Of a stretch of DNA of 64,000 nt, positions 1-64,000 are shown piece after piece. Every line of letters begins with the position of its first letter. Within the stretch, counting starts at the first letter, position 1. Both the position numbers and the translations under genes were made by a program. Source of the stretch: Haloferula rosea (GTDB lineage Bacteria > Verrucomicrobiota > Verrucomicrobiia > Verrucomicrobiales > Akkermansiaceae); NCBI RefSeq assembly GCF_016595525.1, contig NZ_JAENII010000015.1, positions 1 through 64,000 on the forward strand, given 5' to 3'. A model generated the notes under the pieces. The model did not search any database. It saw only the letters and a list, made by a program, of their open reading frames with translations, and was not told the origin of the DNA.

Positions 1-49
1 GATGGTAGTGGGGCGATAGGCCCTGTGAGAGTAGGTCGCCGCCAGGTCT
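1..49 (+). rRNA. rrf: 5S ribosomal RNA, 3' end (partial)
   Basis: The first bases match the conserved 3' half of bacterial 5S rRNA: GATGGTAGTG, a short GC hairpin, GTGAGAGTAGG, and a closing CGCCGCCAGG. The 5' part lies before the window. A strong terminator follows at once, so this is most likely the end of an rRNA operon. The exact last base is uncertain by a few nucleotides. Confidence 0.88.
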
Positions 50-51
50 AT

Positions 52-91
52 GCCCGGTATCTTCAGACATGAAGATACCGGGCTCTTTTTT
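52..91 (+). terminator. Rho-independent terminator of the rRNA operon
   Basis: A perfect 14-bp stem (GCCCGGTATCTTCA pairing with TGAAGATACCGGGC) with a four-base GACA loop is followed by TCTTTTTT. It starts just after the 5S rRNA 3' end. Confidence 0.93.
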
Positions 92-204
92 GTACGCTGG
101 TCGGGTGTTTGTGCGTCTGTTTGGATGAGGCATTGTATTGGCAAGTCCTGGATGTCGTGCGACGACTGGGCCGTGTCCGCTAACCCGTCATATGGTTTGA
201 ACGC

Positions 205-861
205 ATGAGGTTGTTTGGATGGTTTTTCGGGCTGATGGCCCTGGTTCTCGCATCGTGGATGATCTGGGGCGGAGCTTGGGAAGCTCGCTTTTCGTTGGAG
301 GGTGCGGTGAATGAGCTGGATGCCGCTGGATCCTGGGCGTGGGCGTGGGGGATGGGGCTCCTGGTGGGAGATGTGGTCCTTCCGATACCCGGCACGGTGG
401 TGATGTCGGCCTTGGGCTGGATCTATGGTCCGCTTGTCGGTGGGTTTCTTGCAGCGCTTGGATCAACCTTGGCCGGGTTGATCGCTTATGGTCTGTGCCG
501 GTTGTCGGGAGATCGTGGTGCGCGGTGGATTCTCGGTGAGAAGGATCTTGATCGGGGGCACCGGATGTTTGAGAGGGCTGGGGGCTGGATTGTCTTCCTC
601 TCGCGCGCCCTACCGCTTTTGCCGGAAGCGGTTGCATGTACGGCCGGTCTCGTTCGGATGCCTTTCAAGAAGTTCCTGATTGCGCTGATTTGCGGAAGTT
701 TCCCGATGGGCTTTGTGTTTGCCTGGGTCGGGGCTACCGGGCGCGAGTCCCCGAGTCTCGCTTTTGGGCTAAGTCTCGGACTGCCGGTGCTGCTCTGGGT
801 GGCGTCCCGATTGCTCAGCCGCCGTTTCGAGAAGCGGATTGAATCGGGGGACGAGTCTTAG
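205..861 (+). CDS. VTT-domain (DedA/TMEM64-like) membrane protein
   Basis: This 218-residue integral membrane protein looks like the VTT/SNARE-associated (DedA, TVP38/TMEM64) family, whose members act in membrane lipid or phosphate handling. An N-terminal hydrophobic segment (about 5-22) is followed by a region rich in Gly and Pro: LLVGDVVLPIPGTVVMSALG, then GPLVGGFLAALGSTLAG. A second half, LSRALPLLPEAVACTAGL, carries the family's Arg-x-x-Pro-like re-entrant pattern. Several further hydrophobic helices run to about residue 205, and the tail is basic and charged. It stands alone between the rRNA terminator and a convergent VanZ-like gene only 9 bases away. The substrate cannot be read from the sequence. 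Confidence 0.8.
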   Translation: MRLFGWFFGLMALVLASWMIWGGAWEARFSLEGAVNELDAAGSWAWAWGMGLLVGDVVLPIPGTVVMSALGWIYGPLVGGFLAALGSTLAGLIAYGLCRLSGDRGARWILGEKDLDRGHRMFERAGGWIVFLSRALPLLPEAVACTAGLVRMPFKKFLIALICGSFPMGFVFAWVGATGRESPSLAFGLSLGLPVLLWVASRLLSRRFEKRIESGDES

Positions 862-870
862 CAGGCTGGA

Positions 871-1287
871 TCATGGAACCGACCGATCACCCTTGGGATC
901 TCGAGATTTTGGGGAGCGTGAGGTGACGAAAATTGCGATCCACCCGAAGCTGAGGGCGCCGGCGACCCCGAAGACAAAGTCGCTCAAGGAAAGGGTCCTC
1001 TGAGGGAGAAAGCCTTGGGAAATCTCCTCGAGGGCGATGATGGTGACGAGGACCGCCATCACGCGGATGAACGCGGTCTTTCGTGGAAGTCGCAATCTTG
1101 GAGTGATGGCGGCGACGGCAAGAAAGCCGAGGATCCCCATCAGGATGAAGTGGCCGACCTTGTCATGGTAGGGGATCTGGCCGAAGAAGGCGAAGAACGG
1201 TGCGCCCAAGCCTGCGTTCTTGAGGCTCACGATGGTCACCATGAAGGCTCCGAAGAGGATCAGCATGGTGTTCCAGATCAAGCGCAT
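871..1287 (-). CDS. VanZ-like family membrane protein
   Basis: This 138-residue protein has about four hydrophobic segments (near 5-25, 45-65, 72-90, 105-122). It has the typical VanZ-like features: an early HDKVGHFILMGILGF stretch and a late EEISQGFLPQRTLSLSDFVF stretch. In this family those acidic/aromatic motifs precede the last helix. Function is poorly known: VanZ itself gives low-level teicoplanin resistance, but most members are uncharacterised. It lies 11 bases downstream of rmuC on the same strand and may be co-transcribed with it. Confidence 0.78.
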   Translation of the reverse strand: MRLIWNTMLILFGAFMVTIVSLKNAGLGAPFFAFFGQIPYHDKVGHFILMGILGFLAVAAITPRLRLPRKTAFIRVMAVLVTIIALEEISQGFLPQRTLSLSDFVFGVAGALSFGWIAIFVTSRSPKSRDPKGDRSVP

Positions 1288-1298
1288 GGCGATGGGGC

Positions 1299-2762
1299 TT
1301 ACCCGAGGGCCGAGCGAAGATCCGAAGCGGCCGAGCTGGCTTTCTGTCGTGATTCGTCTTCGTCTTGCTTGCCGGTCTCGGCCATGGGCAAGCGCGCTGT
1401 GCGCTCCACCGTTTCAGTGGCAGCGAGACTTTCAGACTCAGGAGCCGCTTTGAGGGTTTCGAATTTCCGGGCAGTGGTGAGGACCCGGGTTTCGTAGGAG
1501 CCAACTGCCGAGTTGAAGTGTCCGACGGCGGAATCCAGCGAGCGGCCAAGCTGTCCAAAGTGTCCATTCAAGACGCCAAGTCGCTCGTGAAGGGTCTTGC
1601 CGAGGGCGCAGATCTCGCGGGCATTGTCGGCGAGGGATTCCTGACGCCATCCGTAGGCGACCGCGCGTAGGAGCGCGATCAAGGTGGTGGGAGTAGCAAG
1701 GATGACGCCTTGGTCGACGCCGGATTCGATCAAGCCGGGGTCGCTCTGTAGGCCCGCGGAGAAGAATGCCTCACTGGGGAGGAACAGTACGGTGAACTCC
1801 GGTGCGTGTTCGAACTGGGCGCTGTATTTCTTCGACGCGAGTTGGGCGATATGGGTGTGGATCTGCCGGGCGTGACGGGCAAGCGCAGCCGAACGTTCGG
1901 CTTCGTCACCGGCCTCCACGGCGTCGAGATAGGCGTCCATCGGCGTCTTGGAATCGACGACGATGGTCTTGTCTCCGGGGAGTTTGACGATGAGGTCGGG
2001 GCGGAGACGCTTGCCTTCGTCGTCGGTGGTGGTCGTCTGCGTCTGGAAATCGCAGTGCTCCTGCATGCCGGCCATCTCGACGACCCGACGGAGCTGGATT
2101 TCCCCCCACTGACCCCGTCCGGTGGGTTGGCGGAGTGCCTTGACGAGCTGGGAGGTCTCCCGTTGCAGGCCGCTCTGGGCTTCGGCCATGGCCCTGACCT
2201 GGGTCTTCAGCTCGGCGTAGGCGCCTTCCCGTGCTTTCTCGAGTTCTCCGATCTTTCCTTCGAATCTCCCCAGCGTGTCTCCGACCGGCTTGATGAGTTG
2301 CTCGATGGCGGATTGGCGTTTCTCCAGATCTCCCCTGGCCTCGGCCTGCTGCGCTTGGAGCGACTGCCTGGCCATTTGGAAGAATTGTTCGCTGCTCGAC
2401 TTGAGGGCGTCGGCGGAGAGCGCCTTGAAGGTGTCTGAAAGGCGGGCTTCGGCGCGCTCGAGGAGCTGTTGGCGCTCGGCCGCGGATCGCAGTTCCTGTT
2501 CGAGCCGGGTTTTCAGTTCGGTGGCTTGCAAGCGGAGGCTGTCGGCATTGCGTTCCGCTTCCTCGGCAAGGGCGGTGGCCTGCATCAGCCGGGCTTCCAG
2601 CTCGGCACCGCGGCGGGACTCCGCCTTCAGCTGCTCTTCGATCCTGCCGCGTCGCGATCCGGCGATGAGCGCCGAGACCATCCAGCCAAACAGGATTCCC
2701 CCCAGAACACCGATGAGCCAGGGCCAGAGCTGGCCGGTTAGTTGAATTTCGAGTGCCAACAT
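1299..2762 (-). CDS. rmuC: RmuC-family protein (DNA recombination/limitation)
   Basis: RmuC proteins limit inversions at short repeats and carry a restriction-endonuclease-like core. This copy has an N-terminal membrane anchor ([20 protein letters not shown]), a long coiled coil rich in Glu, Ala and Arg (about residues 40-200), and the conserved core. The core includes [40 protein letters not shown] and [16 protein letters not shown]. The start at 2762 (MLALEIQL) is preferred because it puts the anchor near the N terminus. In-frame ATGs at 2828 and 2801 would add a hydrophilic leader. The predicted length of 487 residues is normal. The C-terminal tail is variable. It is divergent from sodA, with about 116 bases between them. 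Confidence 0.9.
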
Positions 2763-2878
2763 GATCAGATTGTTGCTTGCCGAGCGGTCAGGGCGCGCCA
2801 TCGTGATGTCGCGCAGCCGCTGGCGCACTTCGGACTAGCGGCAGCTGCGACTGAACGCAAACCAAACCAATTCTGATC

Positions 2879-3499
2879 ATGGCCCATTCTCTTCCCGAAC
2901 TCGGATATGCATACGACGCCCTCGAGCCGCACATTGATGCGCGCACGATGGAGATCCACCACTCCAAGCACCACAATGCTTACATCACCAACCTGAACAA
3001 CGCCCTTGAAGGCAGTGGCCTCGAGGAAAAGTCGCTCTGTGAGTTGGTCGGTGACCTCGGCAGTGTGCCTGAAGGCATCCGTGGAGCCGTGCGCAACAAC
3101 GGTGGCGGCCACGCCAACCACAGCTTTTTCTGGAAAGTCATCGCTCCCGGTGGTGCCTCGGCTCCATCCGGTGATCTCGCGGCCGCCATTGACGCGGCCT
3201 TCGGCTCCTTCGATGCCTTCAAGGAAGCATTCGCCAAGGCGGGTGCGACCCGCTTCGGTTCCGGCTGGGCATGGTTGGTGAAGAAGGAAGATGGCACGGT
3301 CGGCGTTTGCTCGACGGCCAACCAGGATTGCCCGTGCATGGGCGAAGAGATCGCAGGTTGCTCCGGCAAGCCACTGCTTGGTCTCGATGTCTGGGAGCAC
3401 GCCTACTACCTGAACTACCAGAACCGACGTCCGGATTACATCGCCGCATTCTGGAATGTCGTGAACTGGGATGTCGTGGCCGAGAACTTCGCAGGCTGA
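2879..3499 (+). CDS. sodA: Superoxide dismutase, Mn type
   Basis: Converts superoxide to oxygen and hydrogen peroxide in the cytoplasm. The full 206-residue Fe/Mn SOD fold is present. The metal ligands are H27 (EIHHSKHH), H81 (GHANHSFFW), D170 and H174 ([10 protein letters not shown]). Gly77 together with Gln149 (STANQD) is the pattern of Mn enzymes, whereas Fe enzymes carry Gln near position 70; this is why it is called Mn type. There is no signal peptide. The gene is followed by a strong terminator. The upstream intergenic DNA holds an imperfect hairpin (GCAGCCGCT near 2813 against AGCGGC near 2837), and no clear ribosome binding site is seen. Metal preference is inferred from residues only. 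Confidence 0.95.
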
Positions 3500-3519
3500 A
3501 CCTCGACGTGTTTTTTCCA

Positions 3520-3552
3520 GCGGCCGCCCTGTTGTGGGGCGGCCGCTTTTTT
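3520..3552 (+). terminator. Rho-independent terminator after sodA
   Basis: A 10-bp GC-only stem (GCGGCCGCCC with GGGCGGCCGC) around a 7-base loop is followed by six T. It lies 20 bases after the sodA stop codon. Confidence 0.93.
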
Positions 3553-3645
3553 GTGCGATGGTGGGTGGAGTGGGTCGATCTACGTAGGTCTTCCGGGCAA
3601 TATTCGTTGTCGCTTTCTCGCTTCCGGGGCCACTGTCCCGGCGAC

Positions 3646-4098
3646 ATGAAAATGCTTCTTCCTCTTCTGATGCTTCCGGCATTCCTCGGCTCCTGTGCGC
3701 AGCAACCGCTGACCGGGGACAACTACTCACGAAGTGAAGTCGGCACCCCTCAGTCGGTCCGCACCGGCAAGATCACCTCCATTCGGAACGTGAATCTCGA
3801 GGGCAGCAGGACCGGGGGAGCGATTCTCGGTGCGGTGGCAGGGGGGTTCCTCGGTAATCAGGTGGGAGGTGGATCCGGTCAGGATGCAGCGACCATCGGG
3901 GGAGCGGCTCTGGGTGGTGCTGCCGGGTCCCATGCGGGCCGTGCGATCAACAATCGGCAGGGGCTGGAGATCACCGTGCGCCTTGATGAAGGTGGCAGCC
4001 TGTCAATTGTCCAGGAGGTCAGCAAAAACGAGTCCTTCGCCGTTGGAGAAAGGGTAAGAGTGCTCGACAATGGACGCCGTGCCCGGGTGACTCACTGA
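3646..4098 (+). CDS. Glycine-zipper 2TM lipoprotein (SlyB/Pcp-like)
   Basis: A 150-residue exported lipoprotein. The N terminus MKMLLPLLMLPAFLGSCAQQ has a signal sequence and a lipobox (LGSC) for lipidation at Cys17. The centre is a glycine zipper of two short hydrophobic repeats (GGAILGAVAGGFLGNQVGGG and GGAALGGAAGSHAG). This is the signature of SlyB/Pcp-type outer-membrane lipoproteins. A small C-terminal beta domain (ITVRLDEGGS, SFAVGERVRVL) matches the usual layout. The open frame extends upstream to 3271, but the ATG at 3646 places the signal peptide correctly. Its likely role is outer-membrane stability; this is inferred from the family. Confidence 0.85.
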   Translation: MKMLLPLLMLPAFLGSCAQQPLTGDNYSRSEVGTPQSVRTGKITSIRNVNLEGSRTGGAILGAVAGGFLGNQVGGGSGQDAATIGGAALGGAAGSHAGRAINNRQGLEITVRLDEGGSLSIVQEVSKNESFAVGERVRVLDNGRRARVTH

Positions 4099-4123
4099 GT
4101 TTACGCTGCACACTCCAGGCATC

Positions 4124-4312
4124 ATGAATTTGAAGTCTTTTCAGACCATGGATCCGCACCTGCTGGTCGGTCTGATCAACACCGAATTGCGCAACCAAGC
4201 CGAGTCGCTCGAGGACCTGGTGAAGACTCATGGCATCGAGGAAGAAGCCTTGGTGTTGCGCTTGGCAGAGGCTGGGTATGTGTATCAATCGGGCCAGAAT
4301 CAGTTCCGTTAG
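4124..4312 (+). CDS. DUF4250-family small protein
   Basis: A 62-residue acidic cytoplasmic protein. It matches the small DUF4250 family pattern as I recall it: a DPHLLVGLINTELR start, a helix with SLEDL, and a GYVYQSGQNQFR end. The family has no known function. It lies 25 bases after the glycine-zipper lipoprotein and could be co-transcribed with it. Confidence 0.75.
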   Translation: MNLKSFQTMDPHLLVGLINTELRNQAESLEDLVKTHGIEEEALVLRLAEAGYVYQSGQNQFR

Positions 4313-4466
4313 GTCGTCCGGGCAGCCTGCATGGGGGTGCCGGCTGGCCCGCCAGCGCTGGTTTTGGCTCGGCGATGAAGCCTGGCGGCGGTAGCTTGCT
4401 TGAATGGTCCCATCGGTGATCAGTAAGTCGGCATTGGCGGAAGTGTGTGGGACCAAGCTTTGCAGC

Positions 4467-5567
4467 ATGTCGGCCTGTCTCTGGTTGTCAGTGGCTGCCG
4501 TGCTGACGGGAGCGGCCCGAGGGGATGGTCTGCCCTTGGACCGCGTGCCCGTGGCAGGTCAAACCGGGCCTTCGTGTGGATTCTTCGCGAATGTGCCTGC
4601 AGTCACGTTGGCGACGGGCGTGGATATCTACCCTTCGAGGTCCTTCATGCGGTCGGTTTACGGGCTCCGTCGGGGTGATTTCCGCTACCAGCGGTCGTTC
4701 GACAAACGGATGTTCTTCGAGCTGTTTTCGATCCCCTATGAGGTTGTCGAATTGGAGCATGAGCCGCAGCGGGCGGCCGCCCTGAAACCGACGCTTCGCA
4801 AGCTGGTGAGCGAGGTGTTCGATCCCGGTTTGGCGGCTGGGAAAGTCTATTCGCTCCGCGTGGTTGGTGTGTTCGGCGGGCCCCACAATGCGCTGCTCTT
4901 CGGAAAATCGGGGGACCGGTATGTGGTCCACGACCCCTATCCGGGGCGAATCAAGAAATTGACGGTGGATGAGTTGATAGAGTTCATGATGGTGCGTTCC
5001 ACCACGAAGGCCAACCGTGGTAAGGAAGTGTATGTGACCCACTTCCTTGAGGCGGATGTTTCTGATCGATCTCATGATGGGCTGATCCCAATCACGCGGT
5101 TTCCAGCTGAGTTGAAGCTCGGTCTGACCCCGGGCCAGCGGCAGAGCTTGGTGTCGGTGTTTCGCTCTGCGGCAGGAAATCCCAGACCCGCCAAGCTGGC
5201 GGATCGGGTTCGCCATTACCCTGACCTCGACTTTGCGGTTCTCGATGACTCGGATGATGGGACGAAGCTGCGCAATGTCATCGGCGGAGAACTGGAGCCG
5301 GATGAGTTGGCAGGCGTCCTCCACCTTGCGAAGTTCACCATGAACACGTGGCATCTCAAGAGACGCCCGCTTCTTGCCGTGGTGTTCATGGAAGGTCGCC
5401 CTTGGGTGATGGTGGGCTACGAGCCGCTGGAGGAAGGTGCCAAGGACCGTCCGACCCTGGTGTTTGATGATGGCCGGGAAATCCGTGGGCTCCCGGTGTC
5501 CCGGGCGCTGGAGTTGATCCACGCCGACGGAGCCTGTTATGGGACCATCAAGGTGAATTGGGAATGA
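4467..5567 (+). CDS. Secreted C39-like papain-fold protein
   Basis: A 366-residue protein with an N-terminal signal peptide (SACLWLSVAAVLTGAARG). A papain-like triad can be read: Cys37 in GPSCGFF, His140 in GGPHNALLFG and Asp156 in VVHDPYPG. This order and spacing are those of C39-like peptidases and transglutaminase-like folds. The C-terminal half (about 190-366) is unassigned. No ABC transporter is adjacent, so a role in bacteriocin leader cleavage is unlikely. The frame is open upstream to an ATG at 4404. The ATG at 4467 is chosen because the signal peptide follows it directly. Substrate unknown. Confidence 0.62.
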   Translation: MSACLWLSVAAVLTGAARGDGLPLDRVPVAGQTGPSCGFFANVPAVTLATGVDIYPSRSFMRSVYGLRRGDFRYQRSFDKRMFFELFSIPYEVVELEHEPQRAAALKPTLRKLVSEVFDPGLAAGKVYSLRVVGVFGGPHNALLFGKSGDRYVVHDPYPGRIKKLTVDELIEFMMVRSTTKANRGKEVYVTHFLEADVSDRSHDGLIPITRFPAELKLGLTPGQRQSLVSVFRSAAGNPRPAKLADRVRHYPDLDFAVLDDSDDGTKLRNVIGGELEPDELAGVLHLAKFTMNTWHLKRRPLLAVVFMEGRPWVMVGYEPLEEGAKDRPTLVFDDGREIRGLPVSRALELIHADGACYGTIKVNWE

Positions 5568-5650
5568 GGGTCCAGGTCGGACTGTTAGTCCCACTCCGGT
5601 CGGGCAGGTGACCTGTGATCGGGAAGACTGGCAAGGGGCTGCTCTGAGCC

Positions 5651-6766
5651 TCAGGGTTGTTGCTTTTGAATGCTTTGGAACATTTCCCACGCCGAGCGCT
5701 CGACCCAGTTGTGGGCGAGTTTGCCGTCGCGCATCTCCCAGATGGCGATGCCTGTGAACTCGATGGGCTGGTGGTCCGCCTTGGTTCCCAACACGCCTCC
5801 ATTGTTGGCTCTGGCGATCCAGCGGCTGACGACCCGGTCGCCCTTCTCACTCGGGAAAATCTCGCGATTCTCGAGTCGCAGTCCTCTCGCCTTGGTTTGG
5901 AAGTTCTTCACCCATTGCTTGAAGGCGTGGCGCCCGGTGACGTCGCGGCCTGCCGAGGTGATGACGAAGTCCTCGGTCATCAGGTGATCGATCAGGTCGA
6001 GGTCGTAGGGTGGGTTCCAGGTGTTTTCCCAGAACTGTTGGACCATGTGGGTGCCGCTCGGGCCATCGCGCAGGGCTTTCAGTGCATCAAGAATCCGTGA
6101 TGGCTCGGCACGTCGGCGGTAGTCCGCATCGACGAAGGCGTAGGTGATGATGCCGGATTGTGAAACAAGGTAGGTGGCCGGCAGGGGGAGGCGATTGGCG
6201 GCTTCGGCCCCACTTCGTTTGATCAACTCGAATTTCTCTTCGTAGCGCTTCGCCGTTTCGTCGTTCAGTCGGAAAACCAATCCGTATTGCTCGGCCACCT
6301 GATGGTTGAGGTCCGTGAGGACATCAAATCCGAGCTTCATGTCCTTGGTGGTCTCGGTGGTGACTTGTGGCAATTCGGGAGTGAGTGCCATGAGTTGGGC
6401 GCCGAGTGATTCCATCTCGTCCCGGGTGTCCGCCAGTGCGGCCAGGGTGATGTTGCAGTAGGGGCACCAGGCGCCGCGATACCAAGTGAGGACGACTGGG
6501 CCGTGTTCGAGTCGTTCGCTCAGGCGGACATCTTCACCGTCCTGATTCTTGATGGAGAAATCGGGGGCGCGGTCGCCCACCTTGAGCACTTTTTCATAGA
6601 TGCCGGACTCCTCCAGTTCGCGGAGGGCGCGGTTCTGGCTCGCCAACAGTTCGGCTGGGGCCTGATCGAGAAACGCGTCTTTCCGGGCCTCGAGCGAGTC
6701 GTTCAGGCTCTGGGCACCCAAGGCGCCAGCGAGCAGTGTTGCGGTGAGGAGGACTTGTTTCAGCAT
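5651..6766 (-). CDS. Exported peroxiredoxin fused to a SnoaL-like domain
   Basis: A 371-residue protein with a signal peptide (MLKQVLLTATLLAGALGAQ), a peroxiredoxin/AhpC-TSA domain (about 60-235) and a C-terminal SnoaL-like (NTF2 fold) domain (about 250-371). The thioredoxin-fold active site is WYRGAWCPYC with Cys101 and Cys104. The SnoaL part is recognised from FWENTWNPPYDLDLIDHLM, FKQWVKNFQTKA and GIAIWEMRDGKLAHNWVERS, an ester-cyclase-like pattern. It probably acts outside the cytoplasmic membrane. The peroxiredoxin part could reduce peroxide or act as a thiol oxidoreductase; the SnoaL substrate is unknown. It is the last gene of a minus-strand cluster with an ABC exporter and cysteine-rich proteins, 59 bases after the lipoprotein gene. 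The start at 6799 is possible but would bury the signal peptide. Confidence 0.82.
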   Translation of the reverse strand: MLKQVLLTATLLAGALGAQSLNDSLEARKDAFLDQAPAELLASQNRALRELEESGIYEKVLKVGDRAPDFSIKNQDGEDVRLSERLEHGPVVLTWYRGAWCPYCNITLAALADTRDEMESLGAQLMALTPELPQVTTETTKDMKLGFDVLTDLNHQVAEQYGLVFRLNDETAKRYEEKFELIKRSGAEAANRLPLPATYLVSQSGIITYAFVDADYRRRAEPSRILDALKALRDGPSGTHMVQQFWENTWNPPYDLDLIDHLMTEDFVITSAGRDVTGRHAFKQWVKNFQTKARGLRLENREIFPSEKGDRVVSRWIARANNGGVLGTKADHQPIEFTGIAIWEMRDGKLAHNWVERSAWEMFQSIQKQQP

Positions 6767-6825
6767 CGACCAGCCTCGCCTTGCTTCGGGTGCTTGCAAG
6801 GGGAAGCTGGTGATGGGTTCGTCGG

Positions 6826-7353
6826 TTACTCGACGATCTGGATGGCCGTTGCGTTGACGATCAAACTGGCTGCGCTGGATTGTTCGGCCACCTCTCCTTT
6901 GACGAGGATCCTGGAGAGTTTTTCAAGGCCTTCCACGCCTTCGAGACCTTCTTTCAGAGTGCGTCCATCCTCTCCAACGACCTGAATGGTGGCGGTGCCT
7001 TCGCGGAAGGCTTCCTTGGAATCACAGCATGCATCCCAAGGGGTCTTGCACCCGTCGTCCGCCCGTTCGTTGCAGGGGGTCAGCTTGTCCCGATCGCCGA
7101 GAACAAAGGCGGCCCGGCCTTCGACGAAGGGCTCGGAGGCTCCCATGACTTGCCCTTTCAATACCACAACATCGCCCGGTTGGACGGTGGTTCGGGCGAG
7201 GTGGATGGGGCTGGCTTCGTCGGGGATGCGATCCACGAATACGGCCTTCAGCTCCGGAGAGGTTTCGGGCGTTGCGGTGACGGTGGTGTCGGATTTTTCG
7301 CTGCAGGAGACGAGTCCGGCGGCGAGAAGTGCGAGGATGATGGTTGGTTTCAT
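6826..7353 (-). CDS. Cysteine-motif lipoprotein of unknown function
   Basis: A 175-residue lipoprotein: signal sequence and lipobox LVSC with Cys17. The body looks all-beta, OB-like (VQPGDVVVLKGQVMG, RILVKGEVAE, LIVNATAIQIVE). It carries a distinctive loop CNERADDGCKTPWDACCDSK, with four cysteines. I recall a similar C-x-TPWD-x-CC motif in uncharacterised planctomycete and verrucomicrobial proteins, but could not check this. The four cysteines could bind metal or form disulfides. It starts 19 bases after the second permease gene of the exporter, so it is probably a component or partner of that system. Confidence 0.7.
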   Translation of the reverse strand: MKPTIILALLAAGLVSCSEKSDTTVTATPETSPELKAVFVDRIPDEASPIHLARTTVQPGDVVVLKGQVMGASEPFVEGRAAFVLGDRDKLTPCNERADDGCKTPWDACCDSKEAFREGTATIQVVGEDGRTLKEGLEGVEGLEKLSRILVKGEVAEQSSAASLIVNATAIQIVE

Positions 7354-7372
7354 ATCGATGTTGGAGTGAGGT

Positions 7373-8524
7373 TTAGGAGGATCTCAGGGCGACGGGAAGT
7401 GCAGGTTTGAGGCAACGGATGGCTGGTGGCAGGGCACCGAGCAACCCGAGGAAGCAACCCGTCAGGATTCCGGTCAGCGCGACCGAGGGACTGATCTTCA
7501 TGGCGAAGGTGCCGATGGAGAACGGGACCACCAGTCCGTCGAGAGCGAGCAGGGCGACGACGGACGCGACAAAGGCGCCAGTGAGGCAGGCGAGCGTGCT
7601 TTCCTGGATCAGGCTTGTCAGCAGTGCACCGCGTCCGAACCCGATGGCCTGCAGGGTGGCCATTTCGCGGATGCGTGAGGCGAAGGCGGCGTAGAGGGTA
7701 TTGAGTCCACCGAAAAGGGCTCCGATGGCGATGAGGCCGGCGGTCAGCCACGTCATGGCGCGGAGCGGGGCAAAGAAGGAATTCAAGCGAGCGTAGTAGT
7801 CGGACTCCCGCAGCGCGCTGAGCTCCAGGTCGAGTCGTCTTTTCGCGAACAGATCGGCTTCGGCGAAGTCGTCGGGGTCGTCGAGCCGCAGGACGACGCA
7901 TGACACCGAGTCCCGCTGGGCCATGACGCGGAGGTCACCGATGGGCAGCCACACTTCCGATTCCATGACGGTGCCAGGTGCGGCGAAGATGCCGGAGACG
8001 GTGAGTTCCTGATCCTCGAGGAGGAGCGTGGCGCCGGGGCGCAGCGCGGTGGGTGAGAGCTTCATCTGTCGCCATGCGAGACGGCCGACCATGACCTCGC
8101 CGGTACGCGGGTAGCGCCCCTCGGTGAGTTGCACCTCGGGGTGGGTGAGCAGGGCGGTCGGTGTGACGCCGCGGAACAGGGCCTGGGCTTCGCTGCCACC
8201 GGGGAAACGGGCCAGCCCCATGTAGTGGATCTCGGTGGAGACTGCGCGGGTGCCCATGACTTCCGTGACACCCGGGATTTCGGAACCTGCGATGCCGGCT
8301 GCCTGCTCGGCGACTTCGCTGCGTTGCACGCTTTCTTCGGAACCCGCACCGAGCAGGATGACATTGTGCGGTGACCCGGAGGCGGCGAGCACCTGCTTCA
8401 TGCCCTGGTTGATCGCCAGCGCCCCCATGACCAGCAGCACGACCATGGCGGAACCGCCGACTGTCTGAAGGAGGCGTGCCTTGTCGCGGAACAGATTCCG
8501 AGTCGCGTATGAGAATGGAAGCAT
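7373..8524 (-). CDS. ABC transporter permease, FtsX/MacB-like
   Basis: A 383-residue permease with the FtsX/MacB layout: one N-terminal helix (about 22-40), a large extracytoplasmic domain (about 45-265) and three C-terminal helices (about 270-370). Conserved permease features include GALFGGLNTLYAAFASRIRE and MATLQAIGFGRGALLTSLIQ. It lies 3 bases from the upstream permease gene and is read with it and an ABC ATPase. The two permeases probably form a heterodimer that drives export or periplasmic extrusion together with the adaptor protein. The substrate is not evident. Confidence 0.88.
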   Translation of the reverse strand: MLPFSYATRNLFRDKARLLQTVGGSAMVVLLVMGALAINQGMKQVLAASGSPHNVILLGAGSEESVQRSEVAEQAAGIAGSEIPGVTEVMGTRAVSTEIHYMGLARFPGGSEAQALFRGVTPTALLTHPEVQLTEGRYPRTGEVMVGRLAWRQMKLSPTALRPGATLLLEDQELTVSGIFAAPGTVMESEVWLPIGDLRVMAQRDSVSCVVLRLDDPDDFAEADLFAKRRLDLELSALRESDYYARLNSFFAPLRAMTWLTAGLIAIGALFGGLNTLYAAFASRIREMATLQAIGFGRGALLTSLIQESTLACLTGAFVASVVALLALDGLVVPFSIGTFAMKISPSVALTGILTGCFLGLLGALPPAIRCLKPALPVALRSS

Positions 8525-8527
8525 GAT

Positions 8528-9676
8528 TCAGCCTTTGAGACTTTCGACGATGGGCTGGCGCATCGTGCGCCATGCCGGCCAGAGCGAGGCGAACAAGCCG
8601 AGGAGCAGAGCCGCGGCGAGGCCGGTGATGACGACGACTCCATCCGGTTGGATGGCGAGCGTCTGCCCCTCATTGCCGAGGGTGAATGACTGCCAAGCGA
8701 GGAAGCCGGTAGCCAGAGCGACGCCGAGCACGCCGCCCATGAGTCCTAACAGGGCGCCCTCGCTCATCACCAGCCAGGCGATCGCCTGGCCGGGGTAGCC
8801 GAGGGTTTGGAGGACGGCATTCTCCTTCACCCGGCCGCGCACGATGAGCAGCACGGCATTGGCGATCAGCCCGCCGACGGCGAGCACGGCCCCGATTCCC
8901 AGCCATCGCGTGAAGCCGATCAACTCGATCAACTCTGCGGCGGTCTCGGCAAAGAATGCCTTCTCCGGGCGGGTGTTGGTCGGTTGCTGGTCGCTGTGAA
9001 AGCGCTGGTCGATGGCGGTTGCGACGGATTCGAGCTGGTCGGACGAGTCGACGCGCACGTTGAACTGGGTCACGATTCCCAGGCCGGTCTTCGATGCTTG
9101 TTGGAGGAAGGGGAGGCTGACGTAGGCAACGTTGTTGTCCTGCGGGAATGGCGAGCGGATGATGCCCGCGACGTGCACGGTCACCCCGGCGGCCACGAAT
9201 CGGTCACCGGGTGACAACCCGCGCCGTTGGGCGAAGACTTCACCGAGCAGGGCGCCGTCACTCCGGCGGTTCCATTCCTCGAGGCTGCCTGCGATGACTT
9301 CAATCTCGGGAGCGTAGCTGGTCAGCGCGCCTTCCGGGACGCCGCGGAAGGTGATGACATCGAGTGAGGCCCCGCAGTTGTTCACGACGACTTGGATCGG
9401 GACGACTTCGCGCACGCCGTCGATGGTACGGATCTCATCGGCGTAGTGTTCAGGAAGCCGGCTGGTCGAGGGACAGAAGCGGTTCTCGCGATAGACGACC
9501 AGGGTGGTGTCGGCCGCGGTGGTTTGGGTCGCGGTGGCGAGCGAGCGCTGCATGGTTTCGACGGCGGTGAAGAGGAACATGCCGGAGGCCACGCCAAGCA
9601 CGGTGAGCCCGGTCCGCAATCGATGGCGGACCAGTTGCTTCCACGCGAGGGAGAGGAGATTGACGATGGCGGTCAT
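8528..9676 (-). CDS. ABC transporter permease, FtsX/MacB-like
   Basis: A 382-residue permease paralogous to its downstream neighbour. It has an N-terminal helix after a short amphipathic stretch (LAWKQLVRHRLRTGLTVLGV), a periplasmic domain of about 220 residues, and C-terminal helices. The conserved cytoplasmic segment is RGRVKENAVLQTLGYPGQAI. The start codon overlaps the ATPase stop codon by four bases, so translation is coupled. It belongs to the MacB/LolCE-type mechanotransmission class rather than to importers, as no binding protein is near. Confidence 0.88.
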   Translation of the reverse strand: MTAIVNLLSLAWKQLVRHRLRTGLTVLGVASGMFLFTAVETMQRSLATATQTTAADTTLVVYRENRFCPSTSRLPEHYADEIRTIDGVREVVPIQVVVNNCGASLDVITFRGVPEGALTSYAPEIEVIAGSLEEWNRRSDGALLGEVFAQRRGLSPGDRFVAAGVTVHVAGIIRSPFPQDNNVAYVSLPFLQQASKTGLGIVTQFNVRVDSSDQLESVATAIDQRFHSDQQPTNTRPEKAFFAETAAELIELIGFTRWLGIGAVLAVGGLIANAVLLIVRGRVKENAVLQTLGYPGQAIAWLVMSEGALLGLMGGVLGVALATGFLAWQSFTLGNEGQTLAIQPDGVVVITGLAAALLLGLFASLWPAWRTMRQPIVESLKG

Positions 9677-10356
9677 GGCTGGGTGATGAGCAGGCCTTTT
9701 TCAAGGTGCAGGGTGCGGTCGGCGGCATCGGCGGCGCGGGGGTCGTGGGTGACCATGACGATGGTCTTCCCGTGCTCATGGGCGAGGGCTTGGAGCAGCT
9801 CGAGGATGCGGGTCGCGCTCTCGCGGTCGAGGTCTCCGGTCGGTTCGTCGGCGACGAGCAGTTTGGGATCCGCCACCAGGGCGCGGGCGATCGCCACGCG
9901 TTGTTCCTGTCCGCCGGATAGCTCGGTCGGACGGTGGTGCATGCGGTCGCTGAGCCCGACGAGTTCGAGTGCGGACTCCACCTTCTCGCGTCGTTCGCTC
10001 TTGCTCATGGAGTCGAGCAGCAGCGGCAACTCGACGTTCTCGAAGGCGGTGAGGATGGGTACCAGGTGATAGAGCTGGAAGATGTAGCCGATGTTCCGCG
10101 CCCGCCAGCGCGTGAGCTGTCCGCGGGAAAGGCTGCCGATTTCGCTCCCGGCGATCTCAAGGGTGCCCGATGTGGGTGAGTCGATCCCGGAGAGGAGATT
10201 GAGCAGGGTGGTCTTGCCGGACCCGGATGGTCCCATCAGGGCAAGGAACTGGCCTTCGGGCACCTCGAGGTCGAGGGCTTCCAATGGGGTGACGGTGGTA
10301 CTGCCTTTCTGGTAGGTCTTGGTCAGGCCACGGCAGAGGATCATGGGTTGGCTCAT
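9673..10356 (-). CDS. ABC transporter ATP-binding protein, LolD/MacB type
   Basis: A 227-residue ATPase that powers the exporter. It has Walker A GPSGSGKTT (residues 42-50), Q-loop IFQLYHLVP, signature LSGGQEQRVAIARAL, Walker B LLVADEPTGDLD and H-loop MVTHD. The sequence VPILTAFENVELPLLL is typical of the LolD/MacB/FtsE subfamily. It overlaps the adaptor gene upstream and the permease gene downstream by four bases each. Confidence 0.94.
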   Translation of the reverse strand: MSQPMILCRGLTKTYQKGSTTVTPLEALDLEVPEGQFLALMGPSGSGKTTLLNLLSGIDSPTSGTLEIAGSEIGSLSRGQLTRWRARNIGYIFQLYHLVPILTAFENVELPLLLDSMSKSERREKVESALELVGLSDRMHHRPTELSGGQEQRVAIARALVADPKLLVADEPTGDLDRESATRILELLQALAHEHGKTIVMVTHDPRAADAADRTLHLEKGLLITQP

Positions 10357-11720
10357 GGCTGGATGGGTTGGACTCGTTGTTCGCTGCGCAGGCCGGATGG
10401 GTCGAGGACGACCCGGGCTCCCGGGAGGATTCCGGCTTCGATCTTCCGCATGCCGTCGCGGGTGCTTCCGAGGACGACCTTGTGGGGTTTGACCCGGTCA
10501 CTGTCGGGGTCGACCACCCAGACCTGTTCGCCATCCACGGCTGCTTCGGGAACCCACAGGGTGATCCCGCGGGTCGGTGTGGCCGTGGTGGTTGAGGCTT
10601 CGTGGAATTCCACTCGACAGAGCATTTCCGGGCGCAGGGCGTCGTGGGGGTCTTCGATGACCACCTTTGCCTGCAGGGTGTTCCGCTGGATGTCGGCTTC
10701 GCCGACGATGCGGGTGACCGATCCGCGGAAGGATTGGTCGGGGAGCAGGTTGCAGCGGATGGTGGCGGGCTGGCCGACGTGCAGTCGGGCGGCATCGGCA
10801 AGTGGGACATCCACACGGACCTGGAGCTTTTCGGGGTCGTAGAGGATGGCGACGGTCGAGCTGTCGGGGTCATCCATTCCGAGCATGCGTTTCTGGCCCG
10901 GGGCGGCGAGCAGCCGCAGGATGCGTCCGCGGATGGGTGCACGGATTTCGGTGCGGGAGAGGGCGAGTTCGGCCTGGTCGACGGCGACCTGTCCGGCCTG
11001 GATCATGTGTTCCATCGAGACGGTTTCGTAGGCGAGTTCATTGAACTGGGCGGCGATCTGGGAGACTTTGGATTCGGCGGCGGTGACCAGGGCACTCACG
11101 CGTTCGTAGTCGAGCCTGGCATCGACGATGTCCCTTTCGGAGACGGCGCGGGTGCCACTGCGCTCGAGTCGGTCGAGTCGGTCCTTGGCGGCATTGCGCA
11201 CGGCGATGGCGGATTTCACCTGGGCCTGGATGCCCTTCATTTCCTCGATGGTGCTGGTGATGCCCGCGCAGTGAGCATCGCGGCTGGATTCGCGACGGCT
11301 GAGTTCCTGCCGTGCGGCGGCAAGAGCGAGTTCGTTGTCCTCGGCGATCAGGGTGGCGATGAGGTCGCCTTTCTCGACGAGCTGTCCTTCGAGGACATGG
11401 ACTTCATCGACCACGCCATCGATGAGGGCGGTGGCCTTGACGCTCCATGGGTCAGGCTCGACCCAGCCGGTGGCCTGGAAAAGGACCGCGCTGTCGGTGT
11501 CCACGGTGGTCGGGGATGCGGCGGAGGTTTCACCTGGCACGGCGATGGCCTGCGCGATCTTCACCTCGGTGGCGGGAAGCAGGCGGTCGCGGAAAAGGGT
11601 GATGAAAAGGAGGGCGAAGCCGAGCAGGATACCGAATGGCAGCATCCATGCTCGCGAGCGGCGCGGCGGTGGAGCGCTGTCGCGGTGACGGCTGAGTGAA
11701 TCGAGAGTGGAAGTGGTCAT
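10353..11720 (-). CDS. HlyD/MacA-type periplasmic adaptor protein
   Basis: A 455-residue membrane fusion protein. It has a cytoplasmic N terminus, one helix (about 26-43), a lipoyl/biotinyl half (TGWVEPDPWSVKATALIDG, EGQLVEKGDLIATL), a coiled-coil hairpin (about 120-250), the second lipoyl half (LSRTEIRAPIRGRILRLLAAPGQ) and beta-barrel domains. Such proteins join an inner-membrane transporter to an outer-membrane channel. No TolC-like gene occurs in the window, so the channel would be encoded elsewhere. It sits 98 bases downstream of a cysteine-rich exported protein and overlaps the ATPase gene. Confidence 0.88.
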   Translation of the reverse strand: MTTSTLDSLSRHRDSAPPPRRSRAWMLPFGILLGFALLFITLFRDRLLPATEVKIAQAIAVPGETSAASPTTVDTDSAVLFQATGWVEPDPWSVKATALIDGVVDEVHVLEGQLVEKGDLIATLIAEDNELALAAARQELSRRESSRDAHCAGITSTIEEMKGIQAQVKSAIAVRNAAKDRLDRLERSGTRAVSERDIVDARLDYERVSALVTAAESKVSQIAAQFNELAYETVSMEHMIQAGQVAVDQAELALSRTEIRAPIRGRILRLLAAPGQKRMLGMDDPDSSTVAILYDPEKLQVRVDVPLADAARLHVGQPATIRCNLLPDQSFRGSVTRIVGEADIQRNTLQAKVVIEDPHDALRPEMLCRVEFHEASTTTATPTRGITLWVPEAAVDGEQVWVVDPDSDRVKPHKVVLGSTRDGMRKIEAGILPGARVVLDPSGLRSEQRVQPIQP

Positions 11721-11818
11721 GGACGAATGGAAGACAGGTGGCTGCGCTTCGAGAATGCAGCGTGAGATCGCGACACGAGGACGCGGTCAGGTGAAGGCGA
11801 CGGGAAAAAAGCGTCGCT

Positions 11819-12214
11819 TCAGAGTCTCCACACGCCAAAGGCGATGCGAACGGGGTCCCCGGTCGGTGGGGAGCAGCCGGAGGGGCGGCAAAGGGCCAGT
11901 TGATGCGCCATTGGAACCACGACGAAGTCGGCCGTGGTCACGACGGGGAGTGGTGCGGCAAGCGGGACGGGAAGCTGTGAGGCTTGGGGTTCCATGCCTT
12001 CCGGGATGCCGGAAACCAACACGCAGCACTCGGGCTCACCACAGCAGTCGGAGGCATCGGCCGCCTGGGGATCGCAGCAGGTGGCCTCTTCCTGGCAGCA
12101 AGGATCTGCCAGGGAGGACTGGGGACCGAGGCACAGGCACACCGGCATGGCTGCCGCGGGCAGATAGAGCCCGAGGAGCATGAGGAGTACGAGTGCTGTA
12201 GCCTTCCGAATCAT
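11819..12214 (-). CDS. Cysteine-rich exported protein of unknown function
   Basis: A 131-residue protein with a signal peptide (ATALVLLMLLGLYLPAAA). The mature part starts with ten cysteines packed in about 45 residues: CLC, then CC pairs in PCCQEEATCCDP and DCCGEPECCV. Two more follow in LCRPSGC. The middle is Pro/Val/Ala-rich and low in complexity. It may bind metal or be heavily disulfide-bonded; no family is recognised. It is the first gene of the cluster that includes the adaptor, ABC exporter and the cysteine-motif lipoprotein, and it is divergent from a cytochrome b562-like gene. Confidence 0.62.
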   Translation of the reverse strand: MIRKATALVLLMLLGLYLPAAAMPVCLCLGPQSSLADPCCQEEATCCDPQAADASDCCGEPECCVLVSGIPEGMEPQASQLPVPLAAPLPVVTTADFVVVPMAHQLALCRPSGCSPPTGDPVRIAFGVWRL

Positions 12215-12318
12215 GGCGCGGCGGTAGACTAAGCGTGGAAATTCGGGATTTCAAGCCGTGTGATGTCGAGAGCGTGGGGCTCAGCCTGTGACGATGCATG
12301 ACACGGTGGGCTGAAGGT

Positions 12319-12348
12319 TTGACAGGAAGCAGGTCCTACGCGTGTATC
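12319..12348 (+). promoter_or_regulatory. Candidate sigma-70-type promoter for the b562-like gene
   Basis: A perfect -35 TTGACA (12319-12324) lies 18 bases before TGTATC (12343-12348), a weak -10. The predicted start point is only a few bases before the ATG at 12357, so the transcript would be nearly leaderless. No ribosome binding site is seen, which agrees. This is a motif match only. Confidence 0.3.
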
Positions 12349-12356
12349 CGCAGCGT

Positions 12357-12764
12357 ATGAAGAAGCTTCTCATTCCCGCTTTGGCTCTTGGTCTGTTCGC
12401 CTTCACCCCGGCGCAGGCTGATGAGGAAACCCCGCTCGGTGAGCAGATGGAAATCCTCAATGATTCCTACAAGGCTTTCCGTCGGACTGATGACCCCGCT
12501 GAAGGAGCGAAGTTGGCCCGCGAGGCACAGGCTTCCGTCATCAAGGGCATGAGCATGACTCCGGAGTTCGTGGAAAAGGGGGGGCACCCCGGAGGCAAGG
12601 AGAAGGCCATGGTTTCCTATCGGAAGCAAATGGCGCAGCTGCTGATCACCCTCTGTGAGGTGGAGGAGGCGTTCCTTGCGAAGGACATGGACAAGGTTCA
12701 GGAGCTGATCACTCCGCTCAAGGATTCCAAAAAGAAGGGTCACGACGAGTTCATTGAAGAGTGA
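12357..12764 (+). CDS. Cytochrome b562-like exported protein
   Basis: A 135-residue protein with a signal peptide ending TPAQA (about residue 21) and an all-helical mature part. It resembles periplasmic cytochrome b562. Met31 in LGEQMEILND matches the heme-ligand methionine near the N terminus, and His129 in KKKGHDEFIEE matches the ligand histidine near the C terminus. No CXXCH motif is present, so heme would be non-covalent. Electron partners are unknown. The gene is monocistronic: divergent from the cysteine-rich exporter cluster and followed by a terminator. Some family members may not bind heme, so heme binding is inferred. Confidence 0.7.
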   Translation: MKKLLIPALALGLFAFTPAQADEETPLGEQMEILNDSYKAFRRTDDPAEGAKLAREAQASVIKGMSMTPEFVEKGGHPGGKEKAMVSYRKQMAQLLITLCEVEEAFLAKDMDKVQELITPLKDSKKKGHDEFIEE

Positions 12765-12820
12765 TGTTTCCGGGGTGGCCCGCGGCGGATGCCGAAGGCT
12801 TCCCACCAGATGATTTCATG

Positions 12821-12849
12821 AAAGGGGCATCCGTCGGGTGCCCCTTTTT
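12821..12849 (+). terminator. Rho-independent terminator after b562-like gene
   Basis: AAAGGGGCA pairs with TGCCCCTTT across a 9-base loop and runs into a stretch of T ending at 12849. It is about 57 bases after the stop codon. Confidence 0.85.
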
Positions 12850-12971
12850 CGTGTCCGTGTGGAGGGGTGTCGTTTGAATTCGGCAGGAACTTTGGAACGA
12901 CAAGTCGTGGGAGACTCTGCTAGATCTCTGTTGTGCTCCGCAAGATGACAGCCCGCAAGTCGGGGGAGAAG

Positions 12972-14639
12972 ATGAGCCGCGGCTGCGGTATGCTCTTCGG
13001 GATTGGCTGGACGGCCTTCAGCTCGATTTTCGTGGCGGTCGGCTTGTTTGCCTTCTGGAGCGGGGTGAAGACCCGGACGTGGGAGGAGGTTCCCTGCAAG
13101 ATCCTGAAATTCGAGATCATCGATGTGGTCAAGGAGGACCCGCCGTTCAAGGTCGAGCTGGCGTATCGCTATTCGGTCGATGGCAAGAGCTACACGGGCA
13201 CTCAACTCAAGGCGGAGTTCAAGGGTGAAGAGCAGTATGAGGACCTCGCTGAGATCGAGGATCGGATCTACGGTGGCGGTGAGGGCTCGGTGTGCTGGGT
13301 GAATCCCGATGACCCGACGGATGCGGTGCTTTTCCATGGTGGTGGAGACAGCTGGTTCGGGCTCATCTTCGTCGCTTTTGGCGGCGGCTTCGTGCTCATT
13401 GGTCTGGGGCTGATCTTTTCCGCATGGCGGGAAGGCAACCCGAAGAAGGCGGTGACCGAAGTCGGCGATGGCGAGGCCGATGGGAAACTTGGTGGGCTGT
13501 TGGGTTGTGGTTTTTTCGGGGTGTTCGCAGCGGTGGGTGTGGGCATGTTGCTGGGCTTGGTGGTACCCACCGGGTACCGCTATTTCGCCGTCAAGGGGTG
13601 GGTCGAAACCCCGGCGGAGGTAGTCTGGTCGCGGGTGCGGGAGAGTTCCGGCGACGATGGGCCGACCTACCGTGCTGACATCTTCTACAGCTATCAGTTC
13701 GAGGGGCGGAGCTATCGATCCAACGGCTACTCGCTGACGGGCGGAGGGGGCTCGAGTGGGCGGGATGGCAAACTGGAAATCGTGGAGGCGCATCCCAAGG
13801 GCAAGGCGATCACCTGTTATGTGAATCCCAAGCAACCGCGTGAAGCGCTGCTGAACCGGAGCCTCGGATGGTGGGCCCTGTTCGGTCTCTTCCCCTTGCC
13901 CTTCGCCGCGATCGGTCTGGGTGGGCTCTATGCGACCTTCATCCGCAAGGAGAAGCCGGCGGGAAAGAAGGCGAAGACGGGGAAGTCGGACAGGACGCCG
14001 CTGCGCATCGACCGAAGCCCCCCGTCGCGGAAAGGTTCGACGGTCGGGAAGCGTCTGCTGCACGTGCTCGGGGCCATCGCCATTGCCGCCTTCTGGAATG
14101 GGATCACTTCGGTGTTCGTGTGGCAGGTCTTCAAGGGGTGGAGGGACGGTGATTCGCCCTGGTTCCTGACTTTGTTCATGCTGCCGTTCGTGGCGGTCGG
14201 GATCGGGCTGATCATCCACGTGTTCTACCGCATCGTCGCGGTCTTCTCACCAATCTATGTGGTCGAGATCGGAGATGATACGATGTCGCCCGGCTCGCGC
14301 ACGTCGGTGTCGTGGCGGCGACGCGGTGGCTACGGCAGTCCTCGTCGACTGAGTGTCTGGCTGATCGGTCGTGAAGAGGCCACCTACCGACGGGGAACGG
14401 ACACGACGACGTCCACCGAATTGTTTTACGAAGAGTCGCTCTTTGAAACCGAAGTGAGCCAGATGATGCCAGCGGGGCGCTGTCGGCTCGACTTGCCCGA
14501 GGACGCGGTTCCGACCTTCGCCGGGAAGCACAACAAGCTGCAATGGTTCGTGGTGCTGGTGGCCGATGTGCCACGGCGTCCGGATGTGCGGGACGAGTAT
14601 GAAATCGTGGTCACGCCACAGGGAAGGAGCAGGTCATGA
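12972..14639 (+). CDS. Double DUF3592 membrane protein
   Basis: A 555-residue membrane protein with two DUF3592 units. Each unit is a beta domain following a helix: WEEVPCKILKFEI then LAYRYSVDGKSYTG and CWVNPDDPTDAVL (about 30-120), and later WVETPAEVVWSRV, FYSYQFEGRSYRS and CYVNPKQPREALL (about 205-300). Several helices separate them. A third helical block (about 360-420) leads to a C-terminal beta-rich domain of about 130 residues. That domain begins IYVVEIGDDTMSPGSRTSVS and looks arrestin-like; this part is inference. The ATG at 12972 follows a good ribosome binding site (GGGGGAG); the frame is open to 12933. It overlaps the next gene by four bases. Function unknown. Confidence 0.8.
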   Translation: MSRGCGMLFGIGWTAFSSIFVAVGLFAFWSGVKTRTWEEVPCKILKFEIIDVVKEDPPFKVELAYRYSVDGKSYTGTQLKAEFKGEEQYEDLAEIEDRIYGGGEGSVCWVNPDDPTDAVLFHGGGDSWFGLIFVAFGGGFVLIGLGLIFSAWREGNPKKAVTEVGDGEADGKLGGLLGCGFFGVFAAVGVGMLLGLVVPTGYRYFAVKGWVETPAEVVWSRVRESSGDDGPTYRADIFYSYQFEGRSYRSNGYSLTGGGGSSGRDGKLEIVEAHPKGKAITCYVNPKQPREALLNRSLGWWALFGLFPLPFAAIGLGGLYATFIRKEKPAGKKAKTGKSDRTPLRIDRSPPSRKGSTVGKRLLHVLGAIAIAAFWNGITSVFVWQVFKGWRDGDSPWFLTLFMLPFVAVGIGLIIHVFYRIVAVFSPIYVVEIGDDTMSPGSRTSVSWRRRGGYGSPRRLSVWLIGREEATYRRGTDTTTSTELFYEESLFETEVSQMMPAGRCRLDLPEDAVPTFAGKHNKLQWFVVLVADVPRRPDVRDEYEIVVTPQGRSRS

Positions 14640-15022
14640 GCATTCAATCGATCGAACTTGAGGGAGATGAGTGCTGCCAGCCCGGCAGCACCGTGCGGGG
14701 TCGGGTGGTGGGATCACGGATCGCCGGGGAGGTCCGCTTGTTCTGGAACACTTGTGGGCGTGGCACCGAAGAGGTCGGTGTGGTGGACCGGCAGCCCTTG
14801 TCCGGAGATGGGCGCTTCAGCCTCACGCTGGCAGAGGCTCCCTTCACCACGCAGGGCACGTTGGTCAGTATCGAATGGGGGATCGAATGGGTCGATGACT
14901 CGGGCGATGCCGTGGATCGCCGCGAGATTGTGGTTTCTCCCAGCGGCCGTCCGATCCGTCTTGCGCGGGTGGACGAACCCAAGAGTTCAAAATCCAAGCG
15001 GGTATGGAAATGGACGCGTTGA
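14636..15022 (+). CDS. Small beta-sandwich (arrestin-like?) protein
   Basis: A 128-residue cytoplasmic protein that starts inside the stop codon of the DUF3592 gene. Its strands alternate in an Ig/arrestin-like way: CCQPGSTVRGRVVG, EVRLFWNTCGRG, DGRFSLTLAEAPFTTQGTLV and SIEWGIEWVDD. The pattern resembles the end of the upstream DUF3592 protein, which suggests a related module. The C-terminal tail is basic. No database family is recognised with confidence. Coupled translation with both neighbours suggests a protein complex. Confidence 0.6.
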   Translation: MSIQSIELEGDECCQPGSTVRGRVVGSRIAGEVRLFWNTCGRGTEEVGVVDRQPLSGDGRFSLTLAEAPFTTQGTLVSIEWGIEWVDDSGDAVDRREIVVSPSGRPIRLARVDEPKSSKSKRVWKWTR

Positions 15023-15588
15023 ATGCACGCGACAATCCTTTCGCCACCCGGCGGGTGGAACGTTGTCTCGTCTTTGACCCGACACTGGTCGGCACGCGCT
15101 GGAGTGACTTGCTGGAACGGTGGGACCAGCTCGGTCGGCGGGCCTGTGTGGTGGGGCCTCACGGGGCGGGCAAAAGCACGTTCCTTGATGCATTCGTCGA
15201 CCGCCTCGATGTGCCGGTGGTGCGTTTCTTTTTCAACCGCGACAAGCGGTGCTTGAGCGATGATGACTTGCACAAGATGGAGGACGGTCGAGGCAGGATC
15301 TGGATGGCGGATGGTGATACCCACCTCGGGTTTTCCGAGCGTCGGCGGTTTCATCGGGCGTCGAGAGAGGCGGCCGGATTTCTTTCCGCCCGCCACCGGA
15401 CTCGAGGGCTTCCCGTGCTGCTTCGTCTGAAGCCTGACCTGGCGCTGGCCCGGGTGCTCCTCCATCGCGCTCACCCCGAGGGTGCTCCTTCACTCGAGCC
15501 GTTGGTTGTCGAGGCCTTCCGCCGTCGTCGCGGCAACCTTCGCCACCTGTGGCTCGACTGCTACGATCACCTAGCGGGGAGACGGTAG
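15004..15588 (+). CDS. P-loop ATPase of the DUF3592 operon
   Basis: A 194-residue cytoplasmic NTPase overlapping the preceding gene by 19 bases. It opens NPFATRRVERCLVF and has Walker A GPHGAGKST (51-59) and a possible Walker B region GRIWMADGD. The rest is Arg-rich and ends in DCYDHLAGRR. I recall planctomycete relatives with an NPF-x-T-R start and a GPHGSGKST loop, of unknown role. It may bind a nucleotide to regulate or energise the membrane protein. The start could also be the ATG two codons later. Confidence 0.7.
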   Translation: MEMDALNARDNPFATRRVERCLVFDPTLVGTRWSDLLERWDQLGRRACVVGPHGAGKSTFLDAFVDRLDVPVVRFFFNRDKRCLSDDDLHKMEDGRGRIWMADGDTHLGFSERRRFHRASREAAGFLSARHRTRGLPVLLRLKPDLALARVLLHRAHPEGAPSLEPLVVEAFRRRRGNLRHLWLDCYDHLAGRR

Positions 15589-15745
15589 CCTTCCTGCCAG
15601 TGGTCCGCGGTGCGCGGGTCCTTGATTGGATCCCATGGCAGCGGGAAATGGGGAGCCGAGTGATTGGGCAATCCGTTTCAGTGAACCGCCAGTTGACTCA
15701 TTTCGCCTTGGTTGGCGCTGCGGCCTGTGGCCAGAATGCGGGCTC

Positions 15746-17314
15746 ATGAAGGATTTTTCATCTGCGTTTTTCGGTCTCGCCTTGGCGGCGGCCATGGTTC
15801 CGCTCTCCGCATCCGCGCGTAAGCCGAATGTGGTTTTCTTTCTTTGTGATGACTACGGCATCATGGACGTGGGGATTGAAGGCAGCACGTTCTACGAGAC
15901 TCCTCGTATTGATGATCTGGCGCGGAAGGGGATGAGGTTCACCGAGGGGTATGCGACGTGCCAGGTATGCAGTCCGTCACGGGCGAGCATCATGCTCGGG
16001 ACCTATCCGGCGAGAAACGGGATCACCAACTGGATCGGTGCGGCGGTGGGGGCCAGGCAGGCGAAGGCCAAGCGCCAGCCGATCATGCCGCCGGACTATG
16101 TCAGGGCCCTGCCGAAGGATGAGACGACCCTGGCCGAGGCATTCAAGGAAGGCGGCTACAAGACCTTCTTTGCGGGGAAGTGGCATTTGGGGGGAGAGGG
16201 TTCGTGGCCGGAGGATCATGGTTTCGACATCAACAAGGGCGGCTGGTCCGTCGGTAGTCCCGGTGGCGGCTTCTTTGCGCCATGGAAGAATCCTCGTTTG
16301 CAGAGTGGCCCGGACGGGGAGTCCCTGACCCTTCGGCTCGGCCGGGAGACGGCCAAGTTCATCAAGGAGAGTGGGGACGAGCCGTTCTTCGCCTACCTGT
16401 CATTTTACGCCGTGCACGGTCCCCTGCAGACGACCGAGGCGCTGTGGGAGAAGTATCGTGCCAAGGCAGCGAAGCAGGCAGCACCCAAGGAGCGCTTCAA
16501 GATCGATCGGACCCTGCCGGTTCGGCAGGTGCAGGATCATCCGGTGTATGCCGGCATGGTCGAGACCATGGACACCGCGGTGGGACTGGTGATGGATGCG
16601 CTTGAGGAAGCGGGCGTGGCGGAGCACACGATCGTCTGCTTCACGTCGGACAATGGCGGGGTGGTTTCCGGCGATGCCTACGCGACGTCCCAATTTCCCT
16701 ATCGCGGCGGCAAGGGGCGCCAGTGGGAAGGGGGGATTCGCGAGCCGTATTACATCATCGCGCCCGGAGTGACACGGCCGGGTAGCACGACGGAGGTTCC
16801 AGCGACGGGAACGGATTTCTATCCGACGCTTCTGGAACTCGCGGGTCTGCCGCTGCGACCCGAGCAGCACGTGGACGGTGTGAGTCTGGTGCCGGTCCTG
16901 AAGGGTGGCAAAATCGACGAGCGGGCCTTGTTCTGGCACTACCCGCATTTCGGGAACCAAGGGGGTGAGCCGTCATCCATCATCCGGAAAGGCGACTGGA
17001 AGCTGATCCACTACTGGGCAGACGGACGTCGGGAGCTCTACCAACTGTCGGAAGACCAAGGCGAGACCGAGGACCTGGCGGCGAAGTATCCCGAGCGGGT
17101 GCAGTCGATGGGGGCGGAGCTGGAAGGATTCCTGAAGGAATCCGGGGCGAAGACGCCGAAGCCGTGGGCCGGCTACCAGCCGGAGATGGCCGAGCAGAAC
17201 CGCAAGGTGGCCCTGCGTGTGATGGAACAACAGGAGAGGAGTCAAAGCCAGATGCTGGAAGAAGGCTGGAAGCCGAATCCGGACTGGTGGAGCAGCTCGA
17301 AAGGGACACCGTGA
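15746..17314 (+). CDS. Formylglycine-type sulfatase, exported
   Basis: A 522-residue arylsulfatase-family enzyme with signal peptide (FGLALAAAMVPLSASA). It has PNVVFFLCDDYG (metal-binding Asp pair near the N terminus) and the catalytic C-S-P-S-R at residues 75-79; Cys75 would become formylglycine. The FAGKWHLG lysine/histidine motif, SDNGG and an RGGKGRQWEGGIREP block follow. The substrate is unknown, but polysaccharide sulfate esters are usual targets in Verrucomicrobiota. The frame is open up to 15626; the ATG at 15746 is chosen for the signal peptide. A modifying enzyme (FGE or anSME) is not in the window. Confidence 0.93.
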   Translation: MKDFSSAFFGLALAAAMVPLSASARKPNVVFFLCDDYGIMDVGIEGSTFYETPRIDDLARKGMRFTEGYATCQVCSPSRASIMLGTYPARNGITNWIGAAVGARQAKAKRQPIMPPDYVRALPKDETTLAEAFKEGGYKTFFAGKWHLGGEGSWPEDHGFDINKGGWSVGSPGGGFFAPWKNPRLQSGPDGESLTLRLGRETAKFIKESGDEPFFAYLSFYAVHGPLQTTEALWEKYRAKAAKQAAPKERFKIDRTLPVRQVQDHPVYAGMVETMDTAVGLVMDALEEAGVAEHTIVCFTSDNGGVVSGDAYATSQFPYRGGKGRQWEGGIREPYYIIAPGVTRPGSTTEVPATGTDFYPTLLELAGLPLRPEQHVDGVSLVPVLKGGKIDERALFWHYPHFGNQGGEPSSIIRKGDWKLIHYWADGRRELYQLSEDQGETEDLAAKYPERVQSMGAELEGFLKESGAKTPKPWAGYQPEMAEQNRKVALRVMEQQERSQSQMLEEGWKPNPDWWSSSKGTP

Positions 17315-17405
17315 GTCCACGTAGGGGCGGTTTTTTCGCTGGCACCGGAGGCGTTTCTGGGGATGTTGCCCTCCGGCGGGGCCGTGGGTTTCGCAGTAAA
17401 ACCCC

Positions 17406-18281
17406 ATGATTTACCGGACCTACCGTCTCATTCTTGGCCTGCTTCTGGCCTTCAATTCCTTCGGCTGCTTCTCCGTTTCCCAGGTCGCTTCGCTCGGTTC
17501 TCCCGAGAAAGCGGGCGTGGTGGAGACGGATCAGGTTTCCCATTTCATCTGCTGGAATGTGCACAAAGCGAGCCATGAGCGCTTCAAGGAGGAGGTCGCT
17601 CTGTTGATGGAGGACATCCCCGAGGAAGACGGTGTCATTCTCTGCATGCAGGAGGTGCGGTCGTCGACTTACGAGAAGATCAAGGATCTGCACCGGGAGG
17701 ATATCAGCGGCCACTACGCTCCGAGCTGGCGCTTCCCGCTGTCCCGGCAGTCCACCGGCGTCCTGACGATTGCGAATCAGTCGCTTCCGGCGAGCGGTGC
17801 CGTCGCTCTGCGCTCGCCGCGACGGGAGATGTATGTGGCTTCCCCGAAGATGTCGCTGCGCACGGCCATGCCGATCCAGGGTGGTGGCGAGGTGGAGATC
17901 ATCAATTGCCACGGATTGAACTTCGTGACCGAGTCCGTGTTCCCGATGCAGCTGGACGAGGTGTTCGCCGCGCTGAAGACACCGGGAGCGCCGGCCATCG
18001 TGTGTGGTGACTTCAACACGTGGAGTGAAGCCCGGCTCAAGATGCTCCGCGACAAAGCCGAGGCGATGGGGCTTTCTGAAGTGGAAGTGGCTGGTGAAGA
18101 GCATTCACCCGCTCCGAAGTGGCTGCGACGCCTGAATCTGATCGATGGCTTCAACCCGGACCTCCGGTTGGACCGGATTTTCACCCGAGGCATCGAGGTC
18201 ATCGATTGCCACAGTGACGATCGTTTCGAGAGTTCGGACCACCGTCCTCTGGTGATGCGGTTCAAGGTGAAGCGCGCTTGA
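17406..18281 (+). CDS. Endonuclease/exonuclease/phosphatase-family lipoprotein
   Basis: A 291-residue EEP-superfamily phosphoesterase. Conserved blocks are CWNVHK, CMQEVR, NCHGLNF, CGDFNTW, LDRIFTRG and SSDHRPLVM, covering all expected metal and catalytic residues. The N terminus is a signal sequence with a possible lipobox NSFGC (Cys21). Substrate could be nucleic acid, phosphoinositide-like or sugar phosphate; nothing in the context decides. A short hairpin (GGGTTT...AAACCC) lies just before the ATG and may hide the ribosome binding site. Confidence 0.85.
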   Translation: MIYRTYRLILGLLLAFNSFGCFSVSQVASLGSPEKAGVVETDQVSHFICWNVHKASHERFKEEVALLMEDIPEEDGVILCMQEVRSSTYEKIKDLHREDISGHYAPSWRFPLSRQSTGVLTIANQSLPASGAVALRSPRREMYVASPKMSLRTAMPIQGGGEVEIINCHGLNFVTESVFPMQLDEVFAALKTPGAPAIVCGDFNTWSEARLKMLRDKAEAMGLSEVEVAGEEHSPAPKWLRRLNLIDGFNPDLRLDRIFTRGIEVIDCHSDDRFESSDHRPLVMRFKVKRA

Positions 18282-18360
18282 TCATCGTGGCCGGTGCTGC
18301 AGGTGCAGCCGGGGGATCTGAAGTTGACCTGTCGCCGGTATCTGTGGTTGATCCGAAACC

Positions 18361-20337
18361 ATGTGTGTTTCGGAGGTGGCTCGGTTTCTGTTGGTGACGT
18401 TGTGTCTGGCGACGCTTGAGGCGAGGACGTGGACGGATACCTCGGGGCGCGAAGTGGAAGGCGAATGGGTGTCCTCCGACGCCCGTAGTATCACGCTCCG
18501 GCTGGAGTCCGGGAAAACGGTGACTTTTCCGCTGGCGAAACTGTCCGATGAGGATCAGTCGTATGCGACGAAGGTGGCTGCGGCAAATCGTCATCCGGCC
18601 GGTTGGAAACCCCTGCGGGTGCGGATGGAATACATGGAAGAGACGCCCAGGGCGGTGGGCATGCCGGGGGCATTTCATCGACTGGATGCCTACACGTGGG
18701 AGGCCGACCTGCCTCCTGGGGCGTGGATCCGGGTCGATACTTCCGCGGGGGCATTCGGCGGAGGCAGCCACCTTCTGCAGTGGAAGGGGGCGCCGGAGTG
18801 GCACTTCGATACGGAGGGGGTTTTCCTCTATCGCAGCAAGGGAGGAACATCCGCGCGCGAACTGGTGGGGGTTTCCGTGGGGAGTGGTGGTGGATCCAGC
18901 GCCCTCGATTCCGAGCAGCGGGAGAAGTTCCACAAGCTCGTGGCTGAGGTGGGGCCGGTGGAGAGTGTCAGCAGTGTGATGCTCAGTCAGATTGACCCGG
19001 TGCGTCCGTTGCTTGCCAAGCTGGATCCGCTGGCGGTGACCGTGCAGGTGGATCACCGGAGCGATTTCTCAAAACTCGCCGGGCTTCGGCGGATGAAGGC
19101 GGTCTATTTCAATGTCGGGCAGCTCCAGTCCTTTGACACGCTTGGCGAGCTGTCGTCGATCGAGTGCCTCGATGCCGGGAATGCCTTCACCTCGACCTTG
19201 GATGATTCGGGGGTGCTGGCGAAGATGAGTCGTCTCAAATTCCTTGAAACGGGAATGCGGAGCAGCAGCAGCTTCGCCGGATTCAGCCGAATGAAGGGGC
19301 TGGAAGCGATGTCGGTCCGTTGTTCGACTCCGGCATCACTCGAGTCCCTCGTGGGGCTGAGCCGACTTCATTCGATCGATGGTTTCAGCGTGCCGCCGGC
19401 CCTGGTCCGGCGCTTGCCGGGTCTGGTGCGCGTGGGGAGCCGCATTGACTCCCAAAAAGACGATGGGTCACCGCTTGTGATGGAGAAGGTGAGCTTCCTC
19501 CGTTTCGCTAGTGTCGAGCAGGTGGTGGCGTGGAAGCAGGCGGGAGGTTTGCCGTTTCTGCATGAGATCGAGTATCTGAATGGTGACCTCGGTGAGCTTG
19601 AGGGAATGTCATCGCTCAGACACGTGGGCATCTCATGCTACGGGGAGACATCGCAATCCGGGCATGGAGGCGCCACCCGGCTGCGGACCTTGCGCGTCAA
19701 GGGGAACGCGATGCATGCGCGGAAGGTATGGGAGGCCCAGGAGCAGCTGTATGGGCTCGGGATTGAGGTGTGGACGGAGGAATCCAGCCTACCCGGGCTG
19801 GCTGGTGTGGATGGGCTGCGGTGGCTCGAGCTATCCAAGCTGCCGAAACTCAAATCGCTCAAGGGGATCGGAGATCTCGGAGAGTTGTCGTACTTGGCCA
19901 TCGAGAAGATGGATGCGCTGACCGATGTCTCCGATTTGTCGGCACTCACCGGAATGGAAGCCCTGCGTCTGGAAGGCCTGCCTGTGGTCGAGAAGCTGTC
20001 CTTTCGCGGGCTGTCGTCTCTGAAGGACCTGCGTCTTAGGGGTTTGGTCAAGCTGACCGGGGTCGATCAGGTTTCCGTTGCCCGGGCTCTCCGTCGTTCC
20101 AATATCAACGGCTGCCCTGCGATGGTGGACTGGGATGACTGGGGCGGGCTTGCCAGCTTGGAGGACTTTTATCTGGTCGGCAGAAGCTCAGAGACCGACC
20201 TCGCATCCTTGCTCAAGCTGGACTCGCTGCGGCAGGTCGATCTGATCTCGGTCAAGATTCCCGACAAGCAGAGACTGGAGGCCAATGAGCTGACCGGGAG
20301 CGCGCTGCTGGAGCGGGTAGAGGCTGCGCTTCGCTAG
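18361..20337 (+). CDS. SHD1-domain protein with leucine-rich repeats
   Basis: A 658-residue exported protein. After a hydrophobic leader comes an SHD1 domain (about 20-68: TWTDTSGREVEGEWVS, PLAKLSDEDQSYAT), typical of Planctomycetes and Verrucomicrobia. A beta-rich middle follows (80-180). Residues about 215-640 are irregular leucine-rich repeats, such as LAGLRRMKAVYFNVGQLQSF, GLRWLELSKLPKLKSLKGIG and MEALRLEGLPVVEKLSF. It is likely a surface or periplasmic binding protein; no enzyme motif is seen. It runs convergent with the HAD gene 41 bases away. Confidence 0.75.
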   Translation: MCVSEVARFLLVTLCLATLEARTWTDTSGREVEGEWVSSDARSITLRLESGKTVTFPLAKLSDEDQSYATKVAAANRHPAGWKPLRVRMEYMEETPRAVGMPGAFHRLDAYTWEADLPPGAWIRVDTSAGAFGGGSHLLQWKGAPEWHFDTEGVFLYRSKGGTSARELVGVSVGSGGGSSALDSEQREKFHKLVAEVGPVESVSSVMLSQIDPVRPLLAKLDPLAVTVQVDHRSDFSKLAGLRRMKAVYFNVGQLQSFDTLGELSSIECLDAGNAFTSTLDDSGVLAKMSRLKFLETGMRSSSSFAGFSRMKGLEAMSVRCSTPASLESLVGLSRLHSIDGFSVPPALVRRLPGLVRVGSRIDSQKDDGSPLVMEKVSFLRFASVEQVVAWKQAGGLPFLHEIEYLNGDLGELEGMSSLRHVGISCYGETSQSGHGGATRLRTLRVKGNAMHARKVWEAQEQLYGLGIEVWTEESSLPGLAGVDGLRWLELSKLPKLKSLKGIGDLGELSYLAIEKMDALTDVSDLSALTGMEALRLEGLPVVEKLSFRGLSSLKDLRLRGLVKLTGVDQVSVARALRRSNINGCPAMVDWDDWGGLASLEDFYLVGRSSETDLASLLKLDSLRQVDLISVKIPDKQRLEANELTGSALLERVEAALR

Positions 20338-20378
20338 GGCGTCCGCTGGTTTCGCCGTGGGGGTAGGGGGGCGCGTCC

Positions 20379-21008
20379 TCAGAGGGACTCCAACGAGTCG
20401 AGCACGCGGTCGGCGGTGGAGAAATCGAGGCTGGCGGTGGTGCGATTCGGGACGGCCCAGACCTGAAGGCCTGCTTCCTTGGCGGACTTCACTCCATTGA
20501 GTGAGTCTTCGATGGCGAGGCAGCGCCCGGCGGGCTTGTCGAGCTGGCGGATGGCTTCGAGCCAAAGATCTGGGGCGGGCTTGATGCGTGGAGCGTCGCC
20601 GCGACACACGGTGGTGTGGAAGAAATCGCGCAGCTCGATCTTGTCGAGCCATCCATCGACCCAGGCGTGGTTCGAGCTGGAGACGACGGCCATGGGGGTT
20701 CCCTTCGCGCGCAGTCTTTCGAGAAGCGTGACGACGCCGGGCATGGGGCCGGCCTTTTCGAGGTCGGCGCGGATTTCCACCTGGCGATCGGCGTCGAGTT
20801 GGTGCCAGTCGAAGCTATTGCCGGTGAGGTCCTCGAGGTGGGTTTTGGGTGACCAGGTATCGAAATCCGAGCCGACGCAGCGGGTGTAGATTTCGATCGG
20901 GAGGTCGTGTCCGTGGCGCTGGAAGGTTCGCAGCCATGCCTCGTAGATGGCCCACTCGGTGTCCACGAGGATGCCATCGAAATCAAACAGGACCGCGTCG
21001 AAGTTCAT
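20379..21008 (-). CDS. HAD-family hydrolase (beta-phosphoglucomutase-like)
   Basis: A 209-residue cytoplasmic HAD enzyme. Motif I is FDFDGILVDTE with Asp8 and Asp10; motif II is AVVSSSNH; Lys is in PRIKPAPDLWLEA; and motif IV is IEDSLNG. The cap is of the helical C1 type (about 16-75). The family hydrolyses or transfers sugar phosphates. The ATG at 21008 (MNFDAVLF) is chosen because motif I starts at once; the frame continues to 21044. Confidence 0.88.
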   Translation of the reverse strand: MNFDAVLFDFDGILVDTEWAIYEAWLRTFQRHGHDLPIEIYTRCVGSDFDTWSPKTHLEDLTGNSFDWHQLDADRQVEIRADLEKAGPMPGVVTLLERLRAKGTPMAVVSSSNHAWVDGWLDKIELRDFFHTTVCRGDAPRIKPAPDLWLEAIRQLDKPAGRCLAIEDSLNGVKSAKEAGLQVWAVPNRTTASLDFSTADRVLDSLESL

Positions 21009-21060
21009 GGGCGGAGACCATTGGTCGGAGGCCCGGGAATTCAACCTCCAAATGGGCGGC

Positions 21061-21984
21061 CTACTGTGTCGGGAAGTGGAGGGTGGTCACGAGCTCCTCC
21101 TCCGGGGTGCTTTGCGGATCGTTGCCGTAGATCTCGAATGGGGGGATCTTCCGATTCGGGGAGAAAGCCTTCGCTTGCTGGTGCATCATGCCTGCGGCCC
21201 AGGCGTTGCCGAGATGTCGATACGCTCCGGTGTGGCGGATCCGGAAGGTGTCGGTGGCGGGGATGCAGCCGAAGGTGCAGCCTTCCGGCGCCCTGGCGGC
21301 TATGGCTTCCACGGGGAATCCAACGATGTAAGCGGCTCTTCCTGCCACCGGGTCCCAGTCGAGATAGATCGAGAAGGGGGCGCCGGATGGTTCGATGCCG
21401 GCGGCTTCTGCCTGGCTCGCGAGCTTGCCCATGGCTTGTTCCATGGAGGATCCGATCTCCGGGATCGGGCACTGGCTGCGGACTCCGAGGTACTGGCATT
21501 CGGGCTGGGCTTCGATGCCGAGGAAATCGAGGGAGAAGCCGATGTCTCCGGTTTCGATCCGGTCCTTCAGCATGGCGAGGCCGCGGCTGTAGTCGGCGGC
21601 GACGAAGGCGCTCATCTTCCGCTTCATGAAGAAGAGGAAGAGCGGAAGGGAGCCCCGCATGGTCCAGGTGACGCGGGTGCCGGTGTCGGTGGCTTGGAGT
21701 CGGAATGCCGTGGTGTTGGTGGACTTCCATGGGCGGAGGAAACGAAGTTCACAGTCGATGGAGTGGGGCGGGTCCTCGTGAACGACGGTCATCGATCCGG
21801 CTCCGGTGATTTGTCCGTCCCATGAGTAGCTCGAGCCATCGGCGGAGTAGTCCAGCTTCGTGTCCGGTTCCGCCAGCAACCAGGGGGACCATGCGCGCCA
21901 TGATTTGAAGTCGCGGACGGTGCGGAAGACGTCGTCGGGGGACGCTGCGATTTCGATGGATTCTTCGACGTGAAACTCAGGCAT
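21061..21984 (-). CDS. SRPBCC domain plus GyrI-like effector-binding domain
   Basis: A 307-residue protein of two ligand-binding domains. Residues 1-145 form an SRPBCC (START-like) fold with VEESIEIAASPDDVFRTVRD and ADGSSYSWDGQITGAGSM. Residues about 150-307 resemble the GyrI/AraC effector-binding fold (SMEQAMGKLASQAEAAG, PFSIYLDWDP, HTGAYRHLGNAW). No DNA-binding domain is present, so it probably senses or binds a small molecule. It is divergent from the DUF2288 gene, whose start lies about 108 bases away. Confidence 0.85.
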   Translation of the reverse strand: MPEFHVEESIEIAASPDDVFRTVRDFKSWRAWSPWLLAEPDTKLDYSADGSSYSWDGQITGAGSMTVVHEDPPHSIDCELRFLRPWKSTNTTAFRLQATDTGTRVTWTMRGSLPLFLFFMKRKMSAFVAADYSRGLAMLKDRIETGDIGFSLDFLGIEAQPECQYLGVRSQCPIPEIGSSMEQAMGKLASQAEAAGIEPSGAPFSIYLDWDPVAGRAAYIVGFPVEAIAARAPEGCTFGCIPATDTFRIRHTGAYRHLGNAWAAGMMHQQAKAFSPNRKIPPFEIYGNDPQSTPEEELVTTLHFPTQ

Positions 21985-22092
21985 GGGGAGGAGGGATTGG
22001 CCCGCAGGCTAGCTGAGGCACGGGGGCGTGACCAGTTCGCATGCGGGAAAGGTCGGCTTGAGTCGGGTGTCAGAACCCGGCAAGATGAAGGC

Positions 22093-22431
22093 GTGAGCGA
22101 CGAGGACAAGCGGATGAAGTATGCGATGCTCGGTGAGGACGGGCAGAGCGATGACGAGAAGATCGCCAAGTACACGGGTGAGGTCGGTTGGAAGTACCTG
22201 AAGCCCCACTTTCGCAGCGGGAACCTGCTGTGGGTGGATCCGGAGCTTGATCTGAAGGAGGTGGCCAAGGCCTTCACGGGTGACCAGACCGAGCAGGTCG
22301 CCGAGTGGCTTGGCCGCGGGGATCTTGTGCGCATCGGAGATCTGCACGCCGAGCAGTGGGAGGACGGGGACGATCAATTCCTCGCCGTGGTGGTCACGCC
22401 CTTCGTGCTGATGCAGCCGGCAGCCGGGTGA
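22093..22431 (+). CDS. DUF2288-family protein
   Basis: A 112-residue cytoplasmic protein matching DUF2288: YTGEVGWKYLKPHFRSGNLL, VDPELDLKEVAKAF, VAEWLGRGDL and VVVTPFVLMQP. Function unknown. The GTG at 22093 is preferred; an ATG at 22114 is possible. The longer frame back to 21970 would overlap the divergent SRPBCC gene and has no conserved sequence. Confidence 0.78.
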   Translation: MSDEDKRMKYAMLGEDGQSDDEKIAKYTGEVGWKYLKPHFRSGNLLWVDPELDLKEVAKAFTGDQTEQVAEWLGRGDLVRIGDLHAEQWEDGDDQFLAVVVTPFVLMQPAAG

Positions 22432-22488
22432 CGGGATTGTCACGAGCTGGTGGTTCATCCGCCTGACTGAGGCGTCGTAGGTGGAGGG

Positions 22489-22731
22489 ATGAACCGCGCC
22501 ATCATGCTCATTCTTCCCCTTGGATTCCTGCTGTCGTCCTGCGCCCGGAATGCGGTGTCACCTGTGATGGTGGTGGAGCCGGTGGCCGCGGGGTCCGGCA
22601 AGGAACGGATCGATCTGGTTGGCCGGATTTCGAACCTGATGGCCTCCCACCGCCAGCCGACGCCCGGGGTTTCTGCGAAGGAGTCGATGGAGCAGGATGC
22701 TCCGGTGCCGGTGGTGCCACTCGCTGAATAG
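22489..22731 (+). CDS. Small lipoprotein of unknown function
   Basis: An 80-residue exported lipoprotein: MNRAIMLILPLGFLLSSCAR has a signal sequence and lipobox LSSC (Cys18). The mature part is short, Val/Pro-rich, with one possible helix (KERIDLVGRISNLMA). No family is recognised. It lies between DUF2288 and dnaE on the same strand. Confidence 0.55.
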   Translation: MNRAIMLILPLGFLLSSCARNAVSPVMVVEPVAAGSGKERIDLVGRISNLMASHRQPTPGVSAKESMEQDAPVPVVPLAE

Positions 22732-22859
22732 CAGGCTGCTGTGGGCGATTCGCAGGCTGCGTTTTCGTGGCGTTTCGGGGGATTCAGGTGGATTTCCGCA
22801 GGTCGGATATCGCCCTGTCTTGCCCTTCGGTGCGGGCGTGCGCAGAGTCGGTCGTCCCG

Positions 22860-25800
22860 ATGTCAGATTCCTTCGTTCACCTCCACGTACACACCGAATA
22901 TTCGCTGCTTGATGGCATGAACCGCTGCAAGCAGCTGGCGGGGAAGGCCAAGGAGCTGGGCATGCCGGCGGTGGCGATGACCGACCACGGCAACCTGTTC
23001 GGAGCGATCGAATTCTACCAAGCCTGCACGGCTGCGGGCGTGAAGCCGATCTTCGGCTGCGAGATCTACCTCGCGCCGGGCAAGATGGAGGACAAGAAGG
23101 ACGTGCCCGGGCGCAAACGGGCGACCCACATGACCTTGCTGGCGGAAACCAACGAGGGTTGGCAAAACCTGCAGAAGCTGGTTTCGAGAGGGCACCTGGA
23201 GGGGTCCTACTACGGGAAGCCCCGGGTCGATCGCGCGGCGTTGCGTGAATTTTCGAAAGGCATCATCTGCCTGACCGGCTGCATGTCCGGGCCGGTGAAT
23301 GAATGGCTGCTTGCCGGTGACCCTGCGAAGGCGCGCGAGACCCTGGCTGAGTTGATCGACATCTACGGCAAGGAGAATACCTACGTGGAGATCCACGATC
23401 ATGGTCTGGAGAAACAGCAGCTGCTCATGCCCCAGCTGGTCGAGTTGGCGGCGGAGTTCGGGTTGAAGACGGTGGCGGCGAATGATGCGCACTTCCTGAA
23501 CCGAGAGGACCATGAAGCGCACGACGTGATGATCTGCATCGGCACGGGGCGGTTGCTCATCGATGAGAACCGGATGCGCTACCCAGCCGAGGTGTATTTC
23601 AAGACCGCGGAAGAGATGCGCCAGTTGTTCGCCGAGGTTCCAGGGGCCTGTGACACGACCCTGGAGATCGCCGAGCGCTGCAATGTGGAGATCAAGCTGG
23701 ATTCGACCAGTTCGGAAAAGTATCCGCAGTTCGATTCTCCGGACGGGTCCCCGCGGGACGAATATTTCCGCCGCGTTTGCTACGAAGGTCTGGTGACGCG
23801 GTATGGCGAGGCGAAGGCGAAGGACCCGGTGCTGACCGACCGACTCGACTATGAGATCGACACGATCAACCAGCTGGGGTTCGCGTCCTACTTCCTGATC
23901 ACGGCGGACTTCATCAACTGGGGTCGTGAGCAGGACATCCCGGTGGGTCCGGGTCGTGGGTCCGCGGCCGGGTCACTGGTGGCCTACACGATGGGCATCA
24001 CGGACATCTGCCCGATGAGGTTCGGCCTGTTGTTCGAACGTTTCCTCAACCCTGAGCGGGTCAGTCCTCCGGACGTGGACATCGACTTCTGCCAGACCCG
24101 CCGCCCGGAGGTGATCGAGTACGTCCGCCAGAAGTACGGTGAGCGTAGTGTCTCTCACATCATCACCTACGGCACGCTGGGCGCGAAGAGCGTGCTTCGC
24201 GATGTCTCGCGGGTGATGGGGGTGTCCTACGGGGAGGCGGACCGCATTGCCAAGATGATCGAGGCGAAGCCCGGGGTGAAGCTGAAGAAGGAATTCGACA
24301 CCAAGCCGGAGTTGCGCGAGTTGATCGAAAGCTCGAGCACCTATCAGGAGCTGTGGGACTATGCGCTGAAGCTCGAGGGTCTGACGCGGAACGTGGGGGT
24401 GCACGCGGCCGGGGTGGTGATCGGTGACCGCCCCCTGGACGATCACGTGCCGCTCACGCGGGCCAGTGAAGGCGAGGTGGTGACTCAGTACGACATGGGT
24501 GCGATCACGGAAGTCGGCCTGCTCAAGATGGACTTCCTCGGACTGAAGAACCTGACGGTGATTCAGGACGCGATCCGCCACATCCATCTCCACACTCCGG
24601 ATTTCGACATCTACAAGATCTCCCTCGAGGACCAGAAGACCTTCGAGATCCTGAACCGCGGGGAGACCATGGGGGTGTTCCAGTTGGAGTCCGGCGGCAT
24701 GGTCGAGACGTGCCGCAAGTACGGGATCGAGAAGATCGAGGACATCATCGACCTTCTCGCCCTCTACCGACCCGGGGCGATGCAGTTCATCGACCAGATG
24801 ATCGAGGTGAAGCGTGGCAAGAAGCCGTTTTACGAGCACCCCTTGCTCGAGGAGATCTGTGGCGAGACCTACGGGGTCATGATCTATCAGGAGCAGGTGC
24901 AGAATGCGGCCAAGATGCTGGCGGGCTACACGCTCGGTGGTGCGGACCTTCTGCGCCGTGCGATGGGTAAGAAGGACCCGGCCAAGATGGCGAAGGAGCG
25001 CACGAAGTTCGTGGCAGGGTGCAAGGAAACCAATGGCATCGACGAGAAGCTGGCCAACGCGATTTTCGAGAAGATCGAGATGTTCGCGGGTTATGGTTTC
25101 AACAAGTCCCACTCCGCGTGCTACGGGCACATCTCGTACTGGACGGCCTACCTGAAGGCGAACTTCCCGGTGGAGTTCATGGCGGGGCTGCTCTCGAACG
25201 AGATCAACAATACCGACAAGCTCGCGGTGTTCGTGGCGGAATGCCACCGGATGCAGATCGAGATCCTGCCGCCGAATCTCAATGAATCCCAACTCCGCTT
25301 CGCGCCGGAGAAAACCCCATCGGGTGCCAATGCGATCCGCTATGGTCTGGCCGCGATCAAGAATGTCGGTGAGGGAGCCATGGACCAGGCGATCAAGGAG
25401 CGTGAAGCCAACGGGCCGTTCCAGTCGCTCGATGAGTTCGCGAACCGCCTGGATTCCAAGGTGGTGAACAAGCGGATCCTCGAGAACCTGGTGAAGGCCG
25501 GGGCGTTTGATTGGACGGGTGAAACCCGGGCGGGGATGTTCAACCGACTGGAGCAGGTGAGTGCCAGTGCCTCATCGGCCCAGCGGGATCGTGCGGCGGG
25601 TCAGGTGGCCTTGTTCGACACGATGGAGTTCGGCGGTGCGCCGAAGGTGGAGAACCACGCGGGGGCCACCGAGGAGGTGGCGGAGTGGTCGAAGGACGAA
25701 CGTCTTGCCACGGAGAAGGAATTGCTGGGCTTTTACGTCACCGGTCACCCGCTGGACAAGTTCCGCACGGTGCTGGACTCCGATCGCTATCACAAGCTGG

Positions 25801-26330
25801 GCCTGGTGGATGACATCGTGCTCGGGAACCCGCGGGATCGCTATGCGTTCGCGGGGATGATCCGGAGTGTGGAGGCGAAGGTGACGAAGAAAGGCAAGCC
25901 GTTCGGCGTGCTGGTGGTCGAGGATTTCACGGGATCGAAGGAGGTCGTGGTGTGGGGCGAGAGCTTCGTGCCGGCGCGCGATGCGGGGATCATGGTTTCG
26001 GGCAAGGTGATCCGTTTCAAGGCATCGATCCAGATCGATGACCGGACGGACCAGCGCCGCCTGACCGGGTCCGAGCTCAACGAGCTGAAGACGCGTGGGA
26101 AGGGGAGCAACGGGAAGTCAGTCGAGCTCTCGCTGTGGCCGGCGCGGCATTCCGAGCGCGACCTCGAGGAGATCCGCGAGGTGATCGAGACGCATCCCGG
26201 CGCGACTCCGGTGGTGATCCATTTCCAGAACTCCGCGGGCAAGCGGGCCACCGTGGAGCTGGGAGACGCCTACAAGGTGAGGCGTGGGGCAAAACTAGAA
26301 GCCGCCCTCGGCCGGTGGATGGAAGGGTGA
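22860..26330 (+). CDS. dnaE: DNA polymerase III subunit alpha
   Basis: The 1156-residue catalytic subunit of the replicative polymerase. It has a PHP domain with HLHVHTEYSLLDG and TDHGNL; polymerase catalytic aspartates D407 and D409 in PPDVDIDFC and D558 in KMDFLGLKNL; a GPGRGSAAGS nucleotide loop; a helix-hairpin-helix region; and a C-terminal OB fold (about 990-1080). Length and residue positions closely track E. coli DnaE. The ATG at 22860 is chosen because the PHP domain starts right after it; the frame stays open to 22767. No proofreading DEDD exonuclease insert is present, so proofreading would come from DnaQ or the PHP domain. Confidence 0.96.
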   Translation: MSDSFVHLHVHTEYSLLDGMNRCKQLAGKAKELGMPAVAMTDHGNLFGAIEFYQACTAAGVKPIFGCEIYLAPGKMEDKKDVPGRKRATHMTLLAETNEGWQNLQKLVSRGHLEGSYYGKPRVDRAALREFSKGIICLTGCMSGPVNEWLLAGDPAKARETLAELIDIYGKENTYVEIHDHGLEKQQLLMPQLVELAAEFGLKTVAANDAHFLNREDHEAHDVMICIGTGRLLIDENRMRYPAEVYFKTAEEMRQLFAEVPGACDTTLEIAERCNVEIKLDSTSSEKYPQFDSPDGSPRDEYFRRVCYEGLVTRYGEAKAKDPVLTDRLDYEIDTINQLGFASYFLITADFINWGREQDIPVGPGRGSAAGSLVAYTMGITDICPMRFGLLFERFLNPERVSPPDVDIDFCQTRRPEVIEYVRQKYGERSVSHIITYGTLGAKSVLRDVSRVMGVSYGEADRIAKMIEAKPGVKLKKEFDTKPELRELIESSSTYQELWDYALKLEGLTRNVGVHAAGVVIGDRPLDDHVPLTRASEGEVVTQYDMGAITEVGLLKMDFLGLKNLTVIQDAIRHIHLHTPDFDIYKISLEDQKTFEILNRGETMGVFQLESGGMVETCRKYGIEKIEDIIDLLALYRPGAMQFIDQMIEVKRGKKPFYEHPLLEEICGETYGVMIYQEQVQNAAKMLAGYTLGGADLLRRAMGKKDPAKMAKERTKFVAGCKETNGIDEKLANAIFEKIEMFAGYGFNKSHSACYGHISYWTAYLKANFPVEFMAGLLSNEINNTDKLAVFVAECHRMQIEILPPNLNESQLRFAPEKTPSGANAIRYGLAAIKNVGEGAMDQAIKEREANGPFQSLDEFANRLDSKVVNKRILENLVKAGAFDWTGETRAGMFNRLEQVSASASSAQRDRAAGQVALFDTMEFGGAPKVENHAGATEEVAEWSKDERLATEKELLGFYVTGHPLDKFRTVLDSDRYHKLGLVDDIVLGNPRDRYAFAGMIRSVEAKVTKKGKPFGVLVVEDFTGSKEVVVWGESFVPARDAGIMVSGKVIRFKASIQIDDRTDQRRLTGSELNELKTRGKGSNGKSVELSLWPARHSERDLEEIREVIETHPGATPVVIHFQNSAGKRATVELGDAYKVRRGAKLEAALGRWMEG

Positions 26331-26358
26331 TGCGACGAGTTCGCTCCCTGTGGATGGA

Positions 26359-27699
26359 TCAGTTGGAAGGGGCAGCGATGACGGTGGTGTTCACCGGTTT
26401 CCCGTCGACATCGTGGTGAATCACGGTGGCCTGATTTGGCTCGATCTCGACAGAAAGGAAGCCGCCCTTGACGCGGAGGAACTGGTGTTCCGGGCGCTTG
26501 TTGTCCTGACTCCATCCACCGGCATGTTGGTTGGAAGCCGGGCCGCAGCCGAATTCCTGAATGCCTGATTCGGGATCGATCGAGTGGTATTGCCAGTGGC
26601 GGTCGCCATTGATGACGAAGCAGCCGGGAATGCTCTTCAGGAAGCTGCGAAGCCGGTTGCCTTCGTGCTCGAAGCCGGCATTGGCGTGGTTGTCCTTCTT
26701 GTTCTTTCGATCGGGGCCGACGACGGGGGTGGCCGAGACGAAGAGTTTGAAGGTGGCGTCCGAGGCGGTCATCGAGCTTTCCAGCCACTTCCACTGTTCC
26801 TTGCCGAAGATGCTTTTCTCCGGACCGTCCTTCATGGTGTTGGGTGAGCGGAATTCGCGGCCTTCGGGGAGCCAGATTTCGAGGTGCTTGCCCCAGCGGA
26901 ATTGTCGATAGGGTTTTTCGGACTGGGGGATCTGCTCACGCCAGACCTTCAGGCCCTGCTCCCAGGTGAGGTCGCCGTAGGTCTGCCCCGGCCAGCAGTC
27001 GTCCTTGAGGACGTCGTGGTCGTCGTGCATCCAGTAGCTTGGTGTCTTGCTGTGGAAATCGCGCAGGAAGGGTAGGGCGTAGAGGCGGTTCCACTTGTAG
27101 CGGGCGGTGGCGATGTCCTTGGCGAAGGGGTCGGGCTTGTCGTAGTAGAGGGTGTCTCCAGTCTGGACGAAGAAGTCGGGTTTCAGCGCGGCCATGGAGC
27201 GGTAGATCTTGTGGCCGTTCTTCAGGTCATCCCGGCGCGGGAAATCCTGGCAGGTGGAAACTGTGAAGCGGATGGGAGCTGCGGCGTCGGAGGCAGGGGC
27301 GGTGGTGAAGCTTTCCTGGATGCTTGTCCGGCTCCCATCGGCGCCTTTGGCGTAGCAGATGTAGCGATACTCGGTGGCCGGACGGAGTCCGTCGATCTTC
27401 ACCTGATGGCAGTAGTCGTCATCCGCTGTGACGGTGTGGATGGCGGTCTGCCCGACGTCTTTTGGATCATTCTTCGGCCAGTATTCGAAGTGCAGGCTGC
27501 CGTCGGCACCGGGAACCGTCCAGTGTAGCTGGTCGGCATCCCACTTGTCGACCCGGTGGTTGGCCTCGGTCTCGGCGGTAAGCCGTGCCCAGAGGACGGC
27601 GGATTCGGGAGTGACTTCTCCGATTTTCACTCCGTCAGCCAGACCGACGGCGTGGGCGGAGGTGGTGAAAGCAAGGGCGATGAGGGCAACGAAACGCAT
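26359..27699 (-). CDS. PhoD-like alkaline phosphatase family protein, exported
   Basis: A 446-residue PhoD-like phosphoesterase. Signal peptide (MRFVALIALAFTTSAHA), an N-terminal fibronectin-like domain (about 20-140, DGVKIGEVTPESAVLWARL), then the metallophosphatase core: PDFFVQTGDTLYYDKP, SYWMHDDHDVLKDDCWPG, TPVVGPDRKN and CFVINGDRHWQYHS. The Asp/His motifs fit a bimetal centre. Such enzymes hydrolyse phosphodiesters or phosphomonoesters outside the cell. It ends 28 bases from the end of the convergent dnaE gene. Confidence 0.88.
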   Translation of the reverse strand: MRFVALIALAFTTSAHAVGLADGVKIGEVTPESAVLWARLTAETEANHRVDKWDADQLHWTVPGADGSLHFEYWPKNDPKDVGQTAIHTVTADDDYCHQVKIDGLRPATEYRYICYAKGADGSRTSIQESFTTAPASDAAAPIRFTVSTCQDFPRRDDLKNGHKIYRSMAALKPDFFVQTGDTLYYDKPDPFAKDIATARYKWNRLYALPFLRDFHSKTPSYWMHDDHDVLKDDCWPGQTYGDLTWEQGLKVWREQIPQSEKPYRQFRWGKHLEIWLPEGREFRSPNTMKDGPEKSIFGKEQWKWLESSMTASDATFKLFVSATPVVGPDRKNKKDNHANAGFEHEGNRLRSFLKSIPGCFVINGDRHWQYHSIDPESGIQEFGCGPASNQHAGGWSQDNKRPEHQFLRVKGGFLSVEIEPNQATVIHHDVDGKPVNTTVIAAPSN

Positions 27700-27745
27700 T
27701 GCCTAACTACCGGGCCAATGCCGGTGAGCTTGCGGGAAATGTGTG

Positions 27746-28138
27746 TCACTCGGCCTGGGTCAGCGACGGCAGGCAGTTGATGAGGAAGCGGCCGGTGCGT
27801 TCCGCATCGCGTCGCAGGGCTCGCGCTTCGCTGCTCAAGGGGTTTCGGGCTACGAGAGGGAGATCCTCGACGGTTTCGGTCACTTCTGCGGTCGGCAGTT
27901 CGGTCGGCGTCGTCGTTTGGACGAGCTCGGGCGGTGTCGGGTGGTCGCCCTCGTTGCGGAGCAAGGCGACAAGCATGAGGACCGCGGCGGCGGGAAGGAC
28001 GATCCACTGCCACCGGACCGTGGGTGATGGGGCGACCTCGGCCCGCACCCGGGCACGGATCTTGGTTTCCAAGGAAGCGGGAACCTCGATGGTCGGGGGC
28101 TTGCGGCGAAGCATCTGATCGATATTGGAGTCGTTCAT
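27746..28138 (-). CDS. Putative anti-sigma factor, single-pass membrane protein
   Basis: A 130-residue protein with a cytoplasmic head (about 1-41), one transmembrane helix (about 43-61, WIVLPAAAVLMLVALL) and a Pro/Thr-rich outer part. Its start codon overlaps the stop codon of the ECF sigma gene, the standard arrangement for a cognate anti-sigma factor. The head has no HxxxCxxC zinc motif, so if it is an anti-sigma it is of a zinc-free type. The call rests on position and topology rather than on recognised homology. Confidence 0.6.
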   Translation of the reverse strand: MNDSNIDQMLRRKPPTIEVPASLETKIRARVRAEVAPSPTVRWQWIVLPAAAVLMLVALLRNEGDHPTPPELVQTTTPTELPTAEVTETVEDLPLVARNPLSSEARALRRDAERTGRFLINCLPSLTQAE

Positions 28139-28725
28139 GGCGTGGTTTGGGCGCTGTTCCAGATCGAGGGGAGAGGAGGGGGTGTGGCCGGTAGGGGAGG
28201 TGGCTGGTTGCGCATCTGCTGGAGATGGCCTGCGAGGGTCTTGCGGGCGCGGTGGAGCATCACTTTCACCGCACCTTCGCGCTTACCGAGGATTTTTCCG
28301 ACTTGGGCGAGTGGCAGTTCGTCGTGGTAGTGCAACCACAAGGCGGTGAACGCTTCGCGGCTGAGTTGGGCCTCAGCGAGCCTCCAGATGGAGGTGTCCG
28401 GCTGCTCCACGGGGAGAACGACCTGCTCAGGCTCCGGGGTCGGCATGGGCTTGCGCTTCCGCAGCATGCTGATCGAGAGGCGTCGGGCGATGGTGAACAG
28501 CCAGGGGAGCAGGGGTTGCTTCGAGTCGTAGCGGTCGAACTTTCGCCATGCCCGGAGGAAGGTTTCCTGCGTCAGGTCTTCGGCGTCGTGGCGGTGACGG
28601 GTCAGGGTGAGGAGGAAGGCGAAGACCCGGGCGTGATACTTGGCCACCAGCCGGTCGTAGGCGGGCAGCGAGCCCGCCCGGCATTCGCGGGCGAGCTGGA
28701 TATCTTCTGGATCGAGTGCGGCCAC
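28135..28725 (-). CDS. RNA polymerase ECF sigma factor
   Basis: A 196-residue sigma-70 family protein with region 2 (YDRLVAKYHARVFAFLL, DAEDLTQETFLRAWRKFDRY) and region 4 (LWLHYHDELPLAQVGKIL, REGAVKVMLHRARKTLAGHL). It has no sigma 1.1 or 3. The C-terminal tail is Pro-rich (PPPLPATPPPLP), which is unusual. It is preceded by a secreted-protein gene 15 bases upstream and overlaps the putative anti-sigma gene. Confidence 0.92.
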   Translation of the reverse strand: MAALDPEDIQLARECRAGSLPAYDRLVAKYHARVFAFLLTLTRHRHDAEDLTQETFLRAWRKFDRYDSKQPLLPWLFTIARRLSISMLRKRKPMPTPEPEQVVLPVEQPDTSIWRLAEAQLSREAFTALWLHYHDELPLAQVGKILGKREGAVKVMLHRARKTLAGHLQQMRNQPPPLPATPPPLPSIWNSAQTTP

Positions 28726-28740
28726 GGCGGGGCGAGGGTG

Positions 28741-29643
28741 TCAGTCTTCCGAGGTTTCGGAATCGTCATCGAGGTCGAAGGCGCCTTCGGCCTCCATCCA
28801 CTCGACCATCATGGACGATGGCATGCTCATCGTCGAGTTGACGATGCGGCCTCCGCCGGACGTGCGGGTGGTGAAGGTCATGTCGCCGGAGTCGCTCAGG
28901 GCATCACTGAGTTCGCCAAGGGCGATGATGCCTTCCATGACGCGTTTGAAGCGCTGGCCGTCGCGTGGGTTTCCCGCCTCGAGCAGCATGCGGGCGTCCA
29001 TCCGCTCGCCGGATTCATGCAGGGCGATCTTGAGCGCGTCCGCCTTGCCGAGCAGGCGGGATTCGTCGCCCTCCATTTCGACTTCCGAGAGCAAGGCGGA
29101 GCCGACGAGAAACGGACTGCCCTCGCCGTTGGTGGTGAATGGATCCGGTGTCATGCCATTGCCGGATTCGATCACGTCGAGAGCCTGATGCAGGAGGGAT
29201 TTCTCGTGGCTGAAGATCAGCAGGGTATTGGTGGCGAAAGCGGCATGCTGGCGCTTGCCCTTGTCTTCCCAGGAGTGAACACCGAACGAGCCGTGAGTGT
29301 GGTGCTCGTAGTCTTCGGCGGCCTTGACCAGGCCTTCGAGGTGTTTGCGGTTGAAGCGCCCTTCAATGATGGCGACGGCCTTGTCCTTCCGGCCGTCGCC
29401 GAAGAGGGTGATGCTGTCGAGGTCGGTCATGGGGTTGACCGAAAACATCAGCTTGAGGGCGTTGAGTTGATCTCCGTGCTTGGCTTCGATGGCCTCGACC
29501 ATGCGCTGACCGGGAGCGGTTTGTTTGGCGGCGGCGAGGTCGGCGTGCAGCCACCACTTGGCATCCGGGGCGACTCGGTCGGGTTGGAACTCGCCGGCGC
29601 TCAGGATGCCGGCGAGTGACAGGGAAAGGAGGATCGGTTTCAT
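28741..29643 (-). CDS. Secreted protein of unknown function upstream of ECF sigma
   Basis: A 300-residue exported protein (signal MKPILLSLSLAGILSAG). It reads as an alpha/beta domain with a repeated pattern: WWLHADLAAAKQTAPGQRMV, MTDLDSITLFGDG, AFATNTLLIFSHEKSLLHQA and VGSALLSEVEM. The tail is acidic (DLDDDSETSED). I recall similar proteins next to ECF sigma genes in Verrucomicrobiota but could not check. It is the first gene of the sigma/anti-sigma operon, so it might be a sensor, a target, or simply auto-regulated. Confidence 0.6.
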   Translation of the reverse strand: MKPILLSLSLAGILSAGEFQPDRVAPDAKWWLHADLAAAKQTAPGQRMVEAIEAKHGDQLNALKLMFSVNPMTDLDSITLFGDGRKDKAVAIIEGRFNRKHLEGLVKAAEDYEHHTHGSFGVHSWEDKGKRQHAAFATNTLLIFSHEKSLLHQALDVIESGNGMTPDPFTTNGEGSPFLVGSALLSEVEMEGDESRLLGKADALKIALHESGERMDARMLLEAGNPRDGQRFKRVMEGIIALGELSDALSDSGDMTFTTRTSGGGRIVNSTMSMPSSMMVEWMEAEGAFDLDDDSETSED

Positions 29644-29713
29644 GGCAGATGGGATGTTGTGCCGCGAAGTACGCCACTTCTTGCACCAAGGTTACATCCG
29701 CCCGGAATCAGGT

Positions 29714-30385
29714 CTACTTCGAGAGGATGGCGATGGCTTCCTTGTTGTCGTGTTTTTTGGCCAGGTCCAACGCGGTCACTCCCTGCTTGGAGCGGACGGA
29801 GGGGTCGACCTTCGCCTTGAGCAGGAGGAGGATGAGTTCCTTGCTGCCACCGGGTGCCGCTTCGTGAAGCGGGGTGCCGCCGAGCAGGCTCAGGGTCATT
29901 GGATCCGCGCCTCCGTCGAGCAATGCCTTGGTGGTTTCGAGTTGGTTCTTGGCCGCGGCGTGGTGCAGCGGGGTCCAGCCGGACTTGTCCAATTCATTGG
30001 GCTTGGCACCGGCCTTGAGCAGTGCGGTGACGATCTGCGGGTTGTTCCGGGTCACGGCATGGTGCAGCGGGGTGCTCTTGGAATTGTCCTTCCGATTGGG
30101 GTCGGCTTTCAGCGAAAGAAGGACGAGTGTGATATCGGTCTTGTTGCGCAGGATGGCGAGGTCAAGGGGGGCGCGCGCTTTGGGGTCCTTCGGATTCAGG
30201 CAGGATGGGTCGGCGGCGGCATGACGCCGGACGTCCTCAAGGTCTCCTTTGGCGATGGCCGTGGCGATGTCCTTGTTCACCGGGTCGCCGACCGGTGGAG
30301 CGGTTTCTTCGGCGACAAGAGAGCCGGCTGAGGCGATGAGTGCGACGAAGACAGAAACGAGCTTGGATCGATGGGAGAAGGTCAT
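29714..30385 (-). CDS. Exported ankyrin-repeat protein
   Basis: A 223-residue protein with signal peptide (KLVSVFVALIASAGSLVA) followed by about five ankyrin repeats: APLDLAILRNKTDITLVLLS, TPLHHAVTRNNPQIVTALLK, TPLHHAAAKNQLETTKALLD, TPLHEAAPGGSKELILLLLK and TALDLAKKHDNKEAIAIL. It probably binds another protein in the periplasm. The ATG at 30385 is preferred over 30541 because the signal peptide follows it. Confidence 0.82.
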   Translation of the reverse strand: MTFSHRSKLVSVFVALIASAGSLVAEETAPPVGDPVNKDIATAIAKGDLEDVRRHAAADPSCLNPKDPKARAPLDLAILRNKTDITLVLLSLKADPNRKDNSKSTPLHHAVTRNNPQIVTALLKAGAKPNELDKSGWTPLHHAAAKNQLETTKALLDGGADPMTLSLLGGTPLHEAAPGGSKELILLLLKAKVDPSVRSKQGVTALDLAKKHDNKEAIAILSK

Positions 30386-30509
30386 GAGATCAGGTTCTAC
30401 GGGGAATGGTGCCTGACTCTTAAAGCGGAATTGCTGGCTGGGAAAGGGATTCCCTGCAGATGAGGTCGATGCTGGCAGGAACGGCCGGGCATCTGGATGC
30501 ATGCCGACC

Positions 30510-30551
30510 AAAAAAAAAATCCGCCCCGTGGGCGATGCCACGAGACGGATT
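30510..30551 (-). terminator. Rho-independent terminator of the strand-repeat gene
   Basis: Read on the minus strand, a 14-bp stem (AATCCGTCTCGTGG against CCACGGGGCGGATT, two G-T pairs) is followed by a run of about ten T. It lies 30 bases beyond the stop codon of the 30581-33454 gene. Confidence 0.9.
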
Positions 30552-30580
30552 GGAATGGTTCGGGAGTTTTGTTCCGCAGC

Positions 30581-33454
30581 TTATGGAGCTGGCGGGAAGG
30601 TCTCGCCCGCGGTCACCACCACGTAGAAGCGCTTGGTGTCGGCGACATCGTCCTCTTCGTAGGGTGAAGCAGCCACGTTGGTCGCGATCGGCGTCCAGTT
30701 CACCAAGTCGTCGGATGCGTAGATGTCGACGTCGCTGTCGGCTGTGAAGGCAAGTGTGACCTTCAGTCCCGAGTTGGTGCCCGGTCCGGTGGTGATGCTG
30801 TCCACGCTGACTTCGCCACCTGGGGTCACGATGGAGCCTCCTTCGATCACGGTGGATCCGGTGAAGGTGTTGGTTCCCGTGAGGGTCAGGACGCCGTCGC
30901 CCTTCTTGATCAGGCCGATGTCTCCGGTGATGTTGGCGGCCACCGTGACATCCGCGCCATTGGTGTCGATGACGAGGAAAGATCCTCCGCCGACGTCCCA
31001 GTTGACCGTATCGACGATGGACTGGATGTCCGCATCGAGGAGGTTGCCAGCTCCTGCGATGCCACCGAATCCGGCACCTGCGGCGACGTTCACTTTGGTG
31101 AGGTCGGGGATGGCGGTGATGTTGTCGAGGTTGAGGCAGCCGGCATCGACATTGGTGTCACCCGTGTAGGTGTTGGCACCGGCGAGCAGGATGTTGCCTT
31201 CGCCTTCCTTCGTGAGTCCGCCGTCCAAGGTGGCTCCAAGCGCGGGATCATGGATCAGCGCGGGCACAATGAGCAGGTCGAACCCGGCCGAATCAAAGAT
31301 AGCGCCGCCTGCCTGCACGTTGCATGTCACGTTGGTGGTCACACTCTCGATGAAGCCACGGTCGGTGTCGCGGTTGCTCTCTGCCGTGATCGTGGAGCCG
31401 TTGAAGTTGATGACGCAGTCGCCCTCGTCCCCCACCGCACCGCGGTCATTGAAGAAGTTGAGACTGAAATCGGTCCCGTTGAGGTTGAGGGTCGAGGTCC
31501 GCCCTGCTCCATTTGCGAGCGAGAACTGATTCAGGTCGGCGGTGCCGCCATTGAAATTGACGACGCCATCACCATTGACTGCAGTCAGGAATTCCAGCGT
31601 GTTGACGTAGTTGCCCGAGTCGAGGGTGAAGGTGGAGGTGCCGGCACCGTCGCGGGAGAGTCCCCAGTAGCCGACGATGAACTCGCCACCGGTCAGCTCG
31701 ACCGTGGTGCCTGCGAACTGGCCCGGGCTGGCCCCCCACTGTGATGGATTGTGATTTACGGTGGTGCCCGGGGCGATCTCGAGCGTGCCTTCCTCAATCT
31801 GCAAGCCGCCGCCGAGTTTGTTGATACCGGGAGCATTCATGATGAGACGGCCGGCGCCTCGCTTGTAGAACCGGCTGTTGTTTGTGGTCTGCCCGTCGAC
31901 GAAGCCGCTGAGTGTCGTATCGAAACCATTGGTATCTAGCACAAAAACGGTGTTGCCATTGATGACGACATCGCGATCGACCGTCATGCTATCGAGAACG
32001 CGGAGGCCCCCATTTCCTCCAGCGGCCTTGAGGAAGTAGTTGAGGGGATCACCCAAGCTGCCGTCAGCCACAATCTCGATGAAGCTGCCGTTCTCGATCC
32101 TGATGGCATCATTGGCACCACCACCGAAGGTGTTGGCAGGGTTGTTCAGGGTGAAGTTGCCCGAGTCCCCGGCGAACCTGAGGGCGTTGCCTCCGATGCC
32201 CGAGCCGCTAAGCACCCCGTCGATTTCCATGTCGCGGCGAAGGAAGATGTCGCCCGGGGTGGCGGTGGGTGAGTAGTCGAAGTCTTCGGTGAAGATGACG
32301 TTGCCGATGGAGCTGCTGGGGTAACCGCCAAACGCAGCACTGGCGATGATCAGACGGTTGCCGCGGTAGGCGATTTGGTTTCCGACGAATCGGTCGCTGT
32401 CGATGGCCGCGAACCAGATGTTGCCACCTTTCGTCGTCAGCGTGCCGGTGCCCAGGGCATCATCGGCCGCGAGGTTGGTTTGAGCCCCGTTCAGAAAGAT
32501 GTCTCCGCTGAAGGTGTTCGACGCGGCGAAGGTGTTGTTGGCCCCGTTGATGGACAGCGCCTGTGGGCTCGTGATGTCGAATGGAGCGCTGAAGACAGCT
32601 CCGGTGGCATTGATGTCCGGAATATTGCCATCAAAGGTGATGGTGCCACCCGTGAACTCATAGCCGGCGATCGCCGTCAGCACGTTGGTGGTCACACCAC
32701 CTCCATCGACGGTGACCACACCTGGGGTGCCGCCGAAGGATGCCTCGTCGAGCCCCGTGGATGATGCTGGCCACGGAACCTGGCTGGAGCCGTCCCAGAA
32801 GTTGGATGTGGTGTTCGTGTCCCAGGTTCCGGTGCCGCCAAGGGCAACTCCGCCGGAAAGGGTGGGATCCCATTCAAGAGGATCAGGAGAGGGGATGGTG
32901 TAGACCCGGAGGTAGTCCAGAGAGGTGGCTTGTCCGGTGGCTGCAGTGAAGTCGTAGCGGAACTGAGTGAAGGCTCCCGAGGCCTCGCCTTCAAAGGTGA
33001 ATCGGATCACGTGTGGCAGACCGTCCGAGGAGGAGGCCCAAGGTTCCGCACTCGTCAACCGGCGGTCACCCGAAATCCCGCCATTGGCGTCGCCCCAGAA
33101 GATGTCGAGACGGGAGGTGTCCGCGATGGCTTTGGTGACGGCCACTTCGATGATGGTGTCGAAGCCTGATTCGATGTTCAGTCCGTTGATGTTGACGTTC
33201 GGGTCTCCGCCGGTGGTGGTTCCTTGAATCTGGCCACCTGTCGGCGTTCCGGGATCGAGGGTGAATTGGCCGCTCGCGGCCCAGCCTTCGAGGTCTCCAT
33301 CGGTGTCCCAGTTGACTGAGTAGACTTCGCTGTATTCGACGGGAATGGCGCCGGCTGGATCGATTTCGACCGTATAAGCGAGGGCGCTGTGGGTTGTGGC
33401 GAGGATCGCGCCGAGTGCCGTTAGGCTGCGGCTTGAATGTGTTATTGGGTTCAT
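30581..33454 (-). CDS. Autotransporter-associated beta-strand repeat protein
   Basis: A 957-residue secreted protein. After a signal peptide (SLTALGAILATTHSALA) comes a jelly-roll-like N-terminal region (about 30-190). Long beta-helix repeats follow. PATR-type repeat units are visible, e.g. GGLTKEGEGNILLAGANTYT and KKGDGVLTLTGTNTFTGST followed by VIEGGSI. The last about 60 residues form a small beta module (VDIYASDDLVNWTPI, TKRFYVVVTAG). There is no autotransporter beta-barrel, and no PEP-CTERM or LPXTG-like end. Export and anchoring are therefore unexplained. Its own terminator follows, and palindromic candidate operators lie upstream. Confidence 0.85.
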   Translation of the reverse strand: MNPITHSSRSLTALGAILATTHSALAYTVEIDPAGAIPVEYSEVYSVNWDTDGDLEGWAASGQFTLDPGTPTGGQIQGTTTGGDPNVNINGLNIESGFDTIIEVAVTKAIADTSRLDIFWGDANGGISGDRRLTSAEPWASSSDGLPHVIRFTFEGEASGAFTQFRYDFTAATGQATSLDYLRVYTIPSPDPLEWDPTLSGGVALGGTGTWDTNTTSNFWDGSSQVPWPASSTGLDEASFGGTPGVVTVDGGGVTTNVLTAIAGYEFTGGTITFDGNIPDINATGAVFSAPFDITSPQALSINGANNTFAASNTFSGDIFLNGAQTNLAADDALGTGTLTTKGGNIWFAAIDSDRFVGNQIAYRGNRLIIASAAFGGYPSSSIGNVIFTEDFDYSPTATPGDIFLRRDMEIDGVLSGSGIGGNALRFAGDSGNFTLNNPANTFGGGANDAIRIENGSFIEIVADGSLGDPLNYFLKAAGGNGGLRVLDSMTVDRDVVINGNTVFVLDTNGFDTTLSGFVDGQTTNNSRFYKRGAGRLIMNAPGINKLGGGLQIEEGTLEIAPGTTVNHNPSQWGASPGQFAGTTVELTGGEFIVGYWGLSRDGAGTSTFTLDSGNYVNTLEFLTAVNGDGVVNFNGGTADLNQFSLANGAGRTSTLNLNGTDFSLNFFNDRGAVGDEGDCVINFNGSTITAESNRDTDRGFIESVTTNVTCNVQAGGAIFDSAGFDLLIVPALIHDPALGATLDGGLTKEGEGNILLAGANTYTGDTNVDAGCLNLDNITAIPDLTKVNVAAGAGFGGIAGAGNLLDADIQSIVDTVNWDVGGGSFLVIDTNGADVTVAANITGDIGLIKKGDGVLTLTGTNTFTGSTVIEGGSIVTPGGEVSVDSITTGPGTNSGLKVTLAFTADSDVDIYASDDLVNWTPIATNVAASPYEEDDVADTKRFYVVVTAGETFPPAP

Positions 33455-33893
33455 GATGATGGGTTGGGTTTGCTTGAGTGCGAACGATGGGCTCTGGAAT
33501 TCCGGTTCGCGCGGGTTTCAGTGCTTGTTGTCGACCGGGTGGTGACAAGCCAAGCGGAGAAACGTTTCCTATGAAACGTTACTTGGTTGGCAAACAAGAA
33601 TGCCTGTGGCGGTCTGAAGTCAATCCGGAATTCGACTCAACCCTCTGCGAATGGCGGGTGATCCGGTAGGTATGGATTCCGTGAGAATCTCAAAACTTCG
33701 TCTCAAAAATCATCAAATAGACCAGAAAGCGACATAAGTTGCCGTCAAATTTGGCTGATGGAAAGTCCGTTGGATTGTCCCGAGTTCACCGCCATCGCGA
33801 CGATTTGCCCCTTTGGGTCATTCAATCGCAATCCTAGACAATTATCTGCTCTCCGAGTCGCCCTCTCGTGATGTTTGAAATCCATTAAGTAAA
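33455..33893 (-). other. Intergenic region between TPR gene and strand-repeat gene
   Basis: A 439-base gap with no gene. The half next to the TPR gene (about 33665-33893) is clearly richer in A and T than the surroundings. The half next to the strand-repeat gene contains the palindrome cluster listed at 33559-33581. It presumably holds the promoter of the strand-repeat gene. No convincing terminator is seen after the TPR gene. Confidence 0.5.
33559..33581. promoter_or_regulatory. Candidate LacI-type operator cluster
   Basis: A perfect 10-bp palindrome GAAACGTTTC (33559-33568) is followed at once by TGAAACGTTA (33572-33581), nearly the same palindrome. It lies about 105-127 bases upstream of the strand-repeat gene. 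The TGAAACG half-site recurs in the sulfatase/permease promoter region at 42233. CG-centred palindromes of this sort are typical of LacI/GalR-family regulators; the assignment is inference. Confidence 0.45.
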
Positions 33894-34781
33894 TTACACT
33901 CCGGCTTTTCCGCGGACCTGGCCCTCGAGTCGGTCGGCCAGAACAGTTTCACCTTCGCCGCGGAGGAATTCACAGTAGTTGGAAGCGACGGCTTCGAGGT
34001 CTTCGAGGAACTCGTCCCCGAGGAGTTCAAAGGCGTGGAGGGATTTTTCGAAATGGCGGCGTGCCCAGGATTTGTCGCCGGTTTCGAGCAGGGCGAGAGC
34101 GAGGTTGTTGTGCGACTGGGCGGTGTCGGGATGATCTTCGCCGAATTGCTTGCGCCGTGCTTCGAGGGCCATCATGTGCATCTCGCGGGCCTGTTCGTGG
34201 TAGCCGGCGCTCTGATAGAGAGCTCCGAGGTTGTTCGAGACGGTGGCGGTCTCCTCGTGGTCGGCACCGAGTTCCTGGTGGAAGATCTCAAGGGCGCGGA
34301 GGAAATAACTCTCGGCAGCGTCCACATCGCCTGCAGCCTTTTTCAGGTAGGCGAGATTGTTCGCCATCAGTGCGACGTCGAGAAGGGCCGGAGGGTTGTT
34401 CTCGTCGAACAGTTTCAGCGCTTGCTCCCAAAGCTCGCTCGCGCGCTCCGGATGGCCCAAGGCATCGTGAACTGCGCCTTGGGCGGCGCTGATGCGTGCA
34501 ACCTGAAGCAGGCGGTCAGGGCGGTTTTCGAGCTGCTCCAGGGCCTGCTTGTAATCCTCCCGAGCTTCTTCGTAGCGACCGAGCGAGCGGTACAATTCGC
34601 CGCGAAGCTCGAGGGTGGCGACAAATTCCTCGATGCTTTCGAGGTCTGGAGAGAGAGCCTGCTGGGCTTTCTCGACCGCGGCAGTGGCCGCGTGGATGGC
34701 TTCATCATAGTTGCCATCGGAAACGAGCAGATCCACGCGATCACGCAGAATCTGGATGAGCTTGGCGGTTGGGGAGTCCAT
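33894..34781 (-). CDS. Tetratricopeptide-repeat protein
   Basis: A 295-residue cytoplasmic protein made of TPR units, e.g. RGELYRSLGRYEEAREDYKQ, ISAAQGAVHDALGHPERASE, NNLAYLKKAAGDVDAAESYF, NNLGALYQSAGYHEQAREMH and NNLALALLETGDKSWARRHF. The long central repeats (about 42 residues, with GADHEET and GEDHPDT) are of the kinesin-light-chain type. No catalytic domain is attached. The ATG at 34781 is chosen: the frame runs on to 35180 but that part is a shadow of recO. It starts 34 bases after recO in an AT-rich stretch. Confidence 0.85.
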   Translation of the reverse strand: MDSPTAKLIQILRDRVDLLVSDGNYDEAIHAATAAVEKAQQALSPDLESIEEFVATLELRGELYRSLGRYEEAREDYKQALEQLENRPDRLLQVARISAAQGAVHDALGHPERASELWEQALKLFDENNPPALLDVALMANNLAYLKKAAGDVDAAESYFLRALEIFHQELGADHEETATVSNNLGALYQSAGYHEQAREMHMMALEARRKQFGEDHPDTAQSHNNLALALLETGDKSWARRHFEKSLHAFELLGDEFLEDLEAVASNYCEFLRGEGETVLADRLEGQVRGKAGV

Positions 34782-34815
34782 AACTTGTATATACGATTTA
34801 CGTGTGAAATATGAA

Positions 34816-35370
34816 TCAGGAAAGTGGATTTTTTGTGCGGTCGGAGAGGCGTTCGAGAATTTGTTCCCGGGGGTTCGGGAGTTTTCCCAAGGCGTCACGG
34901 AGCGCTCCGGCGGCTTGGGAAGGATGCAGTGAGATGCCGAGCAAGCGGGCGAGTTCGTGCTCGAAGTGCTGAAGGGCGCGGACGGAAGCTCCGGTTTCAT
35001 TGACATGATCCAGACCGCGCTGCAGGAGGTCGTGAAGATCGGGCTCGGGGTGCTCGAGTTCGACGGTGGCCTCAAGCAGGCGGCAGAAGTAGGAGGCCAA
35101 CAGGGTGGCTTCGTAGTTCTTCCGGATGCCTTCGCGGCACGCGGATGGTGATGACTCGCGCAGCGCGTGGAGGTCGCCACGTCGGGCGCGGCTCCAGTGG
35201 ATCTCGCTGGAAAAGAACAGGTCGAGCTTGCCGGCGAAGGGGCTTTTCGGTCGGCGCGCTCCCTTGGCTGCTGTCTTCACCAGTCCTGAGTCCGCGGTAA
35301 ACCAGTGCACGATCAAGCTGGTGTCGGTCAGCTTGGTCAGGCGGGTGAGGATGGCGGTCGAAGTTTCCAT
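34816..35370 (-). CDS. recO: DNA repair protein RecO (short form)
   Basis: A 184-residue protein with the RecO N-terminal OB fold (AILTRLTKLTDTSLIVHWFT, TAAKGARRPKSPFAGKLDLF) and the helical part (RKNYEATLLASYFCRLLEAT, FEHELARLLGISLHP). RecO loads RecA and anneals single strands with RecR. It is about 50-60 residues shorter than the usual 240 and has no four-cysteine zinc site; the missing portion is in the C-terminal domain. The gene ends normally, so this may be a natural short form. It is 9 bases from the YhaM-like gene upstream. Confidence 0.82.
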   Translation of the reverse strand: METSTAILTRLTKLTDTSLIVHWFTADSGLVKTAAKGARRPKSPFAGKLDLFFSSEIHWSRARRGDLHALRESSPSACREGIRKNYEATLLASYFCRLLEATVELEHPEPDLHDLLQRGLDHVNETGASVRALQHFEHELARLLGISLHPSQAAGALRDALGKLPNPREQILERLSDRTKNPLS

Positions 35371-35379
35371 GGCGGGGCC

Positions 35380-36453
35380 TTACAGCAGGAGGTCGTCCGG
35401 ATTACTCTTGGGCTGGGAAGGAGGGAGGGAGCCTTCGAAGTGACCCAGCGGGCGGACCAGATTGGCCGGGAGGGGGAAGCGCTTTTCGTAGATGCCCTCC
35501 GCGAGTTCGTTGGACTCGGCGTAGGCATCCTTCACCATCTCCAGTTTCGCATCGAGATTGTCGATGTGGTGAAGGGCGAATGCCTCGGGCGTGCGCGGAA
35601 GGGTGGGCGACCCGAACTGGAGCTCACCGTGGTGGGCGGCAATCAGGTGAAGCAAGTGCAGACGGACGTGCTCGCTGGGTGGTTCTTCCGTCAGCCAGCC
35701 GGATGAGGCGGGCAGTTCCTCGACGTCGTGCCACAGCTTGTTGACGAGTTCGATGCCAAGGGGGATGTGACCGAGCATTTCGCCATAGAGCGTGTGGCTC
35801 TGGGAGAAGCCTTTTTCGGGATACTGGTTTTCCCACAACTTGCCGCAATCGTGGAACAGGACTCCGGTGAGGAGCAGGTCGCGGTTCAGGTCGGGATAGA
35901 CCGTGCAGATGGCGGAGGCCGACCGCATCATCTGGGCGACGTGTTCGATGAGTCCTCCGCGGCGGGCGTGATGGTTCCTGCGTGCTGCGGCCGCGCGTTT
36001 GAAGCGGCTGCCGAAGGTGTCGAGGAAGTGGCTTGTTAGAGCGGCGAGTCGCGGGTCCTGGATCTCACTGCAGAGGGTGGTGATGGTTTTCCATGCCTCG
36101 CGCTGGCGGGTGACGGTTTCGGCGTCCCCGGTGTAGAAGGCCTCGAGGGCATCGCCATCGAGACGCTCCCAGGCGAGGTCGGTGGCGTTCAGCCCGTAGG
36201 TGTTCTGGGTCCACTCGGCATCAAGTCGGAGCACGGTGCCATTGGGCATGTCGGCGACGGCGGCGAAGAGGGGGGCATCCGACCAGGCGTTGAGCTTGAA
36301 GCTGCCGGTGGCATCCGCGAAGTGGAGAATGAGGTAGGGCTTCCCGTTTTTGGTTTCGCGCTCGCTCCGGCTCTCGAGCTCCACATCCACGGAGAAACGT
36401 TTGGCCTTGTCATCGGCTTGTTGTTTCAACGTGGCGACCGTTAGGAATTCCAT
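35380..36453 (-). CDS. YhaM-like 3'-5' exonuclease (OB fold plus HD domain)
   Basis: A 357-residue cytoplasmic protein. The N-terminal OB fold (about 20-95, KNGKPYLILHFADATGSF) resembles that of YhaM. The HD domain follows with HHARRGGLIEHVAQMM, LLLTGVLFHDCGKLWE and HLIAAHHGE, giving the metal-binding His and His-Asp residues. YhaM is a 3'-5' exoribonuclease and also degrades single-stranded DNA. Position between recO and the NAD(P)HX repair gene suggests a housekeeping operon. The ATG at 36453 is chosen; upstream codons to 36522 overlap the neighbour and are not conserved. Confidence 0.83.
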   Translation of the reverse strand: MEFLTVATLKQQADDKAKRFSVDVELESRSERETKNGKPYLILHFADATGSFKLNAWSDAPLFAAVADMPNGTVLRLDAEWTQNTYGLNATDLAWERLDGDALEAFYTGDAETVTRQREAWKTITTLCSEIQDPRLAALTSHFLDTFGSRFKRAAAARRNHHARRGGLIEHVAQMMRSASAICTVYPDLNRDLLLTGVLFHDCGKLWENQYPEKGFSQSHTLYGEMLGHIPLGIELVNKLWHDVEELPASSGWLTEEPPSEHVRLHLLHLIAAHHGELQFGSPTLPRTPEAFALHHIDNLDAKLEMVKDAYAESNELAEGIYEKRFPLPANLVRPLGHFEGSLPPSQPKSNPDDLLL

Positions 36454-36518
36454 GAGGAAAAGCATCCATGGGACGGGTTGGGAGTCGAGGAAAGACGGCG
36501 GGCGAGTGTCGCTGATGA

Positions 36519-37985
36519 TCAACGGCGTTGCTCGCGCCAGTCACGGAAGGCGCCACCGAGGTGGTCGATGGTGTGGGTGGCGGTGCAGGACTCCTCCGAT
36601 TCACCGCCGTGGGTGATGGCGCGTTCCGCGGCGCGGCCGCACAGCCATGCTGCCCAGCTTCCTGCATCGAGTGGGCACAGGCCGCCGGCGAGCAGGGCGC
36701 CACAGACTCCGGACAGGACGTCGCCCTGCCCTCCGCTGGCCATGCCGGCATGACCGGTCGGGTTGATCCTCGGGTTGCGACCGGCGGTTGCGATGAGGGT
36801 GCGTGTTCCCTTGAGAAGCAGGGTGCAGGGGTGCCTGTCCACGAAGCGGGTGGCGGCCTCTTCGCGCAGAAGCCCGGCGAGGTCGGGGGCAAGGCGGGCG
36901 AACTCACCGGGATGCGGAGTGATCAGGTGATGGGAGCGCAGCAGGTCGAGTCGGTCGGATCCGGCGAGGAGGTTGAGGGCATCGGCATCAAGTACGGTAG
37001 GTGTCGTATCTTGTGCCAGGCCTTCGAGCAGGGCCTCCGCCTGCGGGGCGGTCAGCCGGCCCAGGCCGGGCCCGATGACCCGGGCATCACAGCGGTCCTC
37101 GAAGAGTGCGGGGATGCGCTTCGACAGTCGCTTGGTCATGACTTCGGGCAGTGGCGTGGCTGGATTTTCTGGATCGAGGAAGAGGGTGATGAGGCCTGCC
37201 CCGGCACGAAGCGCGCCATGACTGGCAAGGGTGGCGGCCCCGGACATGCCGGGTGAGCCGGCGAGGATGCGAACGCGACCGGCATCCCCCTTGTGGAAGT
37301 CATGGGGTCGGGGGGTGGAGAGATGGGAAAGGAGGGCGGGCGTGGTGAGTTCGAGCCCGGGTTGGTCGGGCATGGGCAGCCCGGCGAGGGGAATGAGTCC
37401 CAGTCGCCCGCAATAGCGCGCGGCGACGTCCTGAAGCAGGCCGATCTTTGGCGCGCCAAGGGTGAGGGTGATGTCGGCGACGAGTCCGCCACTGCTGCCA
37501 TCGTCGGCATTGAGGCCGGAGGGGAGATCGATGGCGACGACGATACCCCCCGCTTGGTTTCGCAACCGGCTCATTTCTTCCGCCAGTGCATCCAGTGGCT
37601 CGCGGAGCGCGCCCCTGGCTCCGATGCCGAGCAGCCCGTCGAGGAGGATGAGTGGGCCCGGACCGGCGGGGAGACCCTGATCCGGCTCGATGCCGAGTCG
37701 GCGGAGCCGCTGGCGCGCCAGCGTGGTCCACTCGTGGGTCGGATGGCTGGCGCGGAGGGCGATGGTCCAGCCGGCCCGCCGGAGTTGGTCGAGGACGACG
37801 AGCGCGTCTCCGCCATTTTTGCCCTTGCCGATGAATGCGATCGCGCGGCCGGGCTGTGGAAAGTGGTCGAGGAGCCAGCGTGCAAGGCCCTTGCCTGCCT
37901 CGTCCATCAGTGACCCCGCCTCGATTCCCCGGCTGAATGCCTGGTCTTCGAGTTGCCGCATCTGGCTTGCTGTGACTGCGCTCAT
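36519..37985 (-). CDS. nnr: Bifunctional NAD(P)H-hydrate epimerase/dehydratase
   Basis: A 488-residue enzyme that repairs hydrated NADH and NADPH. The N-terminal epimerase (YjeF_N, about 1-205) has GKGKNGGDALVVL and VVAIDLPSGLNADDG. The C-terminal ADP-dependent dehydratase (about 225-488) has FHKGDAGRVRILAGSPGMSG, GPGLGRL, VLDADALNLL, ITPHPGEFARL and the catalytic GGQGDVLSG. Both halves look complete. The ATG at 37985 (MSAVTASQMRQLE) is preferred over a GTG three codons earlier. It follows the amidase gene by 81 bases. Confidence 0.93.
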   Translation of the reverse strand: MSAVTASQMRQLEDQAFSRGIEAGSLMDEAGKGLARWLLDHFPQPGRAIAFIGKGKNGGDALVVLDQLRRAGWTIALRASHPTHEWTTLARQRLRRLGIEPDQGLPAGPGPLILLDGLLGIGARGALREPLDALAEEMSRLRNQAGGIVVAIDLPSGLNADDGSSGGLVADITLTLGAPKIGLLQDVAARYCGRLGLIPLAGLPMPDQPGLELTTPALLSHLSTPRPHDFHKGDAGRVRILAGSPGMSGAATLASHGALRAGAGLITLFLDPENPATPLPEVMTKRLSKRIPALFEDRCDARVIGPGLGRLTAPQAEALLEGLAQDTTPTVLDADALNLLAGSDRLDLLRSHHLITPHPGEFARLAPDLAGLLREEAATRFVDRHPCTLLLKGTRTLIATAGRNPRINPTGHAGMASGGQGDVLSGVCGALLAGGLCPLDAGSWAAWLCGRAAERAITHGGESEESCTATHTIDHLGGAFRDWREQRR

Positions 37986-38066
37986 GGCAGGCACGGGTCT
38001 AGCAGAGTGCGGGGACGAGTGCGAACCCGGATCGAACGAGGCGTGACGCCGCAGCGGCTCCGTGGC

Positions 38067-38663
38067 TCAAAGTTTCTTGAACTTCACGATGCCGTCGGCA
38101 ATGCCTTCGGCGAGTGCCTGGCGCCACCATGCGGACTTCATCCGGGCGCGCTCGTGACGGTTGCTGACGAAACCGCATTCGACGAGGACGGCGGGGCAGG
38201 TCGCATTCCGGATCACGTAGTAGCGTGCGTATTTGGCTCCGCGGTTGTTGGTGCGGACTTTCCTCATCATGCCGCTCTGGATCAGGGAGGCAAGAGCGCG
38301 GCTTTGCGATGAGGTGTAGAAGGTTTCGAGGCCCTGCACGTGTTGTTTCCACGTGTAGTTGTAGTGGATGCTGACGAAGATGGCGTCCCGATACTTCTTG
38401 GCGATGCGGACGCGTTCCGGCAGCGAGATGAAGTAGTCGCTGCGACGGGTCATCACGGTGCGGAAGCCGCGCTTCTTCAGCTCGTTTTCGAGGCGGGCCG
38501 AGGTGTCGAGGGCAAGGTGCTTTTCGTAAACCAAGCCCCACTGCCCCCCTTTGTCATGTCCGCCATGGCCGGGGTCGATGACCACGGTGCGGAAGGATTT
38601 CGCCTGCGCTACGGTGAGCGAGATCGCTGCCAGCAGGATGACAGCTCGGAGGATGACTTTCAT
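38067..38663 (-). CDS. N-acetylmuramoyl-L-alanine amidase (Amidase_3)
   Basis: A 198-residue exported zinc amidase that cuts the bond between MurNAc and the stem peptide in peptidoglycan. Signal peptide ILLAAISLTVAQA; zinc motifs VVIDPGHGGHDKG and FVSIHYN; catalytic Glu in AVLVECGFVSN. Only the catalytic domain is present, with no AMIN or SPOR domain. It probably acts in cell separation or wall turnover and heads a minus-strand run with nnr, yhaM-like and recO. Confidence 0.92.
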   Translation of the reverse strand: MKVILRAVILLAAISLTVAQAKSFRTVVIDPGHGGHDKGGQWGLVYEKHLALDTSARLENELKKRGFRTVMTRRSDYFISLPERVRIAKKYRDAIFVSIHYNYTWKQHVQGLETFYTSSQSRALASLIQSGMMRKVRTNNRGAKYARYYVIRNATCPAVLVECGFVSNRHERARMKSAWWRQALAEGIADGIVKFKKL

Positions 38664-38737
38664 GGGAGAAGCTAAACGATTCTGGAAGGTTTGGATTGAT
38701 TAACAAAAATTCCCGCTATGTAAAGGCATTCTGCTCC

Positions 38738-39613
38738 TCATTCGTAGATGAATGCGGGGCGGTCGGATGCTTTGCGTTCCTTGGCCCGTGCTTCGGCTTC
38801 TGCCTTGGCGTCGTAGAGGATGCCACCGACGGTAATCACCTTGCCGGCGGTATTTTTTGCCAACTTCGGGTCGCCGGCGTTGGTGGGTTTGTACAAATCC
38901 CGGCCGAGGAATTTGCCCTCGGGATTGATGCGGGCGTGGCCCCAGAAGGTGGGAGTGATCAAATAGAGGACATGCATGGTGAGGTCGCCGTCGATGGTCA
39001 CGGTGGGCTCGCGGAACATGAGGACTTCGCCGAGGTGGTGGGTGCGGATGACGGCACCTGTCTTGGCGTCGGCCACTTGGGCATAGAGTTGGTTCTTGGT
39101 GTCGCCGGTGAACTGAATGAGCCGGTATTCGTGGGTTTTACCGGGTTTTCCCGGGACGCCGACGACCTGGCTCCAATGCGGCTTGGCGCTGCTCACGGTG
39201 AACAGGTGTCGGCGCGACTGGTAGCCGCGGTGACCTTGTCCAGGCAGGCGGACGATCGAATAGACCGAGAAATTTCCCAACTCGCGGAAGGAGTACAGGC
39301 TGGCGAGGTCGACGGTCTTGGCCACGGTTTTACCGGCGGGAATGACGACGGCTCCGAAGGCGGGTTTCGACACGGCTGTGAGTGGCACGCCGCGAGTGGA
39401 ATTGACGATGAAGTCGATCCACGCCGATTCGGTGGTGCCTTGGAACTTCAGATCCCGTCCGGTGAGATTGGTGAGGGAAACGGTGATGGGGATGGGTTCG
39501 CCATGGAGGAAGCTGGATTTGCCGAAGCGAAGGTCGACCGACACCTGGGCCGCCGCCTGATGGGCTCCGAGCACGAGCAGGAGCAGGGGAATGAGGACAC
39601 GTCGGAAGTTCAT
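38738..39613 (-). CDS. Secreted beta-rich protein of unknown function
   Basis: A 291-residue exported protein (signal RVLIPLLLLVLGAHQAAA). The N-terminal half is an Ig-like domain (about 25-135: FLHGEPIPITVSLTNLTGRD, VVIPAGKTVAKTVDLASLYS). The C-terminal half has repeated short strands and aromatic residues (LYAQVADAKTGAVIRTHHLG, TVTIDGDLTMHVLYLITPT). It ends in an Ala/Glu/Lys-rich helix. No enzyme motif is seen. It is divergent from the trypsin-like protease. Confidence 0.62.
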   Translation of the reverse strand: MNFRRVLIPLLLLVLGAHQAAAQVSVDLRFGKSSFLHGEPIPITVSLTNLTGRDLKFQGTTESAWIDFIVNSTRGVPLTAVSKPAFGAVVIPAGKTVAKTVDLASLYSFRELGNFSVYSIVRLPGQGHRGYQSRRHLFTVSSAKPHWSQVVGVPGKPGKTHEYRLIQFTGDTKNQLYAQVADAKTGAVIRTHHLGEVLMFREPTVTIDGDLTMHVLYLITPTFWGHARINPEGKFLGRDLYKPTNAGDPKLAKNTAGKVITVGGILYDAKAEAEARAKERKASDRPAFIYE

Positions 39614-39740
39614 CGGCCGCCAGCCCTACTCCAGCACTTGGACCAGGTCAATCCAACGGATTTTCCGTGGAATTGCGCCAAAGATGAGCGGGTGGGTGGA
39701 TTCCGAGAGAAGCGGCGGGGCTCATGTCGCTATCTCCGGC

Positions 39741-40574
39741 ATGAGATACCTTTCCCTGCTGTGGCTGTCGGCCCTGCCCTTGTTGGCGAAACCCATGGTG
39801 ATCAACGATTCGAAGCTTCTGTCGGCCTTGCAGACCGGAGTGGGGGAGTTCAGCGAGGATGATTCCATCCCGAAGGCTGAGGACTTGAAGGAGGCGGTGG
39901 GCAAGGCTCCAAGGTCGGTCGCGGTGAAGGTGAAGTCTTCCAGCGCGACCGGGGCGGATCCGGCGGATGCGGTCTACATGGTCGGCGGGGTCTACAAGTG
40001 TGGGAATTGCGACAAGTGGCATGTCGGTGGGGTGGCGACGGCCTGGGCTCTTGGATCGGATGGCCTGATGGTGACCAACCATCATGTCCTCGAGGGTGCG
40101 AAAGGCGGTGCGATCGGGGTTTGTGACCGGAAAGGCAACACCTACCCGGTGATGGAAGTGCTGGCGGCCGACGAGGTGGCCGACATGGCGCTTTTTCGCG
40201 TCCGTGCCGAGGGCTTGACTACGGTGTCGCTGGCTGAGCCGGCGGGGATCGGAACCGAGGTGCAGGTGATCAGTCACCCGCACCGCCGGTTTTTCATGCA
40301 CACCTTTGGCGAGGTCTCCCGCTACTACCTGCGTCCTGGTCGGAAGAATCAGCGGGAGTCGACGTGGATGTCGATCACGGCGGATTATGCCAAGGGGTCC
40401 TCCGGAGGGCCGGTCCTGAACGCCGATGGTCAGGTCGTGGGCATGGTCGCAAGCACCCAGTCGATCTACTACGAGTCCAACGACGGCAAGCCGAAGGGTC
40501 CGCTGCAGATGGTGGTGAAGAATTGCGTGCCGGTGAGTTCCATCGCCTCGATGATCAAGCCCGTCGAGGACTGA
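39741..40574 (+). CDS. Trypsin-like serine protease, exported
   Basis: A 277-residue S1/HtrA-type protease. Signal peptide MRYLSLLWLSALPLLA. The triad is readable: His115 in VTNHHVLEG, Asp in VADMALFRV and Ser in KGSSGGPVL. An unusual Cys-x-x-Cys (VYKCGNCDKWHVGG) lies just before the first catalytic strand and a third Cys follows in GVCDRKG. These could form a disulfide or bind a metal. No PDZ domain. The ATG at 39741 gives the signal peptide; the frame stays open upstream to 39591, overlapping the divergent gene. Confidence 0.82.
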   Translation: MRYLSLLWLSALPLLAKPMVINDSKLLSALQTGVGEFSEDDSIPKAEDLKEAVGKAPRSVAVKVKSSSATGADPADAVYMVGGVYKCGNCDKWHVGGVATAWALGSDGLMVTNHHVLEGAKGGAIGVCDRKGNTYPVMEVLAADEVADMALFRVRAEGLTTVSLAEPAGIGTEVQVISHPHRRFFMHTFGEVSRYYLRPGRKNQRESTWMSITADYAKGSSGGPVLNADGQVVGMVASTQSIYYESNDGKPKGPLQMVVKNCVPVSSIASMIKPVED

Positions 40575-40581
40575 GGGGGGC

Positions 40582-42186
40582 TCATCGCTTCAGGCGCTTC
40601 GGCATGGCCGAGGGGACGTAGGTCTTGCCGGTACCGCGGTCTCCCTGAGGGGTGTAGTGGGGTCCGGTGGCGGTCGACTTCGGCTTGTAGTCCTTGCCGG
40701 ATTGGTCCTTCCACCACGTTTCCCACTGCTTGCCGAGCGCATCGACGACTTCGGGGTGAGCGGCTGAAACGTCCTCGGTTTCAAGCGGGTCCGTCGAAAT
40801 CCGGTAGAGTTCCCAGCCCGAGCCATCGACCTCGGCGAGGGTCCACTCTGCGGTGCGGATCGCCCGGTTGTCCATGTACTGGAAGCACATCGGTTCCTTC
40901 CTCTGCCACTCCTTGCCCTGCAGGATGGGGAGGAACGATTCGCCATCCAGTTTGCCAGCCGGGAGCCCGGCGGACTCGAGCATCGTGGGCATCAGGTCGG
41001 AGAAGTGGACCCCGGTGTGAGCGATGGTTCCTCTCCGGGCGATTCCTTTCGGCCAATGGATGATTGCGCCGGTGGTGACGCCTCCAGCGTGTTGGGCAAT
41101 TTTATACATGCGCCATGGGGTGACGCTGGCGTAGGCCCAGCCGAATCCGGGCTGAAAATTCGATCCCGGGTCTCCCGGCAGCAAACCACGTTTCAGCATG
41201 GCTGGATCGGCCGATGAAAATGGGTCGGCCCCGTTGTCGCTGGCGAAGATGAGCAGGGTATTCTCAAGGCGTCCGAGTTCGCTGAGCTTGCGAACGACCT
41301 GGGCGACACCGGCATCGATCCCCTCGACCATGGCGGCGTAGGTGGCCATGCGCAGATCCTCAAGATCGACCTGAGCGTCGCTCAGTGAGTCCCAGTCCGG
41401 GAGGTTTTCCGGGTAGGTGGGCAGTTTGGCGGTCGGAGGGATGATTCCGAGTTTCTTCTGGCCTGCGAACCGAGCTTCGCGGATGGCCTGCCAGCCGCCG
41501 CGGTACTTGCCGCGATGCCTTTGAATGTCGGCCTCTCTGGCTTGGAGTGGGTTGTGGGGGGCTTGGTAGCTGAGGAAGAGAAAGAAGGGATCCTTGGGTC
41601 CGTCCGCGACTGATTTTTCGATGAAGTCGACGGCTCGATCGGTGAATGCCTCGGTCGAGTAGTAGTCTTTCCCGAAGTCTGTAAATGGTTCACGATCAAG
41701 CCGGTAGTCCTTGCCGCCCGAGTAGTGGCTGGAGAACCCGCCAAGGAATCCGAAGAAGCGGTCGAAGCCGTGATCCATCGGGTGCCCGGGGAGGTGCCAT
41801 TTGCCGAACAGACCTGTCCGGTAGCCTCCTTTCTGAAGCCGTTCGGGGAGCAACTGGGTCTTGGAGAACTTGCGGGTACCAGAGGGCCAACCGCAACCGG
41901 TGAGGAAGGAAGTCCGCGAAATCACACACATGCCACCGTTGAAACAGTGGGTGAGGCGGATGCCTTGCTCGGCAAGCCGGTCGAGCGTGGGCGTGGTCAG
42001 TTCCCCACCGAAGCATCCCGGATCGCTGTAGCCCATGTCATCGGTGAGAATGAAGACGATATCGGGCGCCTTCGGGGCGGCTTGCAGCGGAGCGCTGACG
42101 GAGAGACCCGCGCATGCGGCGAGGATCCAGGCAGCTCGGCGGACAGGCGGGAGTGATCGATGATTCGAAAGGACGGACAGGTTCAC
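40582..42186 (-). CDS. Sulfatase-family enzyme with unusual CVISR active site
   Basis: A 534-residue exported sulfatase-fold enzyme. It has DIVFILTDDMGYSDPGCFGG (metal Asp pair), LFGKWHLPGHPMDHGFDRFF, FLFLSYQAPHNPLQ and FASDNGADP. The position of the catalytic consensus reads C-V-I-S-R (Cys87 with the start used here). The residue that is normally Pro or Ala is Ile, so formylglycine formation is not certain. The start is uncertain: GTG at 42186 gives a normal signal peptide (AAWILAACAGLSVSAPLQA) and leaves the operator at 42233 in the promoter; ATG at 42246 would add 20 residues and begin inside that operator. It is divergent from the rhamnose operon. Confidence 0.85.
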   Translation of the reverse strand: MNLSVLSNHRSLPPVRRAAWILAACAGLSVSAPLQAAPKAPDIVFILTDDMGYSDPGCFGGELTTPTLDRLAEQGIRLTHCFNGGMCVISRTSFLTGCGWPSGTRKFSKTQLLPERLQKGGYRTGLFGKWHLPGHPMDHGFDRFFGFLGGFSSHYSGGKDYRLDREPFTDFGKDYYSTEAFTDRAVDFIEKSVADGPKDPFFLFLSYQAPHNPLQAREADIQRHRGKYRGGWQAIREARFAGQKKLGIIPPTAKLPTYPENLPDWDSLSDAQVDLEDLRMATYAAMVEGIDAGVAQVVRKLSELGRLENTLLIFASDNGADPFSSADPAMLKRGLLPGDPGSNFQPGFGWAYASVTPWRMYKIAQHAGGVTTGAIIHWPKGIARRGTIAHTGVHFSDLMPTMLESAGLPAGKLDGESFLPILQGKEWQRKEPMCFQYMDNRAIRTAEWTLAEVDGSGWELYRISTDPLETEDVSAAHPEVVDALGKQWETWWKDQSGKDYKPKSTATGPHYTPQGDRGTGKTYVPSAMPKRLKR

Positions 42187-42232
42187 GGGGCCTAGGAAGG
42201 ACAGAATTTCGGAAGAAGTTAAAGCACGATCT

Positions 42233-42246
42233 ATGAAACGATTCAT
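42233..42246. promoter_or_regulatory. Candidate operator between sulfatase and rhamnose operon
   Basis: ATGAAACGATTCAT is an imperfect palindrome (one mismatched pair flanking the central CG). It lies in the divergent gap between the sulfatase and the permease. It shares the ATGAAACG half-site with 33571-33578. It could serve both directions. A LacI/GalR-type regulator is the likely binder by analogy; none is encoded in the window. Confidence 0.45.
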
Positions 42247-42311
42247 AATGCAGGCTTGACCTTGTGGCTCAGGTTCGTGAATTTGCCCTCCCGATAAATC
42301 CATCGAAATCC

Positions 42312-43838
42312 ATGTCTGAACAGGAACACGCAGCCAACGAGGAGTTTGAACGGACTCCCGTACCAAAATCCGCCTTGAAGGGCCCCGGGAAATTCTGGGG
42401 TATGTATGCCGGGGAGCACGCCGCTGGCACCGAGTTCATGATCGGGCCCTTGTTCCTTTTGGCGGGTGTGGCGTTGAAGGACATCTTTCTGGGATTGCTG
42501 ATCGGCAACCTCCTTGCGGTGCTTTCGTGGCGCTACATCTGTGCGCCGATTGCGGTGAGAGGTCGCATGACGCTCTATTATCAATTGGAGAAGATTGCGG
42601 GCGGCAAGTTGGTGAAGTTCTACAACCTCGCGAACGGCATCCTCTTCTGTTTCCTAGCCGGGGCGATGATCACGGTGTCGGCGACGGCGGTCGGGATTCC
42701 GTTCAAGATCGAGATGCCAACGATCGAGACCGTGTATCCGAACAGTGCCGCCTTTGTGGTGATCGTGCTGTTGGTGGGAGCGGTGATCGCCGTGGTCGCG
42801 GCCAAGGGATACGAGACGGTTGCGCGGTTCGCGAACGTGGCGTCGCCCTGGATGGTCCTGGTGTTCCTCGCCTGTGGGTTCGTCGCCCTCAAGCAGATTG
42901 GAGCGGCCAACTGGGAAGGTCTGAACGGCATCTGGAACAACACGGTGAACTATTCCCAAGCCCTGGGAGCGAAGCCTTTCGAGGTGACCTCGATCCAAGG
43001 ATTGCTCGACTTGCTCAAGCAGAAGCCCGATCTGATCCCGGTTGCACTGGAGGCCTTCAAGGTGCCTGACATGGAGGCGCTGGCCCAGGTCACTTCGGAC
43101 AATTTCCAAGGCGCTGAAGCGACCTCCACCATGAACCTCTGGTCAGTGGTTCTCTTCTCGTGGTTCTGCAACTCCGCCATGCACATCGGCATGGCCGACC
43201 TGTCCGTTTTCCGTTATGCGAGGAAGGCCTCGTCGGGTTGGGCAGCCGCGGGCGGCATGTTCGTGGGTCACTACATGGCGTGGGTCGCCGCAGCCTTCAT
43301 GCTGGCTGCTCAGATCCGCGCCACCGGCAGCACCGATCCGGTCCCCGGACCGATGGCTGCGAGCGTGGCCGGCATGGCCGGCATCGTCTGCGTGGTGGTC
43401 GCCGGTTGGACGACGGCGAACCCGACGATCTATCGGGCGGGTCTTGCCTTCCAAGCGATGATCCCCGGGTCGTCGCGGACTGCGATGACCTTGCTCGCAG
43501 GATCGGTCGCCACCATCGCCGGCGTGTTTCCTGCGTTCGCGTGGAAGCTGCTCGGATTCGTCGGCTTCTACGGCACGGTCCTCGCACCGATGGGTGCGGT
43601 GATCTTCGCCGACTGGTACTTTGCCAAGAAGGCCGGTTTCCGCCAGTTCGCTGCGGAAGGTCTCGGCAAGAGCATGAACCTTGCGGTGGCTCTTGCCTGG
43701 CTCATCCCGGTAGCCATCGCATCCTATTTGATCAAGGTGGAAGGAATTCCATCCTGGTACTGCATCCTACCGTGCTGGATCGCGACCGCCATCCTCCACG
43801 TGATTTTCAGCAAGTCCTTTTACAAGCAAGCCATTTGA
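42312..43838 (+). CDS. NCS1-like permease in the L-rhamnose operon
   Basis: A 508-residue polytopic membrane protein with about 12 helices. The opening LKGPGKFWGMYAGEHAAGTE and FMIGPLFLLAGVALKDIFLG, plus a later SVVLFSWFCNSAMHIGMADL, fit the nucleobase-cation-symporter (purine/cytosine permease) superfamily. Such proteins use sodium or proton gradients. The genetic context (67-residue membrane protein, rhamnose isomerase, rhamnosidase) argues for L-rhamnose or a rhamnoside as substrate; this is inference. The ATG at 42312 is chosen; the frame extends to 42264. Confidence 0.78.
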   Translation: MSEQEHAANEEFERTPVPKSALKGPGKFWGMYAGEHAAGTEFMIGPLFLLAGVALKDIFLGLLIGNLLAVLSWRYICAPIAVRGRMTLYYQLEKIAGGKLVKFYNLANGILFCFLAGAMITVSATAVGIPFKIEMPTIETVYPNSAAFVVIVLLVGAVIAVVAAKGYETVARFANVASPWMVLVFLACGFVALKQIGAANWEGLNGIWNNTVNYSQALGAKPFEVTSIQGLLDLLKQKPDLIPVALEAFKVPDMEALAQVTSDNFQGAEATSTMNLWSVVLFSWFCNSAMHIGMADLSVFRYARKASSGWAAAGGMFVGHYMAWVAAAFMLAAQIRATGSTDPVPGPMAASVAGMAGIVCVVVAGWTTANPTIYRAGLAFQAMIPGSSRTAMTLLAGSVATIAGVFPAFAWKLLGFVGFYGTVLAPMGAVIFADWYFAKKAGFRQFAAEGLGKSMNLAVALAWLIPVAIASYLIKVEGIPSWYCILPCWIATAILHVIFSKSFYKQAI

Positions 43839-43842
43839 TTCC

Positions 43843-44046
43843 ATGAAAATTCTTTTCCCCATCATCGCGCTCGTTGGCCTTGGGTTGACGATCATTCCTC
43901 CGGCCATCCACTTGTTCGGAAACCTCGAAATCGGGACCACCTTCAACCTGATGACCGCGGGCATGGTGCTCTGGGTCATCGGTGCGACTCCGTGGCTCGC
44001 CTTCAAGGAGGACGAGCTCGACAAGTCGACGCAAGACAACATCTGA
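43843..44046 (+). CDS. Small two-helix membrane protein of the rhamnose operon
   Basis: A 67-residue protein starting 4 bases after the permease stop. It has two hydrophobic segments (about 2-24, [20 protein letters not shown], and about 33-53, [20 protein letters not shown]) and an acidic tail ([13 protein letters not shown]). It is probably an accessory subunit of the permease, like the small partners of some sodium-solute symporters. No named family is recognised. Confidence 0.7.
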
Positions 44047-44065
44047 ACCCCCAGCTCCCATTTTC

Positions 44066-45301
44066 ATGTCCACCTACGACTCCGCCCGCGAGCAATACGC
44101 GGCCCTGGGCGTTGACACCGAGTCCGCCCTCTCCCGCCTGAAGAACATTCCGATCTCGATCCATTGCTGGCAGGGTGATGATGTGGGTGGGTTTGAAGAT
44201 CCGGATGGTCAGCTGGGCTCCGGGCTCGCGGTCACCGGCAACTATCCCGGCAAGGCACGCACGCCGGACGAGCTCCGCTCTGACCTGGAAAAAGCGCTTT
44301 CGCTGATCCCCGGCAACCATCGGCTCAATCTCCATGCCATCTACCTCGAGAGCGACAGCAAGGTCGATCGGAATGCGATCGAACCGAAGCATTTCCAAGG
44401 ATGGATCGACTGGTGCAAGTCACAGAATGTCGGACTGGATTTCAATCCATCCTGCTTCGCTCACCCGCTGGCGGACGCCGGCCTGACCCTGACCTCGCCC
44501 GATGACGGCATCCGCCAATTCTGGATCGATCACTGCAAGGCAAGTCGTGTGGTGGCCGATGAGATGGGTCGGCAACTTGGCGACAAGACGGTGACCAACA
44601 TTTGGGTTCCCGATGGCTACAAGGATGTGCCGGCCGACCGGATGGCACCCCGTCAGCGGTTGAAGGATTCGCTGGATGAGATTCTTGCCGCACCGACCGA
44701 GCACAACCTCGACGCGGTGGAGTCCAAGTTGTTCGGGATCGGCTCGGAGGCCTTTGTGGCCGGGTCCCACGAGTTCTACATGGGCTATGCGATGCAGAAG
44801 CAGATCCTGCTCTGCCTGGACGCCGGCCATTTCCATCCGACCGAGATGATTTCGGAGAAGATCAGCTCGTGTTTGCTCTTCTTGCCTGAGTTGCTCCTTC
44901 ATGTGTCGCGCGGTGTCCGATGGGACTCCGACCACGTGGTTACCTTCAACGACGAGCTTCTCGCGATTGCGCGCGAGATCGTGGCAAACAAGGTGGAGGA
45001 CCGTGTGCACATCGGTCTCGACTTCTTCGATGCTTCGATCAACCGCGTTGCCGCGTGGACGATTGGAGTGCGCAACACCCTGCGTGCCCTGCTGACCGGA
45101 TTGCTCGAGCCGACCGACAAACTTCGGGCTGCGGAATTGGAGGGCGATTACACGACCCGCCTGGCGCTGATGGAGGAAGTGAAGACCTTCCCGATTGGTG
45201 CCGTATGGGATGAATACTGCCGCCGCCAGGATGTCCCGGTCGGACCAAGCTGGCTCACGGATGTGCAGGAATACGAACACCAGGTCCTTTCAAAACGATG
45301 A
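44066..45301 (+). CDS. rhaA: L-rhamnose isomerase
   Basis: A 411-residue TIM-barrel enzyme that converts L-rhamnose to L-rhamnulose. It closely follows the RhaA pattern: [86 protein letters not shown] and [12 protein letters not shown]. The His, Asp and Glu residues of the metal site are in place. Length is normal. It lies 19 bases after the small membrane protein and overlaps the rhamnosidase start by four bases. Rhamnulokinase and aldolase genes are not in the window. Confidence 0.95.
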
Positions 45302-48093
45302 AGTGGTTATTGCTCCTTGCTTCCTGTGCCGTCCTGAACGGTCACACGACGACCGACCTTCAGGTCGGACACCGCACCAGTCCGCTGGGCCTTGATGACG
45401 CGGCGCCGCGTCTCTCGTGGCGTCTTGACGGAGACGAGCCGGGTCTTGCCCAGACGGCATTTCAGATTCTGGTGGCAACCTCGCCCGACAAGCTCGAGGA
45501 CGGGAAGACCGACCTTTGGAACAGTCGTCGGACCGAGGGGAAGACGACACACGTGACCTACGGTGGCGGGCGTCTCCCTTCGTCAGCGCCTGTCTACTGG
45601 AAAGCTCGTACTTGGGCCGGCGATGAAGCATCGGAATGGACCGAGGTGCAGCGTTTCGTGACCGGCCGGATCGCGGCGGCTCCGATGCAGCCGTTCATTT
45701 CCTTCAAGGATGAGTCTCCCTTCCACAAGGAACGGGAGAAGCTTCACCTCCCACCGGCAAGGTATTACCGTAGCACCTTCTCACCGGAGAAGAAGGTCGT
45801 CCGTGCGGTGGCGCATGCTTCGGCGCTGGGAATCTACGAGCTGCACGTGAACGGCAGCAAGGTGGGGGACGCCTACTTCGCCCCCGGATGGACGAACTAC
45901 CGCAAGCGGGCGTACTACAACACCTACGATCTCACCCCCATGCTCGCCGATGGCAAGAATGCCATCGGTGCCGTGGTCGCGGATGGCTGGTATGCGGGCT
46001 ATGTCGGCTACGGCAAGCTGGTCGGCTACGGTCCCCACAAGACCGGTCGGAACATTTATGGCAAAACGCCTGCGGTCATGGTGGAGGTCCACCTCACCTA
46101 CGAGGACGGCTCGACCGAGGTGATCGGCACCGACGAGACGTGGAAGACATCGACGGGCCCCGAGTTCGAGGCGGATTTCCTGATGGGTGAAGCCTACGAT
46201 GCGCGCAAGGAAATGCCTGGCTGGGCGACCGCCGGCTTTGACGATTCCTCGTGGGAACCGGTGATTTATGCCGAGGACAACGGTTCGGTGATCCAGCCGT
46301 TTGTGGACCGTTTCGTGAAGGAGGATCGCGAGTTCGGATATGTCCGACCTCCGGTCCTGCAGGCCTATCCGGCCCAGCCGGTTCGCGTGACCGAAGAGCT
46401 GGAGGCCAAATCGGTCAAGGAGCTCAAGCCCGGGACCTACATCTTCGATCTGGGGCAGAACTTTGCCGGCAACATCCGCTTCAAGGTGAAGGCCGAGAAG
46501 GGGAAGAAGTTCGTGCTGCGCTATGGCGAGATGCTTCATCCCGATGGCCGCTTGATGACGGAGAACCTGCGCGCGGCGCGGGCCACCGACACCTACATCG
46601 CGAAGGGGGCCGAAGGTGGCGAGTCGTGGACACCGCGATTCACCTTTCATGGGTTCCAGTTTGTCGAGGTGACCGGCTTCGATGAAGAGCCACCGCTGGA
46701 CACCGTGACGGGCCTGGTCCTGCACTCCGACACACCGATGAGTTCCGGCTTCGAGTGCTCCGATCCAGTGGTCAATCAGGTCTTCAAGAATGCGGTCTGG
46801 ACGCAGCGCGCGAACTGGATCGATCTGCCAACCGACTGCCCGCAGCGCGATGAGCGGATGGGCTGGACGGGAGATGCCCAGATTTATGCCGCCTCGGCCG
46901 CCATTCATGCCGATGTGGCCGCGTTCTTCCGCAAATGGCTACGCGAACTGGAGGATTCCAGGACGAAGGAAGGCTACTATCCGTCCTATGCGCCGTATCC
47001 CTTCGGTCATGGCGGTGCCATTCATGGCACGGCGTGGTCGGACGCCGGGGTGATCGTGCCGCACGCGATCTGGAAGGCGACGGGAGACACCTCGTTCTTC
47101 ACGGCTCACTGGGATGCCATGGTCCAGTTCATGGAGGCGCGCAAAGCGCAGGACCCGGAACTCAAGGGAACGGCATTTGGTGCCCCCTGGGGTGATTGGC
47201 TGAATCTTGATGATCCGACGCCCCATGAATATGTCGAGATCGCCTACTTCACGCTCTCGACGCGGTTGATGGCCGAGATGGCTGCGGAGCAAGGCCTTGA
47301 GAAAGAAGCCGCCGAGTATGCGGAGTGGGTGGAGACGTTGCGCGGCAACTTCCGCGAGCAGTACCTGCAGGCCGACGGTACGATCAAACCGGAGTCCCAG
47401 TCCGCGTACGTGCTTGCCCTCGACTGTGGCCTGCTGACGGATCCTGAAGAGCGGAAAAAGGCGGGTGCACGATTGGCGACGCTGATCGGTGAGAAGGCCG
47501 GGCCGAAGGCAACGGGCATGACGACCGGGTTCCTCGGTACGAAGCCTCTGCTACCGGTGCTGACTTCCACCGGCAACCACGACCTGGCCGTGTCACTCCT
47601 TCAATCCCGCAAGTATCCTTCCTGGGGCTACGAGGTGAAGAATGGAGCGACCACGATCTGGGAACGATGGAATTCCTTCACCGCCGAGCATGGCTTCGGT
47701 GGTCCTGACGGGAAGATGAACGCTGCGATGAATTCCTTCTCCCACTACGCCTTCGGCGCGGTGACGGAATGGATGATGACGACTCTGGCGGGCATCGCAC
47801 CGGCCACTCCGGGCTACGATACCATCCGTCTGCATCCTCACTTCCCTGGTGCGGAGGCCACGGCGGAAACCGATACGATCTCGTGGATCAAGGCTCACCA
47901 TGATTCGCCCCACGGTCGGATCTCGGTGCACTGGAAGCGCGATGAGGACGATTCGCTCATCTACGAGGCAACCGTCCCGCCGAATACGCGTGCGGAGCTC
48001 ACCCTGCCGGTGAGTTCACCATGGAAGGAAGGTGGCGATGAGACCCAAACGACGACCCTCGCACCGGGCACCCATCGGATCGTGATCAAATAG
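45298..48093 (+). CDS. GH78 alpha-L-rhamnosidase, exported
   Basis: A 931-residue exported glycoside hydrolase that removes terminal alpha-L-rhamnose. Signal peptide ([14 protein letters not shown]), an N-terminal Ig-like domain ([20 protein letters not shown]), a carbohydrate-binding beta domain (about 140-320), the concanavalin-like domain, and an alpha/alpha barrel (about 480-850) with the GH78 motif [14 protein letters not shown]. The C-terminal beta domain has [14 protein letters not shown] Cys at residue 10 (LASC) might be a lipobox. Its start codon overlaps the rhaA stop codon. Confidence 0.93.
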
Positions 48094-48123
48094 AGAGCCT
48101 CACCGGCTCCGACAGAACTCCCC

Positions 48124-48155
48124 GAAGCGCCAACCTCGGTTGGCGCTTCTCTTTT
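48124..48155 (+). terminator. Rho-independent terminator of the rhamnose operon
   Basis: GAAGCGCCAA pairs with TTGGCGCTTC over a CCTCGG loop (closing pairs possible) and is followed by TCTTTTG. It lies 30 bases after the rhamnosidase stop and just before the end of the convergent gene. Confidence 0.88.
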
Positions 48156-48157
48156 GC

Positions 48158-49453
48158 TCAGCGGCGCCGCCGATTCATGACTGCCTGCTGGGCTTCCGCG
48201 GGAAGGCCGCTGGTTTCGAGCCATGCGCGGGCAGCTTCAGGGTCACGGCGGTAGTAGGCCTGGCCAGCTTGAGTCAGAGATTGCTGGCGCATGGCTGGAT
48301 CGGAAATGTCTTCGGCCCAGGCGATGGCTGCGGTGGGATCCTGCCATGCATAGCCACGGACGAACCCGCTGACGGCTGCGTCCCGTTGGGGAGAGGCGGG
48401 CATCTGGGCGAGGTATTCGCTCGCCGCGACCGGATTGGTATCCTCCCAGTCACCGAACACGGATCGGAATCCATCCGCCTGACCGTCTGTGGCGGGCAAG
48501 GTTTCGAGCCAGCCTAGGGCATTGACGGGATCTCGTTCGCCCCATTCTTCACCGACTTCCGCCACGGCGCGCTGGGCGTATTCCTCGTTGGCGAACTGGG
48601 TGACCCAGTTGGCGGCTTCCTCGGGATTGGTTCTCACGTAGGCGCCTGCGACACGATCCATGGCCGCCCCCTTCATCGGGCCATCGGCCAGCGTGGTCGC
48701 CCAGGCCGCCGCGTCGGCGGGGCTGCCGGTCCGCAGCGCTTCGTTGGCCACGGCGCGGATCAGGCGGTCCGGTTGGCCCGTTCCTTCCGCAGCCAGCTGC
48801 ATGGCCATGTCGGTGGCAAGCGTCAGGTCATGATCAGCCAGACCGGCAATCACGCTTTCGGCCAACTCCGCCTTCTGTCCGGCCATGGCTTCGGGGAGGT
48901 TCCTGAGCATCGCGATGGCTTCATTGGGATTTGCTGCGGCCCAGCCACTCATGGTGGCGGCCAGATCCTCTTCTTCCGACGCTGCGGCATGGTCGAAGGC
49001 CTCCTGACCTGCGATGGCGCCCCAACTGTAGTTGAAGTCGCGCCATTCACTGCCGTCGACCCCCATGGCGACCAATTGTTCGCGGATTTCCAGGGCGTTC
49101 TCCGCGGTCATCGATTCCAGCAGATGGCCGAAAGCCAGACGCCGGGTGATGGGGTTGGGATCCTTGAGTGCCTTCTCGGCCAACATGGCAATGCTGAGGC
49201 CGCGCGTGCTGCCGAACAGTGAGGCGAGCTCCCCGCGGTCTGCGGAGCCCTGTTCGTCCTGGCGGGCCCGGAGGCGGCTGCCGGGTTCGGATCCGAACCC
49301 GGATGAGCGGGAAGTCGTGCGAGCGGAAGGCCCGCTACCGTCAGCATTCCCCGAGCCTGGCCCACCTTCGTTTGACCGGGAAGATCCCACAGCGAAGGCC
49401 GCAGCCGCTGCCACTGCCCATCCGCCATGAACGAGAAGCTGTTTGGTATTCAT
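48158..49453 (-). CDS. Exported protein with about seven 32-residue helical repeats
   Basis: A 431-residue exported protein. A short hydrophobic leader (WAVAAAAAFAVG) is followed by a Ser/Gly/Arg-rich linker and then helical repeats. About seven units of 32-33 residues are readable. Each starts with (D/N)P and has Ala and Trp: NPEEAANWVTQ, DPVNALGWLET, NPVAASEYLAQ, DPTAAIAWAED and DPEAARAWLET. The repeats are TPR/HEAT-like in appearance. The end (LPAEAQQAVMNRRRR) is strongly basic. It probably binds proteins; no catalytic motif is seen. Confidence 0.72.
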   Translation of the reverse strand: MNTKQLLVHGGWAVAAAAAFAVGSSRSNEGGPGSGNADGSGPSARTTSRSSGFGSEPGSRLRARQDEQGSADRGELASLFGSTRGLSIAMLAEKALKDPNPITRRLAFGHLLESMTAENALEIREQLVAMGVDGSEWRDFNYSWGAIAGQEAFDHAAASEEEDLAATMSGWAAANPNEAIAMLRNLPEAMAGQKAELAESVIAGLADHDLTLATDMAMQLAAEGTGQPDRLIRAVANEALRTGSPADAAAWATTLADGPMKGAAMDRVAGAYVRTNPEEAANWVTQFANEEYAQRAVAEVGEEWGERDPVNALGWLETLPATDGQADGFRSVFGDWEDTNPVAASEYLAQMPASPQRDAAVSGFVRGYAWQDPTAAIAWAEDISDPAMRQQSLTQAGQAYYRRDPEAARAWLETSGLPAEAQQAVMNRRRR

Positions 49454-49469
49454 GGGCGGATCTTAGTTG

Positions 49470-49491
49470 AACTTGTGCCTTCGCGCAAGTT
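49470..49491. repeat. 22-base hairpin/palindrome in a divergent promoter region
   Basis: AACTTGTGC, loop CTTC, GCGCAAGTT: a 9-bp stem with one G-T pair. It lies 16 bases upstream of the repeat-protein start (minus strand) and 120 bases upstream of the ligase start (plus strand). There is no T run, so it is not a terminator. It may be an operator or an mRNA hairpin. Confidence 0.4.
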
Positions 49492-49611
49492 GGGGCCTCC
49501 TGAGAGCTTCGGCCTGAAGAGGTTTCTCTGGTGACATCGACAGGATCGATGCTTGAAGTGAGTGATTCAATTTTCCAAATGCAGGATTCTGCGGTTAGGG
49601 TGCTGGTCATC

Positions 49612-51150
49612 ATGAATCGAGGCACACTCCAACAAACCCTGCTGGCGACGGTCGCTCAATGTGGCGGCAAACTGGCCCTTGCAGATTCCGGAGGAGCCAA
49701 GGTCACCTTCGGTGAGGCGCTGCAGAAGTGCGTGTTCCTGGCAGGACGGCTGCGGAATTTCTGGGAGGGTCAGAAGATGGTCGGGATCCTGGTGCCACCT
49801 TCTGTCGGGGGTGCGCTCCTCAACTGGACGGCCCTGCTGATGGGCAAGGTGCCGGTGAATCTGAACTACACGCTCTCGCCCGAGGGCATCGCTTCCTGCA
49901 TCGAGCAATGTGGCATCACGGACGTGGTGGTATCCGGCAAGCTGATGAAGAAGCTGAATCTGGAATTGCCGGTGCGGACGCATGTGCTGGAGGACCTGGT
50001 TTTGAATCCGAAGCTCAGTGAGAAGCTGAAGGTCGGGATGATGACCAAGCTGTCCTCGACAGATTCTCTTCTCAAAAAGCTGGGCGGGGATCAGGCGAAG
50101 CCGGATGATCTCGCGACGGTGATCTTCAGCAGTGGCAGCACCGGGCAGCCGAAGGGCGTGATGTTGAGTCACCGGAACATCATCTCGAACGTGGAACAGG
50201 TGAGTGATGTGTATTCATTCGTCCTTTCCGATTGGATGCTTGGCGTGCTGCCGTTCTTCCACTCCTTCGGGTTCATGGCCACGATTGCCGGTCCCGCGGT
50301 GAGCGGGTTCGGATGCGCCTATCACTTCAATCCGATGGAAGCGAAAGTGATCGGGCCGATGGCCGGGGAGTTCGGTGTGACCATCATGATCGCCACTCCG
50401 ACCTTCTTGCAGTTCTATCTGCGTGGGATCGAGCCCGAGCAACTCCATGCGCTGCGCCTCGTGGTCGTGGGGGCTGAGAAACTCCCGCTGCGGGTGGCGG
50501 ATGCTTTCGAGAAGAAGTTCGGTTGCCGCCCGTTCGAGGCGTATGGATGCACCGAGTGTTCACCGGGCGTGGCATTGAATGGTCCGGGCCAGAACCGTGT
50601 GGGTTCGATCGGCCGGGTCCTGCGGGACATGCAGGCGAAGGTGGTGAACCCGGAGAACGGCGACGAGCTCTCGCCGGGCCAGCAGGGCTTGCTGCGCGTC
50701 AAGGGGCCCAACGTGATGCAAGGCTACCTCGGCATGGAGGAGAAGACCGCGGAGGTGCTGAAGGACGGATGGTATGACACCGGCGACATCGTGAGGATCG
50801 ATGACGATGGCTACCTGTGGATCGAGGGGCGCCTCAGTCGGTTCAGCAAGATCGGCGGCGAGATGGTGCCGCACGGCAATGTGGAACAAACCCTGAATGA
50901 GTTGGCTGGTGATGACGGTCAGGTCTTCGCCGTGACCGGTGTGCCCGATGACAAGAAGGGGGAGCGACTGGTCGTGGTGCACACGGCCGATGAGCAGTTG
51001 TTGGAACAAGTGCTCAACGACCTGAAGGATGCGTCGATTCCCAACCTGTGGAAACCAAGGCGCGATCAATTCATCGCCGTTTCAGATCTGCCCTATCTCG
51101 GAAGCGGAAAACTCGACCTGAAGGGCTTGCAGCAGATCGCCCAAGGATAG
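49612..51150 (+). CDS. AMP-forming acyl-ACP/acyl-CoA synthetase (Aas-like)
   Basis: A 512-residue ANL-superfamily ligase. P-loop IFSSGSTGQPKGVMLSHRN, YGCTECSPG, GWYDTGDIVRIDDDGYLWIE, GRLSRFSKIGGEMV and the C-terminal Lys in YLGSGKLDLKGL are all present. The core resembles the acyl-ACP synthetase half of Aas (FFHSFGFMATI, NYTLSPEGI). No acyltransferase domain is attached. It probably activates fatty acids for phospholipid acyl recycling. The ATG at 49612 (MNRGTLQQTLLATV) is chosen; upstream codons to 49531 show no conservation. Confidence 0.85.
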   Translation: MNRGTLQQTLLATVAQCGGKLALADSGGAKVTFGEALQKCVFLAGRLRNFWEGQKMVGILVPPSVGGALLNWTALLMGKVPVNLNYTLSPEGIASCIEQCGITDVVVSGKLMKKLNLELPVRTHVLEDLVLNPKLSEKLKVGMMTKLSSTDSLLKKLGGDQAKPDDLATVIFSSGSTGQPKGVMLSHRNIISNVEQVSDVYSFVLSDWMLGVLPFFHSFGFMATIAGPAVSGFGCAYHFNPMEAKVIGPMAGEFGVTIMIATPTFLQFYLRGIEPEQLHALRLVVVGAEKLPLRVADAFEKKFGCRPFEAYGCTECSPGVALNGPGQNRVGSIGRVLRDMQAKVVNPENGDELSPGQQGLLRVKGPNVMQGYLGMEEKTAEVLKDGWYDTGDIVRIDDDGYLWIEGRLSRFSKIGGEMVPHGNVEQTLNELAGDDGQVFAVTGVPDDKKGERLVVVHTADEQLLEQVLNDLKDASIPNLWKPRRDQFIAVSDLPYLGSGKLDLKGLQQIAQG

Positions 51151-51167
51151 GCCGATGGGGTCTGTCA

Positions 51168-52889
51168 TCAGGGGTCGACCTGCTCGACTCCCTCGGGCAA
51201 CTTGATGCTGCTCTTGATTGATCCGTCCGCTTGCTTCTCGTGGCGCACGTGGATGACTCCCTTCGGGGTCGGGTAGGTGCCTTCGGCCCATTCGAGGTCA
51301 CCGAGGTTCGGGGTGATCCGCACCTTCTCGAATCCGGGGGCGGCGGGGGTGATGCCGAGCACGTAGTGGCTCATGAAGGCGGTGGGTCCACCGGCCCAGC
51401 CATGGCAGAAACTGTGACGGAAACCGACGTAGCAGTGCGCACCGAAGTCGCCATGCAGGTCTTTCTTCCCCTCGGGAACGATCTCGTCGATCCGCGCAGC
51501 GTTCTCGGTCCATGCCAGATCGAAATCCTCCCAGAAGGTGGTGGCGCCGAAGTCCAGCATGCCGCCCCAGTACTGGCTGATGATGTCGAGTGCCGCGGCG
51601 GTTTCGCCCGCCTCCCCGAGGGCGCGGATCACGTAGTAGCCGTAGAAGGTCGAGAGGTCCTTGGGGCCACCGGCCTTCAGGACTTCGGCGACTTCCTTGA
51701 CGTCGCGCAGGCCCGCGAGGGCGGTGAGTGCCGCGGGGGATTTCCTACCGCTGGGTTCCGGGATGTGCTTGCGGAGCCGGGCTTCGGCATCGCGGCATAC
51801 CTGGGCGGTCCCGGGGTCATCGAGAAGGTCCATGATGCGCGCTCCGCTGGCCATTGTCATGACCATCATCGCCTGGAGTCCTTCGTGGACGGCCTTCTTG
51901 TTTTCGAAGGTCGGCCAATCGAGGAGTCGCATGCCGTCGAGCTTTTCGCTGCCGCTCTCGTCAATGAAGGTGGCGAGTCGGGGAAGGAGTTTCTGCAGGT
52001 AGGCTTTCTGCTCGGCCAGGTAGGCCAGGTTTCCGTGCATCTTGTACCAATCCTCATGGATGATGATCCACCACATCGAGTAGCTGCTGATTCCGTTCAT
52101 CCACTCGGTCGGGGGCGTGATGTCGCGAATCATGTCGAGGCTGTCGGGGACCACCTCGTTGTGTCCGAACACGCTGCCGATGATGGATACCTCCGGGTGC
52201 ATGTCACCAAGCCAGACGAGGCGGTCGCGCTTGATGCCGTCCCACAGGTAGTCCTGCATGTTGAGGTGGACGGTCCATGCCCCCGTCTTCCAGATGTCGT
52301 TCAGGCGCTCGTCGGAGGACTTGAAGGATCCAAGGTACGGAACATCCCGTATTTGAAGCATCGCCCTGACCTCGGCGAGGTGGACCGGGTGCTCCGGATC
52401 GACGGCATCGATGCGGACGAAGCGGAAGCCCGACGGGCCGACCATCTTCTTGCCCAGCCACGGGAGTTCGACGATCTGGTCGCGCAGCGCGTGGTCGTTC
52501 TGTGCGCCGCGTTCTCCGACATCGACCATGGTCTCCGCCACCGATTCGCCGAAGCGGATGCGTGCCTTGGGTGGCGTCTTGTCCTTGATCATGGGAGTGA
52601 TGAGTTCGAGGTAGCCGCTGATCTCGGTGCCGAAGTCGAGAACGATGGAACCTTCCCCCCCGGACAGGACCGCCGGTTCGATCGGGCTCTTCAGCGCGGC
52701 TTGGCCGATGTTCGGCTTGAGCAGGTTCTCGGCGTTCTCCACGCCCTTGTCGCTGCTCCAGACGATGCGGGTGGGGGGCATGGCGAAGGTCGATAGGGCT
52801 GACTTCTCTCCGGGTATCGGGGTGGACGTGGGAGGGTTGGCCAGCACCGGTGCAAGCAGGGCGAAGGAGCAGAGAAGGATGGATTTCAT
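51168..52889 (-). CDS. GH78-like alpha-L-rhamnosidase, exported
   Basis: A 573-residue exported GH78-family protein. Signal peptide (KSILLCSFALLAPVLA), a beta domain with IVLDFGTEISGYLEL and RFGESVAET, then the alpha/alpha barrel with YLWDGIKRDRLVWLGDMHPE, and FCHGWAGGPTAFMSHYVLGI near the end. It is shorter than the GH78 protein at 45298 and shares only the core, so it likely has a different specificity. It ends close to the convergent ligase gene (17 bases). Confidence 0.85.
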   Translation of the reverse strand: MKSILLCSFALLAPVLANPPTSTPIPGEKSALSTFAMPPTRIVWSSDKGVENAENLLKPNIGQAALKSPIEPAVLSGGEGSIVLDFGTEISGYLELITPMIKDKTPPKARIRFGESVAETMVDVGERGAQNDHALRDQIVELPWLGKKMVGPSGFRFVRIDAVDPEHPVHLAEVRAMLQIRDVPYLGSFKSSDERLNDIWKTGAWTVHLNMQDYLWDGIKRDRLVWLGDMHPEVSIIGSVFGHNEVVPDSLDMIRDITPPTEWMNGISSYSMWWIIIHEDWYKMHGNLAYLAEQKAYLQKLLPRLATFIDESGSEKLDGMRLLDWPTFENKKAVHEGLQAMMVMTMASGARIMDLLDDPGTAQVCRDAEARLRKHIPEPSGRKSPAALTALAGLRDVKEVAEVLKAGGPKDLSTFYGYYVIRALGEAGETAAALDIISQYWGGMLDFGATTFWEDFDLAWTENAARIDEIVPEGKKDLHGDFGAHCYVGFRHSFCHGWAGGPTAFMSHYVLGITPAAPGFEKVRITPNLGDLEWAEGTYPTPKGVIHVRHEKQADGSIKSSIKLPEGVEQVDP

Positions 52890-53130
52890 GGTGGAGATGG
52901 GTTCGAAGGTGTTGGAGGTCCGTGTTCCAAGCGTCCTGTGGAGCGAGGTGACGAGTGCCATGCCTCACGGAGGAATGTCGACCGAGTGCTTGGGGAGGAC
53001 GTGCCGGAACTTGCGCCAAGAATCGATCCCTGTCAGGGAGAATTTCCGGGGTTTTGCACGGGTGTGCACGTGTCCCGTGGGAGGGGGCGCTGGCTTGGGC
53101 TTGAGGAGGAGGAAGGCTCCCGGTTGAGGC

Positions 53131-56100
53131 TCAGGGAGTGGCAATCGGTTGTACCTGCAGTCTCACGAACATGCGGGGATCCGGGGTCGGTCCTCCATCG
53201 AGCGAGTCGGGAAGGATGATTTCCACCCATCCGTCGGAGGTGGGAGGCGAGGGAGTGATGGCGGAATCGAACAGCACATGGCTCCATTCTCTCGGGGCGG
53301 ACCCTGCCTCCACCTGCCAGTGGATGTCGGTGGCTGCCGGGTTGTAGGGGAAGCGGTAGATGAGGCGGTGTTCCGTTTCGAGTTCGTCGTCGGTCACGAG
53401 GCGTTGCACGAGAGACAGGCCGCTTTGGTCGACGATGGGCTGGTTCCGGTCGAAGCCGAGGGCGTAGCGCATCAGGTTGCTGATCCCGGATTGGGTCGGG
53501 TCGGTATCGGGTCCGGAGATGGCTGGGTCCGCCAGTTCGCCGGGTGAGAACTGGCTTTGCTGCCAACCGGCGAAGCTGGAAGACGTCGGGCGGCCCTCGA
53601 CGGTGAGGTTGTCGAAACGATTGTTGCCGACGGTGCCGCCTGCGCCCTGGGCGAAGGTGACGCGGATGCCGAAGGCGGGATTGTCCGAGGCGCCCGGAGT
53701 TTCACCGAAGTCGAAGATCATGACGGGCACATCCTCGTCGTCGATATCGAGCACGGTGATCTGGGAGTGATTCAGCCAGGTGCTGCCTCCGTCGGTGGTG
53801 TAGTCGATGATCTGGATGCCTGCGCCGGAACCAGACCTCCGCGTTTCGTATTGGACGAGGATGTCCTGGAATCCGGTTGTCGGGATGTCGAAGCGCAGTT
53901 CGGTGCCCGGAGTGAGAGGGTTGTTGACGCGTTGGTGGTCGTCGGCGGGATCTCCCATGCGTGCGTTCAGGGCGGCGAAGTCCTTGCCATCGTCATACTC
54001 GACCTGGCCCACAGTGGATTCGGATCCACCCAGCAGGGTGAATGTGGGTTCGGCATCCTCATTATTGAAATTCCAGTAGTGGACGAGCGTGAAGGGCTCG
54101 GTCGCATTGGCATCGAAGGTGATGGGCTCCGACCAGTAGGACCAATTGCCATCGAGGTCCTTGTGGCGGACGCGGACACGGTAGCGCTCCCCGGCCTGGG
54201 CGATCCCGAGGGGAAAGGTGAAGGTGTCCGAACCGGGTGCCAGTTCGCCGGACGACCAGAGGGTTTGCAGTTCATAGCGCCACGGCGTTCCTGCGATGTA
54301 TCCCGGCAGGCCGGGTGCGCTGAGTCGCGCGATGCGCCACTCCGTGGCGGCTTGAGTTCCGGCGCCGTCGGGGTCCGAGAAGGGGGAGGAGGTGAAGGAG
54401 AGGTTGTCGACCGGGAAGCCCGGGTTGTTCGACGTGACGACGGGGCGATCCGGGAAGTCATCATGGATGTCGCCGATCGATGGGTTCACATTGGCATTTC
54501 CCCAGCCGCCGTAGAGGCTTTCGAATTCGAGGTACTTGTAGCCGTAACCAAGTTGTCGGGTAGGATCGTTGTCGGTGCCGCCGCCGAAGCCATTGACTGC
54601 TCTTCGTGACCAGGTTCCGCCGGGCCAGGTGGACGTCGCGTAGTTGACGAAGTAATTCATGATCCCCTCGTGGTCGGAGAATCCGTCGCTGTTCGGGTCG
54701 TCGAGAGAGCGGATCCACGAGTTGGTCCGGATCGTGCCGCCCAGGCCGCCGCGGGCATCGAACATGATGGCTCGGTAGAAGTTGCCCTTGTGGCTGGTCT
54801 GGCCGGAGTTGGCTCCATTGCCTCTGGTCCGGGGATGGAGGTTCCAGAGAGCGGCATCGATCTCCGCCCAGGTATTCGCTTCTCCGGGTGGGTTCACGAA
54901 GGATGAGTATTCGGCAATCAACTGGCCGATCTGCCCTCCAGTGCTCGCTCGGTCTGAGCCGGCGAGGGAGAGGATCTCCCGGCAGCGGTTGCGGTATTCG
55001 CGGGCGATGCCGGGATGGCGCATGATGGCGCGGAAGACGTTGGGTGCGCCGGCCACGACCACGCTGTCCATCGTTCCTCCCCAGTGGTGGGCGGGGACAT
55101 ACATCATGTCGAGGTCGTAGGGGATGATGATCCAGCGTCCGTCCGAGGGCCGGCGGATGAAGCGGTAGTTGTCGCCGGGGCGGACGTCGATATTGCCGAT
55201 GAGGCGGTTGATCGCGAGGAAGGTGAACAGGGCGTCGAGATCGACGTTGTCGCGATACCACTGTTCGGTCTGGCCTGATTGGGCGAGCCCGTTGCGGAAG
55301 GTGACCCAGTCGGACCCGTCCGTGGGCTGGCCGGGCGCCTGGCTTTCCAGGTCCCCGTTGTTGCCTTCGATGGCGTAGAGGTTGCCATCCTCAAGGCCGT
55401 GCTCGTCGGCGAAGTTGCCCTCTGTCGGCTCGAAACCCATGTAGAGACCCCAGAGGTCGCCGGTGTATTGGTCACCGGTGGACTCGGCGGCGGCATCGAT
55501 GATGCGGAACTGGAAATACTGGGTGTGTAGTGCTGCCATGCCGGCGAGTTGATAGAGCCGGTGGCTCGAGGCTTCCTCGACGCCGGCGGAGCCGCGGTTG
55601 ATGGCGGCCCATGGGCTGGCGTTCGAGTTGATGGGCAGCTCGTTCCAGGTCTCGGCGTAGGGTTCACCGTAGTTGTTGTAGGCCTGAAAGTCCCGGGCGC
55701 GGTTGAAGCTGATCTTCCACTTGTTCTTGCCGCTCACGTAGGTCGATGCCTGCCCGCGGATGCGGTATTCCACATGGTCGTAGACCACTCCCCGCTGGAT
55801 CAGGGTGCCGCGGAAACGGGTGTTGGTGTAGGAACCGTTGTACTGGCAGTTCGTGACGTCGGTCTCATTCGCGATGAGGTGGATGGCTGGCATTGAGCGC
55901 ATCGTTTCCTCCGAAAAGCTCTGCGTCGGTGTAGTGGGTATGCCATTGAACGAGGTCGGACGCAGTGCGCCGCTCCAGGCGGGAATCCCGTCGTAGCAGA
56001 ACCAGGCGAAATTCGGGGTTTCATCGTCGGGGTAGGGGGCCGTCGAGCTGTTGCCGAGGGTGTCGGCGAAGTCGATGCGGTAGCGGATGAGCCGCCGGTG

Positions 56101-57495
56101 AACCTGCAGCGTGCCCGGCAGGATGGCGGTATAGGTGCCGTCGCCCGATACGGCATCGCCGTTGGTGCCATTGTCGGACATGGGCACGCTGGTCCAGGAG
56201 GATTCGTAGGCGGCATCGGTGAGGCGGATGTAGCTTCCCGGATCGACGATCTGGTAGCGCAGGCTCACGGCCCCCATGCCATCCGGGTCCTCGATCTCTG
56301 CGGTGACGGTGACCGGCTCGCCCGATACGGGTTGCTGAGGGGTGTGGGTGACATCGAGGATGGAGGGGGCCGCCTGTGAGGTGGGAATCACGATCGAGTT
56401 CTGGGTCCCGGGGGTGGCTTCCGAATTCACCGAGCTCGGGAGCAGTTCGAGATCGAAGGAGAAGTCGCTGCTGCCGACGCGGGTATTGAGGGCGTGGACT
56501 GCGATCTGGTTGGTTCCTTCCTCGAGCACGCCGGACATGCCGGTGAGGACGAGGGTTTCCCATTCGGCTTCGTGGTTGATGCCGGTATCGTCGTGGTTCA
56601 GTTCTCCGGAAGGGACATGGAACCTGGCGACTTCACTGCCGTTGATCCAGACCACGCAGCCGTCGTCGACGCGGACCCGAAGGGTGAGTGCCGTCGGCAC
56701 GGCGCCAGCCCCGATGGTGAATTCACGACGGAAATACACGCTGGTGTAGTTCTCGAGCATGTCGCCGAGGACCGTATTGTGGCCGGGATCTCCGTAGCCG
56801 ATGGGAGTCTGTCCGGTGAGCCAGCCATTGTCGTTGAACGCGGCTTGTCGCCATGCGGTGATCGGGGATGAGGCTTCGCTGGTTCCCTTGAAGTACTTCC
56901 AACCGGTGCTGGCCGGGCTGATCAGTGAGGAGGCAGGGTCACCGTATCCGGTGGATCGCCACGAGGAGCCAAGCGAGTTGTCCAGCAGGGGGTTCATCAG
57001 TTCGGCGGAGGGGCCACCGCCATCGGCCATTGTCGGCCAGGGGAAGCCGGCCTGGTAATCGACTGAGTCCACCTTGCCGTCCGCTGCGTCCCGCAGCTCA
57101 ATTTCCTCTCCCTTGGATGAGAGTTTCCCGGACCATGGGCCCAAGACGCCGGTGATCCCGTAGCGTGACTCAATGGTGGCCGGGTCCTGGGCAATCACGA
57201 GGTAGCCTCCGGCCGGGATGGTGGTGCCCGGCGCGAAGGAGAACGAAACGGCGTCGGAGATGGCATGCCCGGTCAGATCGTAGGGGGCGTCGCCCGGATT
57301 GTGCAGTTCGATGAACTCTTCATAGAGTTCGTTCTCCGAAGAGTTGTAGTGGAACTCGTTGATCACTGCGAGGCCTACGGCTTCCAGGCGGCTGGTCGCA
57401 AATGCGATCAGCGCTGCACCTCCCAGCGTCAGGAGGGGCATTTGGCGAAGCGACCGATGCAGATTCGGCGCGAGGGTTCGGGGAGAACGATTCAT
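53131..57495 (-). CDS. Large secreted lamin-tail/CotH-domain protein
   Basis: A 1454-residue exported protein. After the signal (LLTLGGAALIAFATSRLEA) comes a lamin-tail domain (about 45-150: INEFHYNSSENELYEEFIEL, AGYL-type strands). A sugar-binding-like beta domain follows (about 185-350, TLRVRVDDGCVVWINGSEVA). Then come an Ig-like domain and a CotH kinase-like region (about 540-830) with YRIRGQASTYVSGKNKWKI and FIRRPSDGRWIIIPYDLDMM. Fibronectin-like and beta domains lead to a C-terminal tail (VEAGSAPREWSHV, MFVRLQVQPI). CotH-like kinases phosphorylate secreted proteins in spore coats; the role here is unknown. Alternative start at 57540. Confidence 0.82.
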   Translation of the reverse strand: MNRSPRTLAPNLHRSLRQMPLLTLGGAALIAFATSRLEAVGLAVINEFHYNSSENELYEEFIELHNPGDAPYDLTGHAISDAVSFSFAPGTTIPAGGYLVIAQDPATIESRYGITGVLGPWSGKLSSKGEEIELRDAADGKVDSVDYQAGFPWPTMADGGGPSAELMNPLLDNSLGSSWRSTGYGDPASSLISPASTGWKYFKGTSEASSPITAWRQAAFNDNGWLTGQTPIGYGDPGHNTVLGDMLENYTSVYFRREFTIGAGAVPTALTLRVRVDDGCVVWINGSEVARFHVPSGELNHDDTGINHEAEWETLVLTGMSGVLEEGTNQIAVHALNTRVGSSDFSFDLELLPSSVNSEATPGTQNSIVIPTSQAAPSILDVTHTPQQPVSGEPVTVTAEIEDPDGMGAVSLRYQIVDPGSYIRLTDAAYESSWTSVPMSDNGTNGDAVSGDGTYTAILPGTLQVHRRLIRYRIDFADTLGNSSTAPYPDDETPNFAWFCYDGIPAWSGALRPTSFNGIPTTPTQSFSEETMRSMPAIHLIANETDVTNCQYNGSYTNTRFRGTLIQRGVVYDHVEYRIRGQASTYVSGKNKWKISFNRARDFQAYNNYGEPYAETWNELPINSNASPWAAINRGSAGVEEASSHRLYQLAGMAALHTQYFQFRIIDAAAESTGDQYTGDLWGLYMGFEPTEGNFADEHGLEDGNLYAIEGNNGDLESQAPGQPTDGSDWVTFRNGLAQSGQTEQWYRDNVDLDALFTFLAINRLIGNIDVRPGDNYRFIRRPSDGRWIIIPYDLDMMYVPAHHWGGTMDSVVVAGAPNVFRAIMRHPGIAREYRNRCREILSLAGSDRASTGGQIGQLIAEYSSFVNPPGEANTWAEIDAALWNLHPRTRGNGANSGQTSHKGNFYRAIMFDARGGLGGTIRTNSWIRSLDDPNSDGFSDHEGIMNYFVNYATSTWPGGTWSRRAVNGFGGGTDNDPTRQLGYGYKYLEFESLYGGWGNANVNPSIGDIHDDFPDRPVVTSNNPGFPVDNLSFTSSPFSDPDGAGTQAATEWRIARLSAPGLPGYIAGTPWRYELQTLWSSGELAPGSDTFTFPLGIAQAGERYRVRVRHKDLDGNWSYWSEPITFDANATEPFTLVHYWNFNNEDAEPTFTLLGGSESTVGQVEYDDGKDFAALNARMGDPADDHQRVNNPLTPGTELRFDIPTTGFQDILVQYETRRSGSGAGIQIIDYTTDGGSTWLNHSQITVLDIDDEDVPVMIFDFGETPGASDNPAFGIRVTFAQGAGGTVGNNRFDNLTVEGRPTSSSFAGWQQSQFSPGELADPAISGPDTDPTQSGISNLMRYALGFDRNQPIVDQSGLSLVQRLVTDDELETEHRLIYRFPYNPAATDIHWQVEAGSAPREWSHVLFDSAITPSPPTSDGWVEIILPDSLDGGPTPDPRMFVRLQVQPIATP

Positions 57496-58039
57496 GGAGG
57501 AACGGAGGAGGCGGTGGGCACAAGCAACATGCGGGCTCACGGAGTAGAGTCAATCGATGGGGGACTCGCAAAGCATACGTATTCTTTCGAGCGGTTTTTT
57601 GACTTAATCTGCCAATTTGCAGCCTGCGAGGGGCACAGGGTGCGCGATCCGGCTTGGGGGGGCGTTGCGGGAGTGACGCTCAGCGAGGCCGGGCTGGGGC
57701 CGGGGGGAATCCGATGTCGATCCGAAGGGCGGATCGGTCGTCGGGAAGTCACCCCTTGAACTCCCCGCGGGAGTTTTGCCAGTGGAGAGAAGACCTCTGC
57801 TTCTCCCTTACGTCAGCGATCCTGGACCTGGTCCATTGGAGCCAAGGGGGGTCAGGACCGCTGACGTATTTTGGGGAGGAGATGTTTCGTGTGATCCAAG
57901 GGGGAGAACAACGCTCGCCAGTTTGCCTTCAGGTATCGGACAAATACGGGGGGATACTTCTTGTCTCTATAAGGATTGCGGGCAAGCTTGTGTCATGCAG
58001 CAGCTTGGAGATCGCCGGGTTGGGGGGTCGCGGCGGCCG
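57496..58039 (+). other. Long intergenic region before the WYL regulator
   Basis: About 540 bases without a convincing gene, between the start of the CotH protein (minus strand) and the WYL regulator (plus strand). It holds the inverted repeat at 57809-57868, a possible TATAAG box near 57968, and T-rich DNA near 57595-57605. Short open frames here lack recognisable motifs. Confidence 0.5.
57809..57868. repeat. 60-base imperfect inverted repeat
   Basis: TACGTCAGCGATCCTG (57809-57824) matches the reverse complement of CAGGACCGCTGACGTA (57853-57868) with one mismatch. The 28-base spacer contains a small GGACCTGGTCC palindrome. Weakly complementary CTCCC and GGGAG blocks lie outside. It is upstream of the WYL regulator. 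No T run follows, so it is not a simple terminator. Confidence 0.7.
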
Positions 58040-59008
58040 ATGCATCGGATCCAATTGATTCATGCGGCCCTGAAGGAAGGGGGCTTCCCGAATTGTCGGA
58101 CGCTTGCCGAGCGTCTCGAGGTGACGGACAAGACCGTGCAGCGGGACATTTCGTTCATGCGCGATGAACTGGGCCTTCCCTTGGAATACGATCGGAGCAT
58201 GCATGGCTACACCTACACCTCGGGGGTGGACGAGTGTCCGAGCTTCGGGCTGGGTGCCAAGGAGTTGGCTGGCTATCTGCATGCGCGCGAGGCAATCAGT
58301 GCGCTGAGTGGGACGGCCTTGGAGGAATCGATGCGCGATCTTTTTTCGACCCTGAACCACATGGTCGAGCGGCAGTTCGACATTTCCGGCGATGATGTGG
58401 AGGCGTCCATCACCCGGCGTGCGAGCGGTGTGGCCAAGGCGGACCCGGAGACCTTTGGGCGTCTTGCGGAGGCTCTTCTCCGACGAAGGGAAGCGACCTT
58501 GTTTTATCACAAGATTGGTGCCGAACGTTCCGAGCCGCGCCGGATCCGACCGTACCATCTGGGCGAGGTGGAGGGCTGCTGGTATGTGATCGGTCACGAC
58601 TTGCAGCGCGAGGCCTTGCGGACCTTTGCGCTGCCGCGGGTGTCGCGGGTGCGGGTGGAGGCGGTCGGCTTCGACAAGCCCGCCGACTTCGACGGGGCAG
58701 CCTACCTTGAGCGTTCGTTCAGTGTGTGGTCCGACGAGGAAGGGAAAGCGCTCCAGCAGGTTCGCGTGGAGCTGCGGGGCTATGCGGCGCGGATGGCGCA
58801 GGAGCGGCGCTGGCACCCCACGCAGGAGCTGAAGCGTCTGGATGCAGCGGGCGAGCGGGTGGAACTCCGCTTCATGCTCAGTCGGCCGGAGGAATTGTTC
58901 CGCTGGGTATTGAGCTGGGGAAGCAAGGCTCGGGTGATCGGGCCCGATGTGCTGAAGCAGCGGGTCGTGCGTGAGTTGGCACGGATGGGTGATGAGAGCG
59001 GCGCCTGA
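58040..59008 (+). CDS. WYL-domain transcriptional regulator
   Basis: A 322-residue DNA-binding protein. The N-terminal helix-turn-helix reads MHRIQLIHAALKEGG, LAERLEVTDKTVQRDISFMR. The WYL domain (about 125-225) contains REATLFYHKIGAERSEPRRI and RPYHLGEVEGCWYVIGHD; the C-terminal WCX-like region includes WVLSWGSKARVIGP. WYL domains bind nucleic-acid or nucleotide ligands and often control DNA-damage or defence genes. The ATG at 58040 is preferred; an in-frame ATG at 57995 adds 15 residues. No obvious target gene is adjacent, apart from the inverted repeat upstream. Confidence 0.9.
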   Translation: MHRIQLIHAALKEGGFPNCRTLAERLEVTDKTVQRDISFMRDELGLPLEYDRSMHGYTYTSGVDECPSFGLGAKELAGYLHAREAISALSGTALEESMRDLFSTLNHMVERQFDISGDDVEASITRRASGVAKADPETFGRLAEALLRRREATLFYHKIGAERSEPRRIRPYHLGEVEGCWYVIGHDLQREALRTFALPRVSRVRVEAVGFDKPADFDGAAYLERSFSVWSDEEGKALQQVRVELRGYAARMAQERRWHPTQELKRLDAAGERVELRFMLSRPEELFRWVLSWGSKARVIGPDVLKQRVVRELARMGDESGA

Positions 59009-59020
59009 GCCGGGGGGGGG

Positions 59021-59887
59021 TCAAGGGACGGGGATCTGCGGAATCTCGTAGTAATCGATGTCGGTATCGATCCGCCAGAAGGCGCTGCCGGAGGTGGGTT
59101 CGCTCAGCGACAGTATTCCTGCGTTTTCCGTGAGCGCACCGGGCATGTCGATGAAGTCGCTGTTACGGAGTCCGGTCGTCGCTTTCTGAGCGAGGTAGCT
59201 CTGTCCGTCGAGGAGGTCGAAGGATAGGTGGAAGCTGCCTCCGCTGGTCGCGACCTCAAGTTCGGGGACGATGACTTGGGGGAAAAGGACGAAGTCGTCG
59301 ATGGCGACCCATTCGCCGTCGGCGGCGGAGGAGTTGGGGACGGCGCGGATGATGAATTCGTCGACATCCGAGAGGGTCAGGTCGTCCAACTCCACGGCGA
59401 CCCAACCTGCATCGTAGTAGTACCAGGTGTCGTCGGTGAAACTGAAGGTCTCCCATGACCAGGAGGAGTCAGCGGCGGGGGTGACCGATGGGCTGTAGTA
59501 CCAGCGTGCCTGGGGCACGGACCAGAAGGCGACGTCGACGAAGTTGATGTTGTTGGCATTCTCCGCGCTGAGATTGAATCCGACGCCTCCGGATTTGAGG
59601 GCGGCGAGGTTGCCGCTGAAGGCATCGTTCGAGGCGCCGAGGGTGGAGAAATGAAAATCCTGCCCGCCGCTGAAGTTGAAATAGATGGCGGGGTTCGTGG
59701 GTTCCGTGACGTCATCCCAGATGGGGAAGTAGTACTGGTCATCCGAGACGTTGTAGACCGACCAGGAGTCGGCATTGGTCGGGTGGGTGAAGCTTTCCCA
59801 CGGTGCCCGGCTCTGGGCGCTCAGGGACGGGACTGCGAGGGTGAGTAGGACCGCGAGAGCGAGGGGAGGGCGGAAGCTGGGAACCAT
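59021..59887 (-). CDS. Secreted beta-rich protein of unknown function
   Basis: A 288-residue exported protein (signal ALAVLLTLAVPSLSAQ). The main part (about 30-215) is an aromatic-rich, jelly-roll-like domain with PWESFTHPTNADSWSVYNVS, YYFPIWDDVT and EWVAIDDFVLFP, similar to carbohydrate-binding or concanavalin-like folds. The C-terminal 70 residues (SFHLSFDLLDGQSYLAQKAT, GSAFWRIDTDID) resemble tails of other large secreted proteins in the window. No catalytic motif. It is convergent with the WYL gene. Confidence 0.6.
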   Translation of the reverse strand: MVPSFRPPLALAVLLTLAVPSLSAQSRAPWESFTHPTNADSWSVYNVSDDQYYFPIWDDVTEPTNPAIYFNFSGGQDFHFSTLGASNDAFSGNLAALKSGGVGFNLSAENANNINFVDVAFWSVPQARWYYSPSVTPAADSSWSWETFSFTDDTWYYYDAGWVAVELDDLTLSDVDEFIIRAVPNSSAADGEWVAIDDFVLFPQVIVPELEVATSGGSFHLSFDLLDGQSYLAQKATTGLRNSDFIDMPGALTENAGILSLSEPTSGSAFWRIDTDIDYYEIPQIPVP

Positions 59888-60006
59888 GACCCGGTAGGAT
59901 GGGCGCCGACCGGGTTTTATTCATCCGGAGTTGTCCCCATTCGCGGCGTTCCGGCCGTGAACCGGCCGGGCTTGAATCCCGGCGGGCGGAGTCTTAAGGG
60001 GTGGGC

Positions 60007-60969
60007 ATGCCACTGGTGAGCGAATCGGACCATGTCGCCCCCTGGTGGTTGCCGGGCGGGCATCTGCAGACGATCGTGCCGTCCCTGTGGAGGAAAGTTT
60101 CCGCGCTCACGCGGAGGAGGGAGCGACTCGAGTTGGCGGATGGGGACTTTCTGGATCTCTGCTGGCATGGCGAGGGTGGGGAGCGTCTGGTGATTCTGTC
60201 CCATGGGCTCGAGGGGAGTGCGGAAGCCGCCTACATCCAGGGGATGGGCCGGGCGCTGGCGGCGGATGGGTGGGATGTGCTGGCATGGAATTACCGGGGG
60301 TGCAGCGGTGAGATGAACCGGCTGCCCCGTTTCTACCACAGTGGCGCGACCTGTGACCTGGCGGCGGTGGTGGAGCATGCGCTGGAAGTCCATCCGGCGA
60401 AGACGGTGGATCTGATCGGCTTCAGCCTGGGCGGGAACCTGACGCTCAAGTATCTCGGCGAGCTGGGTGAAGACGGATCGCCCCGTCTCGGGCGGGCGGT
60501 GGCGTTTTCGGTCCCTTGTGATCTGGCATGTTCTTCCCGGACGCTGACGACCGCCTTCAACCGCGAGGTCTACATGCGGCGATTCATCGTCTCGCTGGCG
60601 GAGAAGGTGCGGGCGAAGGCGGAGATGTTCCCGGATGAGCTCGATCCATCTCGCTTGGAGGGGGTGAAGACCTTCCGCGAGTTCGATGACCGGTTCACGG
60701 CCCCCCTTCATGGATTCGAGGATGCCGCGGATTACTGGGCCCGCAGTAGCTCCCGGCCGTTTCTCCCGCAGATCCGCATTCCCGCGCTGCTGGTGAATGC
60801 GGCGAATGATCCGTTCCTCGGTCCCGGCTGCTATCCGCGGGACGAAGCCCGGGACAGCGACTGGTTCCACCTGGAGGTTCCACGCGGCGGCGGGCACGTG
60901 GGGTTCGGTGGATTGGGCCCGAACTGGGCGGAGAAGCGCGCTGTGAGATTTCTCAAGGGCGAGGGGTGA
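60007..60969 (+). CDS. YheT-like alpha/beta hydrolase
   Basis: A 320-residue cytoplasmic hydrolase of the YheT/ABHD1-3 family. The opening PWWLPGGHLQTIVPSLWRK is characteristic. The triad can be placed: Ser140 in GFSLGGN, Asp268 in NAANDPFLGP and His297 in GGGHVGFGG. Oxyanion segment ILSHGLEGS. These enzymes are presumed esterases or lipases of unknown substrate. A GTG two codons earlier (60001) is an alternative start. Confidence 0.88.
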   Translation: MPLVSESDHVAPWWLPGGHLQTIVPSLWRKVSALTRRRERLELADGDFLDLCWHGEGGERLVILSHGLEGSAEAAYIQGMGRALAADGWDVLAWNYRGCSGEMNRLPRFYHSGATCDLAAVVEHALEVHPAKTVDLIGFSLGGNLTLKYLGELGEDGSPRLGRAVAFSVPCDLACSSRTLTTAFNREVYMRRFIVSLAEKVRAKAEMFPDELDPSRLEGVKTFREFDDRFTAPLHGFEDAADYWARSSSRPFLPQIRIPALLVNAANDPFLGPGCYPRDEARDSDWFHLEVPRGGGHVGFGGLGPNWAEKRAVRFLKGEG

Positions 60970-61092
60970 GCGGGGCTGCCGGAGAAGCGTGGATTTCCGC
61001 GGTATCGCGGGGTGGATGGGCCCGGAAATCGCGGGATTTCCCGGTGGTTGACCCGGGAGGGGAGGGTTGCTAGCGTCCGCGCCCTTTCGCCT

Positions 61093-63828
61093 ATGAGCGC
61101 CAACGGAGAATACAAAGACACCATCCTGCTGCCGCAGACTGATTTCCCCATGCGGGGGGATCTGGTCAAGCGCGAGCCGCAGCGACTCGCCCGATGGGAA
61201 TCCGCAGGTCTGTACGAGCGAATTATTGCCCGCCGCAAGGCGCAGAATGCCCCGAAGTTCGTGCTCCACGATGGGCCTCCCTTCGCCAATGGGGACGTCC
61301 ACATGGGCACGGCGCTGAACAAGGTGCTCAAGGACCTGGTGGTGAAATCGAAGACCATGGCGGGCTTCGAGGCGCCTTTCGTCCCCGGTTGGGACTGTCA
61401 CGGGCTGCCGATCGAGTTCAAGGTGGTGAAGCAGGCGCAAGGCCTGGAGCCGGCGGAGATCCGTCGTCGCTCGGCTGAGTTTGCGAACAAGTTCATCGAC
61501 ATCCAGCGGGGGTCCTTCAAACGCCTCGGGGTTTTCGGGGACTGGGAGAACCCGTATCTGACGATGGCGCCCGAGTATGAGGCTGAGATCGTCCGGACCT
61601 TCGCCAAGCTGGTGGAGGAGGGGGTGGTGTATCAGTCGAAGAAGCCGGTGCAGTGGTCCTATGGGGCCCACACGGCGCTGGCTGAGGCCGAGGTCGAGTA
61701 CCAGGACAAGACGAGCCCGGCGATCTACGTGAAATTCCCGCTGACTCCGATGTCGGCATCGAAGCTGGGGATCGGCAATGCCTCGCTGGCGATCTGGACG
61801 ACCACTCCCTGGACGCTGCCGGCGAACCTCGGGGTGGCCCTGCATCCGGACTTCACCTACGTGGTGGGACAGTTCGAGGGCAACGGCCGGAAGGAAATCC
61901 TCATCGTGGTGCGCGAGCTCATCGATACGCTCGTGGAGAAGACGGGCATGCGGCTGGTCACCGAGCTCAAGGAACTCAAGGGCCGTGAGCTGGAGAACCT
62001 TGAAGCCAAGCACCCGTTCCTTGACCGGACCTCGAAGGTCATCCTCGGGCAGTTCGTGACGACCGAGGCAGGCACCGGTGCGGTGCACATCGCTCCCGGG
62101 CATGGTGCAGACGACTACGTGGTCGGCCGCCAATATGGTCTTGATGTGCTTTCCCCGGTCGATGACGACGGCAACTTCACCGAGGAAGCCGGGCTTCCTG
62201 AGTTGGTCGGCAAGCATGTCTTCAAGAGCAACGACTGGATCATCGAGCTTCTCGAGCAGAAGGGCGTCCTGCTGGCGCAGGAAACCTACGAACACAGCTA
62301 CCCGCACTGCTGGCGCTCGAAGACGCCGATCATTTTCCGCGCGGTGGAGCAGTTCTTCATCTCGCTGGATTCACTGCGCGAAACCGCGCTGAGCGAGATC
62401 GACAAGGTCGAGTGGCTCCCGGCGTGGGGTCGCAACCGGATCTACGGCACGGTGGAAGCCCGGCCGGACTGGTGCATCAGCCGCCAGCGGACGTGGGGCG
62501 TGCCATTGCCCGTCTTCTTCAAGCACGGCAAGGCGGTGCTGTGTGCGGAGACTTCGCGCAAGGTCGCCGATCTCGTCGAGAAGGAAGGGACGAATGTCTG
62601 GTTTGAGCTTTCGGATGAGGAACTCTGCGAACGTCTGGGCCTGGAGAAGGGGCTCACCCGTTGCCGTGACACGCTCGACGTGTGGATCGACTCCGGTTGC
62701 TCGCACGTGGCGGTGCTCGACAAGCATCCGGAGCTTCGGGTGCCGGCGGATCTCTACCTCGAGGCGACCGACCAGCACCGCGGCTGGTTCCAGAGCTCGC
62801 TCATGATGAGCGTGGCCTACCGTGGCAAGGCACCCTACAAGTCGGTGCTGACGCACGGATTCGTGGTCGACAAGGACAAGAAGAAGATCTCGAAGTCCGA
62901 CGCGGCGAAGGCCGGCAAGCCGACGGATGCCTCCTACTTCTACGACAAGTATGGTGCGGACATCGTGCGCCTGTGGGTCAGCTCGGTCGACTGGCAGACG
63001 GAGGTTCCCTTCGGCGAGGATCTGTTCAAGCAGGTGGCTGAACCGTACCGCCGCCTGCGCAACACGCTGCGCATCCTGCTCGGCAACCTGGATGGCTTCG
63101 ATCCGGAGATGGATCGGGTGGCTGCAAGCCACATGCCGCTCCTGGACCAGTGGATCCTCGAACGTCTCAACAAGGTGGTCGGCGAATGCCGCAAGGCCTA
63201 CGAGCGCTATGAGTTCCGCAAGGTGTTCAACGAGTTGAACCAGTTCTGCGCCACCGATCTGTCGGCCGTCTACATCGATGCGACGAAGGACCGGATGTAT
63301 TGCGATGCCAAGAGCTCGGTGCGGCGCCGTGCCACGCAGACGGCGATGTACGACATTTTCAGTAGTCTGTGCCGCATGCTGGCACCGATCCTCGCCTACA
63401 CCGCGGATGAGGCCTGGGAGTTTGCGACCTTCACGGAGGGGAGTGTCCACGAACAGGACTTCCCGGATGCCGATGAGAGTTTCTCGGGTGATGAGGCCAC
63501 CCACAAGGTGAACCGCCTGCTGGAGATCCGCCACGAAGTGCAGACGGCGATCGAGGAGCAGGTGAAACAGAAGGCATTCAAGAAGAACAACGAGGCGGCG
63601 GTCAGTCTGACGGTCAAGGAGGGCGAGGCGGTCTACGATCTGCTGAACGACTCCGAGTTTGCCAAGGAGTTCTTCATTCTCGCCGAGTTCTCGGTCAAGC
63701 CGGGTGCGGAGTTTGCCGTCGAGGTCAGGAAGTCCGACCACGGCATGTGCCCGCGGTGCCGGCGCTATGAGCCGTTGGTGGAAGACAAGTTGTGCGAACG
63801 CTGTCACGGCGTGATGGCCGGGCGATGA
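61093..63828 (+). CDS. ileS: Isoleucyl-tRNA synthetase
   Basis: A 911-residue class I synthetase. The HIGH-type motif is HMGT (70-73) in GPPFANGDVHMGT; KMSKS-type motif is KISKS (598-602). Editing domain with TTTPWTLPANLGVALHP and GTGAVHIAPGHGADDY. PGWDCHGLPIEFKV and a C-terminal zinc-finger (CPRCRRYEPLVEDKLCERC) are typical of the bacterial type. The last residue of the HIGH motif is Thr rather than His. The ATG at 61093 is chosen; the frame extends to 61012. Its stop codon overlaps the lspA start. Confidence 0.96.
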   Translation: MSANGEYKDTILLPQTDFPMRGDLVKREPQRLARWESAGLYERIIARRKAQNAPKFVLHDGPPFANGDVHMGTALNKVLKDLVVKSKTMAGFEAPFVPGWDCHGLPIEFKVVKQAQGLEPAEIRRRSAEFANKFIDIQRGSFKRLGVFGDWENPYLTMAPEYEAEIVRTFAKLVEEGVVYQSKKPVQWSYGAHTALAEAEVEYQDKTSPAIYVKFPLTPMSASKLGIGNASLAIWTTTPWTLPANLGVALHPDFTYVVGQFEGNGRKEILIVVRELIDTLVEKTGMRLVTELKELKGRELENLEAKHPFLDRTSKVILGQFVTTEAGTGAVHIAPGHGADDYVVGRQYGLDVLSPVDDDGNFTEEAGLPELVGKHVFKSNDWIIELLEQKGVLLAQETYEHSYPHCWRSKTPIIFRAVEQFFISLDSLRETALSEIDKVEWLPAWGRNRIYGTVEARPDWCISRQRTWGVPLPVFFKHGKAVLCAETSRKVADLVEKEGTNVWFELSDEELCERLGLEKGLTRCRDTLDVWIDSGCSHVAVLDKHPELRVPADLYLEATDQHRGWFQSSLMMSVAYRGKAPYKSVLTHGFVVDKDKKKISKSDAAKAGKPTDASYFYDKYGADIVRLWVSSVDWQTEVPFGEDLFKQVAEPYRRLRNTLRILLGNLDGFDPEMDRVAASHMPLLDQWILERLNKVVGECRKAYERYEFRKVFNELNQFCATDLSAVYIDATKDRMYCDAKSSVRRRATQTAMYDIFSSLCRMLAPILAYTADEAWEFATFTEGSVHEQDFPDADESFSGDEATHKVNRLLEIRHEVQTAIEEQVKQKAFKKNNEAAVSLTVKEGEAVYDLLNDSEFAKEFFILAEFSVKPGAEFAVEVRKSDHGMCPRCRRYEPLVEDKLCERCHGVMAGR

Positions 63829-64000
63829 GTGATTCGAAGTCAGCTGGGACGGGGGACGGGAATCCTGCCACCGGGAGAATCTGGCCGTGGCTGCTGGGGG
63901 TGACCCTGCCGCTCTACGTGCTCGATCAATGGTCGAAGTTCTGGATTGTCGACCGCTTCGTGCCGCCTTGGGTGGATGCGCCGATGGATGAGCGGATGAT
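63825..64000 (+). CDS. lspA: Signal peptidase II, N-terminal part (cut by window end)
   Basis: The ATG overlaps the ileS stop codon (ATGA). The visible 58 residues give a hydrophilic leader, a first helix (WPWLLGVTLPLYVL) and the LspA motif LDQWSKFWIVDRF. LspA removes signal peptides of lipoproteins, of which this window encodes several. The ileS-lspA order is common in bacteria. The rest lies beyond the window. Confidence 0.88.
   Translation, partial: MSDSKSAGTGDGNPATGRIWPWLLGVTLPLYVLDQWSKFWIVDRFVPPWVDAPMDERM

Follow-up and report, generated by a model that had tools for sequence, protein, structure and literature searches.

An operon of three genes in Haloferula rosea probably encodes a membrane-anchored adaptor of the arrestin clan, split over two genes (P1 and P2) and served by a dedicated ORC/STAND-like nucleotide-switch NTPase (P3). 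The operon lies in the window, a term used here for the whole stretch of 64,000 nucleotides that was analysed, and its features are collected in Table 1. What is known of arrestins comes mainly from signalling in eukaryotes. The arrestin-like fold itself is already known, and it is the split, membrane-anchored and NTPase-partnered arrangement that appears to be new here. The reading draws on gene order, conservation, co-occurrence and gene fusions, all of them observed, together with predicted folds for the two lobes and the NTPase and a predicted membrane topology.

Table 1. Features of the operon and of the region before it (positions in the window).
Feature	Position	Strand	Remarks
Stem-loop with T-run	12824..12849	+	spotted by eye
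P1 gene	12972..14639	+	555 aa; ORF call and sequence, PF12158, hydropathy and charge
DUF3592 domain 1	13143..13343	+	PF12158; predicted extracytoplasmic
DUF3592 domain 2	13608..13862	+	PF12158; predicted extracytoplasmic
P1C, first arrestin-like beta-sandwich lobe	14244..14636	+	residues 425-555, predicted cytosolic; Arrestin_N 17.4 bits, fusion model, fold search
P2 gene	14636..15022	+	128 aa; related second beta-sandwich lobe, arrestin-like
P3 gene	15019..15588	+	predicted minimal AAA+ NTPase; 189 aa from TTG 15019 (194 aa from ATG 15004)
Walker A GPHGAGKS	15154..15177	+	G46, G49, G51 and K52 invariant in 60 homologues
Walker B strand ending ADG	15298..15315	+	Asp in 60/60 homologues, then Gly in 58/60 in place of the usual catalytic Glu
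GNLR, sensor-2-like Arg motif	15532..15543	+	Arg in 58/60 homologues

The three overlapping reading frames proposed in the first-pass annotation are all present, and the 4-base overlap given there for P1 and P2 stands (ATGA at 14636), but the 19-base overlap between P2 and P3 was dropped. It presupposes a start at ATG 15004, and the homologues of P3 begin with M-x-A-x-x-N-P-F, for which the matching codon in the window is TTG 15019; TTG 15019 is therefore taken as the likely start, and P3 would then also overlap the stop of P2 by 4 bases (TTGA). The same 4-base overlap is the most frequent spacing in relatives, both between P1 and P2 (29 of 71) and between P2 and P3 (23 of 58). Alternative in-frame starts of P1 are found upstream at GTG 12933 and ATG 12945, and a strong Shine-Dalgarno-like GGGGGAG precedes only ATG 12972 among the candidates. 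The stem-loop, which is missing from the terminator-scan output, probably ends the transcript upstream of the operon. From a reading of the translations by eye, the window also holds genes resembling a MacAB-type ABC export system on the minus strand (8528-11720; permease, ATPase and HlyD-like adaptor), and a sulfatase-like gene (15746-17314) after the operon.

Scanning of genome contigs with a P1 profile gave 151 relatives, 80 of which were kept for a locus survey, and these span Verrucomicrobiota, Planctomycetota, Acidobacteriota, Desulfobacterota (Desulfobacteraceae) and Bdellovibrionota (Bdellovibrionales). Of the 75 surveyed loci with room for it, 74 have P2 directly after P1, and in 58 of these 74 P3 comes next; about a fifth of the P1-P2 loci have no adjoining P3, and a nearby P3 is thus not a constant requirement. 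Besides the window, the order P1-P2-P3 is found at 12 loci of the same genus (at L026, P1 is cut by the contig end), and the complete trio is present in an order-level relative (L029). The first-pass reading had been staked on the trio not being confined to close relatives, and it was found across several phyla. In a set of 388 genomes from the phylum there are 15 carriers of P3 and 26 of P2, and all 15 carriers of P3 also have P2 (Fisher p 2e-20, ignoring shared ancestry); among 38 relatives P3 is present in 16, again always with P2 (16/16; Fisher p 7e-9, likewise ignoring shared ancestry). In two genomes (G027 and G036) both P2 and P3 are kept, at unlinked places. Although the tests ignore phylogeny, a functional tie is favoured by the unlinked cases and by the distribution over several phyla. 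In G036 there is an overlap between the P3 homologue and the stop of a gene for a PhoR-like histidine kinase, which itself comes after a PhoB-like regulator (L031:7556-10359), and P1-P2 are located elsewhere (L201); this arrangement may hint at a link to signalling.

P1 had been described as a double DUF3592 membrane protein, and two DUF3592 (PF12158) domains were indeed recognised, scoring 88 bits where the cut-off is 25.3, which places it beside other DUF3592 membrane proteins. Its hydropathy profile indicates six membrane segments, separated in turn by long DUF3592-bearing loops and by short loops. The loop 325-361, which precedes the last two helices, contains 14 Lys or Arg against 3 Asp or Glu. 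From this pattern it is predicted that the DUF3592 domains lie outside the cytoplasm and that the C-terminal lobe is in the cytosol. In the open-access literature DUF3592 was met in a single mention, in an unrelated paper, with no role described. A second DUF3592 gene is present in the window's own genome apart from the operon (G000:C22:223734-223991), and in several genomes of the genus DUF3592 paralogues stand directly upstream of P1 (L020:11229-12308; L023:10782-12753; L024:11062-12051). Some relatives have another DUF3592 gene after P2 instead of the ATPase (L086:6614-7744, the same record as L199:5665-6798; L202:5571-6236).

It was proposed at first pass that the C-terminus of P1 and the whole of P2 are related arrestin-type modules, and profile comparison, a fold search with a natural fusion and Pfam matches agree with this. 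The best hhalign match between P1C and P2 has E 3.7e-6 and a probability of 87%, other alignment pairings being weaker, and MAFFT tended to draw the rows of P1C and P2 onto one and the same fusion domain. A mixed alignment of P1, P2 and fusions (A6) was discarded as model input because P1C landed on P2 columns. Single-frame fusions of P1C and P2 occur at L079, L088, L089, L110 (two tandem genes), L111, L140, L170 and L194, always in the order P1C then P2; those of L079, L088, L089, L110 (twice) and L111 belong to a genus-level group which includes a one-contig genome. The tandem fusion genes (L110:2616-6080) lie downstream of a transporter-like membrane protein, and a related gene is found beside L079, L088 and L089. 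The L079 fusion was modelled from 32 sequences, comprising only P1 rows and six fusion sequences, and the model (pLDDT 81, pTM 0.50) has the tandem beta-sandwich lobes characteristic of the arrestin clan, at about 281-401 and 414-524. When it was compared with the PDB, 50 of 50 among the matches listed were arrestin-clan proteins (E down to 3e-11), including C. elegans ARRD-6, TXNIP, VPS26, retriever VPS26C and visual and beta-arrestins. The alignments cover 286-357 columns, nearly the whole of the two-domain targets, and in the model would thus span both lobes. TM-scores were low (0.15-0.19 by query), probably because a single rigid superposition is unable to fit two lobes of uncertain orientation.

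Sequence comparison gives weak arrestin matches, most of them with E-values far above a strict limit. The P2 profile found only TXNIP and VPS26B among PDB sequences (best E 0.017), and that of P1C gave there only repetitive designed, cell-surface and adhesin matches, which are uninformative. Pfam matches of both lobes are concentrated in Arrestin_N, Arrestin_C, Rgp1 and Spo0M: members of the P2 family matched Arrestin_C (best 5.9e-7) and Arrestin_N, and members of the P1C family all four models, of which Rgp1 is also part of the arrestin-like group. The proteins of the window do not reach the curated Pfam arrestin cut-off (P1C 17.4 against 24.9 bits with Arrestin_N; P2 without a match), and for this reason P1C and P2 are labelled as having an arrestin-like fold, as probable relatives of the clan and not as Pfam members. 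Natural fusions join P1C and P2, which for this reason resemble the halves of a single bilobed arrestin more than a pair of independent adaptors. Support for the arrestin anatomy is good, and the arrangement between the lobes is a tentative prediction of the model.

The third protein, for which a clear Walker A had been noted, has in its model (pLDDT 95) a compact core of the AAA+ type that carries a lid of three helices, its nearest folds being RFC, DnaX, RarA (MgsA) and ORC, and members of its family score with AAA_16, AAA_22, nSTAND_NTPase5 and NACHT. Fold, Walker A, small helical lid and sensor-2 Arg are thus shared with ORC/Cdc6, clamp-loader and STAND NTPases, the STAND likeness extending to the nSTAND5, NACHT and AAA_16 matches, and the NPF box at the N-terminus resembles the N-terminal box of ORC/STAND proteins. 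The sensor-1 strand carries a His which is invariant in the 60 homologues. In contrast to these NTPases P3 is very short, ends after the helical lid without winged-helix, repeat or effector regions, and has Gly for Glu in Walker B; an acid at +3 of this motif is present in 53 of 60 homologues and replaced by Thr in the window. With these motifs, and with the usual Glu absent, P3 would be expected to act as a nucleotide switch and not as a motor.

The following mechanism can be proposed. P1 would sit in the inner membrane by its six helices, with both DUF3592 beta-domains in the periplasm and the first arrestin lobe in the cytosol, and P2 would dock onto P1C as the second lobe, rebuilding a bilobed arrestin which in some lineages is a single chain. 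A cue might be received by the periplasmic DUF3592 domains or by the membrane helices, and the cytosolic arrestin pair would bind partners. P3, as a minimal ORC/STAND-like AAA+ module, would most likely bind the P1C-P2 module, and its nucleotide state would set whether this module is open to partners or clustered, thereby gating partner binding. The likely task of the trio would be to relay a signal from the envelope or membrane to particular membrane or cytosolic proteins, or to hold such proteins together. From docking of P2 to switching by P3 and the adaptor function, these steps are inferred from the predicted parts.

The main rival is a role in sorting or quality control of membrane proteins, in which the arrestin module would be a cargo adaptor similar to VPS26 or alpha-arrestins and would present membrane proteins to P3 or to a protease, without relay of a signal. 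It is judged unlikely, but it agrees with the trafficking adaptors ARRD-6, TXNIP and VPS26 being the nearest folds among the matches listed, and with bacterial Spo0M, which has an effect on sporulation, serves as a substrate for degradation by FtsH in vitro and interacts with proteins of division and membrane organisation (PMC5325327). These properties of Spo0M make membrane organisation a reasonable setting for the trio. On the other hand, outside the synteny that is ordinary within a genus, the trio has no protease, chaperone or other gene as a recurrent neighbour, and the altered Walker B of P3 speaks against a motor. That P1C and P2 are merely related beta-sandwich structural partners, with a generic arrestin likeness implying no adaptor function, is improbable. 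The weak sequence-level matches, the scores of the window proteins under the curated cut-off and the uncertain inter-lobe geometry (pTM 0.50) would fit it; yet the 50 best structural matches listed, out of all beta-sandwich proteins of the PDB, belong to the arrestin clan, independent sequence profiles converge on the same clan and the lobe order is constant in all fusions. An anti-phage or conflict system with a STAND-like NTPase sensor and a membrane effector, to which the nSTAND_NTPase5 and NACHT scores might point, is very unlikely: PADLOC gave no match to P1 or P2 and nothing beyond weak P-loop-type matches to P3, in which no effector or repeat domain can be recognised. Within the genus the neighbours are mostly stable, with a Ham1/RdgB-type gene on the upstream side and a small conserved gene on the downstream side, and relatives searched have one P2 per genome.

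The split adaptor with its NTPase has to be set beside the known members of the clan, which comprises Spo0M (PF07070) in archaea and bacteria and arrestin and Vps26 in eukaryotes (PMC2515105). With alpha-arrestins/TXNIP, visual and beta-arrestins and VPS26 it shares two consecutive beta-sandwich lobes, the best structural matches and weak Arrestin_N and Arrestin_C matches, but it is bacterial, one lobe is carried by a DUF3592 membrane protein and the other usually by a separate gene, and the partner is an AAA+ NTPase. Spo0M is likewise a prokaryotic protein of the clan, but the descriptions consulted give it no split, six-TM, AAA+-partnered arrangement. Identity of the trio with Spo0M was ruled out: PF07070 gave 0 matches in the window's own genome, with control genomes matched as expected, and single weak matches among 74 P2 and 80 P1C members. 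In the open-access literature no description of a bacterial arrestin with an AAA+ partner or of the P1-P2-P3 trio was found.

The stronger claim, that several bacterial phyla possess a true arrestin-type adaptor with two separately encoded lobes, a periplasm-sensing membrane protein and its own ORC/STAND-like NTPase gate, is possible though doubtful. In eukaryotes arrestins and VPS26 have organising roles in receptor signalling and in membrane traffic. The trio would represent a second bacterial arrestin-like system beside Spo0M, broadly spread, anchored in the membrane and provided with an NTPase of its own. It would provide DUF3592 with a context, could serve as a simple system for studying the assembly of two arrestin lobes and makes the origins of arrestins more testable. 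If the claim is true, receptor-linked arrestin logic would exist in bacteria independently of G-protein signalling and of Spo0M.
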